A DNA stretch of 64,000 nt from the NCBI RefSeq assembly GCF_964355755.1, contig NC_092671.1:5901001-5965000 (forward strand). The letters run 5' to 3'. The translations under genes and the position numbers were made by a program. The notes beneath the pieces are model-generated. The model was not told the DNA's origin and did not search any database. It saw nothing but the letters and a program-made list of their open reading frames with translations. Source of the stretch: Antedon mediterranea. Taxonomy: Eukaryota > Echinodermata > Crinoidea > Comatulida > Antedonidae. Shown piece after piece: positions 1 through 64,000 of this stretch; the first letter of the stretch is position 1; each line of letters opens with the position of its first letter.

Positions 1-1
1 T

Positions 2-3000
2 GGAAGAAGAAATGGAAATGTTTTTAACTTTGGAAGTTCAGTCACATTTGAGTGTTACACAGGTTATGTGCTATCTGGAAGAAGTTACAGAGTATGTCAG
101 GCAGATGCAGAGTGGAGTGGGTCCGTTCCTGTATGTAATCGTAAGTATTTATACCTACAGTGCATTTTATATTATGCCAGGCAGATGAAGAGTGGAGTGG
201 GTCCGTTCCTGTATGTAATCGTAAGTATTTATACCTACAGTGCATTTTATATTATGCCAGGCAGATGAAGAGTGGAGTGGGTCCGTTCCTGTATGTAATC
301 GTAAGTATTTATACCTACAGTGCATTTTATATTATGTCAGGCAGATGAAGAGTGGAGTGGGTCCGTTCCTGTATGTAATCGTAAGTATTTATACCTACAG
401 TGCATTTTATATTATGCCAGGCAGATGAAGAGTGGAGTGGGTCCGTTCCTGTATGTAATCGTAAGTATTTATACCTACAGTGCATTTTATATTATGTCAG
501 GCAGATGAAGAGTGGAGTGGGTCCGTTCCTGTATGTAATCGTAAGTATTTATACCTACAGTGCATTTTATATTATGCCAGGCAGATGAAGAGTGAAGTGG
601 GTCCGTTCCTGTATGTAATCGTAAGTATTTATACCTACAGTGCATTTTATATTATGTCAGGCAGATGAAGAGTGGAGTGGGTCCGTTCCTGTATGTAATC
701 GTAAGTATTTATACCTACAGTGCATTTTATATTATGTCAGGCAGATGAAGAGTGGAGTGGGTCCGTTCCTGTATGTAATCGTAAGTATTTATACCTACAG
801 TGCATTTTATATTATGCCAGGCAGATGAAGAGTGGAGTGGGTCCGTTCCTGTATGTAATCGTAAGTATTTATACCTACAGTGCATTTTATATTATGCCAG
901 GCAGATGCAGAGTGGAGTGGGTCCGTTCCTGTATGTAATTGTAAGTATTTATACCTACAGTGCATTTTATATTATGCCAGGCAGATGAAGAGTGGAGTGG
1001 GTCCGTTCCTGTATGTAATCGTAAGTATTTATACCTACAGTGCATTTTATATTATGCCAGGCAGATGAAGAGTGGAGTGGGTCCGTTCCTGTATGTAATC
1101 GTAAGTATTTATACCTACAGTGCATTTTATATTATGCCAGGCAGATGAAGAGTGGAGTGGGTCCGTTCCTGTATGTAATCGTAAGTATTTATACCTACAG
1201 TGCATTTTATATTATGCCAGGCAGATGAAGAGTGGAGTGGGTCCGTTCCTGTATGTAATCGTAAGTATTTATACCTACAGTGCATTTTATATTATGCCAG
1301 GCAGATGAAGAGTGGAGTGGGTTTGTGGGTGGGTTCTAACATGGAGTAATCTTTACTCCATGGTTCTAACAACATGATCATGCCAATTTAAATAAACAAT
1401 ACTTTTTTTCATTAGCAATTAGATGTCCATTTATACCAGAACCCGAAGATGGTTATTTGTTTGGAACAGAATATACATATGGCAAAACAATCAGGATTAA
1501 TTGTAATAGCGGGTTTGTAGTGACTGGAACTAATTTGCAATTGGTTAAAGCTACCTGTCAAGCGGACGCAACATGGAATCACAGCCCACAGACATGCGAA
1601 GGTACAGTACCTTTATATGAATGATTTATTAATTTAAGTTCAGACTAAGTTTAGTGGAGCTGTAGCTTGGTGGTTAACATGCTTGCCTTCCAATCCCAGG
1701 GTTCAACTTCAATCCTGTTGTGCCAGGGTTGTAACTCACGACTCTTTCAACTCCACTTCCTAAGCCTCAAATGAGTCTTAGTTTATAAGCACCGTAATAG
1801 CACCAAAAAATAGTTCCTGTAATTGGCGAGTTACTCGCAGTTGGATGTGTATGAAATAAGATAAAAAAGTTAGCACTGTCGGGTACAGTATGATTTTTTG
1901 ACTTTGGTATTGTTAGCATTGTACATTTCAATGTTGTACCTTAATATTATATACTGTATAACAGCAATATACTTCTGATGATACAGTACTTATGATGACC
2001 AGTGATACTGAACACAATAACAATCTGTCCAGATATATATCCCAACTTTTATCAATTTTAATTTCAACACTCCCTGCTTCCAGCAAGTAAAATATGAATC
2101 TAAGGAAAATGTGTGTAATCTTCTTTTTTCATAAAATACATTTAACTGATTTAAGCTGTGAACTGTGGAAACCCAGGAACACCTTTGAACGGTACACGGA
2201 ATGGAGATGACTTTGGTTATGAAGGCTATATAGTGTTTAGTTGTGATGATGGTTTTAGAATTGAAGGAATAGCATCTATATATTGCGAAGCAGATAACCA
2301 GTGGTCAGAGCCTCTTCCAAAATGCATAGGTAAGTACAGTAGGTCCCCCTCCTTTGCAACACCCCTATTCAAAGAACAACCATATAAGGGAACACTTTGA
2401 TGGGTCAAAGCTAATAGTAAAAGTACAATGCACATTTATACAGTAATAAGTACAGTATGGACAATTCTCACAATTTCTCACTGCATTCAATGAATAACAC
2501 CAAAGTTAACATCCACACCGCACAAAATGGAACTCATTCCTTAATATCTGTCTACACTATCAAACTAGTTTGACAAAAAAAGTGTGATGTGCCCAAATAT
2601 GGTAGTAATATGACCATATATGGCACATCACATTTTTTTGTCACATAAAGTTTGATAGTGTAGACTGAGCTTTACACAGTTGATTATTAAACATAACAAA
2701 TTTATCATGCATTATTACTAATTTATTCCTCTTTTTATTTCATACAGGGCAATGCATTTTACCTGAAATTCCAGAAAACCTCAACCTCATTTCGAAATAC
2801 ATTGTTGGAGAACGAGTAGATGAAGGAACACAGTACAGTATAAGTTGTAAAGATGGGTACACGTTGAACTCTGACACAAACTTGTGGACGTGTCTTGCTA
2901 CAGGACTAATGTCATTTAATCCTGTTTGTACTGAAGGTATGTAAATTGATGTTTACTTTACAGTAGCCACTCATTTATTTTCAATAGATGTGGAAAGCAT

Positions 3001-6000
3001 ATGTACCATCAAATTGGAACATACCATGCAAGCCCAGTGGTCTAACAGAGCCGCAAAAATCAAGCTGATTCTTTCTTACTGTTCACATATCATTCAACAG
3101 TACAGAGTTCTCTCTTTATACATAACCTGTTTCCATTTCAAGCTGCTTCTTTCTTACTGTTCCACATTGTCATTCAACACTACAGAGTTCTGTCTTCATA
3201 CATAACCTGTTTCCATTTCAAGCTGCTTCTTTCTTACTGTTCCACATTGTCATTCAACAGTACAGAGTTCTCTCTTCATACATACCCTGTTTCCATTTCA
3301 AGCTGCTTCTTTCTTACTGTTCCACATTGTCATTCAACAGTACAGAGTTCTGTCTTCATACATAACCTGTTTCCATTTCAAGCTGCTTCTTTCTTACTGT
3401 TCCACATTGTCATTCAACAGTACAGAGTTCTCTCTTCATACATACCCTGTTTCCATTTAAAGCTGCTTCTTTCTTACTGTTCCACATTGTCATTCAACAG
3501 TACAGAGTTCTGTCTTCATACATAACCTGTTTTTTTTTTCAGATCCCTGTGACGCATTAGAAGTAATTGAAAATGGTGCAATAGAATACTCCAACACACA
3601 AAATGATGAAGGTTTATTTTTGCCTGGGACAGTTGCAACTTACTCTTGTATTGTAGGATATGAAGTAACTGATGGAGATACAATAAGAACTTGTCAACTA
3701 GGCAATTTCATAAGAGAAGAAGTAACTTGTACAATAAGTAAGAAGGATCATTTTAGTATGTTAGTAAGAGATTGTATGACTGCTGCTTAAGCTCTGTCTC
3801 AGCCTACACTATCAAACTTGACAAAAAACGTGTGTTGTGCTCAAATATGGTATGACATCATCATGTCCATATATGGGCACATCATATTTTGTTCTCACAT
3901 AAAGTTTGATAGTGCAGACAGAGCTTTCCATCTGGTTTACATACAGCACATGGTAAAATCGCTTATTACTGACAACTGCACGGATTGATGAAATGAGTGA
4001 AATTTGTCTCACATCTAGAGATCAATTGATAACTACTGTAGTAGACATAAAAACATAGTCGTTTAATACTCTTTACATAACCTTTTGTTTGTTTTTTAGA
4101 AAGAAGGTCTGGCAAAAAACTAAACAATATAGAAAATGATTGAAAATATGTTTGACTACCGTATATGCAATGCATTATGTTATTCTTTTATTTTACAGCA
4201 ACATGTGATGTACCTCAAATTGATAACGGTTATCCAGTTGACAATCCTGTCACAGTTAACCATGACGATTACGTCATTTACAATTGTGACTCTGGATATA
4301 CCGTCAGTCCCTCATCTGTAGCATATTGTTTTGATAAAGTATTAACACCTCCAATATGTATTGAAGGTAATTATTTAAAACTCATGGTACATAACATATA
4401 CATAGTTCCTATTCATACAACTGGTTAAAAATTTTGACATAGATCTTGTCATAAACATGAATTATTAACCATTAAATCCTCATTTCCCTCAAGAAAATGT
4501 GTTTTTGATATTACTATTTTGATGATCTTATTAGATTTTGTGTGCAGTGCAGCTTACGTTTCGAAATGGTTATAAATCACAGAACACTGATTATGAACGC
4601 ACACACTGAATATGAGCATGCTATGCTAAATGTTTATACACTCAACTGTCCCAATAACGGACTCTCTGAAAACCCAATACTAGACTTTTCTTGTCCAAAC
4701 AGTCCCAAATTCGTTTTTACCATTAATAACACATTCCCAATACCAGACTTTTCAGAAAACCATATTTGGCCAGCCCAAAGGTGTCCAGTATTGGGAGAGT
4801 TAACTGTAGTATGTACAGGTATTTGAAAGAAAATTGATATTTCACATGAGTTCAAACGACTCCTTAGTGAAAGTTTGATAATTAATAATGATAATATAAT
4901 AATTACAGATCCATGTTCCAGCGTTTCACCGATTAGCGATGGTGAAATCATATACAGTTCAACGCAAGATGCCAGTGGAATGTTTCCACCTCAAACTACC
5001 GTTACATACCAGTGTGACGAAGGCTACAAGATAAGTCCAGATACATCTAAGGAAAGAGTATGTGCTAAAGGAGAATTTTTACCAGAAAATTCCCCAGAAT
5101 GTTTGTTAAGTATGTTTTGAATTAAATTGATTATATACTTAATACTAATGTTTACAAGTTGAAAATATTAGGAAACATTCATTATTTCTACTATTTCTAT
5201 AGTAATAACTGTAAGTTTTTAAGACTCTGTCACCTACTGTGATTGGATGGCATTAGCAAATAGATGTTCTTCATCCAAGTATGGTCATTTATATAATATG
5301 TAGATAGTTAGTTTTTTAGATTAAATTTTCACTGTAACTGAATTCTTTTGTTATTGTTTAGCAACATGTGATACTCAATCTATCAGTAATGGAAAAGTGG
5401 CCAATGGCACGGCTACCGTATACCACGGAATGACAGTTGAATGGAGTTGCAACATGGGATACGAGTCAGAAGATGAGTTGGATTATATAACATGCTGGAA
5501 TGAAACGTTTGTACCCTATTTACCAAGTTGCACAGAGAGTAAGTAGTTGCACATGTAGCGTTTGAACAAACCCCCTCACAGTCTGTAAGAGTTTTCAGGT
5601 GCTAGCTTTGGCCAATTCTGTCCATTGGTACTACAGTAGGTCAACACAAAACAATGGAGATATCAACTCAGCTTTACTGTTAGCTTATGCTAAATGAACT
5701 CTGCTCTTTTTTGGGTGAGCTGTTTAACAATCCTGCCTTGATATGTTAACGACATTATGTTTTTTTTCTAATGAATGTCAATTTTAAACACATGTATATA
5801 TGGTTAGGACATCTGCATATCAAGCAGAAGGTCCGGGTTTGATTCTCTATGATATATGTATCAATTTTTTCTATGTGCAGAGCCTTGTCCCGAGATTACA
5901 GAAAATGTCAAAGTGGTATACAACCAGGGTGATAATAATGGAACCTTCCCACCCAATACAATAGCAAATTGGAAGACTACAGAATCAGAAGTTGTGGATG

Positions 6001-9000
6001 ATGGTATATCTGTATTGAAAGTGTGTTCCTATACTGCTGTCTGTAGTCTAGGCTCTTTTGAGAAAACAAAGACTTGTATAAGTAAGTAATATCAATTTAA
6101 ACATTTAGTTACTTTTTTAACACATTTAAATTAAAACAAACACAATTAAAACAAACATAGCTACCATTCATACCTGTACACTACACTACAGGTTTCCATA
6201 TTTTGATTTTCATTTAGCTAAGTTATTCAATATGAATTCAGAGTCAAATATCAAAGTGGTATACAATCCGGATGATCTAATGTTAATCTCAGAGAATATA
6301 AACAATCTATTTTTACTACAGCAACCTGCCCACGTTTTGAAATACCGCATGCTGATGTGACGTACCACCCACATTCTCGTGAAATATTTTCAAAATCAAA
6401 ACGAAAGGTTAGATGCCAGAATCCTTATAGGATGCAAGACTCAACATTGAAAGAAAGTACTTGCTTAGACAATGGAGAATGGTCATCGGAAACACCATCA
6501 TGTGTTCTAGGTAAAAATGGTTAATTAACCACTATGATGATCAAGGGTTGCATTTAATACTTATAAAATAGGAAAGGTTTTTTGTAATTGTTCATATCAC
6601 AGACTGTGTACTTTTCTTTAAAAAAAAGCATTAAACATTAAAACAAATCATTTTTGGTTGAGATATTACAATATAATTTAACTCACCCAATAACAAAAAG
6701 CCTTGATAGCCTCAAGTAATGTTAAAATATTGTTGTGATCGTGAACAATTTCATTTATTTAAAATCAGTTTTTATTGTATATATGAAATATTTTTTATAT
6801 TTATTTTCTATTTAAAAAAAAAAATTTCCGTGTATTTTAAACTGCAGCGTATTAACAATTTTTCCGGTTTTTAATTTTTGAATGAATTAGACCAATAAAA
6901 GATAAATTGAATTGTTATAGATAGATACAAATATAAACAACTGTGGTTATACTACGTATTTCTTATGTCTCATCCTTTTTCTACAGGGTGCATTGTACTT
7001 GGTCCTCCACAAAATGGTCGTTTGGTATCAGAAATTCTGGAAGGTTATAAAATACTGGATGATAGAACTATTATTCACGAATGTTTTGCTAATTACTTCT
7101 TAGTAGGAGAAAATAAAACAAGTTGCATGTTGGATAATGCAGTTTTACATCAACCACAATGTGTACATGGTGAGCACCATATAAACTATACACTCACTGA
7201 GATACAAATTATCATTAGTTACAATGCTCCATGGTTATAACAATAAAAATAATTAAAGCTAAACTGCCATAAAGGCGCATTTATACTACTCACGATTGAC
7301 GATAAGTTGATAAATAAGCGTTTTTCCTACAGAAATTGTAATAAATCAAAAAGGTTTTCATCCTAGAACTATAGGACAACCATTTACGCTGTCCATGTTG
7401 ATTTGAAAGAGTAATATTATCGTGACAATACAAAGATTTTATTGTTCTTATTGATCATGACGTCATTTGATTGGATACATATTACCTAAAAGACAGATTG
7501 TATAGTTAAATCAAAAGAAAGAAAATCAAAACAAAAAATAGCCTCTATAATTATAGATACAATTAATTATGTTTTTTATGTTTCTTTGTTTGTACAGAAA
7601 GTAACTATACTAGCGGTAAATACTGTCCAATACTTCGGAACAAAGAATTTGGATGGTATGACTATTCAGACAGTTTGAATGAGGGCAGTGTTGTACGGTT
7701 TGGTTGTACTCATCAGTACATATCGAGCATCCCTGCTTTCCAGAGGGAATGTAGACAAGATGATACTGGTCGTTTTGACTGGTACCCACTAATTACAGAA
7801 GAGCCTGTATGCAGGGAATCAAGTAAGTAAACATCGTCATTGCTAGCCATTCTCAACCCACTGCAGAGTGAAGGCCTCTCCAAGTTCAATCCATAACTCT
7901 CTATTTTATGCTGTTCTCACTGCCACATTATACATTTTCTTGGGAAATTTCCTCTTGCCATCTCACTTCAGGCCTTCCTTTGGTGTCTTACACTTTCTTG
8001 GTATCCAATCAGTGACAGCTTTTGTCCATCTATCATCTGTCTGCCATGCTATCTTTCACTATATCTATAAACTTTGTGTGCCTTTGGATCCAGACACTAG
8101 TTTTCCTATCATGTTTTTATCCTCATTGTTTTAGACTGCCGTGACTTAGAAGAAGACAGAGCAACTTTGTCATCTTCTGCAGGTAACAGTCTTAACAGCT
8201 GGATAAATACCCGTCATTCAGTTGAGTTTCAGCCAGATAGCACAGGCAGTGAACCCTTGCTTCAAATTCAGTTTAACAACATCAAAGCAGTGTCTGGTGT
8301 TGTGCTCAAGTCAAGTAAACGGGCCTGGGTCACTCTGTACCGTGTCGAATACAAGAGTGAGGATGGAACATGGAAAGTTATCAAGAACAATGTTGGTGAT
8401 GATGTGGTATGGCAAATGCATTTCGATTTAGCTTGCTTAATAGAGAGGTTTCGCAACACTATGAATACGATGACGAAAACAGATACGTCACGCACACATA
8501 TTCGTTTCGTAAGCCAGTAAAAATCTGTCTGGCATTTTAGTAAATTACTTTTACTTTCAATAAATCTATAATTATATTATAATCATGAATCATTCCTGAT
8601 TCAAATGCAAAATGTGCAAAAATATATCAAAAACTATACTCGTTTTGTAGTTACAAATATGACTGGTGATATTCGTCGACACGAATAGGCTTTACGAATA
8701 TGAAATAGGGATCAGCTCAAAAGTTTCACAAATGTGTGACTTATCCATTTTCGTTATCGTATTCGTAATGTTACAAAACCTCCCTATTAGTAACTTAAAA
8801 TAAACAATACAGTTTGTTGAACAAGAGTATTTATTTTTAATTACATATATGCATCAATGCCATTCAATTAAACAAACCACACAATCATTACTTTTACTCA
8901 AATTCAATTAAAACTATAACTTTAATAGACGACCCTTTTATAAATCTTATCTCCATCCAGGAAACTCTTTCCATCTATGAAGGGCATTTGGTGCCAAAAT

Positions 9001-9256
9001 ATGGGTAGAAAAGTTGTATTAAGTATGGCTGTGTACTTGTTTTACCAATTAACTGTTATCTAAACAAACAAAATCTTTTCTGGATAAATTCTCTTTTTAG
9101 AAATTCTTGGGGAATATTAACAAAAACATGGCTGTGGCACAAACATTTCCTCAAGACATTACTACTGATGCTTTGAGAATCTATCCACTGAAAAGCTACG
9201 ATGAAATTGCCATGAAGATCGAAATACTTATATGCCAAGCCACATGTAAATACTAA
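2..9256 (+). CDS. Multi-CCP (sushi) protein with C-terminal F5/8-type discoidin domain, 5'-partial
   Basis: The gene is open at the left edge (frame starts at base 2). Exons: 2-140, 1416-1601, 2156-2329, 2748-2936, 3543-3737, 4199-4366, 4909-5109, 5362-5538, 5881-6081, 6322-6510, 6987-7169, 7598-7822, 8135-8406, 9101-9256; 884 codons are visible. Each of the first 12 exons is one CCP module (the first partial), most with four Cys and a GY/GF core, and internal modules are symmetric phase 1-1. Exons 13 and 14 together form an F5/8C domain (NSLNSWIN, VTLYRVEY, then FLGN and LRIYPL) ending QATCKY-stop. CCP domains bind proteins and discoidin domains bind glycans or lipids, so a secreted complement-like or adhesion protein is likely. 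No signal peptide or catalytic domain is visible; the N-terminus lies outside. The module at 5881-6081 is divergent: Trp stands near where the second Cys is expected and the Cys spacing is shifted. A poly(A) signal AATAAA is at 9339-9344. Exact orthology is unknown. Confidence 0.88.
93..1322 (+). repeat. 80-bp tandem array built from a CCP exon end, its donor and an acceptor (about 15.4 copies)
   Basis: Units start at 161, 241, 321 and so on up to 1281 and are almost identical. The founding segment is the end of the real CCP exon (93-140). Each full unit holds the acceptor-like tacctacag, a 60-nt segment ending in the CCP exon end, then the donor gtaagt. The spacing between a donor and the next acceptor is only 20 nt. 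The last copy (from 1281) loses homology after 1322 and lacks a donor. TC/CC variation at the ATGYCAG position partly alternates between neighbouring copies, suggesting amplification of 160-bp dimers. Several near-identical short open frames within the array come from this repeat and are not separate genes. Confidence 0.95.
1654..1868 (+). mobile_element. tRNA-derived SINE (family S1)
   Basis: The element begins GGAGCTGTAGCTTGGTGG, resembling a Pol III A box, followed by GGTTCAA-type B-box sequence. The tail reads ctccacttcctaagcctc and ends with tatgaaataa. Related copies lie at 12812-12976, 22316-22460 and 30466-30660. It lies in the intron between the CCP exons at 1416 and 2156. Confidence 0.7.
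2547..2672. mobile_element. MITE family A
   Basis: Terminal inverted repeats are ctgtctacactatcaaac and its complement gtttgatagtgtagac. The interior has a second inverted motif, gtgatgtgcccaaatatgg against ccatatatgg-cacatcac, so the element can fold almost entirely. It is about 125 bp and lies in a CCP intron. Confidence 0.85.
3063..3531 (+). repeat. Second 80-bp tandem array, pyrimidine-rich, running into a 3' splice site
   Basis: There are about six copies, with AGCTGCTTCT starting at 3141, 3221, 3301, 3381 and 3461, and a diverged first copy near 3063. Units contain the pyrimidine-rich ctgcttctttcttactg and an acceptor-like cattcaacag. The array ends at a T-tract joined to the functional acceptor of the CCP exon at 3543. 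The period matches the first array but the sequence does not. A 92-codon open frame at 3247-3525 is a by-product. Confidence 0.93.
3790..3927. mobile_element. MITE family A
   Basis: It has gctctgtctcagcctaca at the left end and agtgcagacagagcttt at the right end, with the family-A interior (gtgttgtgctcaaatatgg, atatgggcacatca). It begins about 50 bp after the donor of the CCP exon ending at 3737. Confidence 0.82.
4636..4812 (-). mobile_element. Inverted-repeat element family C
   Basis: Both ends carry related inverted sequences (caactgtcccaataac and attgggagagttaactg). A diverged copy in the opposite orientation lies at 35484-35660; both contain a gggctggccaaatatg core. It lies in a CCP intron. 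Superfamily not determined. Confidence 0.55.
5799..5852 (+). mobile_element. tRNA-like fragment (SINE remnant)
   Basis: It contains GGTTAGGACATCTGCATAT, a CTGC/GCAG anticodon-arm-like hairpin and ggtccgggtttgattct, which resembles a T arm and B box. The same tRNA-like sequence recurs in triplicate at 55020-55240. It ends about 28 bp before the CCP exon at 5881. Confidence 0.5.
6245..6285 (+). pseudogene. Relic of a duplicated CCP exon in an intron
   Basis: The segment tcaaagtggtatacaa is identical to part of the CCP exon at 5881-6081, and flanking bases (gatgat-taatg against gataataatgg) are similar. It has no intact reading frame or splice sites, and lies between that exon and the next at 6322. 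Confidence 0.55.
7843..8045 (-). pseudogene. Non-LTR retrotransposon ORF2 C-terminal fragment, broken
   Basis: Read on the minus strand, it encodes pieces typical of the C-terminus of LINE ORF2: DDRWTKAVTDWIPRK, then GRPEVRWQEEI, then LGEAFTLQWVENG before a stop. At least one frameshift and internal stops separate the pieces. It lies in the CCP gene intron 7823-8134. It is an old, inactive insertion. Confidence 0.7.
8439..8788. mobile_element. MITE family B
   Basis: Ends are aatagagaggtttcgcaa and its inverted counterpart (acaaaacctccctatt). Longer copies are at 40829-41350 and 60985-61446, with shared interior sequence such as gaatcaggaatgatt. It starts about 33 bp after the donor at 8407, inside the intron that splits the discoidin domain. 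Reading through the unspliced donor would append MITE-encoded residues and a stop at 8518-8520. Confidence 0.85.
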
Positions 9257-9850
9257 ACATATTTAACATATTTTTATTATTTATTTTTTTATTTTTGTGT
9301 ATTATTAATACATTTTCCGCATCCCCCATGCCAATGAAAATAAATTATTTTTATTCTTATAGATGTTATAAAGAACTAGTAAAGAACTAGTAAAGAATGT
9401 GAACCAACCAAGTCCGCATTTTGTGTTATTTGTATGTAAACAATTGGATAGAAACTTTGCAAGCATGTTTCTGCATCCTGGTTATTATAAGGGAGGTGTA
9501 CAATTGTGAATCAACATTAGTCTCGGTGTGTGCTTAAACACCCTTTTAACGTTCTCTATTGTAGCTTTGTATGCATTAATGGCAATTTCTGTAGGTCTTT
9601 TTTTTTTTACAATTGACATAGAAATAAAGACAGTTGTATTTACTTCTTCTAGATTGTTTATTTTGCGTTTTGTTAACATCGACAACAACCACAAAATAAA
9701 TTGTATTTACTAAAATCCAATATCAAATATTGTTAATATAAACACAATTTTATTGGTTATTTTTTCTAGGTTGTTTATTTTGCATTTTGTTAACATCGAC
9801 AACAACAAAGTAAATTGTATTTACTAAAATCTAATATCTAATTTACAGTG
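9257..9850 (+). other. 3' UTR/downstream of CCP gene with duplicated 77-bp segment
   Basis: AATAAA is at 9339-9344 and again inside the repeats. The segment 9651-9728 is repeated at 9768-9843 (shared ttttgttaacatcgacaac and aattgtatttactaaaat). No coding potential was seen. Confidence 0.6.
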
Positions 9851-11040
9851 TCCATGATAATAAAACAATTTTGTTTTATTTAGCATAACCATTCTACCTT
9901 TTTAACACAATGGCATTTTTATTTTGATTTCTTGGATTCCAAATATCCCAAAACATTCTACAGTACATAGTTTCAAAGAAATTTATCATCTACTAAAAGT
10001 GCAAATAAGCTAATTTATGAAACGGGCCTGTTTATACAATAATTACGAGTAAATAAGTAATGCAAAAGATGTCATTTCTACAGTATACTAAACTAATATA
10101 TCTGCTGATACAACGTAACACACATAGTGGACTTTAGCATTAAACAATTGACTAATTAAAATTTACATACAATCAATGTTTAGTATGTTTTGGTGTGTCT
10201 ATGCTCGTAATTCATTAATAAAATACTGTACTCAGCTGCAGTAATAGAATTTGAAATATTTAGGCACTTTAAAAAAAATGAAAAATGCATTTATTTAGGA
10301 TTTAGAGTTTCTCAACTACTAAAATATAATTTGTTTTTATAATATAGATATATATTGTTTCATAAAAATAAAGTTAGTATATATATGTATATGACTTTAT
10401 TTTATTGGTAATTTTTTTTCAATATAATCATTTTCTACAGTAATTTATTCAAAATTCATTTTTAGCAAAATGTTTAAAAGGCATTTCTAAGCTGGTTATA
10501 GCTTTTCCAGTGGTTTGGCACACAACTATATTGAATTACAGTATATACAAAGTAATGTTCATTTAAATAATTTGAATTTAAAGCAATAAGGAGTATTAAT
10601 ATTGACATGGAAAAATTAAGCTAATTAATGTGTATAGGTAATATTCCTAAAAGTATCACATATGTAGTAAGACAATGGAGACAGAATCAACCAAATTGAA
10701 CCCTACAACAGAAAACCTCAACCAAATTCTTGGCATTACCACCCTAAGCTGTTCATGACAACACCGGGTCCAAGTACCACAATTATACTCCCTAAAATAT
10801 CATAATCTACCACTATTTACTAAACCTCATAATAATGTTGTTTTAATTGCCTAAATAAATCTTTTATTAGTCCATTCAGTAACGTACATACTCTGCACTG
10901 CAGATTGTATTATGAGACTATAGATAAATTGTCATTATCATTAATAGTAAGCAATAGTTTTGGGATGGTAGACCAAATCAAAGATGGTTCAGAGGCATAT
11001 AAATCATAAATTACTGATGCGCATCCCCAAACAATGTTTA
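9851..11040. other. AT-rich intergenic region, nothing recognised
   Basis: The CCP gene (plus) and SHFL (minus) converge here. I see only AT-rich sequence and short homopolymers: no convincing exon, RNA gene or named repeat. Confidence 0.5.
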
Positions 11041-11157
11041 GTATACGGCTTTACCACGTTGAAACACCGGTTCTCGTCAGATCACCGAAGTTAAGCAACG
11101 TTGGGCCTGGTTAGAGCTTGGATGAGAGACCATCTGGGAATAGCGGGTGCTGTATAC
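11041..11157 (+). rRNA. 5S rRNA-like sequence
   Basis: Most of a eukaryotic 5S rRNA is recognisable: TACGGC near the 5' end, the internal promoter region (gttaagcaacgttgggcctg, then cttggatgagagacc) and CTGGGAATAGCGGGTGCTGT near the 3' end. The ends can pair (GTATAC with GTATAC). Several changes from the usual sequence, the single copy and the long unrelated 3' extension argue for a 5S-derived SINE head or pseudogene rather than a working 5S gene. Confidence 0.75.
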
Positions 11158-11389
11158 GGAGCTGGGGTCCCGTTAGGCATTTGAAATCAGTACTGCTGAC
11201 TCTTATGGCAGCCCCTGCATCTAGTATCTGCCTCAGACCTCTGGTCAAGTTGGGCACTGGACGAGAGAAGCCCTTGATCAATGTCAGGACCAATCAAGGT
11301 GCTTTAAACAGTCCTGGCTTTGTTTGTATCAAACCTGTTAGTGGCGGTAATTATCGCTGTTGGTTTCGATTGAATAAAATAAAATAATC
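11041..11389 (+). mobile_element. Probable 5S-derived SINE (SINE3-like)
   Basis: The 5S-like head is followed by about 230 bp of non-5S sequence ending in an AATAAAATAAAATAA-type tail, the usual layout of 5S-derived SINEs. A second copy was not found in the window, so the call rests on structure only. Confidence 0.55.
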
Positions 11390-12308
11390 TCAATATCTTA
11401 ATAACTAAAATTGGAATAAAAATATTAAACAACATGCCTACAGACATGAAAACTATTGTTAAATCTACATAAAATGAATACAAACTCAGAATAGGTCTCT
11501 GGGTATATTCCATGTAAATTTTTTTAATTGATGTTAAAATGTTTGAGAAAATAATGAACAAAAATTAATGGATTATTTTTTATCAATAAAAAGTCTTTGC
11601 AAGTTAACAAACCTAATATATTCATCATCATTAGCATACTTTTCAATTCACAGCATCTGATTGGATAATAACCATGATATATACACAAATATTAACTGGG
11701 GGTTTAAAATACAGCCCATCTTGGGACATATCCCATATAGTATATACTCTAGATCGTGGGTTAATTTGAACCAGTCACCCTCACCCCAGTCAATATTTGT
11801 TTAACATGCGCTGTCCATCGCCCAACACCACCCCCATTATAAGCCTACACGAAACAGCCACATGGTTAACTATAATTAATTATACTTTCCTAATTAAAAA
11901 TTACACATTATGTAATTTAGATGTACTGTATATAATATTATACAACACTATAAAATAGCCTTTTGCTGATTATAGTCTATGTGTGGCATCTACAGAAACC
12001 GTATTCTGGCTTACATATAAATTTGTCAATATTAGGTAAAATTATTTTAGCATAACCAAAGATAATATAAACACAATATAGTGTAGCCTCCTGGCAGGGA
12101 AAGAGGAAGACTACACTTGTATACCGTAAAAAGCCCATGGGCTTCTTTTTGAGGTTGGCTTCAGTGAGATTCTTTTCTAGGTTTGACGGTATCAAGTAGC
12201 AGCCGCATTCAAATACATTTATTGGTGAAAGGATTCATTGTATTCATAGGAGTATGAATTATTACATTATCTTTGGTATAACTTGTCACCAATAACAATA
12301 TAGCTTGC
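11390..12308. other. Region downstream of SHFL, nothing clear
   Basis: AT-rich sequence with no convincing exon. Minus-strand poly(A) signals for SHFL would be expected here or within the adjacent MITE; an AATAAA on the minus strand lies near 12218-12223. Confidence 0.4.
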
Positions 12309-12471
12309 AGCTCTGTCTACACTATCAAACTAGTTTGACAAAAAAGTGTGATGTGCCCAACTATGGTAATGATATGCCTATATATAGTAGTGATATGACA
12401 TCATCATATCCATATATGGGCACATCACATTTTTTTGTCACATGAAGTTTGATATTGTAGACAAGGCTTTA
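12309..12471. mobile_element. MITE family A abutting the SHFL stop codon
   Basis: It runs from agctctgtctacactatc to gatattgtagacaaggc-ttta. The right terminal bases, read on the minus strand, give the TAA that ends the SHFL reading frame, so the MITE border is part of the coding end. Confidence 0.85.
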
Positions 12472-15465
12472 GTCTATTGGCTGATAATATTCTGACACGG
12501 TTTGCTGTGTCAAGAATGTCGAGCATGTAGAACCGGTGCTTACATGCGGTACACTTGGAATCTGAACATTATTAGGATTGACAAAAACCGGGCATGGAAA
12601 TATCTGACCGTGGTTGCACGCTTCACATGAATGACCATGTCGGGTACGACGCTGACCTTCTCTGAACGGACCAATTTCTGACGGATACGCCTAAGAGAAA
12701 TAGAAATGTCGGTGCATAACTTTTGTGATCTTCTGGTATATGCTGATCAATATTAATAAGTACCATGTGAATTTATACAGGAATTATAACTAAATAAAAT
12801 AGTAAATTGTTGTGGAGCTGTAGCTTGGTGTTTAACGTGCTTGCCTTCCAATCCCTAGGTCCAGGGTTCAATCCTTACTTAGTGACAGGATTGTAAGTTG
12901 CAACTCTTTTAACTCCACTCCCTAAGCCTCATATGAGACTTGGTACTGTATATAAGCATGATAAATTATGAAATAGTTTTCCATCCTGCGTACGACAAAA
13001 ACAAATCAAAATATAGGTGTAAAATGTATAAATTGGTTTCCAAAAACTGCATTACCAGCAATGCTTACCATTTGACCGCATTGACTGCATCTAGCGCCAA
13101 CATTGTGTCTAGCCTTCCCAGTAAAGACATTGCCACATACACACCGGTATGTCCCGGTACCATATTCATTTTCACGTGGCAGTGCTTCATATCTAACTTG
13201 ACATTTATGGCATCTGTCAATCAACATATTCATAAACAGACACAAAATTAGAATATTAATAATAATAAATTTTTAAACTTGATTACTGAGGTAATGCCAG
13301 AGATTTGTTCAAGTATCAGATGACAATAAATGTTCATCTAGTTTGTAATCTATGAATATAGAAGTTTTTTTTTTAACTGTCATCAAGAAGGTATTTACCA
13401 TCTAATTTCGTATTTTACCATTGATTTGATAAAAATGAAATGTATATATTCATTACCAATGAGGCACTCAATCTATATCCTACCTTGAAACTGTTTTATG
13501 TGAAGGTACCCATCGCCACCACACCTCTTTACATGGGCCGCAAGTAAACTGGCGTCGGCACTCTAGTGTCTTGTTGTGACGTTTAAGATTTTCCATGGTC
13601 AAAGCTTGTATGCCTTCAGGGAGGTCTCTTTTTTTTTGCAAGCCATCCTGATATAATAAACGATTTGGATTAGTGAATAATTTAAATTTTCAAATGTATT
13701 CTGTCTCTTTTTATCTGGAGTTGTTATTGTTATTTTGTCGCTGGTAAATATGTAGAATAATGTTCAGATATGAATAATTCAATATTATACTAATTAAAAT
13801 TCATTGAAAAATATGCAATAATTACCCTTCTCAGACGCCTTTGAATCAAAGCAATGCCTTTCTCAATAAGAGTAAGTGGACCATACACAGAAAAACGAAG
13901 CGTACCATTACGCTCAATGCTAAATTCTATATTTAAATCATTTCCAATATTTTCTTTAATAGCCCTGCAGATTGTGTGAATCTACAAAAAAAATTATGAT
14001 TTTAATAACTTGTTATCCAACCTACACCCATTTGTGGCATACTTCATAAACTGGCTCTTTGAATTATGTCGGCATTAACCTGGTGGATAACAAATCTGAA
14101 AAGGACTACCAGTATACGTCTTTTAAAATGTTTGCTGTTAACACAATATATTTTTTTATGCATAGAGTTTATCACTCCCAGCAGACTATACCTTGTGGTG
14201 TTCAATTAAATGACATTTTGCTGCATGTAGTAATGAATAGTGTGTGCATACATCTTTACATTTTTAGAAATTCATTTTTTAAATATTTATTTACCTGGCC
14301 TCTTTTTTTTTCTTGGCTCAGTTCTGAATATTTAAAATCTTCATTGCTTATATAAAAGGTCTGAAAAAATAGAACAATGTAAACAGGTTTTTTCAATTTT
14401 GTATTGAAGATGAGCATAGGTAGCTTACTCTGCATTACATAATAGGGGCCTAGATTCTAGTATAGAGTCGCCTTTGCCTTTGTTGGCCGCCTACAGAGAG
14501 GGGTCCTACTAAACACCACTCGCAACCACGTCCTACCACTCGCTACAACGCGCAACCGAAATTCATATTAATTAAAGTACATTTGGCTTATTTATTGTCT
14601 TATTATTAATAAAAACCTATTTTTATACACAAAATGGTGCTTTTATACACAAAACACCTTGTTAAACCGTCGTACTACTATATAAATCTATAGAAACTGC
14701 GTCGTTGTACTTGAATTGTTGAATGCGTCAACAATGGGACTATTGCGTGTCAACTATAGAATAGACCAATGTAAATATTTTGAATGAATGTTATTGATAT
14801 TTTTTCTTTGCAGATTATACTACCGTATTTTAATAATAATATATAATTTAATCTATTCAGATTCGAGAGAAAAAAAATCCTTGTATTTTTGTTCTGTCAG
14901 TAACTGTATTACATCTAAAGAAATAAAATAATGGTTAAATGACATATAAACGTTTAATGAAAAACATTAGAATAATTAATGGCTGGCACTTGACACAAGC
15001 CTTCTATATTCCGAGTTGTTATTTCTTGCGTGAGTACTGTGTACACATGTCATCGAGATATTAAGCCTAAGGCTATTACGTCACTGACACATCATCGTGT
15101 CGTGGACGATGTTGACGCGTTGAATGACGATTGTTTTTCCGTCGTTTTTTGACTAATTTGACGTTTATGTGTAAAAAAAATAAGGTTTTTATTGATAATA
15201 AGACAATAAATAAGCCAAATGTACTTTAATTAATATGAATTTGGGTTGCGAGTGGTTGCGCGTTGTAGCGAGTGGTAGGATGTGGTTGCGAGTGGTGTTT
15301 AGTAGGAGAGGGAGAGTGGGTTTCATAATGTCAGTGGTGTCAGTAAGCCTAGCTAGGCTAGGCCTAGGCCTAACTAACTAATCTAGGCCTAGGTAATATT
15401 AGAATATGCTAGACAGTTGTAGTAGTTGATCTGAGAGAGATTAAACAAACCTTATTTCCCGCCAT
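12469..15465 (-). CDS. SHFL: Shiftless (SHFL/C19orf66) homologue, zinc-ribbon antiviral frameshift inhibitor
   Basis: Six exons on the minus strand: 15465-15451, 14360-14295, 13981-13826, 13647-13484, 13213-13069, 12690-12469; 255 residues. Frame is kept across all junctions, and the start MAGNK sits just before a donor. The middle of the protein matches human SHFL closely (known sequence of the family): QFTCGPCKEVWWRWVP, then SRCHKCQVRYEALP, then CSQCG, HGHSCEAC, and near the end VSTGSTCSTFL. These form the paired-Cys zinc ribbons. The second half of one ribbon reads C-V-C where human has C-P-K-C, one residue shorter. The acidic tail of human SHFL is absent and the stop lies in a MITE. Human SHFL is interferon-induced, cytoplasmic, binds RNA and ribosomes and blocks programmed -1 frameshifting; the same role here is inferred. 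Confidence 0.88.
12812..12976 (+). mobile_element. tRNA-derived SINE (family S1)
   Basis: It begins gtggagctgtagcttggtg and continues with gggttcaatcc (B-box-like) and ctccactccctaagcctc. It lies in the last SHFL intron, opposite to the gene. Confidence 0.72.
14504..15307. mobile_element. Non-autonomous DNA transposon with about 140-bp inverted repeats
   Basis: The left end (TCCTACTAAACACCACTCGC and following, through the segment near 14630 with attaataaaaacct) is repeated inverted at 15180-15307 (ending gagtggtgtttagtagga). Arms contain short subrepeats of the type ccactcgcaacc. No transposase frame is present. Flanks are purine-rich, so a target duplication cannot be defined. It fills most of the first intron of SHFL. 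Confidence 0.85.
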
Positions 15466-15540
15466 GAGATTTTTTTTAGTTTTTGAGTGAAAAAATACTG
15501 TAATCTTTATGTGAAAATAATCGAGGCTAGCCTAGGCCTA
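15343..15540. repeat. AGGCCTA-type island around SHFL exon 1
   Basis: Repeated gctaggcctaggcctaac motifs are at 15343-15395, with a further gcctaggccta near 15530. The SHFL initiator exon (15451-15465) lies between them. Confidence 0.75.
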
Positions 15541-16512
15541 CCGGAAGCTTCTCAAAAATGCAAGTGAAATGAAGAAAACTACCAAAACAAACCATGCAAT
15601 AATGATGAGGGCGCTACAAACCAAAACAAGAACTGGTTTTTAATGATTTAAATGTCTATTATAGCCAAATTCAGTACTGTATAGTATGGTTATTTTGTTG
15701 CAATCTAATAAAGGTTCTATTTATGATTTTGGATACAATATATAGTTTGTGACAATACGTTTTGAATATTTATTTAAGGACAGCATTCAAATTAAATTAC
15801 TTTAAACATTTCTTTTTATTTCATTTTTTTACAAAAAATATTTAACTACAAAGATTTGCAAAACAAGTTATGGTTATCAATTAATTACAATTAAAGTAGT
15901 TAATTAAACCTTCTTAACAAATAGGCTTTCAAAAGCATTTATTTAAATTGGAAGAGATATATCTTGGTGAGATTATTCCTAAAGCAACCTTTTAAATTTG
16001 GAAGAGATATATCTTGGTAAGGTAGTATTCCTGTAATACCGCCTTGTCATGGAAGCTGCTGTGTCCAAACACAGACAATTGTCTGGTCATAATAATCTAC
16101 AACATTTAAAACACTCAATTCCATGCTGTAATAATTGACATTAAAAACATCTTTGATTCAATTCAATCATTAAGAAAATTATTGATGACAACATTTAAAT
16201 ACATTTTGGTTTAAATCGGCAGAACAATTTGAAAATGTGATAAAGTTATTAATCAGATTCTTTGGATAGGAGGATAAGCTGTTGGTTTTATCATGTGGTA
16301 ATATTCTATCACTGTCTTATTACCATACGGATGACATACGCCATAAAACACTATAGGATCAGAGTCAAAAGTTCCAAAATGTATACAGTATAACATATAA
16401 AATAAAAGTAAATGTACAACAATATTTAATTACATGAATAACTTTAGCTACCTTTTATAGCATTGATATTATTAGTACCAGATAAACTATTAAAAGTAAA
16501 AAAAAATGTTTG
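15541..16512. other. Region between SHFL 5' end and C7orf57 3' end
   Basis: It holds the SHFL upstream region and the probable 3' UTR of C7orf57. A segment ttggaagagatatatcttgg occurs twice (about 15949 and 16000), and several minus-strand AATAAA motifs are present. No other gene was seen. Confidence 0.5.
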
Positions 16513-19500
16513 CTAAATGTGAACCGCAGCAAGTTGTCTGCTATACGAGTCATCAGTGTTTTGCCAATGACTATCAACTTTGGCTCCGACCTTTGTAAAC
16601 CTATTCAATTTAAAAAGTTCTTTTTCATCGTTGCTATCTCTTCTTTTCCTTGCTTCTGACGCCTTTGTGTGTCTTATTTTTGGAGCAGAATGCGACGTTG
16701 TCTTTTGGTTTTGTTGGTCTTTGCAAATTATTTCTCTGTATTCCGTTGTGATCTTATTTTTATTCTGTGAAGAGTCTTTGTTTTTTTGTTGTTCTTGCAT
16801 TCTTTGTTGATGCAGTGCTTCTTCCTGTCGCTGTTTCAACCACTCGTCTTGGTAACTCATACTCATAAGTTTTGAGAAGGTAACATTTTGTTCCTTTGGT
16901 GGGCTCGACCTGATAACAAAGTAACAACAAAGTAAGTCTAAAGCCTCACTAATCTTATGGTTATATTATTAAAAACATTGTTAGTACTAAAACTAATACT
17001 TAAGACAGACATTGGTCATTCATTGTTAGTACATCGGTCTATTTCTCTAGTACTTCCATATTAAAACCACAAACTAAGACAATTGTTAAATTAAAAAATG
17101 TTATTATGCACCATGATTTTTTTCTGAATTTTTCGTTAGAGAAAATGGGTGAGCTTTAGGTTTCAATTCATTTCCTTAATAATCATGCTAACATTAATGC
17201 TAACTGCTGTAGAAACATTGGTGGATTTAAGGGCAATGACATTTATTTTAAGGCCAAATTTATATTTGTTATTATTTAAAAAGTATCCAGCAATTTAGTA
17301 ACCTAATATATAGTTAGTCAAACAACATACCCAGTTTTGTTTTTGTCGTTCTTTCTCTGCCCCTTTTCTGTTGGTCTCACAAATCCAGCATGTTTATCCT
17401 TACGAACTTTAAACACAACACCCTTTTTGTACTGCCTATCAACTTCGGGCAACTTAATCGTTTTATCTGTTACGGTATTTCCATCTCGTTGGAAAGCAGA
17501 TAAATTGTCGTTCAATGAGTATGGAGGTCTTTTAGGCTTCTGTGAATATTCTGGTTGCTCATGTGTTTTAAATTCTTTATAAACCATGTAGTCAGGAAGA
17601 TATGATTGATGAGGCCTACGGAGAAAGAAAATATTAAATATTATATAACACCTAAATAAATTCCTGTCATTTGATTGGACGATTGTGGGTCACATGGCGT
17701 GCAATAGTACGCACTATTCAACGATCGTTAAATAGTACTTTTTGAAACATTTTTGTGTACGAAAAAAAAAACGTCTCGCGGATGAAAAAAAATCTAGTAC
17801 ACAAATTATCCTATGATATGGCTATGTACTGTGAAATACAACAGCGCCACCTGTCGTCTGGTCTCAGTTTCATTTGTAAACACCACCGCGAGATATGCAA
17901 CAGCAGCAGATATTTGTGTACGATTTGGACATTATGTACTAATTTCATTCAAAAAGGCATTTAAATTAGCTTTAGATCGTTTTTAGGATTTTGATTAATT
18001 AATGGGGACATCCCTACAAGACGTGGAATTGTTGGAAAAACCATAATTAGCTTAGATAAGTTCCAATTGTCTGTCGAAGTTTTGCCTTTCAGCCAACCTA
18101 GTACTAGGCTACTAGGTCTAGCCTTAGGCCATGCTAGTATTAGGCTAGGCCTAGCCTAGCTAGGCGTTTTAGCCTTGCTAGGCCTAGGATTGTTTGGTCG
18201 TTTGTTGACATAATTAACACAAAAGTAGGTGTGTTTACGAAATCCATATAAATATAACATTTAATATAACATTATTAAAAACCAAATGTTACTGTTTTTA
18301 ATCAATGTGTGTGAATGAAACGTAGTAAGCTTTGGCTAGGGCTACCTTTTATTTGATTCAAATAACTAGAATTTATTTAGATGTTATATAAAACAAATAA
18401 TGAATGTTTTGTATTCGTGTAATGGTACAAATAATGGCACTTGGTGAATGATGAAAGGTTATATCAACTCGGCTTTGCCTCGTTGATATAACCTTTCATC
18501 ATTCACCTCGTGCCATTATTTGTACCATTACACTCATAAACATTCATTATTTGTATAACATTCTTGGAAATTGAACATTACTAAGAAAGAACATGAGTTA
18601 GTATTTTTTCTTGCCAAGAGTAATTCAGGGATTGAACTCACTACGTACCACAAGCAGCAGTGAATACTACAGTAAAACAGTGTCATTGTTCAAAAAAGAA
18701 CTTGTTTCTGACTGGAAATAAAAAGAGTTTGTGGTCTCAAAGGTATCTTAATTTACATTTTATTGTTTAAAGTGTGATAACTTTAATTTAACTGGGATAC
18801 ATACTATGGAGTAATAATATTACATTAGATAATAATAATTACCCTAAATCTTCAGCACCATCATATTCAACATAATCAAACCACTCGCACCGGGGATATG
18901 CTTTGGCTTCTGAGTTAGGTACTTTGTTTTCTCTATGGCGGAGTAAATCTGATAATGAAATAAAATTGTTCATTAAGTCTTAATAATGTGGTCATTTAGT
19001 CATAGTATCTTTATTTGTCCATTAAAACTGAAAATAACAGAAATTTGCTTTGAAAAACTGGCATATCATCATATAAAAATATAAATAAAACAGTAAAAAT
19101 ACACAGAAAATTGCACAACACAACACTCTATTATGAAACTGCCTGGACTATGTTCCCTTGAAGCCAGAAGAGATAACCTGATGATGAACCGCGGCCGCAA
19201 TTTGCCCCCTTGTGTAAAAATAATCTTTGGAAACGCTCTACCATCCCTAACATTATTGATAGAATAAATGAAGGTTCTAAAACTGAAACTTTCTAGATTA
19301 CAACAACATTAATAATGAACGAATTAATGAATACCTTGGTTTATGACTGAATATGTGTCTTTTGGCATTTTAACGACTTTTATAACTATTTTTAATGATC
19401 TGATTTACTGTGTACTTTTATATATTATATTGTTGTTAGATTCTTTTTAATTTTTACTTTGTTTGTTGTTTGCAGAATTTTTCAGCCGTTGGTTTGTGTT

Positions 19501-20244
19501 TGTACTATTTATGTGTTTTTATGAATAAATACCTACAAATATAGGCCCTATATATAATTATATTTCACAATAATTATTTATTATCTATTTAGTTAAAATA
19601 TTACTGAAAGAAAACAACAATTTTTGGTGTGTTGGATATTTTTATTTTTTTCTGTTTACCTTTTCTTCCTCCCATTTTTGCCAGCCTAATATATTTTGTG
19701 TCTGTTTCTTTAATCCATCCCACTTTTGCCCCGGTCTCATCATCAATATCTTGTGCCAAGCTGCTTAACCCAGGTATTTGCGAGACTGCAGGGTAGTCGA
19801 CGGGCTCAGAATTTCTTCTGTCTGGTGCATGATAAAACCAGTCTAAATATGTTTTAAAAGATTACAAAAATAAGAAAAACATATACATAACTATAGCCTA
19901 CACTAGCTAGCTAGACTAGCTCTACTATTAATAGGGCCTATGCCTATTGTATTGGCTAGGCCTAACCCTTGCCTAGCCTATTTTTTTTAGTAGCTGGCCT
20001 CCTATCACTAGGCCTAGATACTAGGCTAGTAGTAGGCCTAGCTACTACTACCTAGGGCCTAGGCCTAGTAGTAGTAGTAGGCCTAGCTAGCCTAATCTAA
20101 ATAAATAGTATAGACTGTATTAATTGCTAGTTATAACTAGGTAGGCCTAGAAGATAGGCCTAACCTATTAAGTATTATTATAGTTTAGATTAGCATTTAT
20201 AAAAATGATTTATGTTTACCTTGAGTTCCTCCTCCAGCTGACAT
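16513..20244 (-). CDS. C7orf57: C7orf57 homologue, uncharacterised conserved protein
   Basis: Five exons on the minus strand: 20244-20220, 19842-19660, 18948-18843, 17615-17331, 16909-16513; 331 residues (human about 295), with frame kept at every junction. The start MSAGGGTQ precedes a GTAAAC donor. Matches to the human protein (family recall) are spread through its length: DWFYHAP, SQIPGLSSL, WIKETDTKYIRLAK, then PDYMVYKEF, then FSKLMSMSYQDEWLKQ. The N-terminal part is the best conserved. The C-terminus is hydrophilic, rich in Gln, Lys and Ser, possibly disordered. I know no established biochemical function and assign none. It is divergently arranged with MCRS1. Confidence 0.87.
18095..18190. 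repeat. AGGCCTA-type island
   Basis: Clustered ctaggcctagcctagctagg-like motifs in an intron of C7orf57. Confidence 0.7.
18383..18559. repeat. Long near-perfect hairpin (foldback element)
   Basis: Two arms of about 80 nt face each other around a short centre (cggctttgcctcg). Each arm carries the same blocks: acaaataatgaatgtt, gtgtaatggtacaaataatg and gtgaatgatgaaaggttat. It lies in the C7orf57 intron 17616-18842. Transcribed, it would form a long double-stranded stem. It is most likely a foldback MITE. Confidence 0.88.
19895..20165. repeat. AGGCCTA-type island in first intron of C7orf57
   Basis: Dense repeats of taggcctag, ctagtagtaggcctagc and similar, within 350 bp of the C7orf57 start codon. 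Confidence 0.8.
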
Positions 20245-20491
20245 ATTTAAGTATTTTATTTAGCTCTTTCTTTGAACATGCAACAAATAAAACTGAGTTC
20301 AAAAGTCTGTGTGTGACATGACATGTGTATTTATTATGATTATCAATCGTCATAACAACCAACCACGCCACCACCAATCGACTATATGGCCGGGGGTGGC
20401 GCTGTTATTGTTACGCCCTCTCTCGGTCAGTGACAACAACAAAAAAACTCGAGCGTGTTTTTTGCGCACTTCGTTTTTCGTAATATTTGAG
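20245..20491. promoter_or_regulatory. Probable bidirectional promoter of C7orf57 and MCRS1, with MCRS1 5' noncoding exon
   Basis: The C7orf57 start codon is at 20244 on the minus strand. A good donor, TTTGAG|GTAGGT, at 20491/20492 on the plus strand could end a noncoding MCRS1 first exon that splices to the acceptor ending at 21123. No TATA box is obvious. Transcription starts are not visible from sequence. Confidence 0.45.
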
Positions 20492-20604
20492 GTAGGTAAT
20501 ATAGTATTTAAGTACCTTTAATTATAATATAAATGGTAATTATGATTACTGTACTAATCTAGGTTATTATTAAAACTAGCACTACCATCCTGACTAATAA
20601 ATAT

Positions 20605-20830
20605 GGTCCTACTAGGCCTAGCTAGGCTTAGCCTAGTTAGGCTAGAGAGAGGCCTAGTAGTAGTAGGCCTAGGCCTAGGCCTAAATTAATAACTAGGCTA
20701 GGCCTAGCTATCCTAGGCCTGACTAGACTACCACTCACTAGACTGCAGCTCTAGACTTAGAGTCAAGCTGCTTAGCTAGGCCCGTCTCCTTTTAGGCCTA
20801 GGCTAGAAGTAAGCCTAAGTAGAGTTTTCA
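20605..20830. repeat. AGGCCTA-type island upstream of MCRS1 coding start
   Basis: Dense motifs such as gtaggcctaggcctaggcct between the candidate noncoding exon and the first coding exon of MCRS1. Confidence 0.8.
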
Positions 20831-21134
20831 ATTCATATGCAGCGTTGTGTTAGACTAGTTAGTAGTAGTAGTATAGTAGGCCTCTAAAGTCTAAGAAGGT
20901 TGGTACCGTACCAGGGTCAGGCGTTTCGACCCATTCCATTATTATTTTGATTTGGGAGGTCGGTTTTGCAATAGTGACGCACATTTGATTCAATAATGTT
21001 TGGGTAAATTCTTTTTTAATTAATTATACTCCAGGAGTTCACACTTCTAAGTTTGCCTAATAGTACTACTAGATTGAGCACTACAGTTGATGCAGCCAAA
21101 ATCCTTTCTTTTTATATCTATAGTCTGCACCAGT

Positions 21135-24100
21135 ATGTTATCCATTAGCGATACTAAGGTGCCAGATAGTGATAATAGTGCAGTACAGCAAGATCAAGCC
21201 AAAAAAGAACCAAAAACAGAAATTGAAGTACCACCACCGTCAGCAACTAATAAATCTGAACCAATCAAACCTAACCAAGAATCAACAGCCCCAGCATCTA
21301 GTAAGAATGATTACAGTTTGTCGCATGAAATAGAATAAAACATAAATTATTATATTATAAATATTACTTCTTTAAGGCATGATTGTTATCTGAAACTCTA
21401 TTGTTTTATATTATAGTATCATCACCAGTAATAGCATCTCCAAGAGTTATAACTACTGCGACACCATCGCCAGCCTCGTCAACCGCCAGTATATTCAACA
21501 GTCCAAAGAATTTTCCAGTTTCAGCCTCCTCGCTGCTCACACCTCCCAATACAGTTGACCCTTTACAGGTAAAGCGAAGAAGCTCATCTAGGCCAATCAA
21601 ACGAAAGAAGTTTGATGATGAGCTTGTGGAAAGTAGCTTAGTGAAGAGTACAAAAGCAAAGTTACCAACATTACAACAGCCTGAGGTAGTGCCTAGTAGT
21701 AGTAGTACCACCACAGAACCTGCTCCAGTCGAAAAAAAGAAGGTAGCTTGTTTATTATTTCTTACAATACCGCAAAAGATTGACTTAGTAGTCAAATAGT
21801 TCATTGAAATCTTTGGTTTTTTTATTTACATTTCTATTCTTTGCTGTTTCAGATTTCGAGAGCAACCACTGTAAAAAGAACAAAGAAACCCAAGGCAGTG
21901 ATACCAACGTTGAAGGATGTTGGTCGCTGGAAACCTCAAGATGATCTAGCCTTGATAACAGGGGTTCAGCAGGTATTTTATAAAAGATAATGTACATAAA
22001 ATAATATTATTTACTTTACTCAACAATATTTCAGATGTATATATTTGTACTTTAAATGAATTAATTATTTTACAGACAAATGATCTGAAAGCAGTGTATA
22101 CAGGTGTCAAATTCTCCTGTCATTTTACACCAAAAGAAGTTGAAGAAAGATGGTATGCCTTGTTATATGATCCTGCCGTATCTAAGTATGTTTATCACCT
22201 CATTTTTTCTTAAACACTCGTTTGGTTATTATTTTATATTGATTATGCATAGGCCTTCTTCTAAAATTATTATTATTTATTACCTAATTGAATACAACAT
22301 TCTTGCCAAAGGCTAGGCCACAGAATTCAACATGCTTCCAATCCCAACCTCCTACTCATTAAGCCTCAAATGAGACTTTGTTTTTAGGCACAATACAATG
22401 TATTAAGTGAGTGAGTGAGTTACTTTCTGTTGAATGTGTATGAAATAATATTATTTAAAAAACAGAGTATGGATGACTTCAAAATATAGTTAATCCAAAG
22501 ATTAATTGCAAACATTGTGATTTTTTATTATATATTATTATATTATTTTACATTTAAATGTATTTGTTGATAATTTCTTCAGAGTTGCACAACAAGCAAT
22601 GGCCGCCTTGCATCCAGATATAAAAGTTGCTGTTCTGAGTAAAGCACTCTACAGTGTTGCGGAGGAGAAGCTTCTTGGAACCATTACATCTGTAAGTTTC
22701 TGAGTTTTCAACATCCATAATTGTCATCTACTATTACATTCATTTTGTTTCCTTCATTCTCCCTTCATTTCTGCAATAATCAAATAGAGAACTTTCAATT
22801 TGCTTTGACCTACATATTGATGATGTATAGATTGGTCTACATACAAACATCAATGAAGGAATACTTTTGAAGTTGATTAACTTTTTTTAGCAAATTCTTT
22901 AGTAGGAGTATCGATTATGGTCTGTGAGTATTTCCGGTACGTAGCCGAGATCGCGTTGAACAAAAGAGTACAACATCTCTCTGAACTCTGAAGATTAGGC
23001 AAAGTATTGCCAGAAGTAGACATAAACCGACAAATGAAGAAGTCAAATACACTTCTGGTTTCAAATAGTACAGATTGTTTGTAATGTATTTTAGAACACC
23101 ACCTGTAATTGACGTAAACTATTATTTCCATCGCTAACTTATGTTGAGGTGATGAGCCTGTATTTTTTACTTTACTATACTTTTTATTGGCGCATGATTA
23201 ATTAACTTGACCTAACTTGTTTCTAGGTAATCGGTCATCACAAATTGAAATCTCACTATTGACACATGTTTGTACACGGTATATTTCACTGTCTTATTTT
23301 TAGATGAGCCAGCCTACAGTTGATATATTCCAGAACTTATTGAATGATAATCCAACTGTATTCCATCCAACAAGAACAGCTAAAATACTTCAAACTCATT
23401 GGCTACTGATGAAACAATATCACCTTCTTCCTGACCAATCAGGTACTGGCATAGATATTTTTTTCTTTTACTTTATTATTTTATTAAAAATTATATAATA
23501 AAGTAAATCAAAGATGCTGTTTATTAAAAATTAGTTGTTTCCATTAAGACTGGAATAATCTATTAACAACTATTGAATAATTCATTAATTTTAATATTGT
23601 ATATGTATTATAATAGATTAATCTAAATTAAAAACTATTGAATAATTCATTAATTTTAATATTGTATATGTATTATAATAGGGCGATGAATGTACTACCT
23701 CCAAATTAACTCTATTGTTAATTTATGCAAATAGGTAACTCTGGCACCTTGAAATATTTGGTGACACCCTATTTTATTTATTTCTATGTATTTTTTTTCA
23801 GTTCAACCAATGCCTAAAGGAGACCATGTCTTAAATTTCTCTGATGCTGAGGATATGCTGACGGATGCAAATTTAAAGTAAATATGATACATTTTTTTAT
23901 ATACACTCTGTTAATTGTACTAAAATGTCCCAGTTTGCAAAGAAATTGTGCCCAAAGGCTTTGTATTGGTGTTCCTGTTCCTGTGTCTCCTATCCAGTTG
24001 ATCAGGAAATCATTTTTTTTTATTTCATCTTTCATCCATTATTTATTTATTTTTTTTAAACCATATTTAATGAGGGTGATCCATCCAGCTATTGCTGATC

Positions 24101-27100
24101 ATTAGGGACCCTCAGAGGTTATCAAGACAAACATATACACAAGATGCTCTACATAAACAAAGTCTTATTACAAGTCTTTGGGAGTGGGGTAATTTGGTCC
24201 TTAGAAAAAATCCTGACATGTGACGGGACTTAAACCCAGGACCCTTTTAGTGTTAGCCAAGCATCATAAGCACCAAGCCACAACTCCATTCCTTATATAC
24301 TATCTATCATATACGGGATGCAGTTGATACAAACATTGTTCAGATATTAAAGCTCAGGTACAGGCATGAATTTTAAATATAATATTTGGTTAATTGTACA
24401 TAAATCAAATATTTGTAACAGAAATCGAGACGAAAAAACATGAATTTCCCTTAATATGGTCAAATACAAAATTTGGCAAAATTCTTCCATAAAAACCAGG
24501 AAGACTTTTTTCAGTAGTTAGGTAGTTAACCTAATGTAATAACATGTCTGGTGACTCCCTAGACGGTGAAAAAAGATGGTGGATATACGGTGGATAATGT
24601 TTGCTATAGCATGAAAATAAAAATCTGAAGTTGAATAAAAATATCAGAAATGTAATATTCAAGTTATATTACCTAGACCCCATTTACACTTCATCGACGA
24701 TTTCTACGGCGGCTTTCTTTTTAGCCCGCAATGTGTTTACACTTACCCAAAAAGCCGGCCTCGGGCCCTTACTATTGCGTTTACACTTGCTCTCCCGGAA
24801 GAGTGCTCGATGATACGATTTCGCTACATTCACGTCATATCCGCTCATGTGCGTCTTAAAAAGTTCACTAGGCCTAGGCTTATCAACTTTATCAAAAAAG
24901 AATCAAATAACGGTATTTAATATGGATCAAAACAATTGTATTATTGCTTTACTACTAATGTTTGCGTCTCGTTTTCTAAAGAATAGTAGTAGATCATACG
25001 CCTTTTTCATCTTCGATCGATGACAACACAAACAATGCCGTTCAACGAAGCGTAACCAACAGAAATAACATAGCGTTTTCAGCCTATTTTCGTAGGACAA
25101 GTTACTTAAAAATTCGTAACTCCTCAACGGACAGTCGTATGGACACAATTTTTACTGTAAAATGTTCTTTAAAGATTAGCCTTTAGAACTGTGTGATTAA
25201 AAAAAATTATAATTTTTTTTTTCACTTCTTAAGTCCATCGAAAAAAACACCACAGTTTATAAGCATAGGCGCCGCATGGTGTCCTGAAATCCCCTGAAAA
25301 CGCTATGTTATTTCTGTTAGTTACGCTTCGTTGCACGGCATTGTTTGTCATAGATCGTGAAAAAGGCGTATACATCTTCACCAATTTAATTTCAATGAAG
25401 AATTTCCGATTCATCAGCAATAAGTTTCGTAAACTTAAAGCTATAGTTGACCCAGAACGTTCATTTTATGACCGCGAGTGTTTACACTATACGAAGTGCC
25501 GGCCCGAAGCCCGCAATTGCCGGCCCGAAGCCTACTCTAGACTAGGCTCAAAATTGAGCCGGCTCGAGGCCGGCTCGGTTGTTCCCAGAGTGTTTACACT
25601 TGTGCACTTTTGGCTCGGAGCCGGCCTCGGGCTCGCTAAAAGCTGAAGTGTAAATGGGGTCCTATATTTAGTCATCTGATAACATTTTTTACCACACCGT
25701 TTATTTTTCATAGCTTTTTAAAATGCCTCTCTATTTACAAAATTTGTGTACAAAAGAATAGAGATTTTACTGTGTAATTTGAACTATCCCCCCACTGATA
25801 AGAAAGTGCTTATTTTCAACAAGCCTGTGTAACACAAATAAAATCCCAAAAATTATGAAACATAGGGGAAACTATAGATTGATAATTATTGGAATGTATG
25901 ATCAATATAAATTTTTTGCCCGCACCTGGCCTTTAAGTATGATTATTATGCATTAACAGACACAGTGATAGTAAAGAACACAGCACAGTATATTATAATA
26001 CCATTGTAGATGGAGAAGTACATTGTAATTAATTATAACCAATTAACTTTTCTCCCATGATATTGACAGTATTATGAGAGCTTGTTTTCTCCCATGATAT
26101 TGACAGTATTATGAGAGCTTGTTTTCGCCCATGATATTGACAGTATTATGAGAGCTTGTTTTCTCCCATACCCCAAACATTTTTATTGTTGTTTAGGATT
26201 CTATGTTATTGTTTTTCTTATTAAAGATGTATTGTCCCCCAAAATCATGAAAAATAAAGATTTTTAAAATCGGACTTTGAATAGGCCATTTTGCAGTTTT
26301 AATGAAGTTGTTCACGTCCATAAGAAAAAATGGGGGAAAAAATTATTTCACCTATAAAAAGACAAAATAAACAGTTAAATTACCCAAAAACTCATTGTCT
26401 TCCAGACAATTTGACCATTTTTCTCAGGTAAATAAATTTTTTTCAGACCCAATTTTTTGTGAGAGTAAATAACGATTATTTGACATTAAAATAACATATT
26501 CAACAAAAAAATTTAAAAAAAATATTTTTTTAGGGGGACAATATATTTTAAGCTTTCTTTTTCTTTCTGAACTTTAGAAATCCATCAGATGAGGTAGTCG
26601 AACAAGGTAAGTTTGTCATCCTTATTTTATTTGGGAACGTAATTTGGTTATTCGATAATTATCCGATTTGGATGAGATAATTATTGGTTAATTTTTCTTG
26701 AGTGGAATCGGTTAAACCCTGTTTCCACAGGCAGTATCGGTTAATTTTTGGCTTCGTTATCACGGCCTTAGAGTCGAGTCGGGTAAAGGCTGATAATGTG
26801 TCCTATGAACCCAAAGTTGTCTCTTCAGTTAGCTTTCTCTGTTCACAAGTATAGTATAAGTACTCTTCATTCTCATTCATTCATTCATTACTAATTTTGT
26901 ATTAAAAATTATAGAATTAACAATAGCAGATCGACGGCAAAAACGAGAGATAAGACATTTGGAAAATGAGATAGCTAAATGGCAAGTGCTTGTAGATCAT
27001 GTGACAGGTAAGCTATTAATAGCCTGGTTACTTCTTATCCTTTTCAGTATTTCAGTTTTTTTGTAAAAATTATGTCGCTTGGTTTATCCTTAATTTTATT

Positions 27101-28330
27101 AGGCACATCATCCATATAATGTGTGCTGTGAGAACGTTGCTGTATAAAAGTTGTGTTGTTGTTATTAATATTATTATGACTTTCTATAGTGTACTAATGC
27201 AAATAAGTTTGTTGTTTTGTTTAAGGCCTAAACTCAGTAGATTTTGACAATCAGACTTTAGCAGTGCTCAGAGGACGATTGGTTCGTTACCTTATGAGAT
27301 CCAAAGAGGTAAGTACTGTATATCATGTCAACTCTAAAAAAAACATATCCACAATTTACGTTTTTCTGGAGAAGTATAGTTTTCAAATTTGGTTTTGTGT
27401 CATGTTCAAACAATAAGTTCGTTTATTTCTCTGTCAAAATGCTTCTATTCTGTAAAAGTGTATTCTTTGTGTTACCATTTTTAAGTAGTATCACACTTTT
27501 GGAATTGATGTGGCAGGCACGGTATTGCGAAATGTTACAAGATTTTTAACATACAATCAAACTTTTGTTTTGTTTACATTTTTATTTCAACAGATTACAC
27601 TAGGCAGGTCGACGAAAGATAACAACATAGATGTAGATTTGTCGCTTGAAGGGCCGGCCTGGAAGATATCTAGGCGGCAGGGTATTATAAAACTCCGAAA
27701 CAGTGGTGACTTCTACATTGCTAATGAAGGAACCAGACCAATATATATTGATGGTAAACCTATTTTGAAGGGACAGAAACATAAACTTGATAACAACTCG
27801 GTTGTTGAAGTAAGTATACACAATATGTATTTGATTGTTATTACATAGTAGTACATTATATTATAGTTGGAGTTGGGTAGCCGAGTGGTTAGGACTTGTC
27901 ATACAGGTAGACCCGGGTTCAATTCCCGACAACTCCTATTCTACTCAGCTGTAAATGAGACCTTGTTGAAAATACTAGGGAGGATAAGGCGGCATGGAAA
28001 GGTACTAACCACCTTCCCTACCACATAATGCCAAGGCTTAGTAAAATGAACAGCTCATTCCCTTACGTTAAGAAATGAATACAGTACTACCTACTACCTA
28101 CATTACATATTAAGAAAGAAAAACAGCTAGTCATTATTAAAGTATTTGTGTTTTTTTATTGCCTATAAAATAACTATATAATATATATAACTATAATTTG
28201 TTTATCATCTAGCTAAATGAAATTGTTATTTTTTCTTTTTTTTTAGATAACTGGATTAAGATTCATCTTCCTAATAAATCAAGACCTGATAAATGCCATC
28301 AGATCAGAAGCAGCCAAGATCGGTTTTTAA
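21135..28330 (+). CDS. MCRS1: Microspherule protein 1 (MCRS1) homologue with FHA domain
   Basis: Twelve coding exons: 21135-21300, 21417-21742, 21853-21972, 22076-22185, 22583-22691, 23304-23442, 23802-23877, 26578-26606, 26915-27007, 27226-27308, 27594-27809, 28247-28330; 516 residues (human 462). Hallmarks match human MCRS1: KRRSSSRPIKRKKFDDELVE near the N-terminus, VGRWKPQDDLALI, WYALLYDP, HWLLMKQYHLL, LNFSDAEDM, the RQKREIRHLENEIAKWQ coiled segment, then the FHA domain (ITLGRSTKDNNIDVDLSLEG, FYIANEGTRPIYIDG). MCRS1 is a nuclear protein of INO80 and NSL chromatin complexes that also acts at spindle minus ends; FHA domains bind phosphothreonine. The start at 21135 follows the acceptor ending at 21123; an in-frame upstream ATG at 21087 is less likely because it lies before that acceptor. 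The Ser/Thr/Pro-rich N-terminus is longer than in human. Confidence 0.94.
22316..22460 (+). mobile_element. SINE family S1, 5'-truncated
   Basis: It shares ttaagcctcaaatgagact and the gtgtatgaaataat end with the copy at 1654-1868 but lacks most of the tRNA-like head. It lies in an MCRS1 intron. Confidence 0.5.
23566..23681 (+). repeat. Two-copy tandem duplication in MCRS1 intron
   Basis: aactattgaataattcatta to tatgtattataatag occurs twice with a short spacer (attaatctaaatta), followed by gggcg. Exact identity suggests recent origin. Confidence 0.85.
24040..24292 (-). mobile_element. tRNA-derived SINE (family S2), minus strand
   Basis: Read on the minus strand, a tRNA-like head (ggagttgtggcttggtgc, B-box-like gggtttaagtcc) is followed by a body and the 3' tail gagggtccctaatgatcagc to ttaaatatggt, ending in an A/T-rich AAATAAAT tail. 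A second copy is at 52505-52742. The 3' tail matches the LINE 3' end at 44338-44421. Confidence 0.78.
24676..25661. mobile_element. Foldback DNA transposon, about 986 bp
   Basis: Termini are GACCCCATTTACACTTC and its inverse, flanked by CTA on both sides (24673-24675 and 25662-25664), a possible 3-bp target duplication. Internal segments 25001-25081 and 25294-25370 are also inverted copies (gttacgcttcgttg, cattgtttg). Arms are rich in gccggcccgaagcc-type motifs and repeated tgtttacact. It lies in MCRS1 intron 23878-26577. No intact transposase was seen. Confidence 0.85.
26051..26166 (+). repeat. 37-bp tandem repeat, three copies
   Basis: The unit tctcccatgatattgacagt to agagcttgttt occurs three times with a single T-to-G change in the third copy. 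It lies in the large MCRS1 intron. Confidence 0.92.
26222..26552. mobile_element. MITE family D
   Basis: Termini are taaagatgtattgtccccc and the inverse gggggacaatatatttta. The interior is A/T-rich. It ends 25 bp before the MCRS1 exon at 26578. A full relative is at 45605-45957 and a partial one ends at 30112. Confidence 0.78.
27869..28115 (+). mobile_element. tRNA-derived SINE (family S3)
   Basis: A tRNA-like head starts ggagttgggtagccgagtgg, continues ttaggac and a clear T arm (cgggttcaattcccg), and closes with caactcc, which pairs with ggagttg. A non-tRNA body follows, including gtaaatgagaccttgttg and ggcggcatggaaaggtac. It lies in the last MCRS1 intron. Confidence 0.72.
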
Positions 28331-29075
28331 CAGATTTTAATTTATTTACTAAAAATGAACCATAAATTGTGGTCGTACAGCATACTGATAATGTCAGTAT
28401 ACTGACTACACCAGCCAATGTAACGGCACACTTCAGTATGGTTTCCACTGTTCTGCACCAATCACAACAGTTTCATCACAGAAAGAGCATTTGCCGAGAC
28501 AAGCGCCACCATTTGTGATGAATCCAACCCACTTGCTTGCTATCAGTGGCGTAACAACACTCACTGCCTAAACCCAGGGGCCCCGGATCTTATGTGGGCC
28601 CAAGGGCAGTTTCCAGAGGAAAAAACATGCATTAATATATGTAGAAATGGGCTAAAAACACCCGAGGCCTCCAACGTTGGAAAGCCGCTTTGGGTTCCTA
28701 AGCAGGGGCCTCTGCATTACGCCACTGCTTGCTACAAGGCAATTTAACAACAGGATTCTGAGCTTGCTTTAATAAAATAGGCATCATAACAGTCCTTTGA
28801 TCTTATGTCTGGCTGTGACAAATACCAACAGTACTGTACTATGTACATATTCTCCGCAGTGCGCAATGTCTGTTAAAGGGGCATGGAACTTATCATGTTG
28901 CAGCCACAGATAAATCCTTTGATCTCCAGAGCTAAAAATCCTGTTGTTAGATTGCCTTGCTTGCAGGAACTGGGCTTGAACAAAAAAGCTTGGACAAGTC
29001 TTTTTTTTGTACAGGTTCAGTTCAGAAATCTGTTTTATTTGTGCTGTATGGAATAAATTTTGTACAAATGTAAAA
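28331..29075 (+). other. MCRS1 3' UTR
   Basis: It follows the stop at 28328-28330. A poly(A) signal AATAAA is at 29052-29057; an earlier AATAAA occurs near 28771. A hAT-like MITE is embedded at 28544-28726. No protein-coding potential was seen. Confidence 0.6.
28544..28726. mobile_element. hAT-type MITE with 8-bp target duplication
   Basis: The element starts CAGTGGCGTAA and ends TTACGCCACTG. It is flanked by CTTGCTAT (28536-28543) and CTTGCTAC (28727-28734), seven of eight matching. An 8-bp duplication with such ends is typical of hAT elements. A related copy is at 57262-57416. Confidence 0.85.
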
Positions 29076-29744
29076 TACATTTTTTAAATAATGTTGTATG
29101 CCTGCATTTTGTTAGACTTGCCCCAAGTCGATTGTTTGAAAATACAAGCTCAAGTAGTATACGTATGAAACGCCATATGTGCCAAAATATTTATCTTTTT
29201 ACTAATATTAAGTCAAACTCCGTCTGGAACCCAGACTAGCATTATTGTATATAATTTAAACACATCATACAGACAACTAGAGGAATATATATTTATTAAA
29301 CAGTTTTACCACAAATGTATTTAAAAATTCCTATCAGAATTTCCAAACTCGATTTAAACCCACTCTCAATGTCCCATCCCCAATGCGTGATAATTAACTC
29401 GCTGGCCAATCATTCTATTACCATCTGGTGACGAAATACATAGATATCGATTCGACGTTTGTTTCTTATAATAACTCCACCTATATCACATATTTGTTGA
29501 ATAAATAGATAATAACAATAGTAGGACTAGCATGCGTACTGATGACGTCAATGATGGACTCGCTTGCAATCAGTTACAGTATGCCTATTGCATTGCATCA
29601 CTAGTATCTTCAGCATGTTATATTATATTATTAATTTATTGGTATATTTTCGAGATTTTATATTCTTGACGTTATTACAATTATAGACATACGTTTTTTA
29701 TTGTACAGTTTTGGTGATTTTTAATATGAATTAATTCGAAAGCT

Positions 29745-30112
29745 ATGTCTACACTATCAAACCATTTTTAATGTCACATAATAGTTATCCACTTTGACCA
29801 AAAATTAGGTCGAAAAAAATGTATTTCAGGGAAAATTTTCATTTAAAAATTTTGTTTAGCAATATTGCTAATCAAACTGATTTTTAAGTCGAGAAACATA
29901 GTTTTGTATTGTATTTTTTGCTACACAATTTTCAAAATGTGTAGCAATAAGGTTGTTTTGTATAGCTTTTTGCTACGCTACACTCTGGCGAAAATGTTCC
30001 CTGTATTTACCTGATAAAACTGTAATTTAAAGCAAAAAATAACCTATTCAAAGTCTTATTTAATTGATCGTCAGTTTCCATGTTTTTGGGAACAATACAT
30101 CTTTAACAAAAA
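29745..30112. mobile_element. Degraded MITE family D copy
   Basis: It shares cacataatagttatccactttg, actgtaatttaaagcaaaa and the right end gggaacaatacatcttta with the family-D copies; the left end is replaced by family-A-like ctatgtctacactatcaaac. Shorter D-like sequence (cacataatagttat, gtaatttaaagcaa) recurs at 31800-31910. Confidence 0.5.
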
Positions 30113-30465
30113 CTTTAGTCAGCGATGTATGGTAAACTATTTTCCATTATTAAAGAACAATTTGAATGATGCCCATCACGTTCTTTATCGATGTATGTAA
30201 GATAATTTCCAATAATTTACAGTTTGTTTAAACACATCGTATGGATATACCAGCATTGAAACATTTATATACATCGGTAACGTTCTAGTTATCGATGCAA
30301 ACAAGTTAAATTTACTAAATGGATCGATATTCTCACACCTGATGAACCTATTCGTAAATCTACTATTTCAACAGACTTTATGATTATGATGACATAAGTG
30401 GTATTAATTGAATACACGGCATAGAGTATAACTTATTTCTCTAACATAATAGATAAGTAGTAGTA

Positions 30466-30660
30466 GTGGAGCTGTAGATTGTTGGTTACTGCTTGCCTTC
30501 CAATCCCAGGGTCCGGGGTTCAATCCTGCACTTCTATTAATGGATGGATGCAGGCTAGTTGGTGACATGAACGCTAGTTGGTCATACTGAGTACCGTTGA
30601 TTTTACGATCATTCGGGAAAAACCACCTCACGGCGATGTAAAATTGTTATATAAGTATAA
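30466..30660 (+). mobile_element. SINE family S1 head with a different tail
   Basis: gtggagctgtagattgttgg and ccggggttcaatcctgc match the S1 head, but the tail (atggatggatgcaggctag, cacggcgatgtaaaattg) differs from other S1 copies and ends in a tataagtataagtataat repeat. Confidence 0.55.
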
Positions 30661-33325
30661 GTATAATAATTGGTAATATTCATTATCATTAAATATCGTT
30701 ACTTTAATATGGATGAAGGCGTACTATATTAATCTATTATTTTAAAAGCATACACTTCGTGCCATTAAATGTATTATTGGACCTAATAAAAAAAAAGGTG
30801 TGGCATCGTAATTTAGTAAAACTGTAGCTATTAACTTTAATTTATATATAATATAGCTTATGCTGGAAAAACCCCGGCGTTCTGAGCAAATAATTCGGGG
30901 TCATCGCGATAATACTAGGACAATAACAAGATAGGCCTACCATCCTGTACTGTCGATCGATACATCAATAACAAAAATTAACATTTCTATAGATAGTATC
31001 AGATAGTCCATGTTGGCCTAGGCCCCAGCGGCACAGATAAAACCGCATGTTGAAGTACTGTTGCAATACTGTCAAAACTCTCAAAGGGTTTTAGAATTGT
31101 TTCCAGTCGAGGCCATGGGGCATGATTTCGATAACCTTAGATTGTTCGCTATTGTTTAGATGAAAAATGTATTTGCATTGTGAATGACACTGATTTGCGG
31201 TGTAGATAGAAAAAAAACAATTCAAAGTGTAACTGCTACTTGTCGGTAGCAGGACGTAAAAAGATAGTAGAAAATAATATATTGTTTATAATTACTGTGA
31301 AGAATTGAAGAGCGCGTTGACTTTGTAAAGGTATGTTGGCTTTTATTATTCATTTACTGTATTTATTCATATTTCAGATATTTTTTTTTTAATGGTGATT
31401 GATTTATTTATGCACAAATATATCCAGGTTTCTTTGAAAATTGGTCTTATATAATTAAAAAGCAAAGTGGCCTATAGGGCTACTCGTTAGGTTCTTCTGG
31501 CCAATTTAATAGTGGACTTTTCGGGGATAATAATACGTACAGAGTTACCGGTACAGGTAGAACTCTGCATTATTGCGAATAAAAGTTATTTACTGTATTT
31601 GATTAACTTATTCTAAGTAATTCTGCATGTAAAATAAAATCAGTGTAGGCCTAAATGGTGTTTAATAAATTCACAATTTATTATGCAAATGACGGAGAGA
31701 GAATGTACGGTCGGTAATATTAAACCTAAATTAAACAAGAAATATTTTTTACAAAAAACGCTGCTCGCTTTTTGAAAAATATTTTTTATTTCAAATGTTT
31801 TTGAATGTGTCATTTTATTGTCACATAATAGTTATTTTACCTGAAAAAATGTAATTTAAAGCAACAAATACTTAAATTGTCTGTCAGACAATGGTTTTTG
31901 GGTTTCTTTTCTTTTTTTATATGTGAATAAATATTATGTTTTTGTTACAGAAGTGAATACTCAATTTCTGTCACTTTAGTTAATTTTATTGCTAAGGTCA
32001 AATCTGGGGGTCACTTCATCACCCTAGATATTTCAATTGTGAAGTATCCTATTACAAACACAAACTTTAATGGACTGTTTCGATAATAATTCAATGAATA
32101 TCTGACAGTGAATATACCTGAAATGCTTAGGGATTTGTAATTTTAGCATGACATGTCCTAATAGACTCTTTCCCAGACGTTTTTTGGGTCTACTGTAGCA
32201 GCTGGAATCAATAAATCATAGTGGAGTTTCCATTTTAACAAAACTGTCTGTCCTTAGAACTATAACTGCTGCTTGCTTTAGCTTCTGATTGAGTAGTCCT
32301 AATGGGACGTAGCGGGCTAGAGCAGCAGCGTGAAAATCAATTTGTTGTAATTTGTTTAATGGACAGGCCTAGGCCTATATGTGTATTTCTATATCAGAAA
32401 ATGATGTACAGGACCCTTTCTAAGAAGATGGGGCACTAGTGACCTTTGGCTTATACCTATGTATTATCCTTGTCGGTATGTTAAAAATAGATTGCATGTG
32501 CATGGTTAATGGCCATTTAAACAGATGGGTATAATCAATCTACAAAAATAAAATTCTGAAATCGATTTGGCATCAGAATTGCTGACATAAACGGAATATT
32601 ACAATATCAATTAACAAGCCGCTCCGTCACTTTAGGCTTCAATAGATAGGCAGCTGGTGTTAACAGTTTTGAGTAGACCTATAATCACATTAATGTATAA
32701 AATCAAATTGAAGGGCATTTGTGGATACTGTAGATATCTTTTTTATTGGTATATAATTTACCGTTTTTTTTTTATTAAGATAGCCTATATAAAAATCATT
32801 ATATCTATTCAATTTAAAGTAGGACTAAAACGAGTAAATCAGACATTTTGATTACGGAGATATATCGAAATTATAATGTAGGTTGTTTTGCCTGCTTGAA
32901 TATGGGGACCGTTTTTACTGTTTAGAGACCTAATCATTTTCATCACAACTAACCGAAAACGAGAGGATATTCGCCCTCAATCGGATACCAAATAGAAATT
33001 GAATGCATTTTTACCAACACAATTTGATAAACAAGTGGATCTACAGAATTTCTATAATTTGATTAATAATAATGTTTAGGCCATTTACACGGTCCATCCA
33101 TGGAGGTATAAAAATAGTTTATTATAACTAACTCCATGGTCCATCGGTAGCTTAAATAAAACTTGCTTGATAATCTTTCCAAATCTCTAAAAATGAAATA
33201 ATAAAGCCTATTTTCAAACTCTCGATATTATACGATAATTGTGGGCGTAGCCTAGCCATTATTATTGAAAAACAAATTCAAATTGGAATGAAAGTACCTA
33301 ATCGATACAAAATCGATAATTGATC
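30661..33325. other. Intergenic region upstream of SPATS2
   Basis: No protein-coding exon was recognised. A donor-like site (ttgtaaag|gtatgt) lies near 31330 and could end an untranslated upstream exon, but nothing confirms it. AGGCCT motifs occur near 32365. Confidence 0.35.
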
Positions 33326-33367
33326 ATGGCGCCGAAAGCGAGGCTCTCTCTCTCCCCTCGAGTTTAG
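33326..33367 (+). promoter_or_regulatory. Candidate 14-codon upstream ORF before SPATS2
   Basis: The short frame starts atggcgccgaaagcg and stops at TAG 75 bp before the SPATS2 start. It is in a locally GC-rich stretch with a CT run that probably marks the promoter or 5' UTR. Whether it is in the mRNA cannot be told. Confidence 0.3.
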
Positions 33368-33442
33368 AAAAACATTTTTAGACAAGTCGTAGAGCGGTGT
33401 GTGTGTGTGATAGGCCTAAACGAGAAATAAACACTGTCGGAA

Positions 33443-36400
33443 ATGGCTAGGAAATCTACAACAACAGGTTCGTGAGTAAACGTTTATAGTGTAGTCTGGT
33501 AGATATTAATATTTTGTATGTATTACGACTGCCATGGGCAACTGTCATACTTTAATTGTGTATTAAATTGATGAGTTCTTTGAGAATGGCGGTACGCTCC
33601 CGGTCAGGAGGTGGCGTAGCATCGATCAAGAGCAAAAAAACTCATCATCCAGGCTGTGTCAAGCGGGCAAAAAGGTGCTATGTTGCCCCTACATAGGCCT
33701 GACTTAATTTTTTTAATTAGTTAAGATAAATGGATAATAATTTTAAATCGTATTTTTTCTCTTTCTTTTATGTGTAACTGACTTTGGGGTTGGGTCAACC
33801 AACCGGCTCAGCTACAGTGATTAAGTTCATTTAGGAGGTTGACCCTGCCTGGCAGGGCCTGGTCTCCCCAATAATTTCATTTTTTTTTTGGTTATAGGCC
33901 TAGGGCCTATAGTATATATATATAGTAGGCCTAGGCCTATACTAAAATAGACCGAATAAATAATGAAATGAAAATAAAAACGAATAATGTAATATGTATT
34001 AACAAAATAGTTTTCAGGTCTAGGCCTAAGTGTCGTAGCTAGTAGTAATACAGTATTATAAATATTATTAATACTGACAATACATTGTAGGCATAGTTAG
34101 TGTCTGTCCATAAAGAATACCCCTTCCCCCGCCTAACCCTACTTTTTTAACCTAAATTGGGACAAAATGTACTGGAAATTTGGGTCGTGTCTGAGTAGAA
34201 ACGTCCCTAATTAATTTATAACAGACTCCCCAATTAAGGGCCAAAATGTTGATTTTTGCATTGTTGTTGTGATTCCATGATAAACAACAACATTTTAACA
34301 AAAAAAATTGTGTGAGAGCTTGAGGTATGGTAAAAAAGAGTGAGACTTAACCGTGTACAGTATGTTCATACTAGGTCTAGGGACCTAATAAATACTATTT
34401 TTGCATTTAACAAAAATAAATTATTTGCAACTCAAAATTCGAAAAACAGCAAAAAAAATTGATTAATTAAATCATGTATCAGGACACAATGTCCTAGGCC
34501 TAGGCCTTGTAGTTTTGCTTGGTATTATTTTTGATAAATAGTCCCAAGCATTAATATATCAATGGTCTTTTGTTATGGTTCAGTTGAGTAAGCATGATAT
34601 TTATTTCTATACAACAGCGGTATAATAACTATTATGTTCTCTAATAACTCCACCCAATAGCGGTACAATAGATTATACCTGTCACAGACTGGTAAAATAA
34701 AGTTGTATAGTTTAAAAAGAATAATTATGACAGTCAGAACTTGGTGATATAATCATTATCCAAAAGATGTTTGTCACCTCAAACTGGCAACAAAAAAGAG
34801 ATTTGAATGAAAAGTCATGCACTGTCATGTAAAAACATTTAAAATACCAGACTTCAGATAATTATATAAACATATGTGCAGTTCAAAACTAGTTATTGTT
34901 ATCATAATTACAGTTACTTGTAATTGTACCCCTCCTTCCCTGGTGATAATATACAATGTAAAATTTTGTTATTAACAATTGTAGATTCTGTTTTTCACAT
35001 TTTGTCAATGGAACCAAACTTAGTTTCAAATGATTGCAAACTGCAACAGCTGGAAATGTCAATAAAGTCTCAGTAGACTACTTAACCCTTTTTAGTTATG
35101 TTAGCATCAATACATTATTAGCTCAAAGATTTTAAAACCTTTGCTAAAATGAACACAAAATATCATAAAACTTGCATGTAGGACATAGTGTACACTGTCT
35201 ACACACACCACATCATATTAAATGATATAAAATTTATACAAAACTATGGAAAATGTTTGTCCCACAAACTTTAATATTGAACTAGCACAGATTTAAGCCA
35301 TTTATTCGTCAACTTTGGCAAAACCTTGATCTTAAAATTAATGATAATTATCATAGTCAATAGAAAATATAGTACTGTACATTGTGCAGAATTTGGTATA
35401 TTTTCCCCATTATTATTACTTTATCTTGTACAGTAGACTTTTTTATTATAGTAAAAACCTTATTAATTACAGAATACAGTATAGGCAATTCTCCCAACAA
35501 CGGACACCATTGGGCTGGCCAAATATGTCTGGTTTTCTGTAAAATCTTGTATTCGGAATGTGTTTTAATTGGTAAAAATTAATTTGAAACCTTTCTGGAC
35601 CTCGAGAAAAGTCTGGTTTTGGGAGAGTTTCTGGTTTTTAGAAGAGGTATTGGGACACCCTCAAGGTGTGTACCCTAAATGAACACCCACTGAATAGAGG
35701 TTGGCTGTTGTGCAAACATTGCCTATTTCATGGGGAAGTGTCTCCTTTTAATTCAAGTGTTCATTGAATAGGAGTCTCCTTACAGTACTTGTTTGTTAAA
35801 TATGGACATTTTTATTTTGTGACTATAGATATTGCATTACAATTCTCAGAAATCATGGTACTGTACTGTAGGTCTACCTGTATCTTTATTTACATTTTTT
35901 ATAAAGGCTTTAAAATTAAACTTAAACTTTATAGCTTTTTAATAACTAAAAATTATATTATTGACTCTGTATAAATCAAAAAGGTATTTAAATAATAACT
36001 TTCTATCATTAAATTTCTAAAAATTCTTTTGCATTCCATAGCTGTCATTGCAAAACTCAAACCAAAATTAAATTACTAACTTTTTCTAGTTTGCACAATA
36101 TGATATACTGTAGAATAAGAACGCTTGTGGCAACTTATGGTTCTAGGTATGAATTGACTGAAAGTTCAGAGATTAATTGAAAACTGATGTATAGATTGGG
36201 TGTTGTGTGACCCCTGGAATTTCATTCATAACTTGTGAGAGATTATTATTTTCCAAGGCCGCCAAGCAGGTCATCGCAAGGCTAGTCTCAAACTGCTTCC
36301 TGTAATGGATCTGGAGATGAAGTGATTTTTTTTTATTGTAAAAGATCATCTTTTTAAAGCTTGCTTTTAAAAAGGTTGTTGTGTTACAGTAGTTTAAAAC

Positions 36401-39400
36401 TGCCAGTTCTTGTTCAGAAGACTAGACGGTATTGGACATTCAGTATCAACCATTTAAATTTAGGTATACGTTTATTTTTCATCTTTTTTTTTTCTAAACA
36501 TAGAAATATTAATATCTCTATTTCTGTTTTTGCAATGTCCAGATTGTTAGCTTGTGTTCAGACTGATTTAGCTACAGTAATATCAAATTCAATAGGATGT
36601 TGGCCTTGCGGCTTGCTTGATTAGATTATTACTTTGTCCTCCAATGGATGCCTATAGCCTGACCACTGAATGGTACAGTAGCTTCCTATCTAATAGTAAT
36701 ATCAGAACAATTTTTTTCCCACATTAAATGCATGTATTTCTAGTTTCATATTTTTCCTAAGATTTCAGTGAATACAGTAGGCCTATAGTACATTAGAGAT
36801 ACTATGTGCATTCTCCATGATTCTCCTCAACAACAATTGGATTCAATTCACCCAGTATGAAGAAGAAAAATAGTAACATTTGGTTCTACAGTTGAAAACT
36901 TCATATAAATGTTAGTATGCACATTGCAAGTCTTACTTCTGTTTGATGTAGCTATCTGGAAAATGGTACAACATTTTGGCTTCCTCAGTCACCTTCCTTG
37001 ACTGTCAGATTTTACTAAGTAAAGTACATACAGTACTAGGTAGTTTTGTAAATAATACATAGTCGTACTTTAGCAAAGTTAAGTAAAAGCTAGCTCATTC
37101 TAACACTAGGTATTCTAAAGCTTATTACACTACAGTAAGCTTTGTTTTGTTTTCATTTTTAAGTCGTAGTAAAATTCTCTTTTAAAAAGCTGCATAGTGT
37201 GATGAGTATTAATCTTTGCGGTTGGGAGGAAATGTTTTCAATTACGTCAAGACAGGAGGAAGGTTGTCTAACCACTGTTGTTACTCTCTCAGACCATTAC
37301 ACACTTAACTTGTGCGTGTGTAAGTCAGGACTACTGCTTGGGTGCAATCGGCTATTGGATTAAATCCCATACTTTATTAATTAAAGATTGGACATATTTT
37401 GTGTGAATTTGAGGTAATGTTATAAAGTAATTGTTTTTGTTTGTCAAATATAAAGCTGTACAACAGGGCAGTGAACATTTTAACTTAGAGATATACTGTT
37501 AGTACCTATAGTTTTTAAACTACTTTACATTATCCATCTCAAACTCTTTCAAGTAAGTGTTTATTTCAAATGTGTACCTAATCACAATAAGTTTATAATT
37601 AGTATACAACATTTTTTCTACTGTAGAGATAGTAAACCTTTTTTACCTCTGATAACACAGTCCAGTCTGCGAACATGTTTTATTGTTCTCAACTGATTCG
37701 TGGCGTTATTATGTTTTACATAAAAGTTTCTGCCAATCAGGACTGGGGATTGTTTTCGTCATTTTCAAATGGCAAAATGTAAGTTTTGAGGGTAATTTAT
37801 TTCTCTATTTTATAGCCATATTGGATCACAACTTGTTAGACCTGTGATTCATTGTGGCCTTCTCAGGACTTTACCAGGAGATTGTTCATAAAATCCCAGA
37901 TGTACTGTACTATAAACATTTGTTTAATGCAATAATTAACAATTATTAACAATTATTAATCATTTATTCAATAGTATGTAGGCCACTGGCCAAAGTACAA
38001 TAATATATAATTAATACAACATACATCTAGATTTGAATAGTTACTGCACTAGTAGTAACAGCAAGATAATTTTCATCATAAAGAAATCTAAATTGTTCAG
38101 TATGAAGTTAGCATGAATTACACCCAAGTTTGTTTTCAGTTTCTATCAAGTTTACTTTAAATATGTAGAACATTTATCATTTGACAGTATAATATAATAC
38201 TGTACTGTAGGCTTAATTTATAGCAATTAAGTTATCTCAAATATGTACAGTAACCTTTTAATATGCTTTTATTTTTTACATGACGTAAAATACCAGTCTT
38301 CCTCTAGATATTATTTTTAATTCACCTTCCCCCAGACACGTTCCGTTTTAAGTATACAGTACATTAGACAATTTATTCTATGCCAAGTTTTCTAGGCTTT
38401 CCTATGGACATATTTCCAGTCGGTAACCGTTCACTGAACCTAACGATAATATTATCCAGTTTAAAAACAGAAAGTGACAAAATTATAGTCTAGATTGTAT
38501 TTTTGGGGATTTATTGTAGGATTTTACTATGCCCACCATACTGACTGTAGACATTGATGATCAGTGTTCATTTTGATTAAGCTCTGTCTACACTATCAAA
38601 CTTTATGTGATGATTTATGTGCCCATATGGACATGATGATGTCATACCTGTATCACTACTATATTTGGGCATATCACTACCGTATTTGGGGACATCAAAC
38701 TTTTCTGTCAAACTACAGTAGTTTATTAGTGTACATTAGACAGAGCTTAAGAAGTAACTCAGTGGGTCACCTTCAATAAATATGAACTGAAATAATTATG
38801 TTTTATAGTACAGAAGAAGTAGGTACAGTACGGTATATGAAAATGATGATGTCATATCACTACATTACAGTATTTAGGCATATCACTACCATATTTGGGG
38901 GCATGACACTTTTTTTGTCAAACAACATAATTTGTTATACTCAACACAATATTGTATGTCCACTTCCCATTTTACTAATACTATCTTGTATGTTAATGAC
39001 CTCCCGAACCCAGGTTTTTTAACAATGACACTTCATGCATGATAAACCGCATGAATACACTAAATGGGCGTTTTCATTTTGGGATTTTCCGAAATACCTC
39101 TTCTTTTGTTATAAACACTCCTGTATATCCTATTCATTCTTTTGTATGGAGTAATTCATTGATAGCAAATGGAACCACAATTAATTAATACTATCAACTG
39201 GAACTATTTAAACAAATTATTTTAGAGATTGACCATAGCATCTTTGTCTATTCATACACTATTTAGTATAGTAGTTGTACAGTACATGTTGATTACTATT
39301 GAACTGCTTTACAGTACTTCGATAACTAGACAGGAAGAGTAGAATTAAGCCACAATTTATCTATAAATAATCACTTTGTTATTTCTGTAATTATTTCTGC

Positions 39401-42400
39401 TGCCCTGTATAATAATCTTATTGTTTGTATGAGTTGCAAATATAGGCTGTATACTTTCAATTAATAAGTAGACTAATTGTATAAAGTGTATTAGTATTGT
39501 TGTACAGTATAGTGTAATGCACACATAAGTTTGTATGCTACTAACTACTGTAAGTCACTGCAGTAGATTTAATGTACCACACATTTAACTATATATCCTA
39601 CTTGACACTCCTAACCCAAGAATTGGTAATCATTAACTGCAAGGCCTGGGTCACACTAGCGAACTTTAATAACACTAAGCTTACACTTAGCTAACACTAA
39701 CAATCAGCTTAAACTGATAGTATCGTGCGTGAGAACGCACGATCCGATAGCTCGATCCAGCTTGCATAATCAGGATAGGCTACTGTATCCAGATTGCGAA
39801 TGGTTAGAGGTTTGACTTTCATTTCATTAACAGCTTTCATTTGACACTGATATTCCATGACCATTGAAATTACCATTTACATACAGTACATCACATAGTG
39901 TAAATTTCATATACAGTTCAGCAAAGAACGGATATATTTCTATATCATTAAAGACACCTTACCTACAATTTGTGACGTTTTGTAAAAATAATACATATTA
40001 CTTTAAACCATGTCATTCCTTGTCTTAAATGTACGTTTTATGGTACTGTAAATTATGATAAAAAGTGAGAAACAATGCACTACCTAAGTAGCTCGCGGCG
40101 GTCAACCTCTCGTGGACGGTCTTTTAGTTTTGTAGGCCTAGCTGGTAAACATCGGTAACGTACGAACATCGTACGCTAGCTATATACCTAGCCTGAAGTT
40201 GTATAGTTGCTGCATTAATTGTCTTTCTATTTTTGCCAGACTCCGTTAATACAAATTAGGGAAAACCCGGTATTTTCGCTGAAAAGTTAGGAGTCTTTCA
40301 TTTTTTTTACCCTCACGATCGATCGAAAAGTGGGCGAATTACATGTGAAAAACAAAAATATCAATCCACGCGCAATGCATTTTGGGATTTATAGCGGGCC
40401 GCTATAATTATTAGAATCGACTTATTTTTCACATTTTTAACCGTTTAAAGACGAAAAAAGTTATCGCAATATGACCATATAGTATTATTTTTACATTAAA
40501 TATAGTTTGTGATCTTAAATTAGATCTAAAAAACGTAGGGAAGGGGGCTTTAATGTTTCTCTTTTTTTTGTTCCTTATTAAAATCAAGGCAAGAATTTAA
40601 TTGTAATTGATAATATGACTAATCTAAAATAAATTTAATATGGTTGCGTGCAATCCAAATTAATGGTTAATAAAATGACTACATTTAAATGTAAATGTTA
40701 AATCATTGATGACTTTAATGGCTCAACATGGGTCATGTGTTATCAATTGAACAAACTTTGCAACAACATTTTACCTTTCACTGGAAATGATCAATGTCCG
40801 AAACATAAATTTATGATTATCTGTTGTAATAATAAGGTTTCGCAACCTTACGAATACGATAACGAAAACGGATACGTCACACATTGTGAAACTTTTGAGC
40901 TGATCCCCATTTCATATTCGTAAAGCGTATTCATGTAGACGAATATCACCAGTCATATTCGTAAAACGAGTATAGTTTTTGATCTATTTTGCACATTTTG
41001 CATTTGAATCAGGAATGATTCATGATTATATAATATAATTATAGATTTATTGAAAGTAATTTACTAAAGTAATTTACTAAAATGCCAGGTCAATTTTGAT
41101 AAATAGCAGTTTTTAAAGTCCTCACTCGCTTTGATGTTACGCTAGGCCTAGGCAGCCTACGCAGCCAAGCACCAGGCAACACGTACCTGTGCTTCGCTCA
41201 AATTTACCGCAGTCATATTTTGGACGGCGCCCTCAATATTTCGTTACCATGCGAAACAGATTTTTACTGTCTTACGAAAAACGAATACGTGTGGGTGACG
41301 TATCCATTTTCGTTATCGTATTCGTAAGATTGCAAAACCTCTCTATTAGTAATATTACAGTGTACACCATCTTTAAAGAATTTTAAAGCAGATTTAAAGT
41401 CCTACATAAAAATACTAAATATTCTTTAGTACTGTGTGTAATTTTTTTTAAATGTATTGGTTGGAACGTGTGTGTGACTAAAGAATTTTGGAAAACATAC
41501 CCAGAAACGTCATTTGAATTTTTAAGTATTTTTTTGTTGTCTACAATCAAATTCTAATTATTCTATTTCATTAATTATATTATTTTTATGTAGTTTTACC
41601 TTTCTCAGAGACGTTTTAAAATGCTTTTGAAAATCAAATCTATTTCTGACTTCTGACTTCATTTTAGTAGTACTGTACAGCAACTGTAGTTTATGAGAAA
41701 AACATGAACACTTAGGGAATATAAATAATTACATTAGGAAAAGTGTCTAATGTGTGATATGAAAACGATTTGGCAATGTTCAATATGGTACAATATGTGT
41801 GGGAGTATTGTGTGTGTGTGTGCTGAGGGTGCGGGAAAAGATTGTTTTGTATAAAATGTCTTTAGATACATTTAAATAGTTTTTATTTTCTCTAGGCTAG
41901 TCTTTGTGAAATGTACTAGGCCACATTGTATGTTTTGGGCGAGGGTTTCCAATGTACTGTACAGTATCTACAGTTACCTGTAAATTATTAGATTTTTTTA
42001 TGTAAATTGTTTTTAATCAGTATGAACAAATCATAAGAAACAAAACCTTAATTGTTGGAGATAATAATATTATATGATATTTCTGACTTACGGTCAGTCA
42101 TGGTCTGATCATATCCAGTGTCCTTGTATTTCGAGTAGCCATCTCTTCCCATGAGAGTCTTCTAGTCATATTAATATAATCTAATATTGGTAATTTTTTC
42201 ACCATTTTTTTTTTACACCATGAGGAAACATTCGTATTCTGCATATTACTCATCAGAATGACCAAATTAAATTTACACTCTGAATATGGGAGGTTTGTTT
42301 TTGACAACAGGGCATTATAGTATGAATAGATCAACTGAAATGTAAAAACAATTTTAATAGTACTACTATGCACCACATACTGTACACTTTCACTCACCCT

Positions 42401-45400
42401 ATTTTTACCTTAGCTACTGTACTACCTTTTATTTATTAATTAATTGTAACGTTGTCTAGGCCTACACTGAAGATAAAGTCATCTGTACAGTGTATAGATT
42501 GTAGAGTACATAAAAGCGTTATTGTATTAAAAAAAATGTGTATTGTGTACACTGTAAAATAGATTATTACAGTAGCAAATTGTATACAATAGGTTATGTC
42601 ATTGCCAAGATCATTGCCGAGTAAACATATATTATTATTGTGCTTACATGGTTCTAGCTTTATAGTTGACTTAGGGTAAGTTCAGATCCATGGAGTTATG
42701 CTTTCGTATCGCAAGCAATGTCATATTGTAATTAGCATCGTAACAGCAAAGAAACCGATTTGCTTACAGTAACTAACGCTTTCATTAGAAACTAAAGTGT
42801 TACTGATTTTGCAGAACATCTGGTATGCAGGAGTAAATTTGATTGGTTAGAGGTCAAAATCGTTGACGCATGACTGTCGTATCGTAAGCGTTGTTCACTA
42901 ATCTTGTACATTGAGCTGTCGTAACGAACGAAAGATCAGTGTCATAAGAGGTGGCTTTCATTAATCTTTTCAGGTTCAGACCTATGGAGTTGTACGCCAC
43001 GTACGATGTGGAAGCATAACTCCGTAGTGTCTGAACAGGCCCTTAGTCTTTGGTATAAGCCCCCTCATTATTATTATTCATTGCTTTTTAACATGTTACC
43101 TATTAATAATTATTAAATAATAGTATAAAACCGGTTATTTCTCCATATTTTTAGGCTCACCAACAGATGTGTTTTTTGATACAAGAACAAAAGCCGTAAT
43201 GACACACGTTAGCAAGCACTCAAATGAACAACTCAAGGAAAAGGTAAATTGGTTTTAATTTAACTAACTATTGAAAATATTTATCTAACAAGAATAACAG
43301 TTGTTGGGCTAAAAACAATTGCTAGCTAAAAAAACAGATTTTGCTAGCAATAAAATACTAAAAAGTCACAGGGTTGTCAGCACCTGGACCGAGAATCGAT
43401 GAGATTTGGTCCGACAATGATGACTGCCAAACCAAACTCGCATTAACATATATCAGACTGTAGGTCTTATAGTAAGTTGTCACAAATTGAAAGCTCCCTA
43501 ATTATATTGTCAATTATTCTTCTATTTAAAATTAAGATGACAGTAAAACAATTTCCATTTTTCTTTCTGACTTTCCTTCTACTCCTACTACATGCAACTG
43601 ACTGATCCCTTTCTATTTTTGTCTTCACTTAATCCCTACTTGTGTTATTCACATTTTTTTCCTTATCTTCCTTTTCCTGTTTACCTTCTTTCCCTCTTAC
43701 CATAGCTTTTCTACTTTGAACTAATCTCCTCCTACTACTTCCTGATTGGTTTGTCTATTTGAGAATTCTTACCACAAATTTCGTAATTTCTTAATTTTTT
43801 TTTTCATATCTTCTGCATTAAAAAAAATGTGATTGTGTTTGCCATTTCTAAAGCCATTCTCAAAGGGAGGTTCTGATATCCTTCTAAACGTACCAGTATG
43901 GTTACCTATCTGAAAAGGTCATGCGGGAAAAAAGGGTATCATCCTTACAGTGTATGGTTTATTATATACACACAAATAGATTTGATTGGAGGATTTTCCG
44001 TCACATGATGTTCAATAATTATTTTATTCCTCGACCTTCTTTAGAGATTTTTAAACAATGTTTCAGTTATAAAGCGCCTATGTATTTTAATATGATTCCT
44101 AAAATCATTCGACAATCTGAAAATGTTATTTCCTTTAAACGTGAACTTAAACAATTTATTTCCAGTTAATATTGTTCGTACTATGTATATATATATATAT
44201 ATATATTTTTTTTCTGTCAACGATTTTAACTTTTATATGAATTTTATATAATCATTGTAAATTTTTAAGCCTTTAATATATTTTATGTCATTTGAATATT
44301 TAATATTTTATGTGTTGTACTGTATGTTTGTTTTATCGAGGGCCCTGAATGATCAGTTCTATTAGGAACTGGATAGGCTACCCTCAGTAAATATGGTAAT
44401 AAATAAATAAATAAATAAATAGTTGCATGTACTGTACTATTGAACTCCTACGTCAGAGTACATATGCTTGTTGTGTGTGAGCAACCAAAATGTGTGTACT
44501 GTAGTGTCTATAATTGTTCAACTCCAAGAAGGGATATTTTTGTTGATTTACCTTTAAAGGTTAAGCCTTGTGCAATTTGTATGGGACAAACTAGTAGTTT
44601 AGAAATGCCTTTCCACCAATTTCCTGGTAATCTCTCGTAGATTGATATTAAATTGAAATTTAAATGGGATAAGCTTGAACTGTCACAATGCCATATGCTA
44701 CATTATATCATTATTGTGTATCTTACGACATTACGACAACACAACAACGCAGTCACTTCTTACTGACCCCTAAATACTGTACTCTACAGGAAACCAGACA
44801 AATAGGTTTAGACAATACACTTGCTTTGATTTATATCAGAAAAATTACGATCACAGTCTGGTGTTAAATCCAATGTAGCCTACTGTATGGTAGTAAACGT
44901 CAAATTACAGCTGGAACAAATATGAAAAGGAAACCTTGGTATTATTCAGTGAAGAGGTTGTAATCTTCCCTGGTATTAATATACAATAACTTACAATTAT
45001 TTATATGTAATACTATTTGTTTATTTGGATGCACTTTGACAGGCTTATAATAGAACAGTACAGTACTGTACTACAGTAAGCCCAAACAAAATGTCCCCTG
45101 AATTGAGTGTTTAAAGCATAAATTTCCTTGTTGATTTCACAAGAAACGGTCGTTTTTATAGAGATGTCCCAAAGTCAGGTTTTACTGTACTGTACAGTTA
45201 ATAAATAATTATGTACCAAAAGAGTACAGAATATATAATAAATATGAATCCCAAAATAAACACTTACTAGATAATGGTTTGATTATTGTTAAAGTTATTA
45301 TAGACTGTACTACTTATGGTGCTAATTGTTAGTAGACAACAGTACATGTAGTTTGAGTATTGTGCATTGTATCATTCTGTATATTAATATTAATCTGGTT

Positions 45401-48400
45401 ACATGTAAATAACACTTCTTTTACAACCACTAAAATTCAAACTACATTGTTGCTGCAACAACCGAATTATTAAAATATTGATTTTTTTTATTAAAATTAT
45501 AGAGATTATTACGTTAGTACAATGAAAATTTCTAAGAAATTTTAATAATAGTCTATTCCATTGTAAAGTATTATGAATAGAAATTTATAATAATTGGGTT
45601 ATGTTAAAGATGTATTGTCCCCCTGAAAAAATAATTCTTAAACAATTTTTGGTTGAATATACCTCTTTAATGTCACTTAATAGTTGTCTTTGACCAAAAA
45701 TTGAATCGGGGAAAAAAAATGTATTTACCTAAAAAACTGTAATTTAAAGTAAAAAGTAGTCAAATTGACTGCCAGCCAATGGGTTTTTGGTTGAATTTAA
45801 CCATTTATTTTGTCATTTTATAAATGAAAACATTAATTTTGTTCCTTTTTTTTCTACGGAAGTGTTTAACTTGATTAAACTACAAAAATAATCTATTCAA
45901 AGTCTGATTTTATTAATCTTTATTTTTCCTGTTTTTGAGGGACAATACATCTTTAAATTGCTGTTTTTCTTGCAGATTGCTACTGTTCGTGAAGTAGTAC
46001 CAAATAAGAGCAATGATGAGATAGTCCTTGTTTTGCAGCATTTTGATGATGATCCTGAAAAAGCTATCCAATCATTCACTGAGGGTAAATTAACTTATAG
46101 TACATTCAAATAGATATAATTTGACGATTTGAATTGTGTCTATTATTTTTATCTTTCTGAATTCCATATTTTGGAAGATTTATAGATTATAAACATGATA
46201 CTACTGTAATAATGTAAACTTCCACTTTCTACCCTTTTGATAATCTGTGACACGCAGCTTTACTGGGCTAAATTGCACAAAGGTATGGACAACACAACTT
46301 CCATCTTCCCTTTGGCTACCTTCGTGTCTTTAAGTTACCAACGGCAAGGCACTCATTCGTATTTATTTGAATAAACAGTATAAAAAAAGTACAGTAATGT
46401 CAAACATTGAATTGTACTACAATTAGAAATGTGTTGGATGGCAATATTGTGTAGATAATGCATGTGACTGGGGGGTTTATTCGAGTAAATAAATGAAGGC
46501 CTTGGGGGACCTTTATTATTATTCAAAATGATTTTCTATGGGGGGGGGGGGGGGTGTAGGGTGAGGGGTGTGTTTATTCAAAGCGGGGTGTTCGAATAAA
46601 TATCTTAATGTGTAGAAAAGGAAGGTCCTATCCTTGTGTCCTCTTATCCTATTAATGTCCTTTAGCCTACTGATCTAACAAATGTGATTATAGAAGGATA
46701 ACAATTATTTGAAATGATACCAAGTAGAGGTGGCATGCAGAGGATACTGTACGCTCCCCTCTAAATTCACCAATATTCTAATTTCTAAATTAAAAATTCC
46801 TTTCCATAAAGCAAGCAAGCAAATTCTGCTGTTCATATTGAGCTAGTGTCAATGGATTTCATATCCCTCTGTGATTGTAGCCAAACTAAAGATGTCATAA
46901 TTGACTTAATACAGGGTTGTATGTAGTGACATACTTTGAAAATCAGCAGACATTGACTTGCTTCTAGGCACATAGCCAATGATTTTTATTAGGAATAAGT
47001 TTACAGGAAAGGTGGTAACCCAAACATAATACATGATAAACTATGTCACATTCACAGATTTGTGAATGAATTTTTTTTAAAGAAAAATTATAATTTAATG
47101 AAATATATTGGAATTTTATGACACCAAGCTGTGTATAATGTTGGTATAACCTTATTTATAATGATAAAATACTTATGAACTTTGAGAAATGACACTGTTT
47201 TATGCAGTATACAGTAATACTCTAATGTTAACCATTGAATGAAAATAGGCCTAATGAAAAGGAAATAGTATGTTTCAGTGGTTTGTAGTTCATATAATTT
47301 TGAGAATCTACAGTATTGTAAATTGAATAATTGAGGTTTTACCCCAATCAGTGGGATGCCATGTATTGCTTCCATCCACACCCTGTCTGCCCTCTCGTAA
47401 CTCCTTTAATTTTTTTCCTTAAGTTAGTTTTCATGACAGATCCCAGCTTCTTTTTTTTTACAGATACATGTGAAAACATAGTTTCTGTTTCAATTTATTG
47501 ACAGATGCAGTAAATTGTTTTTTGTATGGTGATAATTCAATAGTTAATGTGATTTCCATGAATATAGATTTTTATGTGCTTTAAGTGAGTGGATTTTTCA
47601 AGGGTAAAAAGGCTCATTTTACTGCAAAAATATGACTGTTAGCACAGTATCATTTACCACCATTTATTCTTTTCTATACTGAAACAACTTACAATAAGCT
47701 CAGTGATGAATCACTGTGTGAGAAGGCCCAGATTCAAAGCTCATCTTATTGTACTGTATGTTCACACGGTTTGTTCGGCGTAAAGCTGATGTCGTACGTG
47801 TGAACATACCCTTAGGCTTACAAGAAGGGCCATAGAGAACATAGTCAAGCTCCCAATGTTTATGAATACTATTTAAATATTGAGTAGGCCTATAGTCATA
47901 ATTTTAATGATTTTTTTTTAAAGTGAATCACATTTCCTTTGATATCAAAAGATAACATTGCTGTAGATTTAATACCAATTCACATGAACCATGGAATTCC
48001 TCTATGCATAAATAATCTGGTGCTTCTATTATAATACCACAATGTATGCTACATACATTGTATATACAGTAGTTAATTCAAACTTTTGTACAGAAATGTA
48101 CTGTAGAAAAAAAATTCTGTGTAAATTGACAATTGTCATGACTGTTGGTGGTTTTTGTAAGAGTCCTATGTTTTTTTTAGAGTTCCATAATTTTAGAGAG
48201 TCCTACGGGTTTTAGAGAGTCCTATGGTTTTTAGGGAGTCATATGGTTTTTAGAGAGTCCTAATGGTTTTTAGTGAGTCATATGGTTTTGAGTGAGTCAT
48301 ATGGTCTGGAGAAGAGTTCTATGGTTTTTAGAGAGTCCTAATGGTTTTTAGTGAGTCATATGGTTTTGAGTGAGTCATATGGTCTGGAGAAGAGTTCTAT

Positions 48401-51400
48401 GGTTTTTAGAGAGTCCTAATGGTTTTTAGTGAGTCATATGGTTTTGAGTGAGTCATATGGTCTGGAGAAGAGTTCTATGGTTTTTAGAGAGTCCTAATGG
48501 TTTTTAGAGAGTCATATGGTTTTGAGTGAGTCATATGGTCTGGAGAAGAGTTCTATGGTTTTTAGAGAGTCCTAATGGTTTTTATAGAGTCATATGGTTT
48601 TGAGTGAGTCATATGGTCTGGAGAAGAGTTCTATGGTTTTTAGAGAGTCCTAATGGTTTTTAGGGAGTCATATGGATTTAGAGAGTCATATGGTCTGGAG
48701 AAGAGTTCTATGGTTTTTAGAGAGTCCTAATGGTTTTTAGGGAGTCATATGGTTTTGAGTGAGTCATATGGTCTGGAGAAGAGTTCTATGGTTTTTACAG
48801 AGTCAATGGTTTTTAGGAGAGTCCTAGTATGATTTTGAGAAAAGTCCCTATAGTTTTTTGGGGAGAGTCTTGTTGTTTTTGGAATAGTCCTATGGTTTTA
48901 AGGATTGGCATTTAGTAGAGTTGGAAGGTCATCAGCCTTGTATCTGCAAAATTCTAAATAATTATACAACAATGAAACAATGGACTTTTATGCTTTAGAA
49001 AGTGAAAGAATACTGTTGAATACACAAGTAATTGAAAACAATGCTGCACAACAGCTTTGTGTTAATTAACATCAATCTTTGAAATAAATCGCCCTATTCA
49101 CAATATTTAAATTCAACAATGTGGGGGGATAGCTGGGGGGATAGCTGAGCTAAATTGCGCACAGGTGGGGACAACTCATACAACAATTTTTTTCTCCCCT
49201 AAGGTGTGGAGCGTCGTCACCAAACAGGAAATCCTGTTAAGAGTACCGATGATCGGGGGCGGGCTAATGTTGGCTTACAGTACGTGATGATTAAAATTGA
49301 ATAGATTCACGTACTGTACATTATAATTTTAGATCGTTTTGCAAGAAAATGAAAAATTCAAATACAGTATATCTAAAATAAAATTTACCAGTATAACTCC
49401 AAATGGTAAACATACTGTATATAATTAGAGATGGATTGGATTAATAGGAAACAGAGAATTGTGAGACCTTTATTGCTATAGGAAGTTTTTGTTTCATTAC
49501 AGATGGTGCTGCAGAGGTATTAAATGAATGGAGTTACCAACGCAAGAAGGGAAAGGTTTGTGAAATTTTACTTATGTCAACAAATTGTTTGTCAACAACA
49601 TTTAAGTTCTGTCTACATTATCAGACTTTATGTGACAAAAAAATGTGATGTGCCATATATGCACATGATGATGTCATGATATTACTACCATATTTAGGCA
49701 TATCACACTTTTTTGTCAAACTAATTTGATAGTGAAACAGAGCTTTAGATTGAAACTATAAAAAGCCTTTTTAAAATATAGAAGACTGATACTCAAGTTG
49801 CAAGCAAGTCGAATTAAAATCATTTTAATGATATACTGTACATCGTCACCATCGTAGGCACAGTGGTTAATATACTCCATAGCCTTTAATTATATATTTG
49901 CAGTATGATATTTTATTATTAGTTTTTCCAACTTTGGCCAACCTTGGTCATCATATATTACGTTTTTAACAATAGAATTCACATATTAGAAGTAGAAATG
50001 GCATAAATGGTTTCCAAAAATCAGAATTTCTGAAAACAAGGCCCTTTAATAGTCATTATACCATTTTGTAATTAAGCATACACAACAAGCCATTATATTT
50101 ATAAACATAAAGTGCTTATCCTTCTGTGTGTACTATATTTAACCTTTTATACACTAATGGTGTAAACACTGATGGTAATCATATTCTGTCAAGTAATAAA
50201 ATTAATATATATAATCTGATTTCAATCATATTATCATAGTGACATAAATGAACATGAAATTTAGTCCCCTTTTCGTGATGTCCTTTTCAAGAGTATTAAA
50301 ATGTAGTGATTTTTGTTTCAAGATCAACAAAAGTTGTAACAATCATATTGTATATTGCAATGCATCTAAATTTTATTCTGACACATAATAAGAAATTTGT
50401 ATACAAGTGTAAAACAATAAAAATACTGTATAACACCTATTAAGGGGACACCAAACAAAGTGTCCCTTTGATAAGGGTTCCTGAATAGGAGCTGGCTGTA
50501 GTGTTAAACTAATATTGTTCCTTATTCCATTCATTGGAAAACGTGTCCTTTTAATAAGGTTTTCTCCTATTAAATATACCTTAATGGAGGTGTCCCGGAA
50601 AGTAGGGTTCTGTAATGTCTCGGACCACCATGTTTTTATAAGTTATTTTATTAAGAACTTTGACATCAGTGGTCTAATTTCCATACCCTCTCAATAGCCA
50701 CTTGTTTCTGTTTGCCATCCACAGTATTTGATGTACAGTACAGTAATAATATTATAGGAATTAACTACAATATTGATCTACCAATATTCAACTTTGCTAT
50801 ACTCTGTAATTTACCTATTGTAGAATGTATTGATTATTTAAATCCACAACAAAAACAAGATAGAATACTTTGTCAGTCTGTTTATTCTGCATATTTATTA
50901 CAAATATTCATTTACGGGATTTTTTTAGGTTTATAAATATAAATAATAATATAATATATAAGGGGCTGTGATGATTAAACCGATTCTTGGTCTTGTACTT
51001 TATGTATACTTTGTCTATTATTCATTTTCATACAGTAGTTTGGTAAAGTATATGTATTAAATTGCACATATGTATCACATGTGACAATCTACCACAACCA
51101 ATCTATAATATAATTTTTCACTATATTATTACTGGACACAGTATGTGGAGAAACAGTAGGCCTATATAGCGAATCCTGTGACTGATTATTTATGTTCCCA
51201 GTAGCTACAATATAGCCTTATTAAAACAAGAAATATTTCTTACAAAAAACGCCATTTGACTTTTTTACGTAAATAACAGTTTTAATTTATTTTTAATCTT
51301 TCATTGAAATTTTTGTAGAGTATGATACCAAATCCATTTTCAATGATAAGATCTGTTCAGAATTTGGTGGAATATATAATTGTTCTTATTAAGTATGAAA

Positions 51401-54400
51401 TATGTATTTATAAACATTAGTAGGTCAAAGGTAATTATTTATAAATGTCAAGGTTCTCAAACCCCACATGGAATTTCCCCATGGAATATCCCCTTTAACT
51501 ACTTCCGATTGGATCAATTGTTAACCTTAGTTCTATTTTGTATTTAAGTCATGAAACGATCTACATGACATACTAAATTCACAATTTCTACTTTATTTGT
51601 TTAAAATATTAATCCTGGGAAATATGTATTCACATTAAGATATTGAATTTTCACATTTTCATATCTACTTCTTTAGAAAATACAATATTCTATTAAAAGC
51701 CAGACAAACAGCCATAGCAGTGTTCAAATCTCATCCAAACTTGATTCTCTACATCTGTTTCGAAACATCAATAAAATAATACAACATTATACAGTATGCT
51801 GAAAATTAGCCTGTGATTAAAATTTGCAAATATTTCAACAATTCATCCAACCTTTTACCCTGGAAATTAAATTTAACTGGTGAATCAAATTGGCCTTGTC
51901 ACTTTTTGTCATGAACTTTAATAATTTCAGTCTACTTCTATCACATATTCATTAATAATGTTTTGTTCGTTATCAAAGTTATCCTTTTTTTTAAATCAAA
52001 TTAATTGATTTTAACATATTTGTAAAGCTGTTGCACCGCCTGTTGGTATAATAGGATTTGTTGAAATCTCACATATTGATGGGTTGAAACATTATATCCT
52101 ATTTCCATATCTGATTTATGATGCTGTATTAAATGAAATTAAATTATTTAGTTGTAATAGTATATTTAAAATGAATATGATTCTTCAGAATGTCATTTAT
52201 TTCTTTTAAATAGAGATACATATTTAATATTATTTTAGTGGCTTAACTTTTAATTGAGACAGCTTAAATTTTAATTAAGATAGCTTAGTTTTTATATAGA
52301 TATCTTAGTTTTTAATCTAGGTAGCTTACATTTTGATGGAGATATTTAAAAACTTATATCTATCTTGCAACTTGGCATGCCATACATCAATCGAGTTGTA
52401 TTAAGTGTTATCACTATTGTTATGGTACCACCATTTTGCTCATTATGTGTCATATTGAAATTTATGGAATATGAAAATTATTATTACTACATCTTTTTAT
52501 TTTGTTTTATTTATTTATATATTTGGACCATATTTAATGAGGGTGATCCATCCAGCAATTGCTGATCATTAGGGACCCTCAGAGGTTCACAAGACAAACA
52601 TATACACAAGATGCTCTAAACAAAGTCTTTACAAGTCTTTGAGAGTGGAGTTGTAAATTTGTCCTGACATGTGACTGGACTTGAACTCAGGACCCTTGGA
52701 GAGGTAGCCAAGCATCATAACCACCAAGCCACAACTCCACTTTATAACTCTAACCTGTTGGTATTCTAAATATTATTGATTTTATTAATATTAATTTATT
52801 ATTGTATACATTACAGACTAATAACAAAAAAAATAAGAAGAAAAAGTCCAAACAACCTCAAGAAAAAGAAACTGATACGAAAACAAATGATGCAGTACCT
52901 ACAGCCGGTTCAGGTGCTTCAGTTTCGGCAAAACAGTCCGCTTCTACGAAACCTGTTGTTGAAAATTCAATCAAACGTAAGTTGTTCAAATTTTAAGGTA
53001 AGTTTTGTATTGTACGTTAAAAAATATATAAGCACCCAGAGCTCACATAATTTAAAAGATTTAGGTTGCCCTTCTCACATATGACATTTTAAAGAAGAAC
53101 ATTCCCTTTTTGATTATTATTTGAATCTACTTCTAAAGCTCTGTCTACACTATTAACTAGTTTGACAAAAAAAGTGTGATGTGCCCAAATATGGTAGTGA
53201 AATGCCCAAAAATGGTAGTTATATGACATCATCATGTCCATATATGGGCACATCACATTTTTTTGTCATATAAAATTTGATAGTGTTAGGGTTAACAATG
53301 CTTTACTGTGTGTACAGTATCTGTACTGTACACACATTTTTACCATCCGATATCAGATTCTGATTGGTAATCATTTTTGGAATTATATATTAAAAGTTGC
53401 TGTGTTTTAGTAATAATTATTTTAAAATGCTGTTCACTTTATATATGAATGCGCAATAAATACATTGTTCCTAACGATTACTGCTAAATTAATGTAAAAG
53501 ACTGATTTACTGCTGAATGTCAGCATATTGAGTTAATTGGCTGTATAAACATCTGTTTATATTCGATTGCTGTTCAGTGTTAGATAATAACATTATAGGA
53601 AGAACACAATACAAGCTGGTGTTGGGTATGTATCATGATCTTTCCCCTATTTGGCTATACACATGGATTTCATGGCACACCTTAAGCCCTGTCTGCACTA
53701 CTAAACTTCATGTGACAAAAAAATGTGCCCATATATGGACATGATTATGTCATATCAATACCATATTGGGCATATCACTACCACCAAATTTGGGCAAATC
53801 ACATTTTTTTTTTCAAACTAGTTTTAAAGTGTGTCTTGTGTGTAGATTTAAACTTAATGGATAAATTGATCATATACAAAATCATAGTTTTATTTTATTA
53901 TTTTTGAAACATAGAAAATATTACAAATGGGGATTCGCAACAATCTGTTGGTGAGAAGAAGCCAGCACCTGTAGTAAAGTCCACAGAAAGCAAAAGTTTA
54001 TCCACAGGATCTGGTGATGGAGCTCAACGACCAGAAGCGTTACCAGTTGAACATGCTACGTCGACTAAAGATCATCGGAAACATCATCATCACGAAGGTG
54101 GTAGACACGCAAAACGCGAAAGAAAAATCAGTGAGAAAAGTACATCTAGTATCAAAGGCGATGAAAAGTCTGAGAAAAAATCTGGTAAGTTGTTACTTCA
54201 ACAAGGCAATATCAAACTATGTGCCCAAATATGGTAGTGATAGGACGTCCATATACGGGCAAATTTTTTGTCACTTAAAAGTTTGATAGTGTGGACAGAG
54301 CTTTAGTTTCGGTACTATAATAACTAAACATTTTTCCCATAGTTGGGCCATGGTTTATAAAACCTAAATCATTTTATTATATTAAAAAGTATGAGAACAC

Positions 54401-57400
54401 AGGACATCCTACTACCAGACCATAGCGATACTCAATTAGTATATTTTCCTATAAATAGTTAAAAGCAAATTTTATCTTTAAACTCAGACTTGAACTTAGA
54501 TGCGCTTGAATTGTGTTATCAGACATCTGCTTATATCCATACGTCTATCGCTTTCCTCCACTTCTTAAAGCTACGCTTGAAAGAAGTATAGAAACTGCAA
54601 ACTCACTGTGCTGTTTTCATTACATATACTCAAGTATTGAATTGTGGTATATTTAATAGAAATTATAATAAGGACGAACCAATTACCGCGGTTAACTAAG
54701 ACAGGACAAGTTCTTTCTGTGGCCAGCGGCACTAGCAAACTTTGAAATCATGATAGAACATTAGTATAATCAAATTCATCAAGGAAACGTTAATTATATA
54801 TGGTCGTTAAATATATCATTCAAGCACTAGATACTTCATTAATACTCTACTAAATGTTGTGATATAGACTCGTTTTGACATTCTGTTTAACTTTTGCAGG
54901 TGTTTGGATTATAAAATAATTTTATGTTGGTAAAATATTTATATATATACAATTAAGGGACTAGTACTGTTCCGCTGTACCACGCCGAGAGTGTTAAAGG
55001 GTTGCTATCCGATCGGGTTTGAACAATACCATGAAAGCCCCAGTGGTCTAATGGTTAGGACATCTGCATATGAAGCAGAAGGTTGAACAATACCATGAAA
55101 GCCCCAGTGGTCTAATGGTTAGGACATCTGCATATAAAGCAGAACGTTTAACAATGCCATGAAAGCCCCAGTGGTCTAATGGTTAGGACATCTGAATATC
55201 AAGCAGAAGGTTACGTGTTCGAATCTCGGTTGGGGCGACTTTTTCTCATTCTCAAGATTTCCTCATCTTATCGTTTCAAATTAATTAATTAGATTTCAGT
55301 ATATCACCGGGTGGTTTAGAATTAATGTTCACAGGTGCTTGATGTGTTTATATAACATACTGTATAGGTTCGAATCTCGGTTGGGGCGGCTTTTTCTCAT
55401 TCTCACAGTTTCCTAATTTTTTTTCGTTTTAAATTATATATATTTATTATATATTTTTATTTGAAAACAAGTATTGCAGTTGCCCGTTAACAAATAATAT
55501 TTAAAGATGAATTCTAGAGAGTATTTTTTAAGACATTATGTGTTGTGTGTTCTTCTCTTGTAGTGTAAAAAACTACATAAAACCTGGTGCTAATTTATTA
55601 TATTGAAACACATTCCTACACATGAATTAAGCCAGTTAAATAAACAATTTATTTATAAACTTTTCAAATTGAATTATAAAAGAAAACAAATATATTAAGC
55701 TTTGAGGTAAACTGTGTGTTTAAAAAAAGTAATCATGTAAAGTTGAGAATGTCTTGATGTTTTAGATGTTATGCTACTGTGCAACCATACTGTCATTTTT
55801 TTAATGCTAATTGTAAAATTTAATGTTATAATATAATAAACATTAATGTTATGTATCATTTGCCTAGAAAAGTGACAATGTCTCTGTGTAAAGCCTTGTC
55901 TACACTATCCAACTATCAAACTTTTTGTGACAAAAAAATGTGATGTGCCCATGGACATGATGATGTCATATTATTACAGTATTTGGGTATATCACTATCA
56001 TAATTGGACACATCACACTTTTTTTTGTCAAACGAGTTTGATAGTGTAGACAGACCTTAAAGCTAACCTTTTTTCCAGTTTGTCTATAATTTTAGCGTGG
56101 GCTTATTTGTTAACTTTATTGACCTTAAAATGTCTTATATGATAACAAATGTTGTATGTAAAAACATACCTACAAGTTAAATGTGTTTTATTAACTTTGT
56201 AATATCCTTTGTCAGGAAGGTAGATTTACATTGAGTAAGTCTGAGACCACAGGGACCATTCACCTCAAATCTTATTTAAGCTCAGGTTTAAAATAGCTAC
56301 TGAATTAATTATTTAGATTCACATAAAATAAGAAAAATAAAGAATATAATGAAATTCAACAGCCACATTTAATAATATTACACTCGCACATATCGAAATT
56401 GCATGGTGTAAGAGTTCAATAGAGTAGTTATTTAATATCATGTGACACACAATCCTTCAATCTACTTTGATGTAGTGTTTATACCTGTTTTATTCTCTTA
56501 ATAAGTGTGAGGACACCCTTATTAAGAGGACACTTTGTTGTTATTGTGATGTAAGGCTTTAATAGAGTAGTTATTTAATATAATATGACTCACAATCTTT
56601 CAATCTACGTTGATCGTGTTTATTTGGGTCCCAAGGGCGTCTCTTTAATATTAGTTCTATTGCATTGTATTGTATGTTTGACAAATGCTAAAATACAAAA
56701 TCTAATTTTTGAATCAGGTAGTGCACTAGACAAATCAGCTAAGGATTTACAAAGGACGTCTGTGTCTCTAGGACATCATCGTAATAAACATTCAGAAGAA
56801 ATGGACAACGCCTTCAAGAAAATCAAAGACGCATTCATTGAGGTTCATAAACTGTAAGTAATAATGTTCAGAATTGTATAATAATTGTGATAAAATATAT
56901 CCTTTGACATTTTTTTGTATTCTTTTGTTTTCGATGTACCTTACTTGGACTGTGTAAAGCTTTGTCTACACTATGAAACTAGTTTGACAAAAAAAAAGTG
57001 TAATGTGCCCAAATATGGTAGTGATATGCCCTGATATGGTAGTGATATGACATCATGTCCATATATGGGCACATTACATTTTTTTTTGTCACATAAAGTT
57101 TCATAGTGTAGACAAGGCTTAGGCATACCTGCCACTGCATGTTGTCATCGCAATTTCCCCACTCAATGCAGAAACATTTATTGCTGTTATTGGTATGAAT
57201 ACTTGATACTTGATAGAAATAAGATTTGTAATATCACAACCCCTGTCCCTGCTGAACATAACAGTGGCTTAACGCAGAGGCCTGAGGCCCCTGGATTTGG
57301 AACCCCAAGTAGACCCTTCAACGATGGAGGCCTCAGGCGTTTTTAGCCTTTTTTGACATATTTTAATGCCTGGCTCTGAGGACCCTGGGTTTAACCAGTG

Positions 57401-60400
57401 AGCCATTACGCCATTGCATATGGTGTAATACCTAAGTAATATCAGAAAAACCCCTATCCCCACCTAAAATTACCTATGCATTTTACAAAAGACAGTCTAG
57501 TTATTATACAGTACTTAGTAAAGGAAGTATGATTTGAGTGAACAGTAATATAAAATCAGACAGTCTCAAATAACTCCCAAGATATTCTTAACTACAGCAT
57601 TACAACTATAAATGTGTTCATGTCCAGTCAGACAAGTTTTACAGGTTTCCGTCTCCCTGCTGTCCTAATAAAATTAAATTCCTGTCTGTCAGCATTAAAA
57701 GGGAAGAAAGATAAGTCTATTTCTAAGAAAAAACATTTAAGTAGCTAATAAAAAAAAAATATTGAGTTATTGAACATCTAAACAATGTCTAAATATTGAG
57801 GTTTCCATTTCTTGTCTGTCCATAAAAAACAGAAAAACATTTTTGAGAAATAACATTTATTTATTAACAACAAATTCTTGTCTATAAAATGTCTCATTAA
57901 ACATTATAGAGTGTAACACAAAATATTGAATAATGGTAAGAGACAAAATAATTTTATAAAAATGACCTAAAAAAAGAATTTCAAACTGACCTCTAGTGCA
58001 ATATTCATAGCATTGACCACTAGTATTAATTCCATCTGTCATTATATTCATAATTGGATCCCTGGGATATCTATAGTGCCTGGTATTTATTGTGATGGTC
58101 AACAAGCAATGGTCAACTTGGTAAACCTGATTATTTATCACTTTATAACCCAAGCCATCAAAATAAATCATATATCAGCATTACAGTGCATATTCATGTG
58201 TGGTGTGTATATGGAATATTTGCTATAACTATGGGCAAGTTTAATTATTTACCTGTGTGAGGTCTTTTTATAGGCTAAATATTGCTAATTTTGGTGGTTG
58301 ATTACCAACTTACCAGTTTAAATATCTATAAGCCTAAACGGCCCTATTTTGTATCATGTATACAAGCTTGATCACAACATGATGGTGAAAACATATGGTG
58401 ACATTTTTTGTTTGTAGTGCGAATGTATTTATTTTGCTTTGTACACATTTTGACCACTTTACCATCATTAGGGAATAAAGCTTTTACAAATTGGACTATG
58501 TATTAGCGCTTAATAATGTAATTTTTGCGATGAATAAATTAAACCAATTATTGCATACAATTTCTATAAAGTCTGTTGGATGAATATATAATCTCTAAAA
58601 TTAATATTGACTTATAATGTACAAAATAATACCATTAACTTCCTCCACACATTTTGGGTTTTTCCAAGATGACATAATACTAATGCGCGCGTCATCTATG
58701 CATTATATCTGACCAGTGTTTATATACTTATAGTAATGTTACAACTACTGTACTTTGACAGCTGAATAGTAATAGTAAATAGTAAATCTTCAAATATATC
58801 AAATAAGCAGTACACACACAGACACTACACACACATGTTGGATGAGATATGTGTAACTAGGATTAATATACAAGGTGGGAATTTGACAAGGGACGCAGGG
58901 AAACAGAGGCTGTATACAGATACAGGAGGCTCAGGAGGAGGTTATTGCAAAACTACAGTATATGCAATTTATTTCAGATGAAAATAAAGAACAATTTAAA
59001 TAACAAATTATGGGGAAAAAGAAAATTTGATAAATACTATATATTTATTATAATTAATTTCTTCTTTTAGACTTGATACTCGTGAAGTTCAGTTGATGCG
59101 AGACCTGACGTCAGTCAAGAAACAAGCTAGTAAGATATTTTTTATATTATAATATTAATAATTATTAAAATGTAAAATCACAAACCAATCCTTATGTCTT
59201 CAATCAAAATGTGTAAATTAAAAACTACTCGGACCCTTATCGCTCCTCCGGCACATCAAATTTGAGAATACCACTCAAATAGCGTCACATTGTTAGTGAT
59301 ACAACAAATTTATCTGCGTGAACTACTGTATATATCCTACTTCACAATACACACAAGGTTTATAAGCATGCGGGTTACAGGGGCACTATTTGAAGGAGTG
59401 CGACTGTAAAAAAAAGTCATATTGAATCATATGAAAATGTTGTTGCAATGCACGTTCAATTATCTACAACCATGTTCAAGACATATTTTATAAGTCAAGT
59501 GTTTAATTATGTTGCATTATGGGAGTATGTTTCCATACGTGTTTGATCCAAAAATTACCGGAGTAGTAATATGTATAGCGCTTTGAGGTTTCACAACATT
59601 AAGCACTTTAGGAAGCCAAAGGATATTATTATTATTATTAATTAGGAGAAATAACAGACATACTGTCTTTTACAGTATATACTGTATATAACTACAGAAG
59701 TTGTTTCATTGTTCAAATGGCCATTCAAGAGATAATATCCTAAATGTGACCTTCTAGTTTTTATGTATAAAAGTGACATGTGATTAACCCTTGTGTTTAC
59801 ATTAAGCAACATATCATATCTCCTATTGTTATAGACCATTCTTTTATTGCCAACATTCAAATCAATGTTTATGTTGGCATTTATTTGTATTGCATAACAT
59901 TTCATAATCTCTTTATGATCGTAATTTTTAATAATCAATTCTTTCGTTTCTTGCTTGCTGTGTTTAATTTCATCATATTTCTTTATAGTATGTTATAATT
60001 TTATACAGTTTATTAATACTTTGTAATTATTTATTTTATTCTTTTTTATTTTATGTTTTTAAAACCTATTTCATAATGATAATTATAGAGTAAGAGTAAA
60101 ATCTATTTTGATTGATAGATTTTCTTATTTCAATGGCATCTAATTTGAATAGGTTATACCAGGGATTTACAACTCCCTGGTTATACCCTATGTTATCATT
60201 ATCATTCAAATGTTAACACTTATATATTGTTTGAAGGTTTGCATGGCACACCACATATATTAGTTCTAAAAAGAACTGTTGAGTTTCTCAACGTTTTGAG
60301 AAACTCAACAAGCATCACTTTCAAACCACTGTTGACACAAAATGTACCCTCACCTCCTTATACACATTGCAGGATCCACCCACCCCAGAATTAGTAATGT

Positions 60401-63400
60401 GATTACTAGCCATTCATTTAACTATTGTTTACATTATTTTAACTTTTTATTTTCTGTTTAGCCTCGATGTTTGATGAACGACAAGCTAAAGCTGTTGAAT
60501 TAAAGCGACGTGCAGATCAAGTAAAATTTCTCAATGATATGGAATTGTTGGAGTTAAGAGCTGATATAAAGGTAATAGCTGATTTATTTTAACAACTATA
60601 CCTTTACTTCTATACTATCTTATCCCCCCCCCCCACCCAACCCAAAAAAATAAAAATGTCACACAGTTCTGAAACTCCTGTCCATGTCTGTTTGCTGCCC
60701 AAACCATTAGCAATTAGTATGGGTCACATGTGAAAGTAAATATGCAAATTATATTAGCATAAATATCAAAGGTCCACGTATATTTCACTTCATGGATAAA
60801 TGTAGGCCAAAGCCTGATATGGCCAGTAATATTTTTGCCATTATGTTAAACATGTTGTTAGAGAATTGTATATAATATGTAATAATTAATATTCAAGAAG
60901 ATAAAAGCTCTGTATACACTATCAAACTAGTTGTGATGCGCCCAAATATGCTAGTGATATGTTTAAATATGGTAGTGATATGACAATAGGAAGGTTTCGC
61001 AACCTTACGAATACGATAACGAAAACGGATACGTCACACATTTGTGAAACTTTTGAGCTTATCCCTATTTCATATTTGTAAAGCGTATTCATGTTGATGA
61101 ATATCACCAGTCATATTCGTAACTACAAAACGAGTATAGTTTTTGATCTATTTTGCATATTTTGCATTTGAATCAGGAATGATTTGTGATTATAATATAA
61201 TTATAGATTTATTGAAAGTAATTTACTAAAATTTTGATAAATAGCAGTTTTTTCTCGCTTTGATGTTACGCTAGGCCTAGGCAGCCAAGCACCAACATGT
61301 ACCACCTGAGCTTCGCTCAAATTTACCGCAGTCATATTTCGTTGCCATGCGAAACAGATTTTTACTGGCTTACGAAAACGAATACGTGTGCGTGACATAT
61401 CCATTTTTGTTATCGTATTCGTAAGATTGCGAAACCTCTCTATTATCATGTTCATATATGGGCACATCACATTTATTTTGTCATATAAAGTTTGATAGTG
61501 TAGACAGAGAATACTAAAAATGTGAAGGTTTTTTTTTTCAAATAAGAGATGACATTTTTTTACAGCATTTTGTGTCCGACAGAAAAGTTGATGAGGCATT
61601 AGGAAGGACATCTAGATTCCAAGCAGATGCATCTAAGTTAGAAGAGGTGAACATTTTATTTGTAATGGTTGTATATATATGCAAAATATGTTATTTACTA
61701 AATATTTATAACAAATATAAACAATAAACAAGATAGCATGTAAACTTATCAGGTCAAAGTTTACATTAATTTCTACAGGTAAAACATTTTCAATTCACAC
61801 ATATTTCTTTTTTTTCTACTGTAGCAAATCAATTTTTTCGGTGAAGTAACCCAAATAACAAGTAAATACTCATCGCGTAGACCTTCTTTGACTTCACTCA
61901 GTAGTACCGTAAGTCGATCTACCTCTGTCAACGAAGACCTTCTTAGCCCTCACGGTAGGACTAACGTTTTTGTGGATGTTGCGAATGGACCATCGTCAGC
62001 TGGTAAATCTATTCCAACTGCTGTACCTGGTGTACAAATGACGGCTGCTGAGATGGGTGAACTGCAAAGTAAATTGGTTGAATCGCTCAAAGCTCAGGTA
62101 TGTTAATATAATATCAATAATAAATTTTATTTCTCAAATAAAAACAAAAGTACAGATAACATTTTCTAAAATAATACATAATAAATGAGAAAAGGAGTAC
62201 CCCACTGGAAGCTTAAGCTTTAAAATGTGTGGTCCAGGCAACATATTTAAGTAAGGTAAGAAACATGTAAAAAACATTATGATAATAAACAAAAATAGCA
62301 TTTAACTTAACGAATGCAGTTATGTATAGAAATTGGATTATTACAATTTAACAATGATCTATAATTTTTTATTTAACTTAATGTCATTTTTATGAGGAAA
62401 AAACCCCAAAAAAACCAGTTTGGATAAAAAAAGTTTGCAATTTGTTAAATTGACCCAGTGTACACCATATCTTATCATCACGCTTACAATCTTACTACGA
62501 TGTTAGTAAAGTGAAACATGCATATTTTATGCCTAATGAAGCGTGAAGCCCAGGAAGGGTCTCGTCTGCTTGTTTCTTCTCATCGTTAATCAAATTGTTC
62601 ACGTCCTGTGTTTTGGTTCAGTTAAATCCCGGAGATAAACTTCTCATTGCTAATATTAAAGTATTTAAAATGCAAATGCTTTTGAACAACAAATTTGGAC
62701 ACAATACAGTGTATTTGCAGTACAGTATTAACAAAATTGAATTAAAGTAGGATACATTCTAACTAATGGTTGTAATACCGTTATTTTTAATCATTCTGAT
62801 CATGGGTCAAATAAATTGCATTGGGTAAACTGTAAATTTGATATTTTATTTATATTTCATAAGAAAAAATGTTCCATAGATAATGATTGATGTTCTGAAA
62901 AGAGAATTATTTTTAAATAAAACCAATTTAATATATTCTACAGGGACTACCAGTACCTAAGTCACCGCCACATAGAAATAAAGGACGCAATGCTAAGGGT
63001 CCTAACCAGGTTAATAAGTTTCCAGAGAACAAAAACAGAAAACCTAACTACGGTCAAGATAGAGCACAAAGTAGGCAGCATGACCAAACAAATGATAGGA
63101 ACAAGCCAAAAGATAAACAACAAAATGATAAGTTACAAGATAGGCACCAGAATCAGAAAGATAGGCGTGAGAATCAGAAAGATAGGCACGAAAATCAGAA
63201 AGATTGGCACGAGAATCAGAAAGATAGGCACGAGAATCAGAAAGATAGGCATGAGAATCAGAAAGATAGGCACGAGAATCAGAAAGATAGGCACGAGAAT
63301 CAGAAAGATAGGATAAACGATAAACCAGGCAGGCAACATGACAAACAAGATCAACGACAAACAGAATCTCAAACAATAAAAACTGTACGAAGACGTGAGC

Positions 63401-63990
63401 AATACAGACGCCGTAAACGAGAACGAGAATACGCAGAGATGGATGATGAACGAGTTACTTCAAATGATGCAGCTGAGAAGGATTCGGTACGGAGTAAAGA
63501 ATATGAAACAAAATCTACAAAGCCAAACAGAAGTCCTCATACAAGGAACGATTCACCGGAGAAAAAACAAGGCGGACAAAGTAAGAAAGATGTTACACCT
63601 GAAAAGAAAGACACTGTTGAAAATAATATAGCATCGAAGAAAGATAAGGTAGAAAATGTTTTAAAGAATAACGAAGATAAAGCGACAGAAGGTTCACAGA
63701 ACGAGGCTGAAAAACAACGCAAAAACAACGTGGAAAGCAAACCACTGGCAAATGGCACGACACCGGTATCTAAAGAGAAGCGTGTACAACGATCACCGCG
63801 TCGAAAACCACGCCCAGCCTCTGTACCAAACGGCGTTATTCTCAACGGTCACGCTGAACACGAGAAAGAAGACATGACCAACAATAATAAAGATAATGCC
63901 TGTATTAAAAGTAACGATTCAAATGTAAAAACGATTGAACAGCCACTTCAAAACGGGCATGTCAATGGTTCTGTCGAGGTGGATGAGTGA
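33443..63990 (+). CDS. SPATS2: SPATS2/SPATS2L family protein
   Basis: Twelve exons: 33443-33467, 43155-43243, 45976-46084, 49503-49555, 52817-52976, 53915-54184, 56718-56853, 59071-59129, 60462-60571, 61566-61646, 61825-62097, 62944-63990; 803 residues (human SPATS2 about 545). Frame is kept throughout. Matches to the vertebrate family: the UBA-like start VREVVPNKSNDEIVLVLQHF, then AAEVLNEW followed by a Lys-rich KKNKKKKSK stretch, then SAKDLQRTSVSL, then ELRADIKHFVSDRKVDEALG, then FGEVTQITSKYSSR. Exon 1 (MARKSTTT) ends at a weak GTTCGT donor but is the only frame-compatible choice found; human SPATS2 also starts MSRK. Exons 7-11 encode a coiled-coil-rich core. The last exon encodes a long charged tail with DRHENQK repeats and RSPRRKPRP. 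The family is cytoplasmic and linked to RNA and stress granules; its mechanism is poorly known. Confidence 0.92.
33890..34032. repeat. AGGCCTA-type island in first intron of SPATS2
   Basis: taggcctagggcctatag, gtaggcctaggcctatac and tctaggcctaag occur within 600 bp of the start codon. Confidence 0.7.
34033..38576. other. SPATS2 intron 1, first part
   Basis: A/T-rich intron with frequent tacagta/tactgta motifs. Family-C repeat at 35484-35660 is annotated separately. I see no convincing exon. Confidence 0.5.
35484..35660 (+). mobile_element. Inverted-repeat element family C
   Basis: ggcaattctcccaacaacgg, gggctggccaaatatg and ggttttgggagagttt match, in opposite orientation, the copy at 4636-4812. 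The following bases (aatagaggttggctgttg) recall sequence near 50480. Confidence 0.5.
38577..38750. mobile_element. MITE family A, flanked by TTAA on both sides
   Basis: ttaa-gctctgtctacactatc at the left and acattagacagagc-ttaa at the right. A degraded second copy follows at 38836-38942 (tatcactaccatatttggg, tttttttgtcaaac). Confidence 0.8.
40367..40395 (-). promoter_or_regulatory. ZNF143/SNAC-like promoter motif in SPATS2 intron 1
   Basis: On the minus strand the sequence reads AAATCCCAAAATGCATTGCG, close to the CCCAGAATGCAYYGCG part of the known ZNF143/Staf element. It lies in a locally CpG-rich stretch (40080-40400), unlike the surrounding A/T-rich intron, so it may mark an internal promoter. 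Confidence 0.35.
40829..41350. mobile_element. MITE family B, long form
   Basis: It runs from aataaggtttcgcaacctta to gcaaaacctctctatta. Inverted internal blocks include cgaatacgataacgaaaa and its complement. GTAAT flanks both ends (possible target duplication). The interior contains an AGGCCTAGG motif and gcttcgctcaaatttaccgc, also found in the copy at 60985. Confidence 0.85.
42092..42161 (-). other. Exon-like segment on the minus strand inside SPATS2 intron 1
   Basis: Between an acceptor-like atatgactag and a strong donor (ACC|GTAAGTCAG), the minus strand has an open frame reading MGRDGYSKYKDTGYDQTMTD from an ATG at 42152. No family was recognised and no clear partner exons were found. It could be a real antisense exon, an old retrocopy or chance. 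Confidence 0.25.
42671..43046. mobile_element. MITE with 30-bp imperfect inverted repeats (family F)
   Basis: The left end TTAGGGTAAGTTCAGATCC continues to ggagttatgctt; the right end is aagcataactccg to gtctgaacaggcccttag. Internal direct motifs such as gtcgtatcgtaagcg and tgtcgtaacgaacg are related to each other. It ends about 110 bp before SPATS2 exon 2. Confidence 0.8.
43880..44421 (+). mobile_element. LINE (non-LTR retrotransposon) 3' end
   Basis: An open frame at 43921-44169 encodes the last part of an ORF2-like protein (RPSLEIFKQC, YKAPMYFNMIPKIIR, FKRELKQFI), a typical C-terminus of CR1/jockey-like elements. A TA microsatellite (44190-44208) and a 3' UTR follow, ending gagggccctgaatgatcag to gtaaatatggt and an AAATAAATAAAT tail. 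The end matches the S2 SINE tail. It is 5'-truncated and inactive. Confidence 0.75.
45605..45957. mobile_element. MITE family D
   Basis: ttaaagatgtattgtccccc at the left and gagggacaatacatcttta at the right. It ends only 18 bp before SPATS2 exon 3 (45976), so its terminus lies in the branch-point/polypyrimidine region. Confidence 0.85.
46540..46554 (+). repeat. 15-base G run
   Basis: Uninterrupted G tract in a SPATS2 intron, followed by more G-rich sequence. Such runs can form quadruplexes and are often length-variable. Confidence 0.9.
46555..48160. other. SPATS2 intron, no distinct element
   Basis: A/T-rich intron. A short inverted pair (gttcacacgg and cgtgtgaac) lies at 47760-47810 and may be a MITE remnant. 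Confidence 0.4.
48165..48895 (+). repeat. 78-bp minisatellite with about 19-bp subrepeats
   Basis: GGTCTGGAGAAG recurs at 48303, 48381, 48459, 48537, 48615, 48692 and 48770. Each higher-order unit consists of variants of agagtcctaatggttttt, so a short unit was amplified first and the 78-bp block later. It lies in SPATS2 intron 46085-49502. Confidence 0.93.
49603..49748. mobile_element. MITE family A
   Basis: taagttctgtctacattatc to gatagtgaaacagagcttta with the usual gtgatgtgcc and catatttaggcatatcaca interior. It starts 48 bp after the SPATS2 exon ending at 49555. Confidence 0.82.
49749..52504. other. SPATS2 intron, unassigned A/T-rich DNA
   Basis: No exon recognised. Short related motifs aaggggacacc, gtgtcccttt and ggtgtcccgg occur near 50440-50600 and resemble family-C flanks. 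Open frames at 50515-50936 show no family features. Confidence 0.4.
52505..52742 (-). mobile_element. tRNA-derived SINE (family S2), minus strand
   Basis: Minus-strand head gtggagttgtggcttggtgg with B-box-like gagttcaagtcc; tail gagggtccctaatgatcagc to ttaaatatggtcc and A/T-rich end. Closely matches the copy at 24040-24292. It lies 74 bp before the SPATS2 exon at 52817. Confidence 0.82.
53136..53290. mobile_element. MITE family A
   Basis: aagctctgtctacactatta at the left; the right end (aaatttgatagtgttagg) is damaged. Interior has gtgatgtgcccaaatatgg and atatatgggcacatcaca. Confidence 0.82.
53682..53852. mobile_element. MITE family A, diverged
   Basis: ttaagccctgtctgcactac at the left, acatgattatgtcatatc interior and a degraded right end near gtgtgtagatttaa. 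Confidence 0.7.
54209..54305. mobile_element. MITE family A, internally deleted
   Basis: atatcaaactatgtgcccaa to aagtttgatagtgtggac and agagctttag. Only about 97 bp remain. It starts 24 bp after the donor of the SPATS2 exon ending at 54184. Confidence 0.78.
55020..55240 (+). mobile_element. Triplicated tRNA-like unit (tRNA-derived SINE or tRNA pseudogene)
   Basis: A 64-bp unit beginning gaacaataccatgaaagcc repeats at 55020, 55084 and 55148. The third unit continues into a complete tRNA-like fold at 55165-55237: GCCCCAG/TTGGGGC acceptor stem, A-box-like tggtctaatggttaggac, B-box-like gtgttcgaatctc, then a T run like a Pol III terminator. Its anticodon stem has a mismatch and T-stem pairs are imperfect, so a working tRNA is unlikely. 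The 3' part (ggttcgaatctcggttgggg) recurs at 55367-55415. Confidence 0.7.
55889..56060. mobile_element. MITE family A
   Basis: gtaaagccttgtctacactatc to ttgatagtgtagacagacc-ttaa with the full family-A interior, in SPATS2 intron 54185-56717. Confidence 0.87.
56954..57121. mobile_element. MITE family A, well preserved
   Basis: gtaaagctttgtctacac to tcatagtgtagacaaggctta; it forms a near-complete inverted repeat. It starts 100 bp after the SPATS2 exon ending at 56853. Confidence 0.88.
57262..57416. mobile_element. hAT-type MITE, related to 28544-28726
   Basis: CAGTGGCTTAACGCAG at the left and ttacgccattg at the right, with shared interior gaggcctcaggcg against cccgaggcctcc. No clear target duplication remains. 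Confidence 0.65.
57422..59070. other. SPATS2 intron, no distinct element
   Basis: A/T-rich. Open frames near 57857-58228 on both strands lack any recognisable family. Short acacac runs lie near 58815-58845. Confidence 0.4.
59130..60461. other. SPATS2 intron with two small hairpins
   Basis: 60278-60309 is a perfect hairpin with 14-bp arms (gttgagtttctcaa) and a 4-base loop. A second inverted pair, tataccaggga and tccctggttata, lies near 60155-60188. The remainder is A/T-rich and unassigned. Confidence 0.6.
60904..61510. mobile_element. MITE family A interrupted by MITE family B
   Basis: Left part 60904-60984 (agctctgtatacactatc to gtagtgatatgac) and right part 61447-61510 (catgttcatatatgggcac to gatagtgtagacagag) form one family-A element. 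The A sequence resumes correctly after the insert. It ends 55 bp before the SPATS2 exon at 61566. Confidence 0.88.
60985..61446. mobile_element. MITE family B nested in a family-A MITE
   Basis: aataggaaggtttcgcaacc to ttgcgaaacctctctatt, with the same interior blocks as 40829-41350, including a gctaggcctaggcagcc segment. Confidence 0.9.
62098..62943. other. Last SPATS2 intron, nothing distinct
   Basis: A/T-rich intron between exons 11 and 12. No repeat family or exon recognised. Confidence 0.45.
63139..63312 (+). repeat. 21-bp coding minisatellite (DRHENQK repeat) in SPATS2 last exon
   Basis: Eight full 21-bp units start at 63139 and every 21 bases to 63286, then a partial unit. In frame they encode DR(H/R)(E/Q)NQK, with one unit carrying W for R. 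Long open frames on the opposite strand here are artefacts of the repeat period. Confidence 0.95.
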
Positions 63991-64000
63991 ATATATTTAA

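Follow-up and report, generated by a model that had tools for sequence, protein, structure and literature searches.

A mirage-like minisatellite across a 5′ splice site in a CCP gene of Antedon mediterranea, most likely removed with the intron

A CCP gene of Antedon mediterranea carries, at the 5′ splice site of one of its exons, a minisatellite whose units each combine the last bases of the exon with the first bases of the adjoining intron. Very probably this array is a mirage, that is, a minisatellite that arose across a 5′ splice site and is removed as intron, position 140 being joined to position 1416 (positions are those of the window, the whole 64-kb stretch of DNA analysed, contig C2 5901001-5965000). 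The exons on either side of the array are intact, its repeated donors have definite consequences for the reading frame, and the same donor-spanning anatomy is present in four other genes of this genome. Structures of this kind are already in print; the array is a further case, and probably extends their range beyond lancelets.

The array and the gene that carries it

Tandem Repeats Finder (TRF), run on the window, reports a repeat at 93-1322 with a period of 80 bp, 15.4 copies and 98% matches (score 2397), which is far beyond chance expectation. Each unit consists of 48 nt of the 3′ end of the CCP exon and 32 nt of the start of the adjoining intron, and the array accordingly begins 48 nt before the exon ends and then extends into the intron, its first copy being the authentic exon end with its donor (Table 1). 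Read unit by unit, the array contains 15 GTAAGT donors at 141+80k, the first of which is the authentic donor of the exon, and 15 CCTACAG sites, each ending at 160+80k. Between these acceptor-like sites and the donors lie 14 complete blocks of 60 nt, from 161-220 through 1201-1260, whilst the distance from a donor is 20 nt to the next acceptor-like site and 100 nt to the one after. The final CCTACAG (1274-1280) has no donor downstream because the last unit is truncated at about 1322. Four positions vary among the 14 complete units; they are scattered and all fall within the 60-nt part. A whole-genome search with the unit (354 Mb, 18 contigs), of a type that can miss copies, found no second copy elsewhere. 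The initial annotation had described an 80-bp repeat of CCP exon end, GTAAGT and CCTACAG, with 60-nt blocks and these two spacings, and TRF and the reading of the units bear it out. Its statement that the blocks are open in phase 1 holds for 13 of the 14, the exception being block 6, which contains an in-frame TGA.

Table 1. Positions of the array, its splice signals and neighbouring features in the window
Feature	Position	Strand	Remarks
CCP exon, 3′ part	1..140	+	174 nt in all, first 34 nt upstream of the window; Sushi match
80-bp minisatellite, 15.4 copies	93..1322	+	TRF and unit reading; single place in genome search
Authentic 5′ splice site GTAAGT	141..146	+	10.23 bits, 84th percentile of 92 CCP donors
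14 further GTAAGT donors, 221+80k (k = 0 to 13)	221..1266	+	Direct use of any leads to a stop
15 acceptor-like CCTACAG, ends 160+80k (k = 0 to 14)	154..1280	+	4.8 bits, 19th percentile of 99 CCP acceptors
14 possible mini-exons of 60 nt, starts 161+80k, coding for LHFILCQADEEWSGSVPVCN or similar	161..1260	+	13 of 14 open, phase 1
Block 6, in-frame TGA	561..620	+	Unit reading
Perfect hairpin, 10-nt arms and 3-nt loop, between two GGTTCTAAC copies	1340..1362	.	Past the array end; partial match on C1
Next CCP exon, its acceptor the likely partner of donor 141	1416..1601	+	Acceptor 10.44 bits, 66th percentile; Sushi match

The exon that bears the array is exon 5 of the gene. Since it starts 34 nt before the window, the segment 2-140, which had been taken for the exon, is part of a real CCP exon but only its 3′ part. 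The exons flanking the array, once joined, match the Sushi/CCP family in two stretches (PF00084, E 7.4e-22, 77.9 bits against a cut-off of 20.7), in agreement with the CCP identity first given to them, and the junction of exon 5 with its successor keeps phase and yields two good Sushi domains. On the upstream side, an exon near 7694 of the upstream-flank locus (L001) has by eye the look of a signal peptide, and after it come a cysteine-rich exon and CCP exons; when joined, the first three exons match the Sushi model (E 1.2e-8). Further along the window, a custom HMM gives nine plus-strand CCP matches between 1424 and 7162. A plus-strand reading frame lying downstream of these exons, 8101-8517, scores 28.3 bits for the F5/8 type C domain, against a cut-off of 28.2 (E 2.1e-6), and perhaps belongs to the same gene.

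Several other features of the window are recorded here in their own right. The hairpin and its flanking GGTTCTAAC pair span 1332-1370, just beyond the array, and resemble a tiny insertion; a 44-nt segment on contig C1 (41024854-41024897) is 89% alike. Another intron of the same CCP gene holds a second minisatellite (3060-3532, 80 bp, 5.9 copies), with an unrelated unit and found at one place in the genome. We considered it as a mirage and rejected it: it ends 8 nt short of the next exon's acceptor AG (3541-3542) and lacks sequence of that exon. Two short elements with inverted ends (CTACACTATCAAACT...AGTTTGATAGTG), at 2547-2668 and 3789-3926, are MITE-like by look, and a sequence similar to them by eye occurs near 118-255 of the upstream-flank locus. 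At 55019-55237 there is a 64-bp array of three copies, which may be a tandem tRNA-derived element, since its last copy overlaps a predicted tRNA-Asp-like gene (55165-55237). Family searches for COX1 and GFP gave no match; in controls COX1 responded in 8 of 14 and GFP in none, so that the lack of a GFP match carries no weight.

Splice-site strength and reading frame

Splice sites were scored with position weight matrices (PWMs) built from CCP exons of the same genome, 92 donors (of 102 CCP domains) and 99 acceptors (of 101) being kept; the acceptor picker favours pyrimidine-rich in-phase AGs, so the scores of real acceptors are somewhat raised. The donors of the array share the score of the authentic one, save that at 941, where the last exon base is T (8.17 bits, 48th percentile). 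The score of the CCTACAG site is reached by 7.7% of 7,274 sampled AGs, and the AG that precedes it lies 15 nt upstream, where real acceptors have a median of 41 nt and only 1 of 99 has 16 nt or less. The acceptor before 1416, by comparison, has no AG in the 69 nt ahead of it. Each unit also holds another candidate acceptor, of similar score, which would define an open block of 36 nt. The introns between CCP exons (n=122) are 88 nt at the shortest and just one is of 100 nt or less, so that an intron of 100 nt, formed by skipping from a donor to the acceptor-like site after next, is possible but extreme.

The array may be pictured as arising in a few steps. The stretch covering the exon end and the intron start (48 + 32 nt) would have been duplicated in tandem, and the copies, expanded and homogenised, would have spread into the intron, presumably by slippage or unequal exchange. 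As the first copy keeps an intact exon end and donor, the rest of the array lies inside the intron. The donor after 140, the first of the series, would then be spliced to the regular acceptor ahead of 1416 and the array would be removed with the intron, its 14 extra donors and weak CCTACAG sites being passengers. An extra donor, if used directly, would bring in a stop and probably transcript decay.

The 15 donors are of nearly equal strength, and this is the strength of an alternative in which the downstream donors are used in their own right, so that the exon grows in steps of 80 nt and premature stops and decay reduce the amount of protein. By frame reading, however, donors 2 to 15 each give a stop when used directly, so alternative donors could only be noise or down-regulation, and the sequence holds nothing that points to regulation. 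We consider it very unlikely that the array serves in this way.

To judge how unusual the open blocks are, 91 other CCP exon/donor boundaries of this genome, out of the 92 behind the donor model, were tandemised in silico. A block that is open, keeps phase and has an acceptor at least as good appeared at 3 of the 91 boundaries when the same 48+32 split was applied, in 870 of 18,200 trials (4.8%) with an 80-bp unit split at random, and in 1,062 of 14,969 trials (7.1%) with a random unit size. The mini-exon pattern is therefore mildly unusual and not compelling, and the mini-exon reading of the array is weakly supported. The same figures are a counterpoint to the mirage: blocks of a kind seen in 3 to 7% of simulated arrays are explained by chance less comfortably than the rest of the anatomy.

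Arrays at other splice sites of the same genome

Two approaches brought further arrays to light. In a survey of CCP loci, picked by CCP matches and not by repeats, a CCP array on contig C1 was revealed; searches with repeated-donor patterns gave, among the matches listed, which cover C1 and the start of C2, at least 13 arrays, together with three isolated matches (C1:4696374, 18497662 and 22165302). For 12 arrays we inspected the flanking sequence by eye, in most cases on a single side. Four are anchored at a donor (L013, L035, L041, L043) and one at an acceptor (L040), five (L037, L039, L042, L044, L047) have no exon touching the side that was read, and for two (L045, L046) the array start lay outside the stretch read. 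The anchored arrays recur in unrelated genes: those at donors in another CCP gene, a dynein heavy chain gene, a POT-type transporter gene and an LDLa gene, and that at an acceptor in a collagen-like gene.

In the other CCP gene (L013 5339-6728, minus strand) a unit of 30 bp, present 46 times, repeats the end of a CCP exon with its donor, and the array occupies the intron up to about 20 nt from the following exon. The dynein array (L035, L036) has a 68-bp unit that repeats the exon end plus donor (AAAG/GTAAGT), runs for about 5.4 kb, from C1 19363306 to about 19368758, and makes up most of its intron. The exon before it ends ...AMDIYDKVAK and the following coding exon, which is intact, reads VVGPKQEKLKSAEEEL; the two joined match Dynein axonemal heavy chain 3 (E 1.4e-52), a match that ranks second, behind a chain of similar length and another name. 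The POT-type array, with a unit of 19 bp, follows an exon read by frame only, the upstream neighbour of which matches PF00854 (E 1.3e-15), and an array of 69 bp follows the LDLa exon (PF00057, E 8.4e-11). In the collagen-like gene (L040, C2:602500-603600), whose match to PF01391 falls below the cut-off, a 55-bp repeat is anchored at the acceptor and is thus a mirror image of the donor arrays.

In none of the four sister donor arrays did the splice models find an acceptor of at least 3 bits within the opening two units. The downstream donors examined in the sister arrays either shift the frame or are preceded by a stop (the first eight downstream donors were examined in the window array and in L013, seven in L041 and three each in L035 and L043). 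The array in the window is the only one of the five donor-spanning arrays with an acceptor-like site that yields open, phase-keeping blocks. Thus the anatomy recurs, but the sisters show no usable acceptor in the two units scored and the mini-exon property is seen in the window array alone.

On contig C4 (L002 7056-8915) there is a tandem array of complete CCP exons, with a period of about 276 bp and introns of about 102-107 nt, which is a real exon array. Like the array in the window it repeats a CCP exon in tandem with a strong donor and intron; there, however, the copies are complete domains, each with its acceptor, and here no more than one domain's tail.

The sampled DNA (GC 33-34%) is rich in minisatellites, 21 arrays taking up 13,819 of 273,831 bp (5.05%). 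At the loci outside the window (L001-L034), 15 arrays and 155 CCP donors lead to an expectation of 1.06 donor-covering units by chance, and two arrays covering CCP donors were observed, that of L013 and the whole-exon array L002. Random seeding of minisatellites, retained where the first copy keeps exon and donor, is enough as an explanation. Counts of short patterns over the genome pulled in opposite directions. The pattern TGYNNNNGTAAGT followed by two GTAAGT matched 690+1129 and 737+1250 times and its reverse 78+234 and 83+198 times, an excess of about sixfold, whereas AGGTAAGT three times gave 82+295 matches against 1474+119 for its reversed control. As matches are not arrays, a few long arrays dominate and the counts disagree, we do not claim a genome-wide enrichment of donor-like arrays, and that proposal was dropped. 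The sixfold excess for the TGYNNNNGTAAGT patterns is all the same a counterpoint to the mirage, since plain random seeding need not give it.

Known relatives and what the arrays may mean

Repeats of exon boundaries have been named "mirages" in lancelet genes. Two papers treat the globins BflGb6 and BflGb9, with Adh3 cited (PMC3087553), and PGBD5, with Adh and troponin C cited (PMC3902484). As described there, mirages repeat an exon/intron boundary in tandem, in the manner of a minisatellite, next to an intact exon, many of the copies bearing AG/GT splice signals; they occur at donor and acceptor boundaries alike, have short units (10-72 bp in Adh3, 150-160 bp in the globins) and leave splicing regular (PMC3087553, PMC3902484). 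In anatomy the present array is of the same kind. The number of units in mirages is reported to vary, BflGb6 having three units in one haplotype and six in the other and Adh3 being somatically unstable (PMC3087553, PMC3902484). The differences are that the globin example reaches up to six copies where we count 15, and that a CCP gene and open, phase-keeping blocks are features of the present case. Within the set of papers and the terms searched, we found no report of mirages from other invertebrate groups.

Two more distant comparisons can be made. A minisatellite with multiple splice donors, reported in 1995, also repeats a splice donor, and its copies supply donor sites, to go by the title, whereas here the downstream donors each lead to a stop. 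Internal tandem repeats in human segmental duplications are reported to have given rise to novel introns (PMC2812944), and resemble our case in that expansion of a minisatellite is able to create or move splice sites. They concern exons of recent human paralogs, whilst here the repeats lie in an intron beside an intact exon.

Taken with the good splice sites at 141 and before 1416, the stops that follow donors 2 to 15 and the four sister arrays, a mirage is the most likely nature of the array. The density of minisatellites in the sampled DNA and, by analogy, the lancelet mirages reported without interference in splicing also favour it. The initial annotation had suggested, as one of two options, mini-exons that diversify a putative immune-type protein. 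On such a reading up to seven of the 60-nt blocks would be included by skipping alternate sites, each adding 20 CCP-tail residues with two cysteines. This has its attractions, since 13 of the 14 blocks are open in phase, the donors are strong, 100-nt introns are just inside the observed range, the property is scarce among simulated boundary arrays (3 to 7%), and a published model turns a mirage unit into a new exon (PMC3087553). Against it stand a weak acceptor with an AG-free zone of 15 nt, a stop in block 6, by which the blocks are not all open, an intron length at the floor of the CCP range (1 of 122), four sister arrays whose first two units lack such an acceptor, and the regular splicing reported for the lancelet precedents (PMC3087553, PMC3902484). 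The proposal does not stand up well to these points and we think inclusion of the blocks as cassettes very unlikely. It is just as hard to credit the wider notion of the array as a copy-number-variable store of 20-residue CCP-tail cassettes, included in frame, differing in length among alleles and on the way to becoming exons. Low-level inclusion of 20-residue blocks is possible. A second suggestion made at the outset, that of a minisatellite tolerated by exon skipping, survives to the extent that the array is best explained as absent from the mRNA. Near-identical tandem copies are a classic assembly hazard, yet with units that differ at four scattered positions, single-copy exons on both flanks and arrays of the same kind but other units in other genes, it is scarcely credible that the array or its copy number is an artefact of assembly.

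In conclusion, minisatellites that span exon boundaries occur at the splice sites of unrelated genes, probably outside lancelets too, and this probable extension of range is, together with the dynein example, the most useful part of the present work. The dynein intron, where tandem donors extend over kilobases, and the CCP array of 46 copies are natural experiments on how the first of many near-identical 5′ splice sites is chosen, and both are plausible intermediates in the gain of exons or introns. As the array in the window, alone of the five donor-spanning ones, has the makings of mini-exons, it offers the best opportunity to learn whether such repeats ever become coding.
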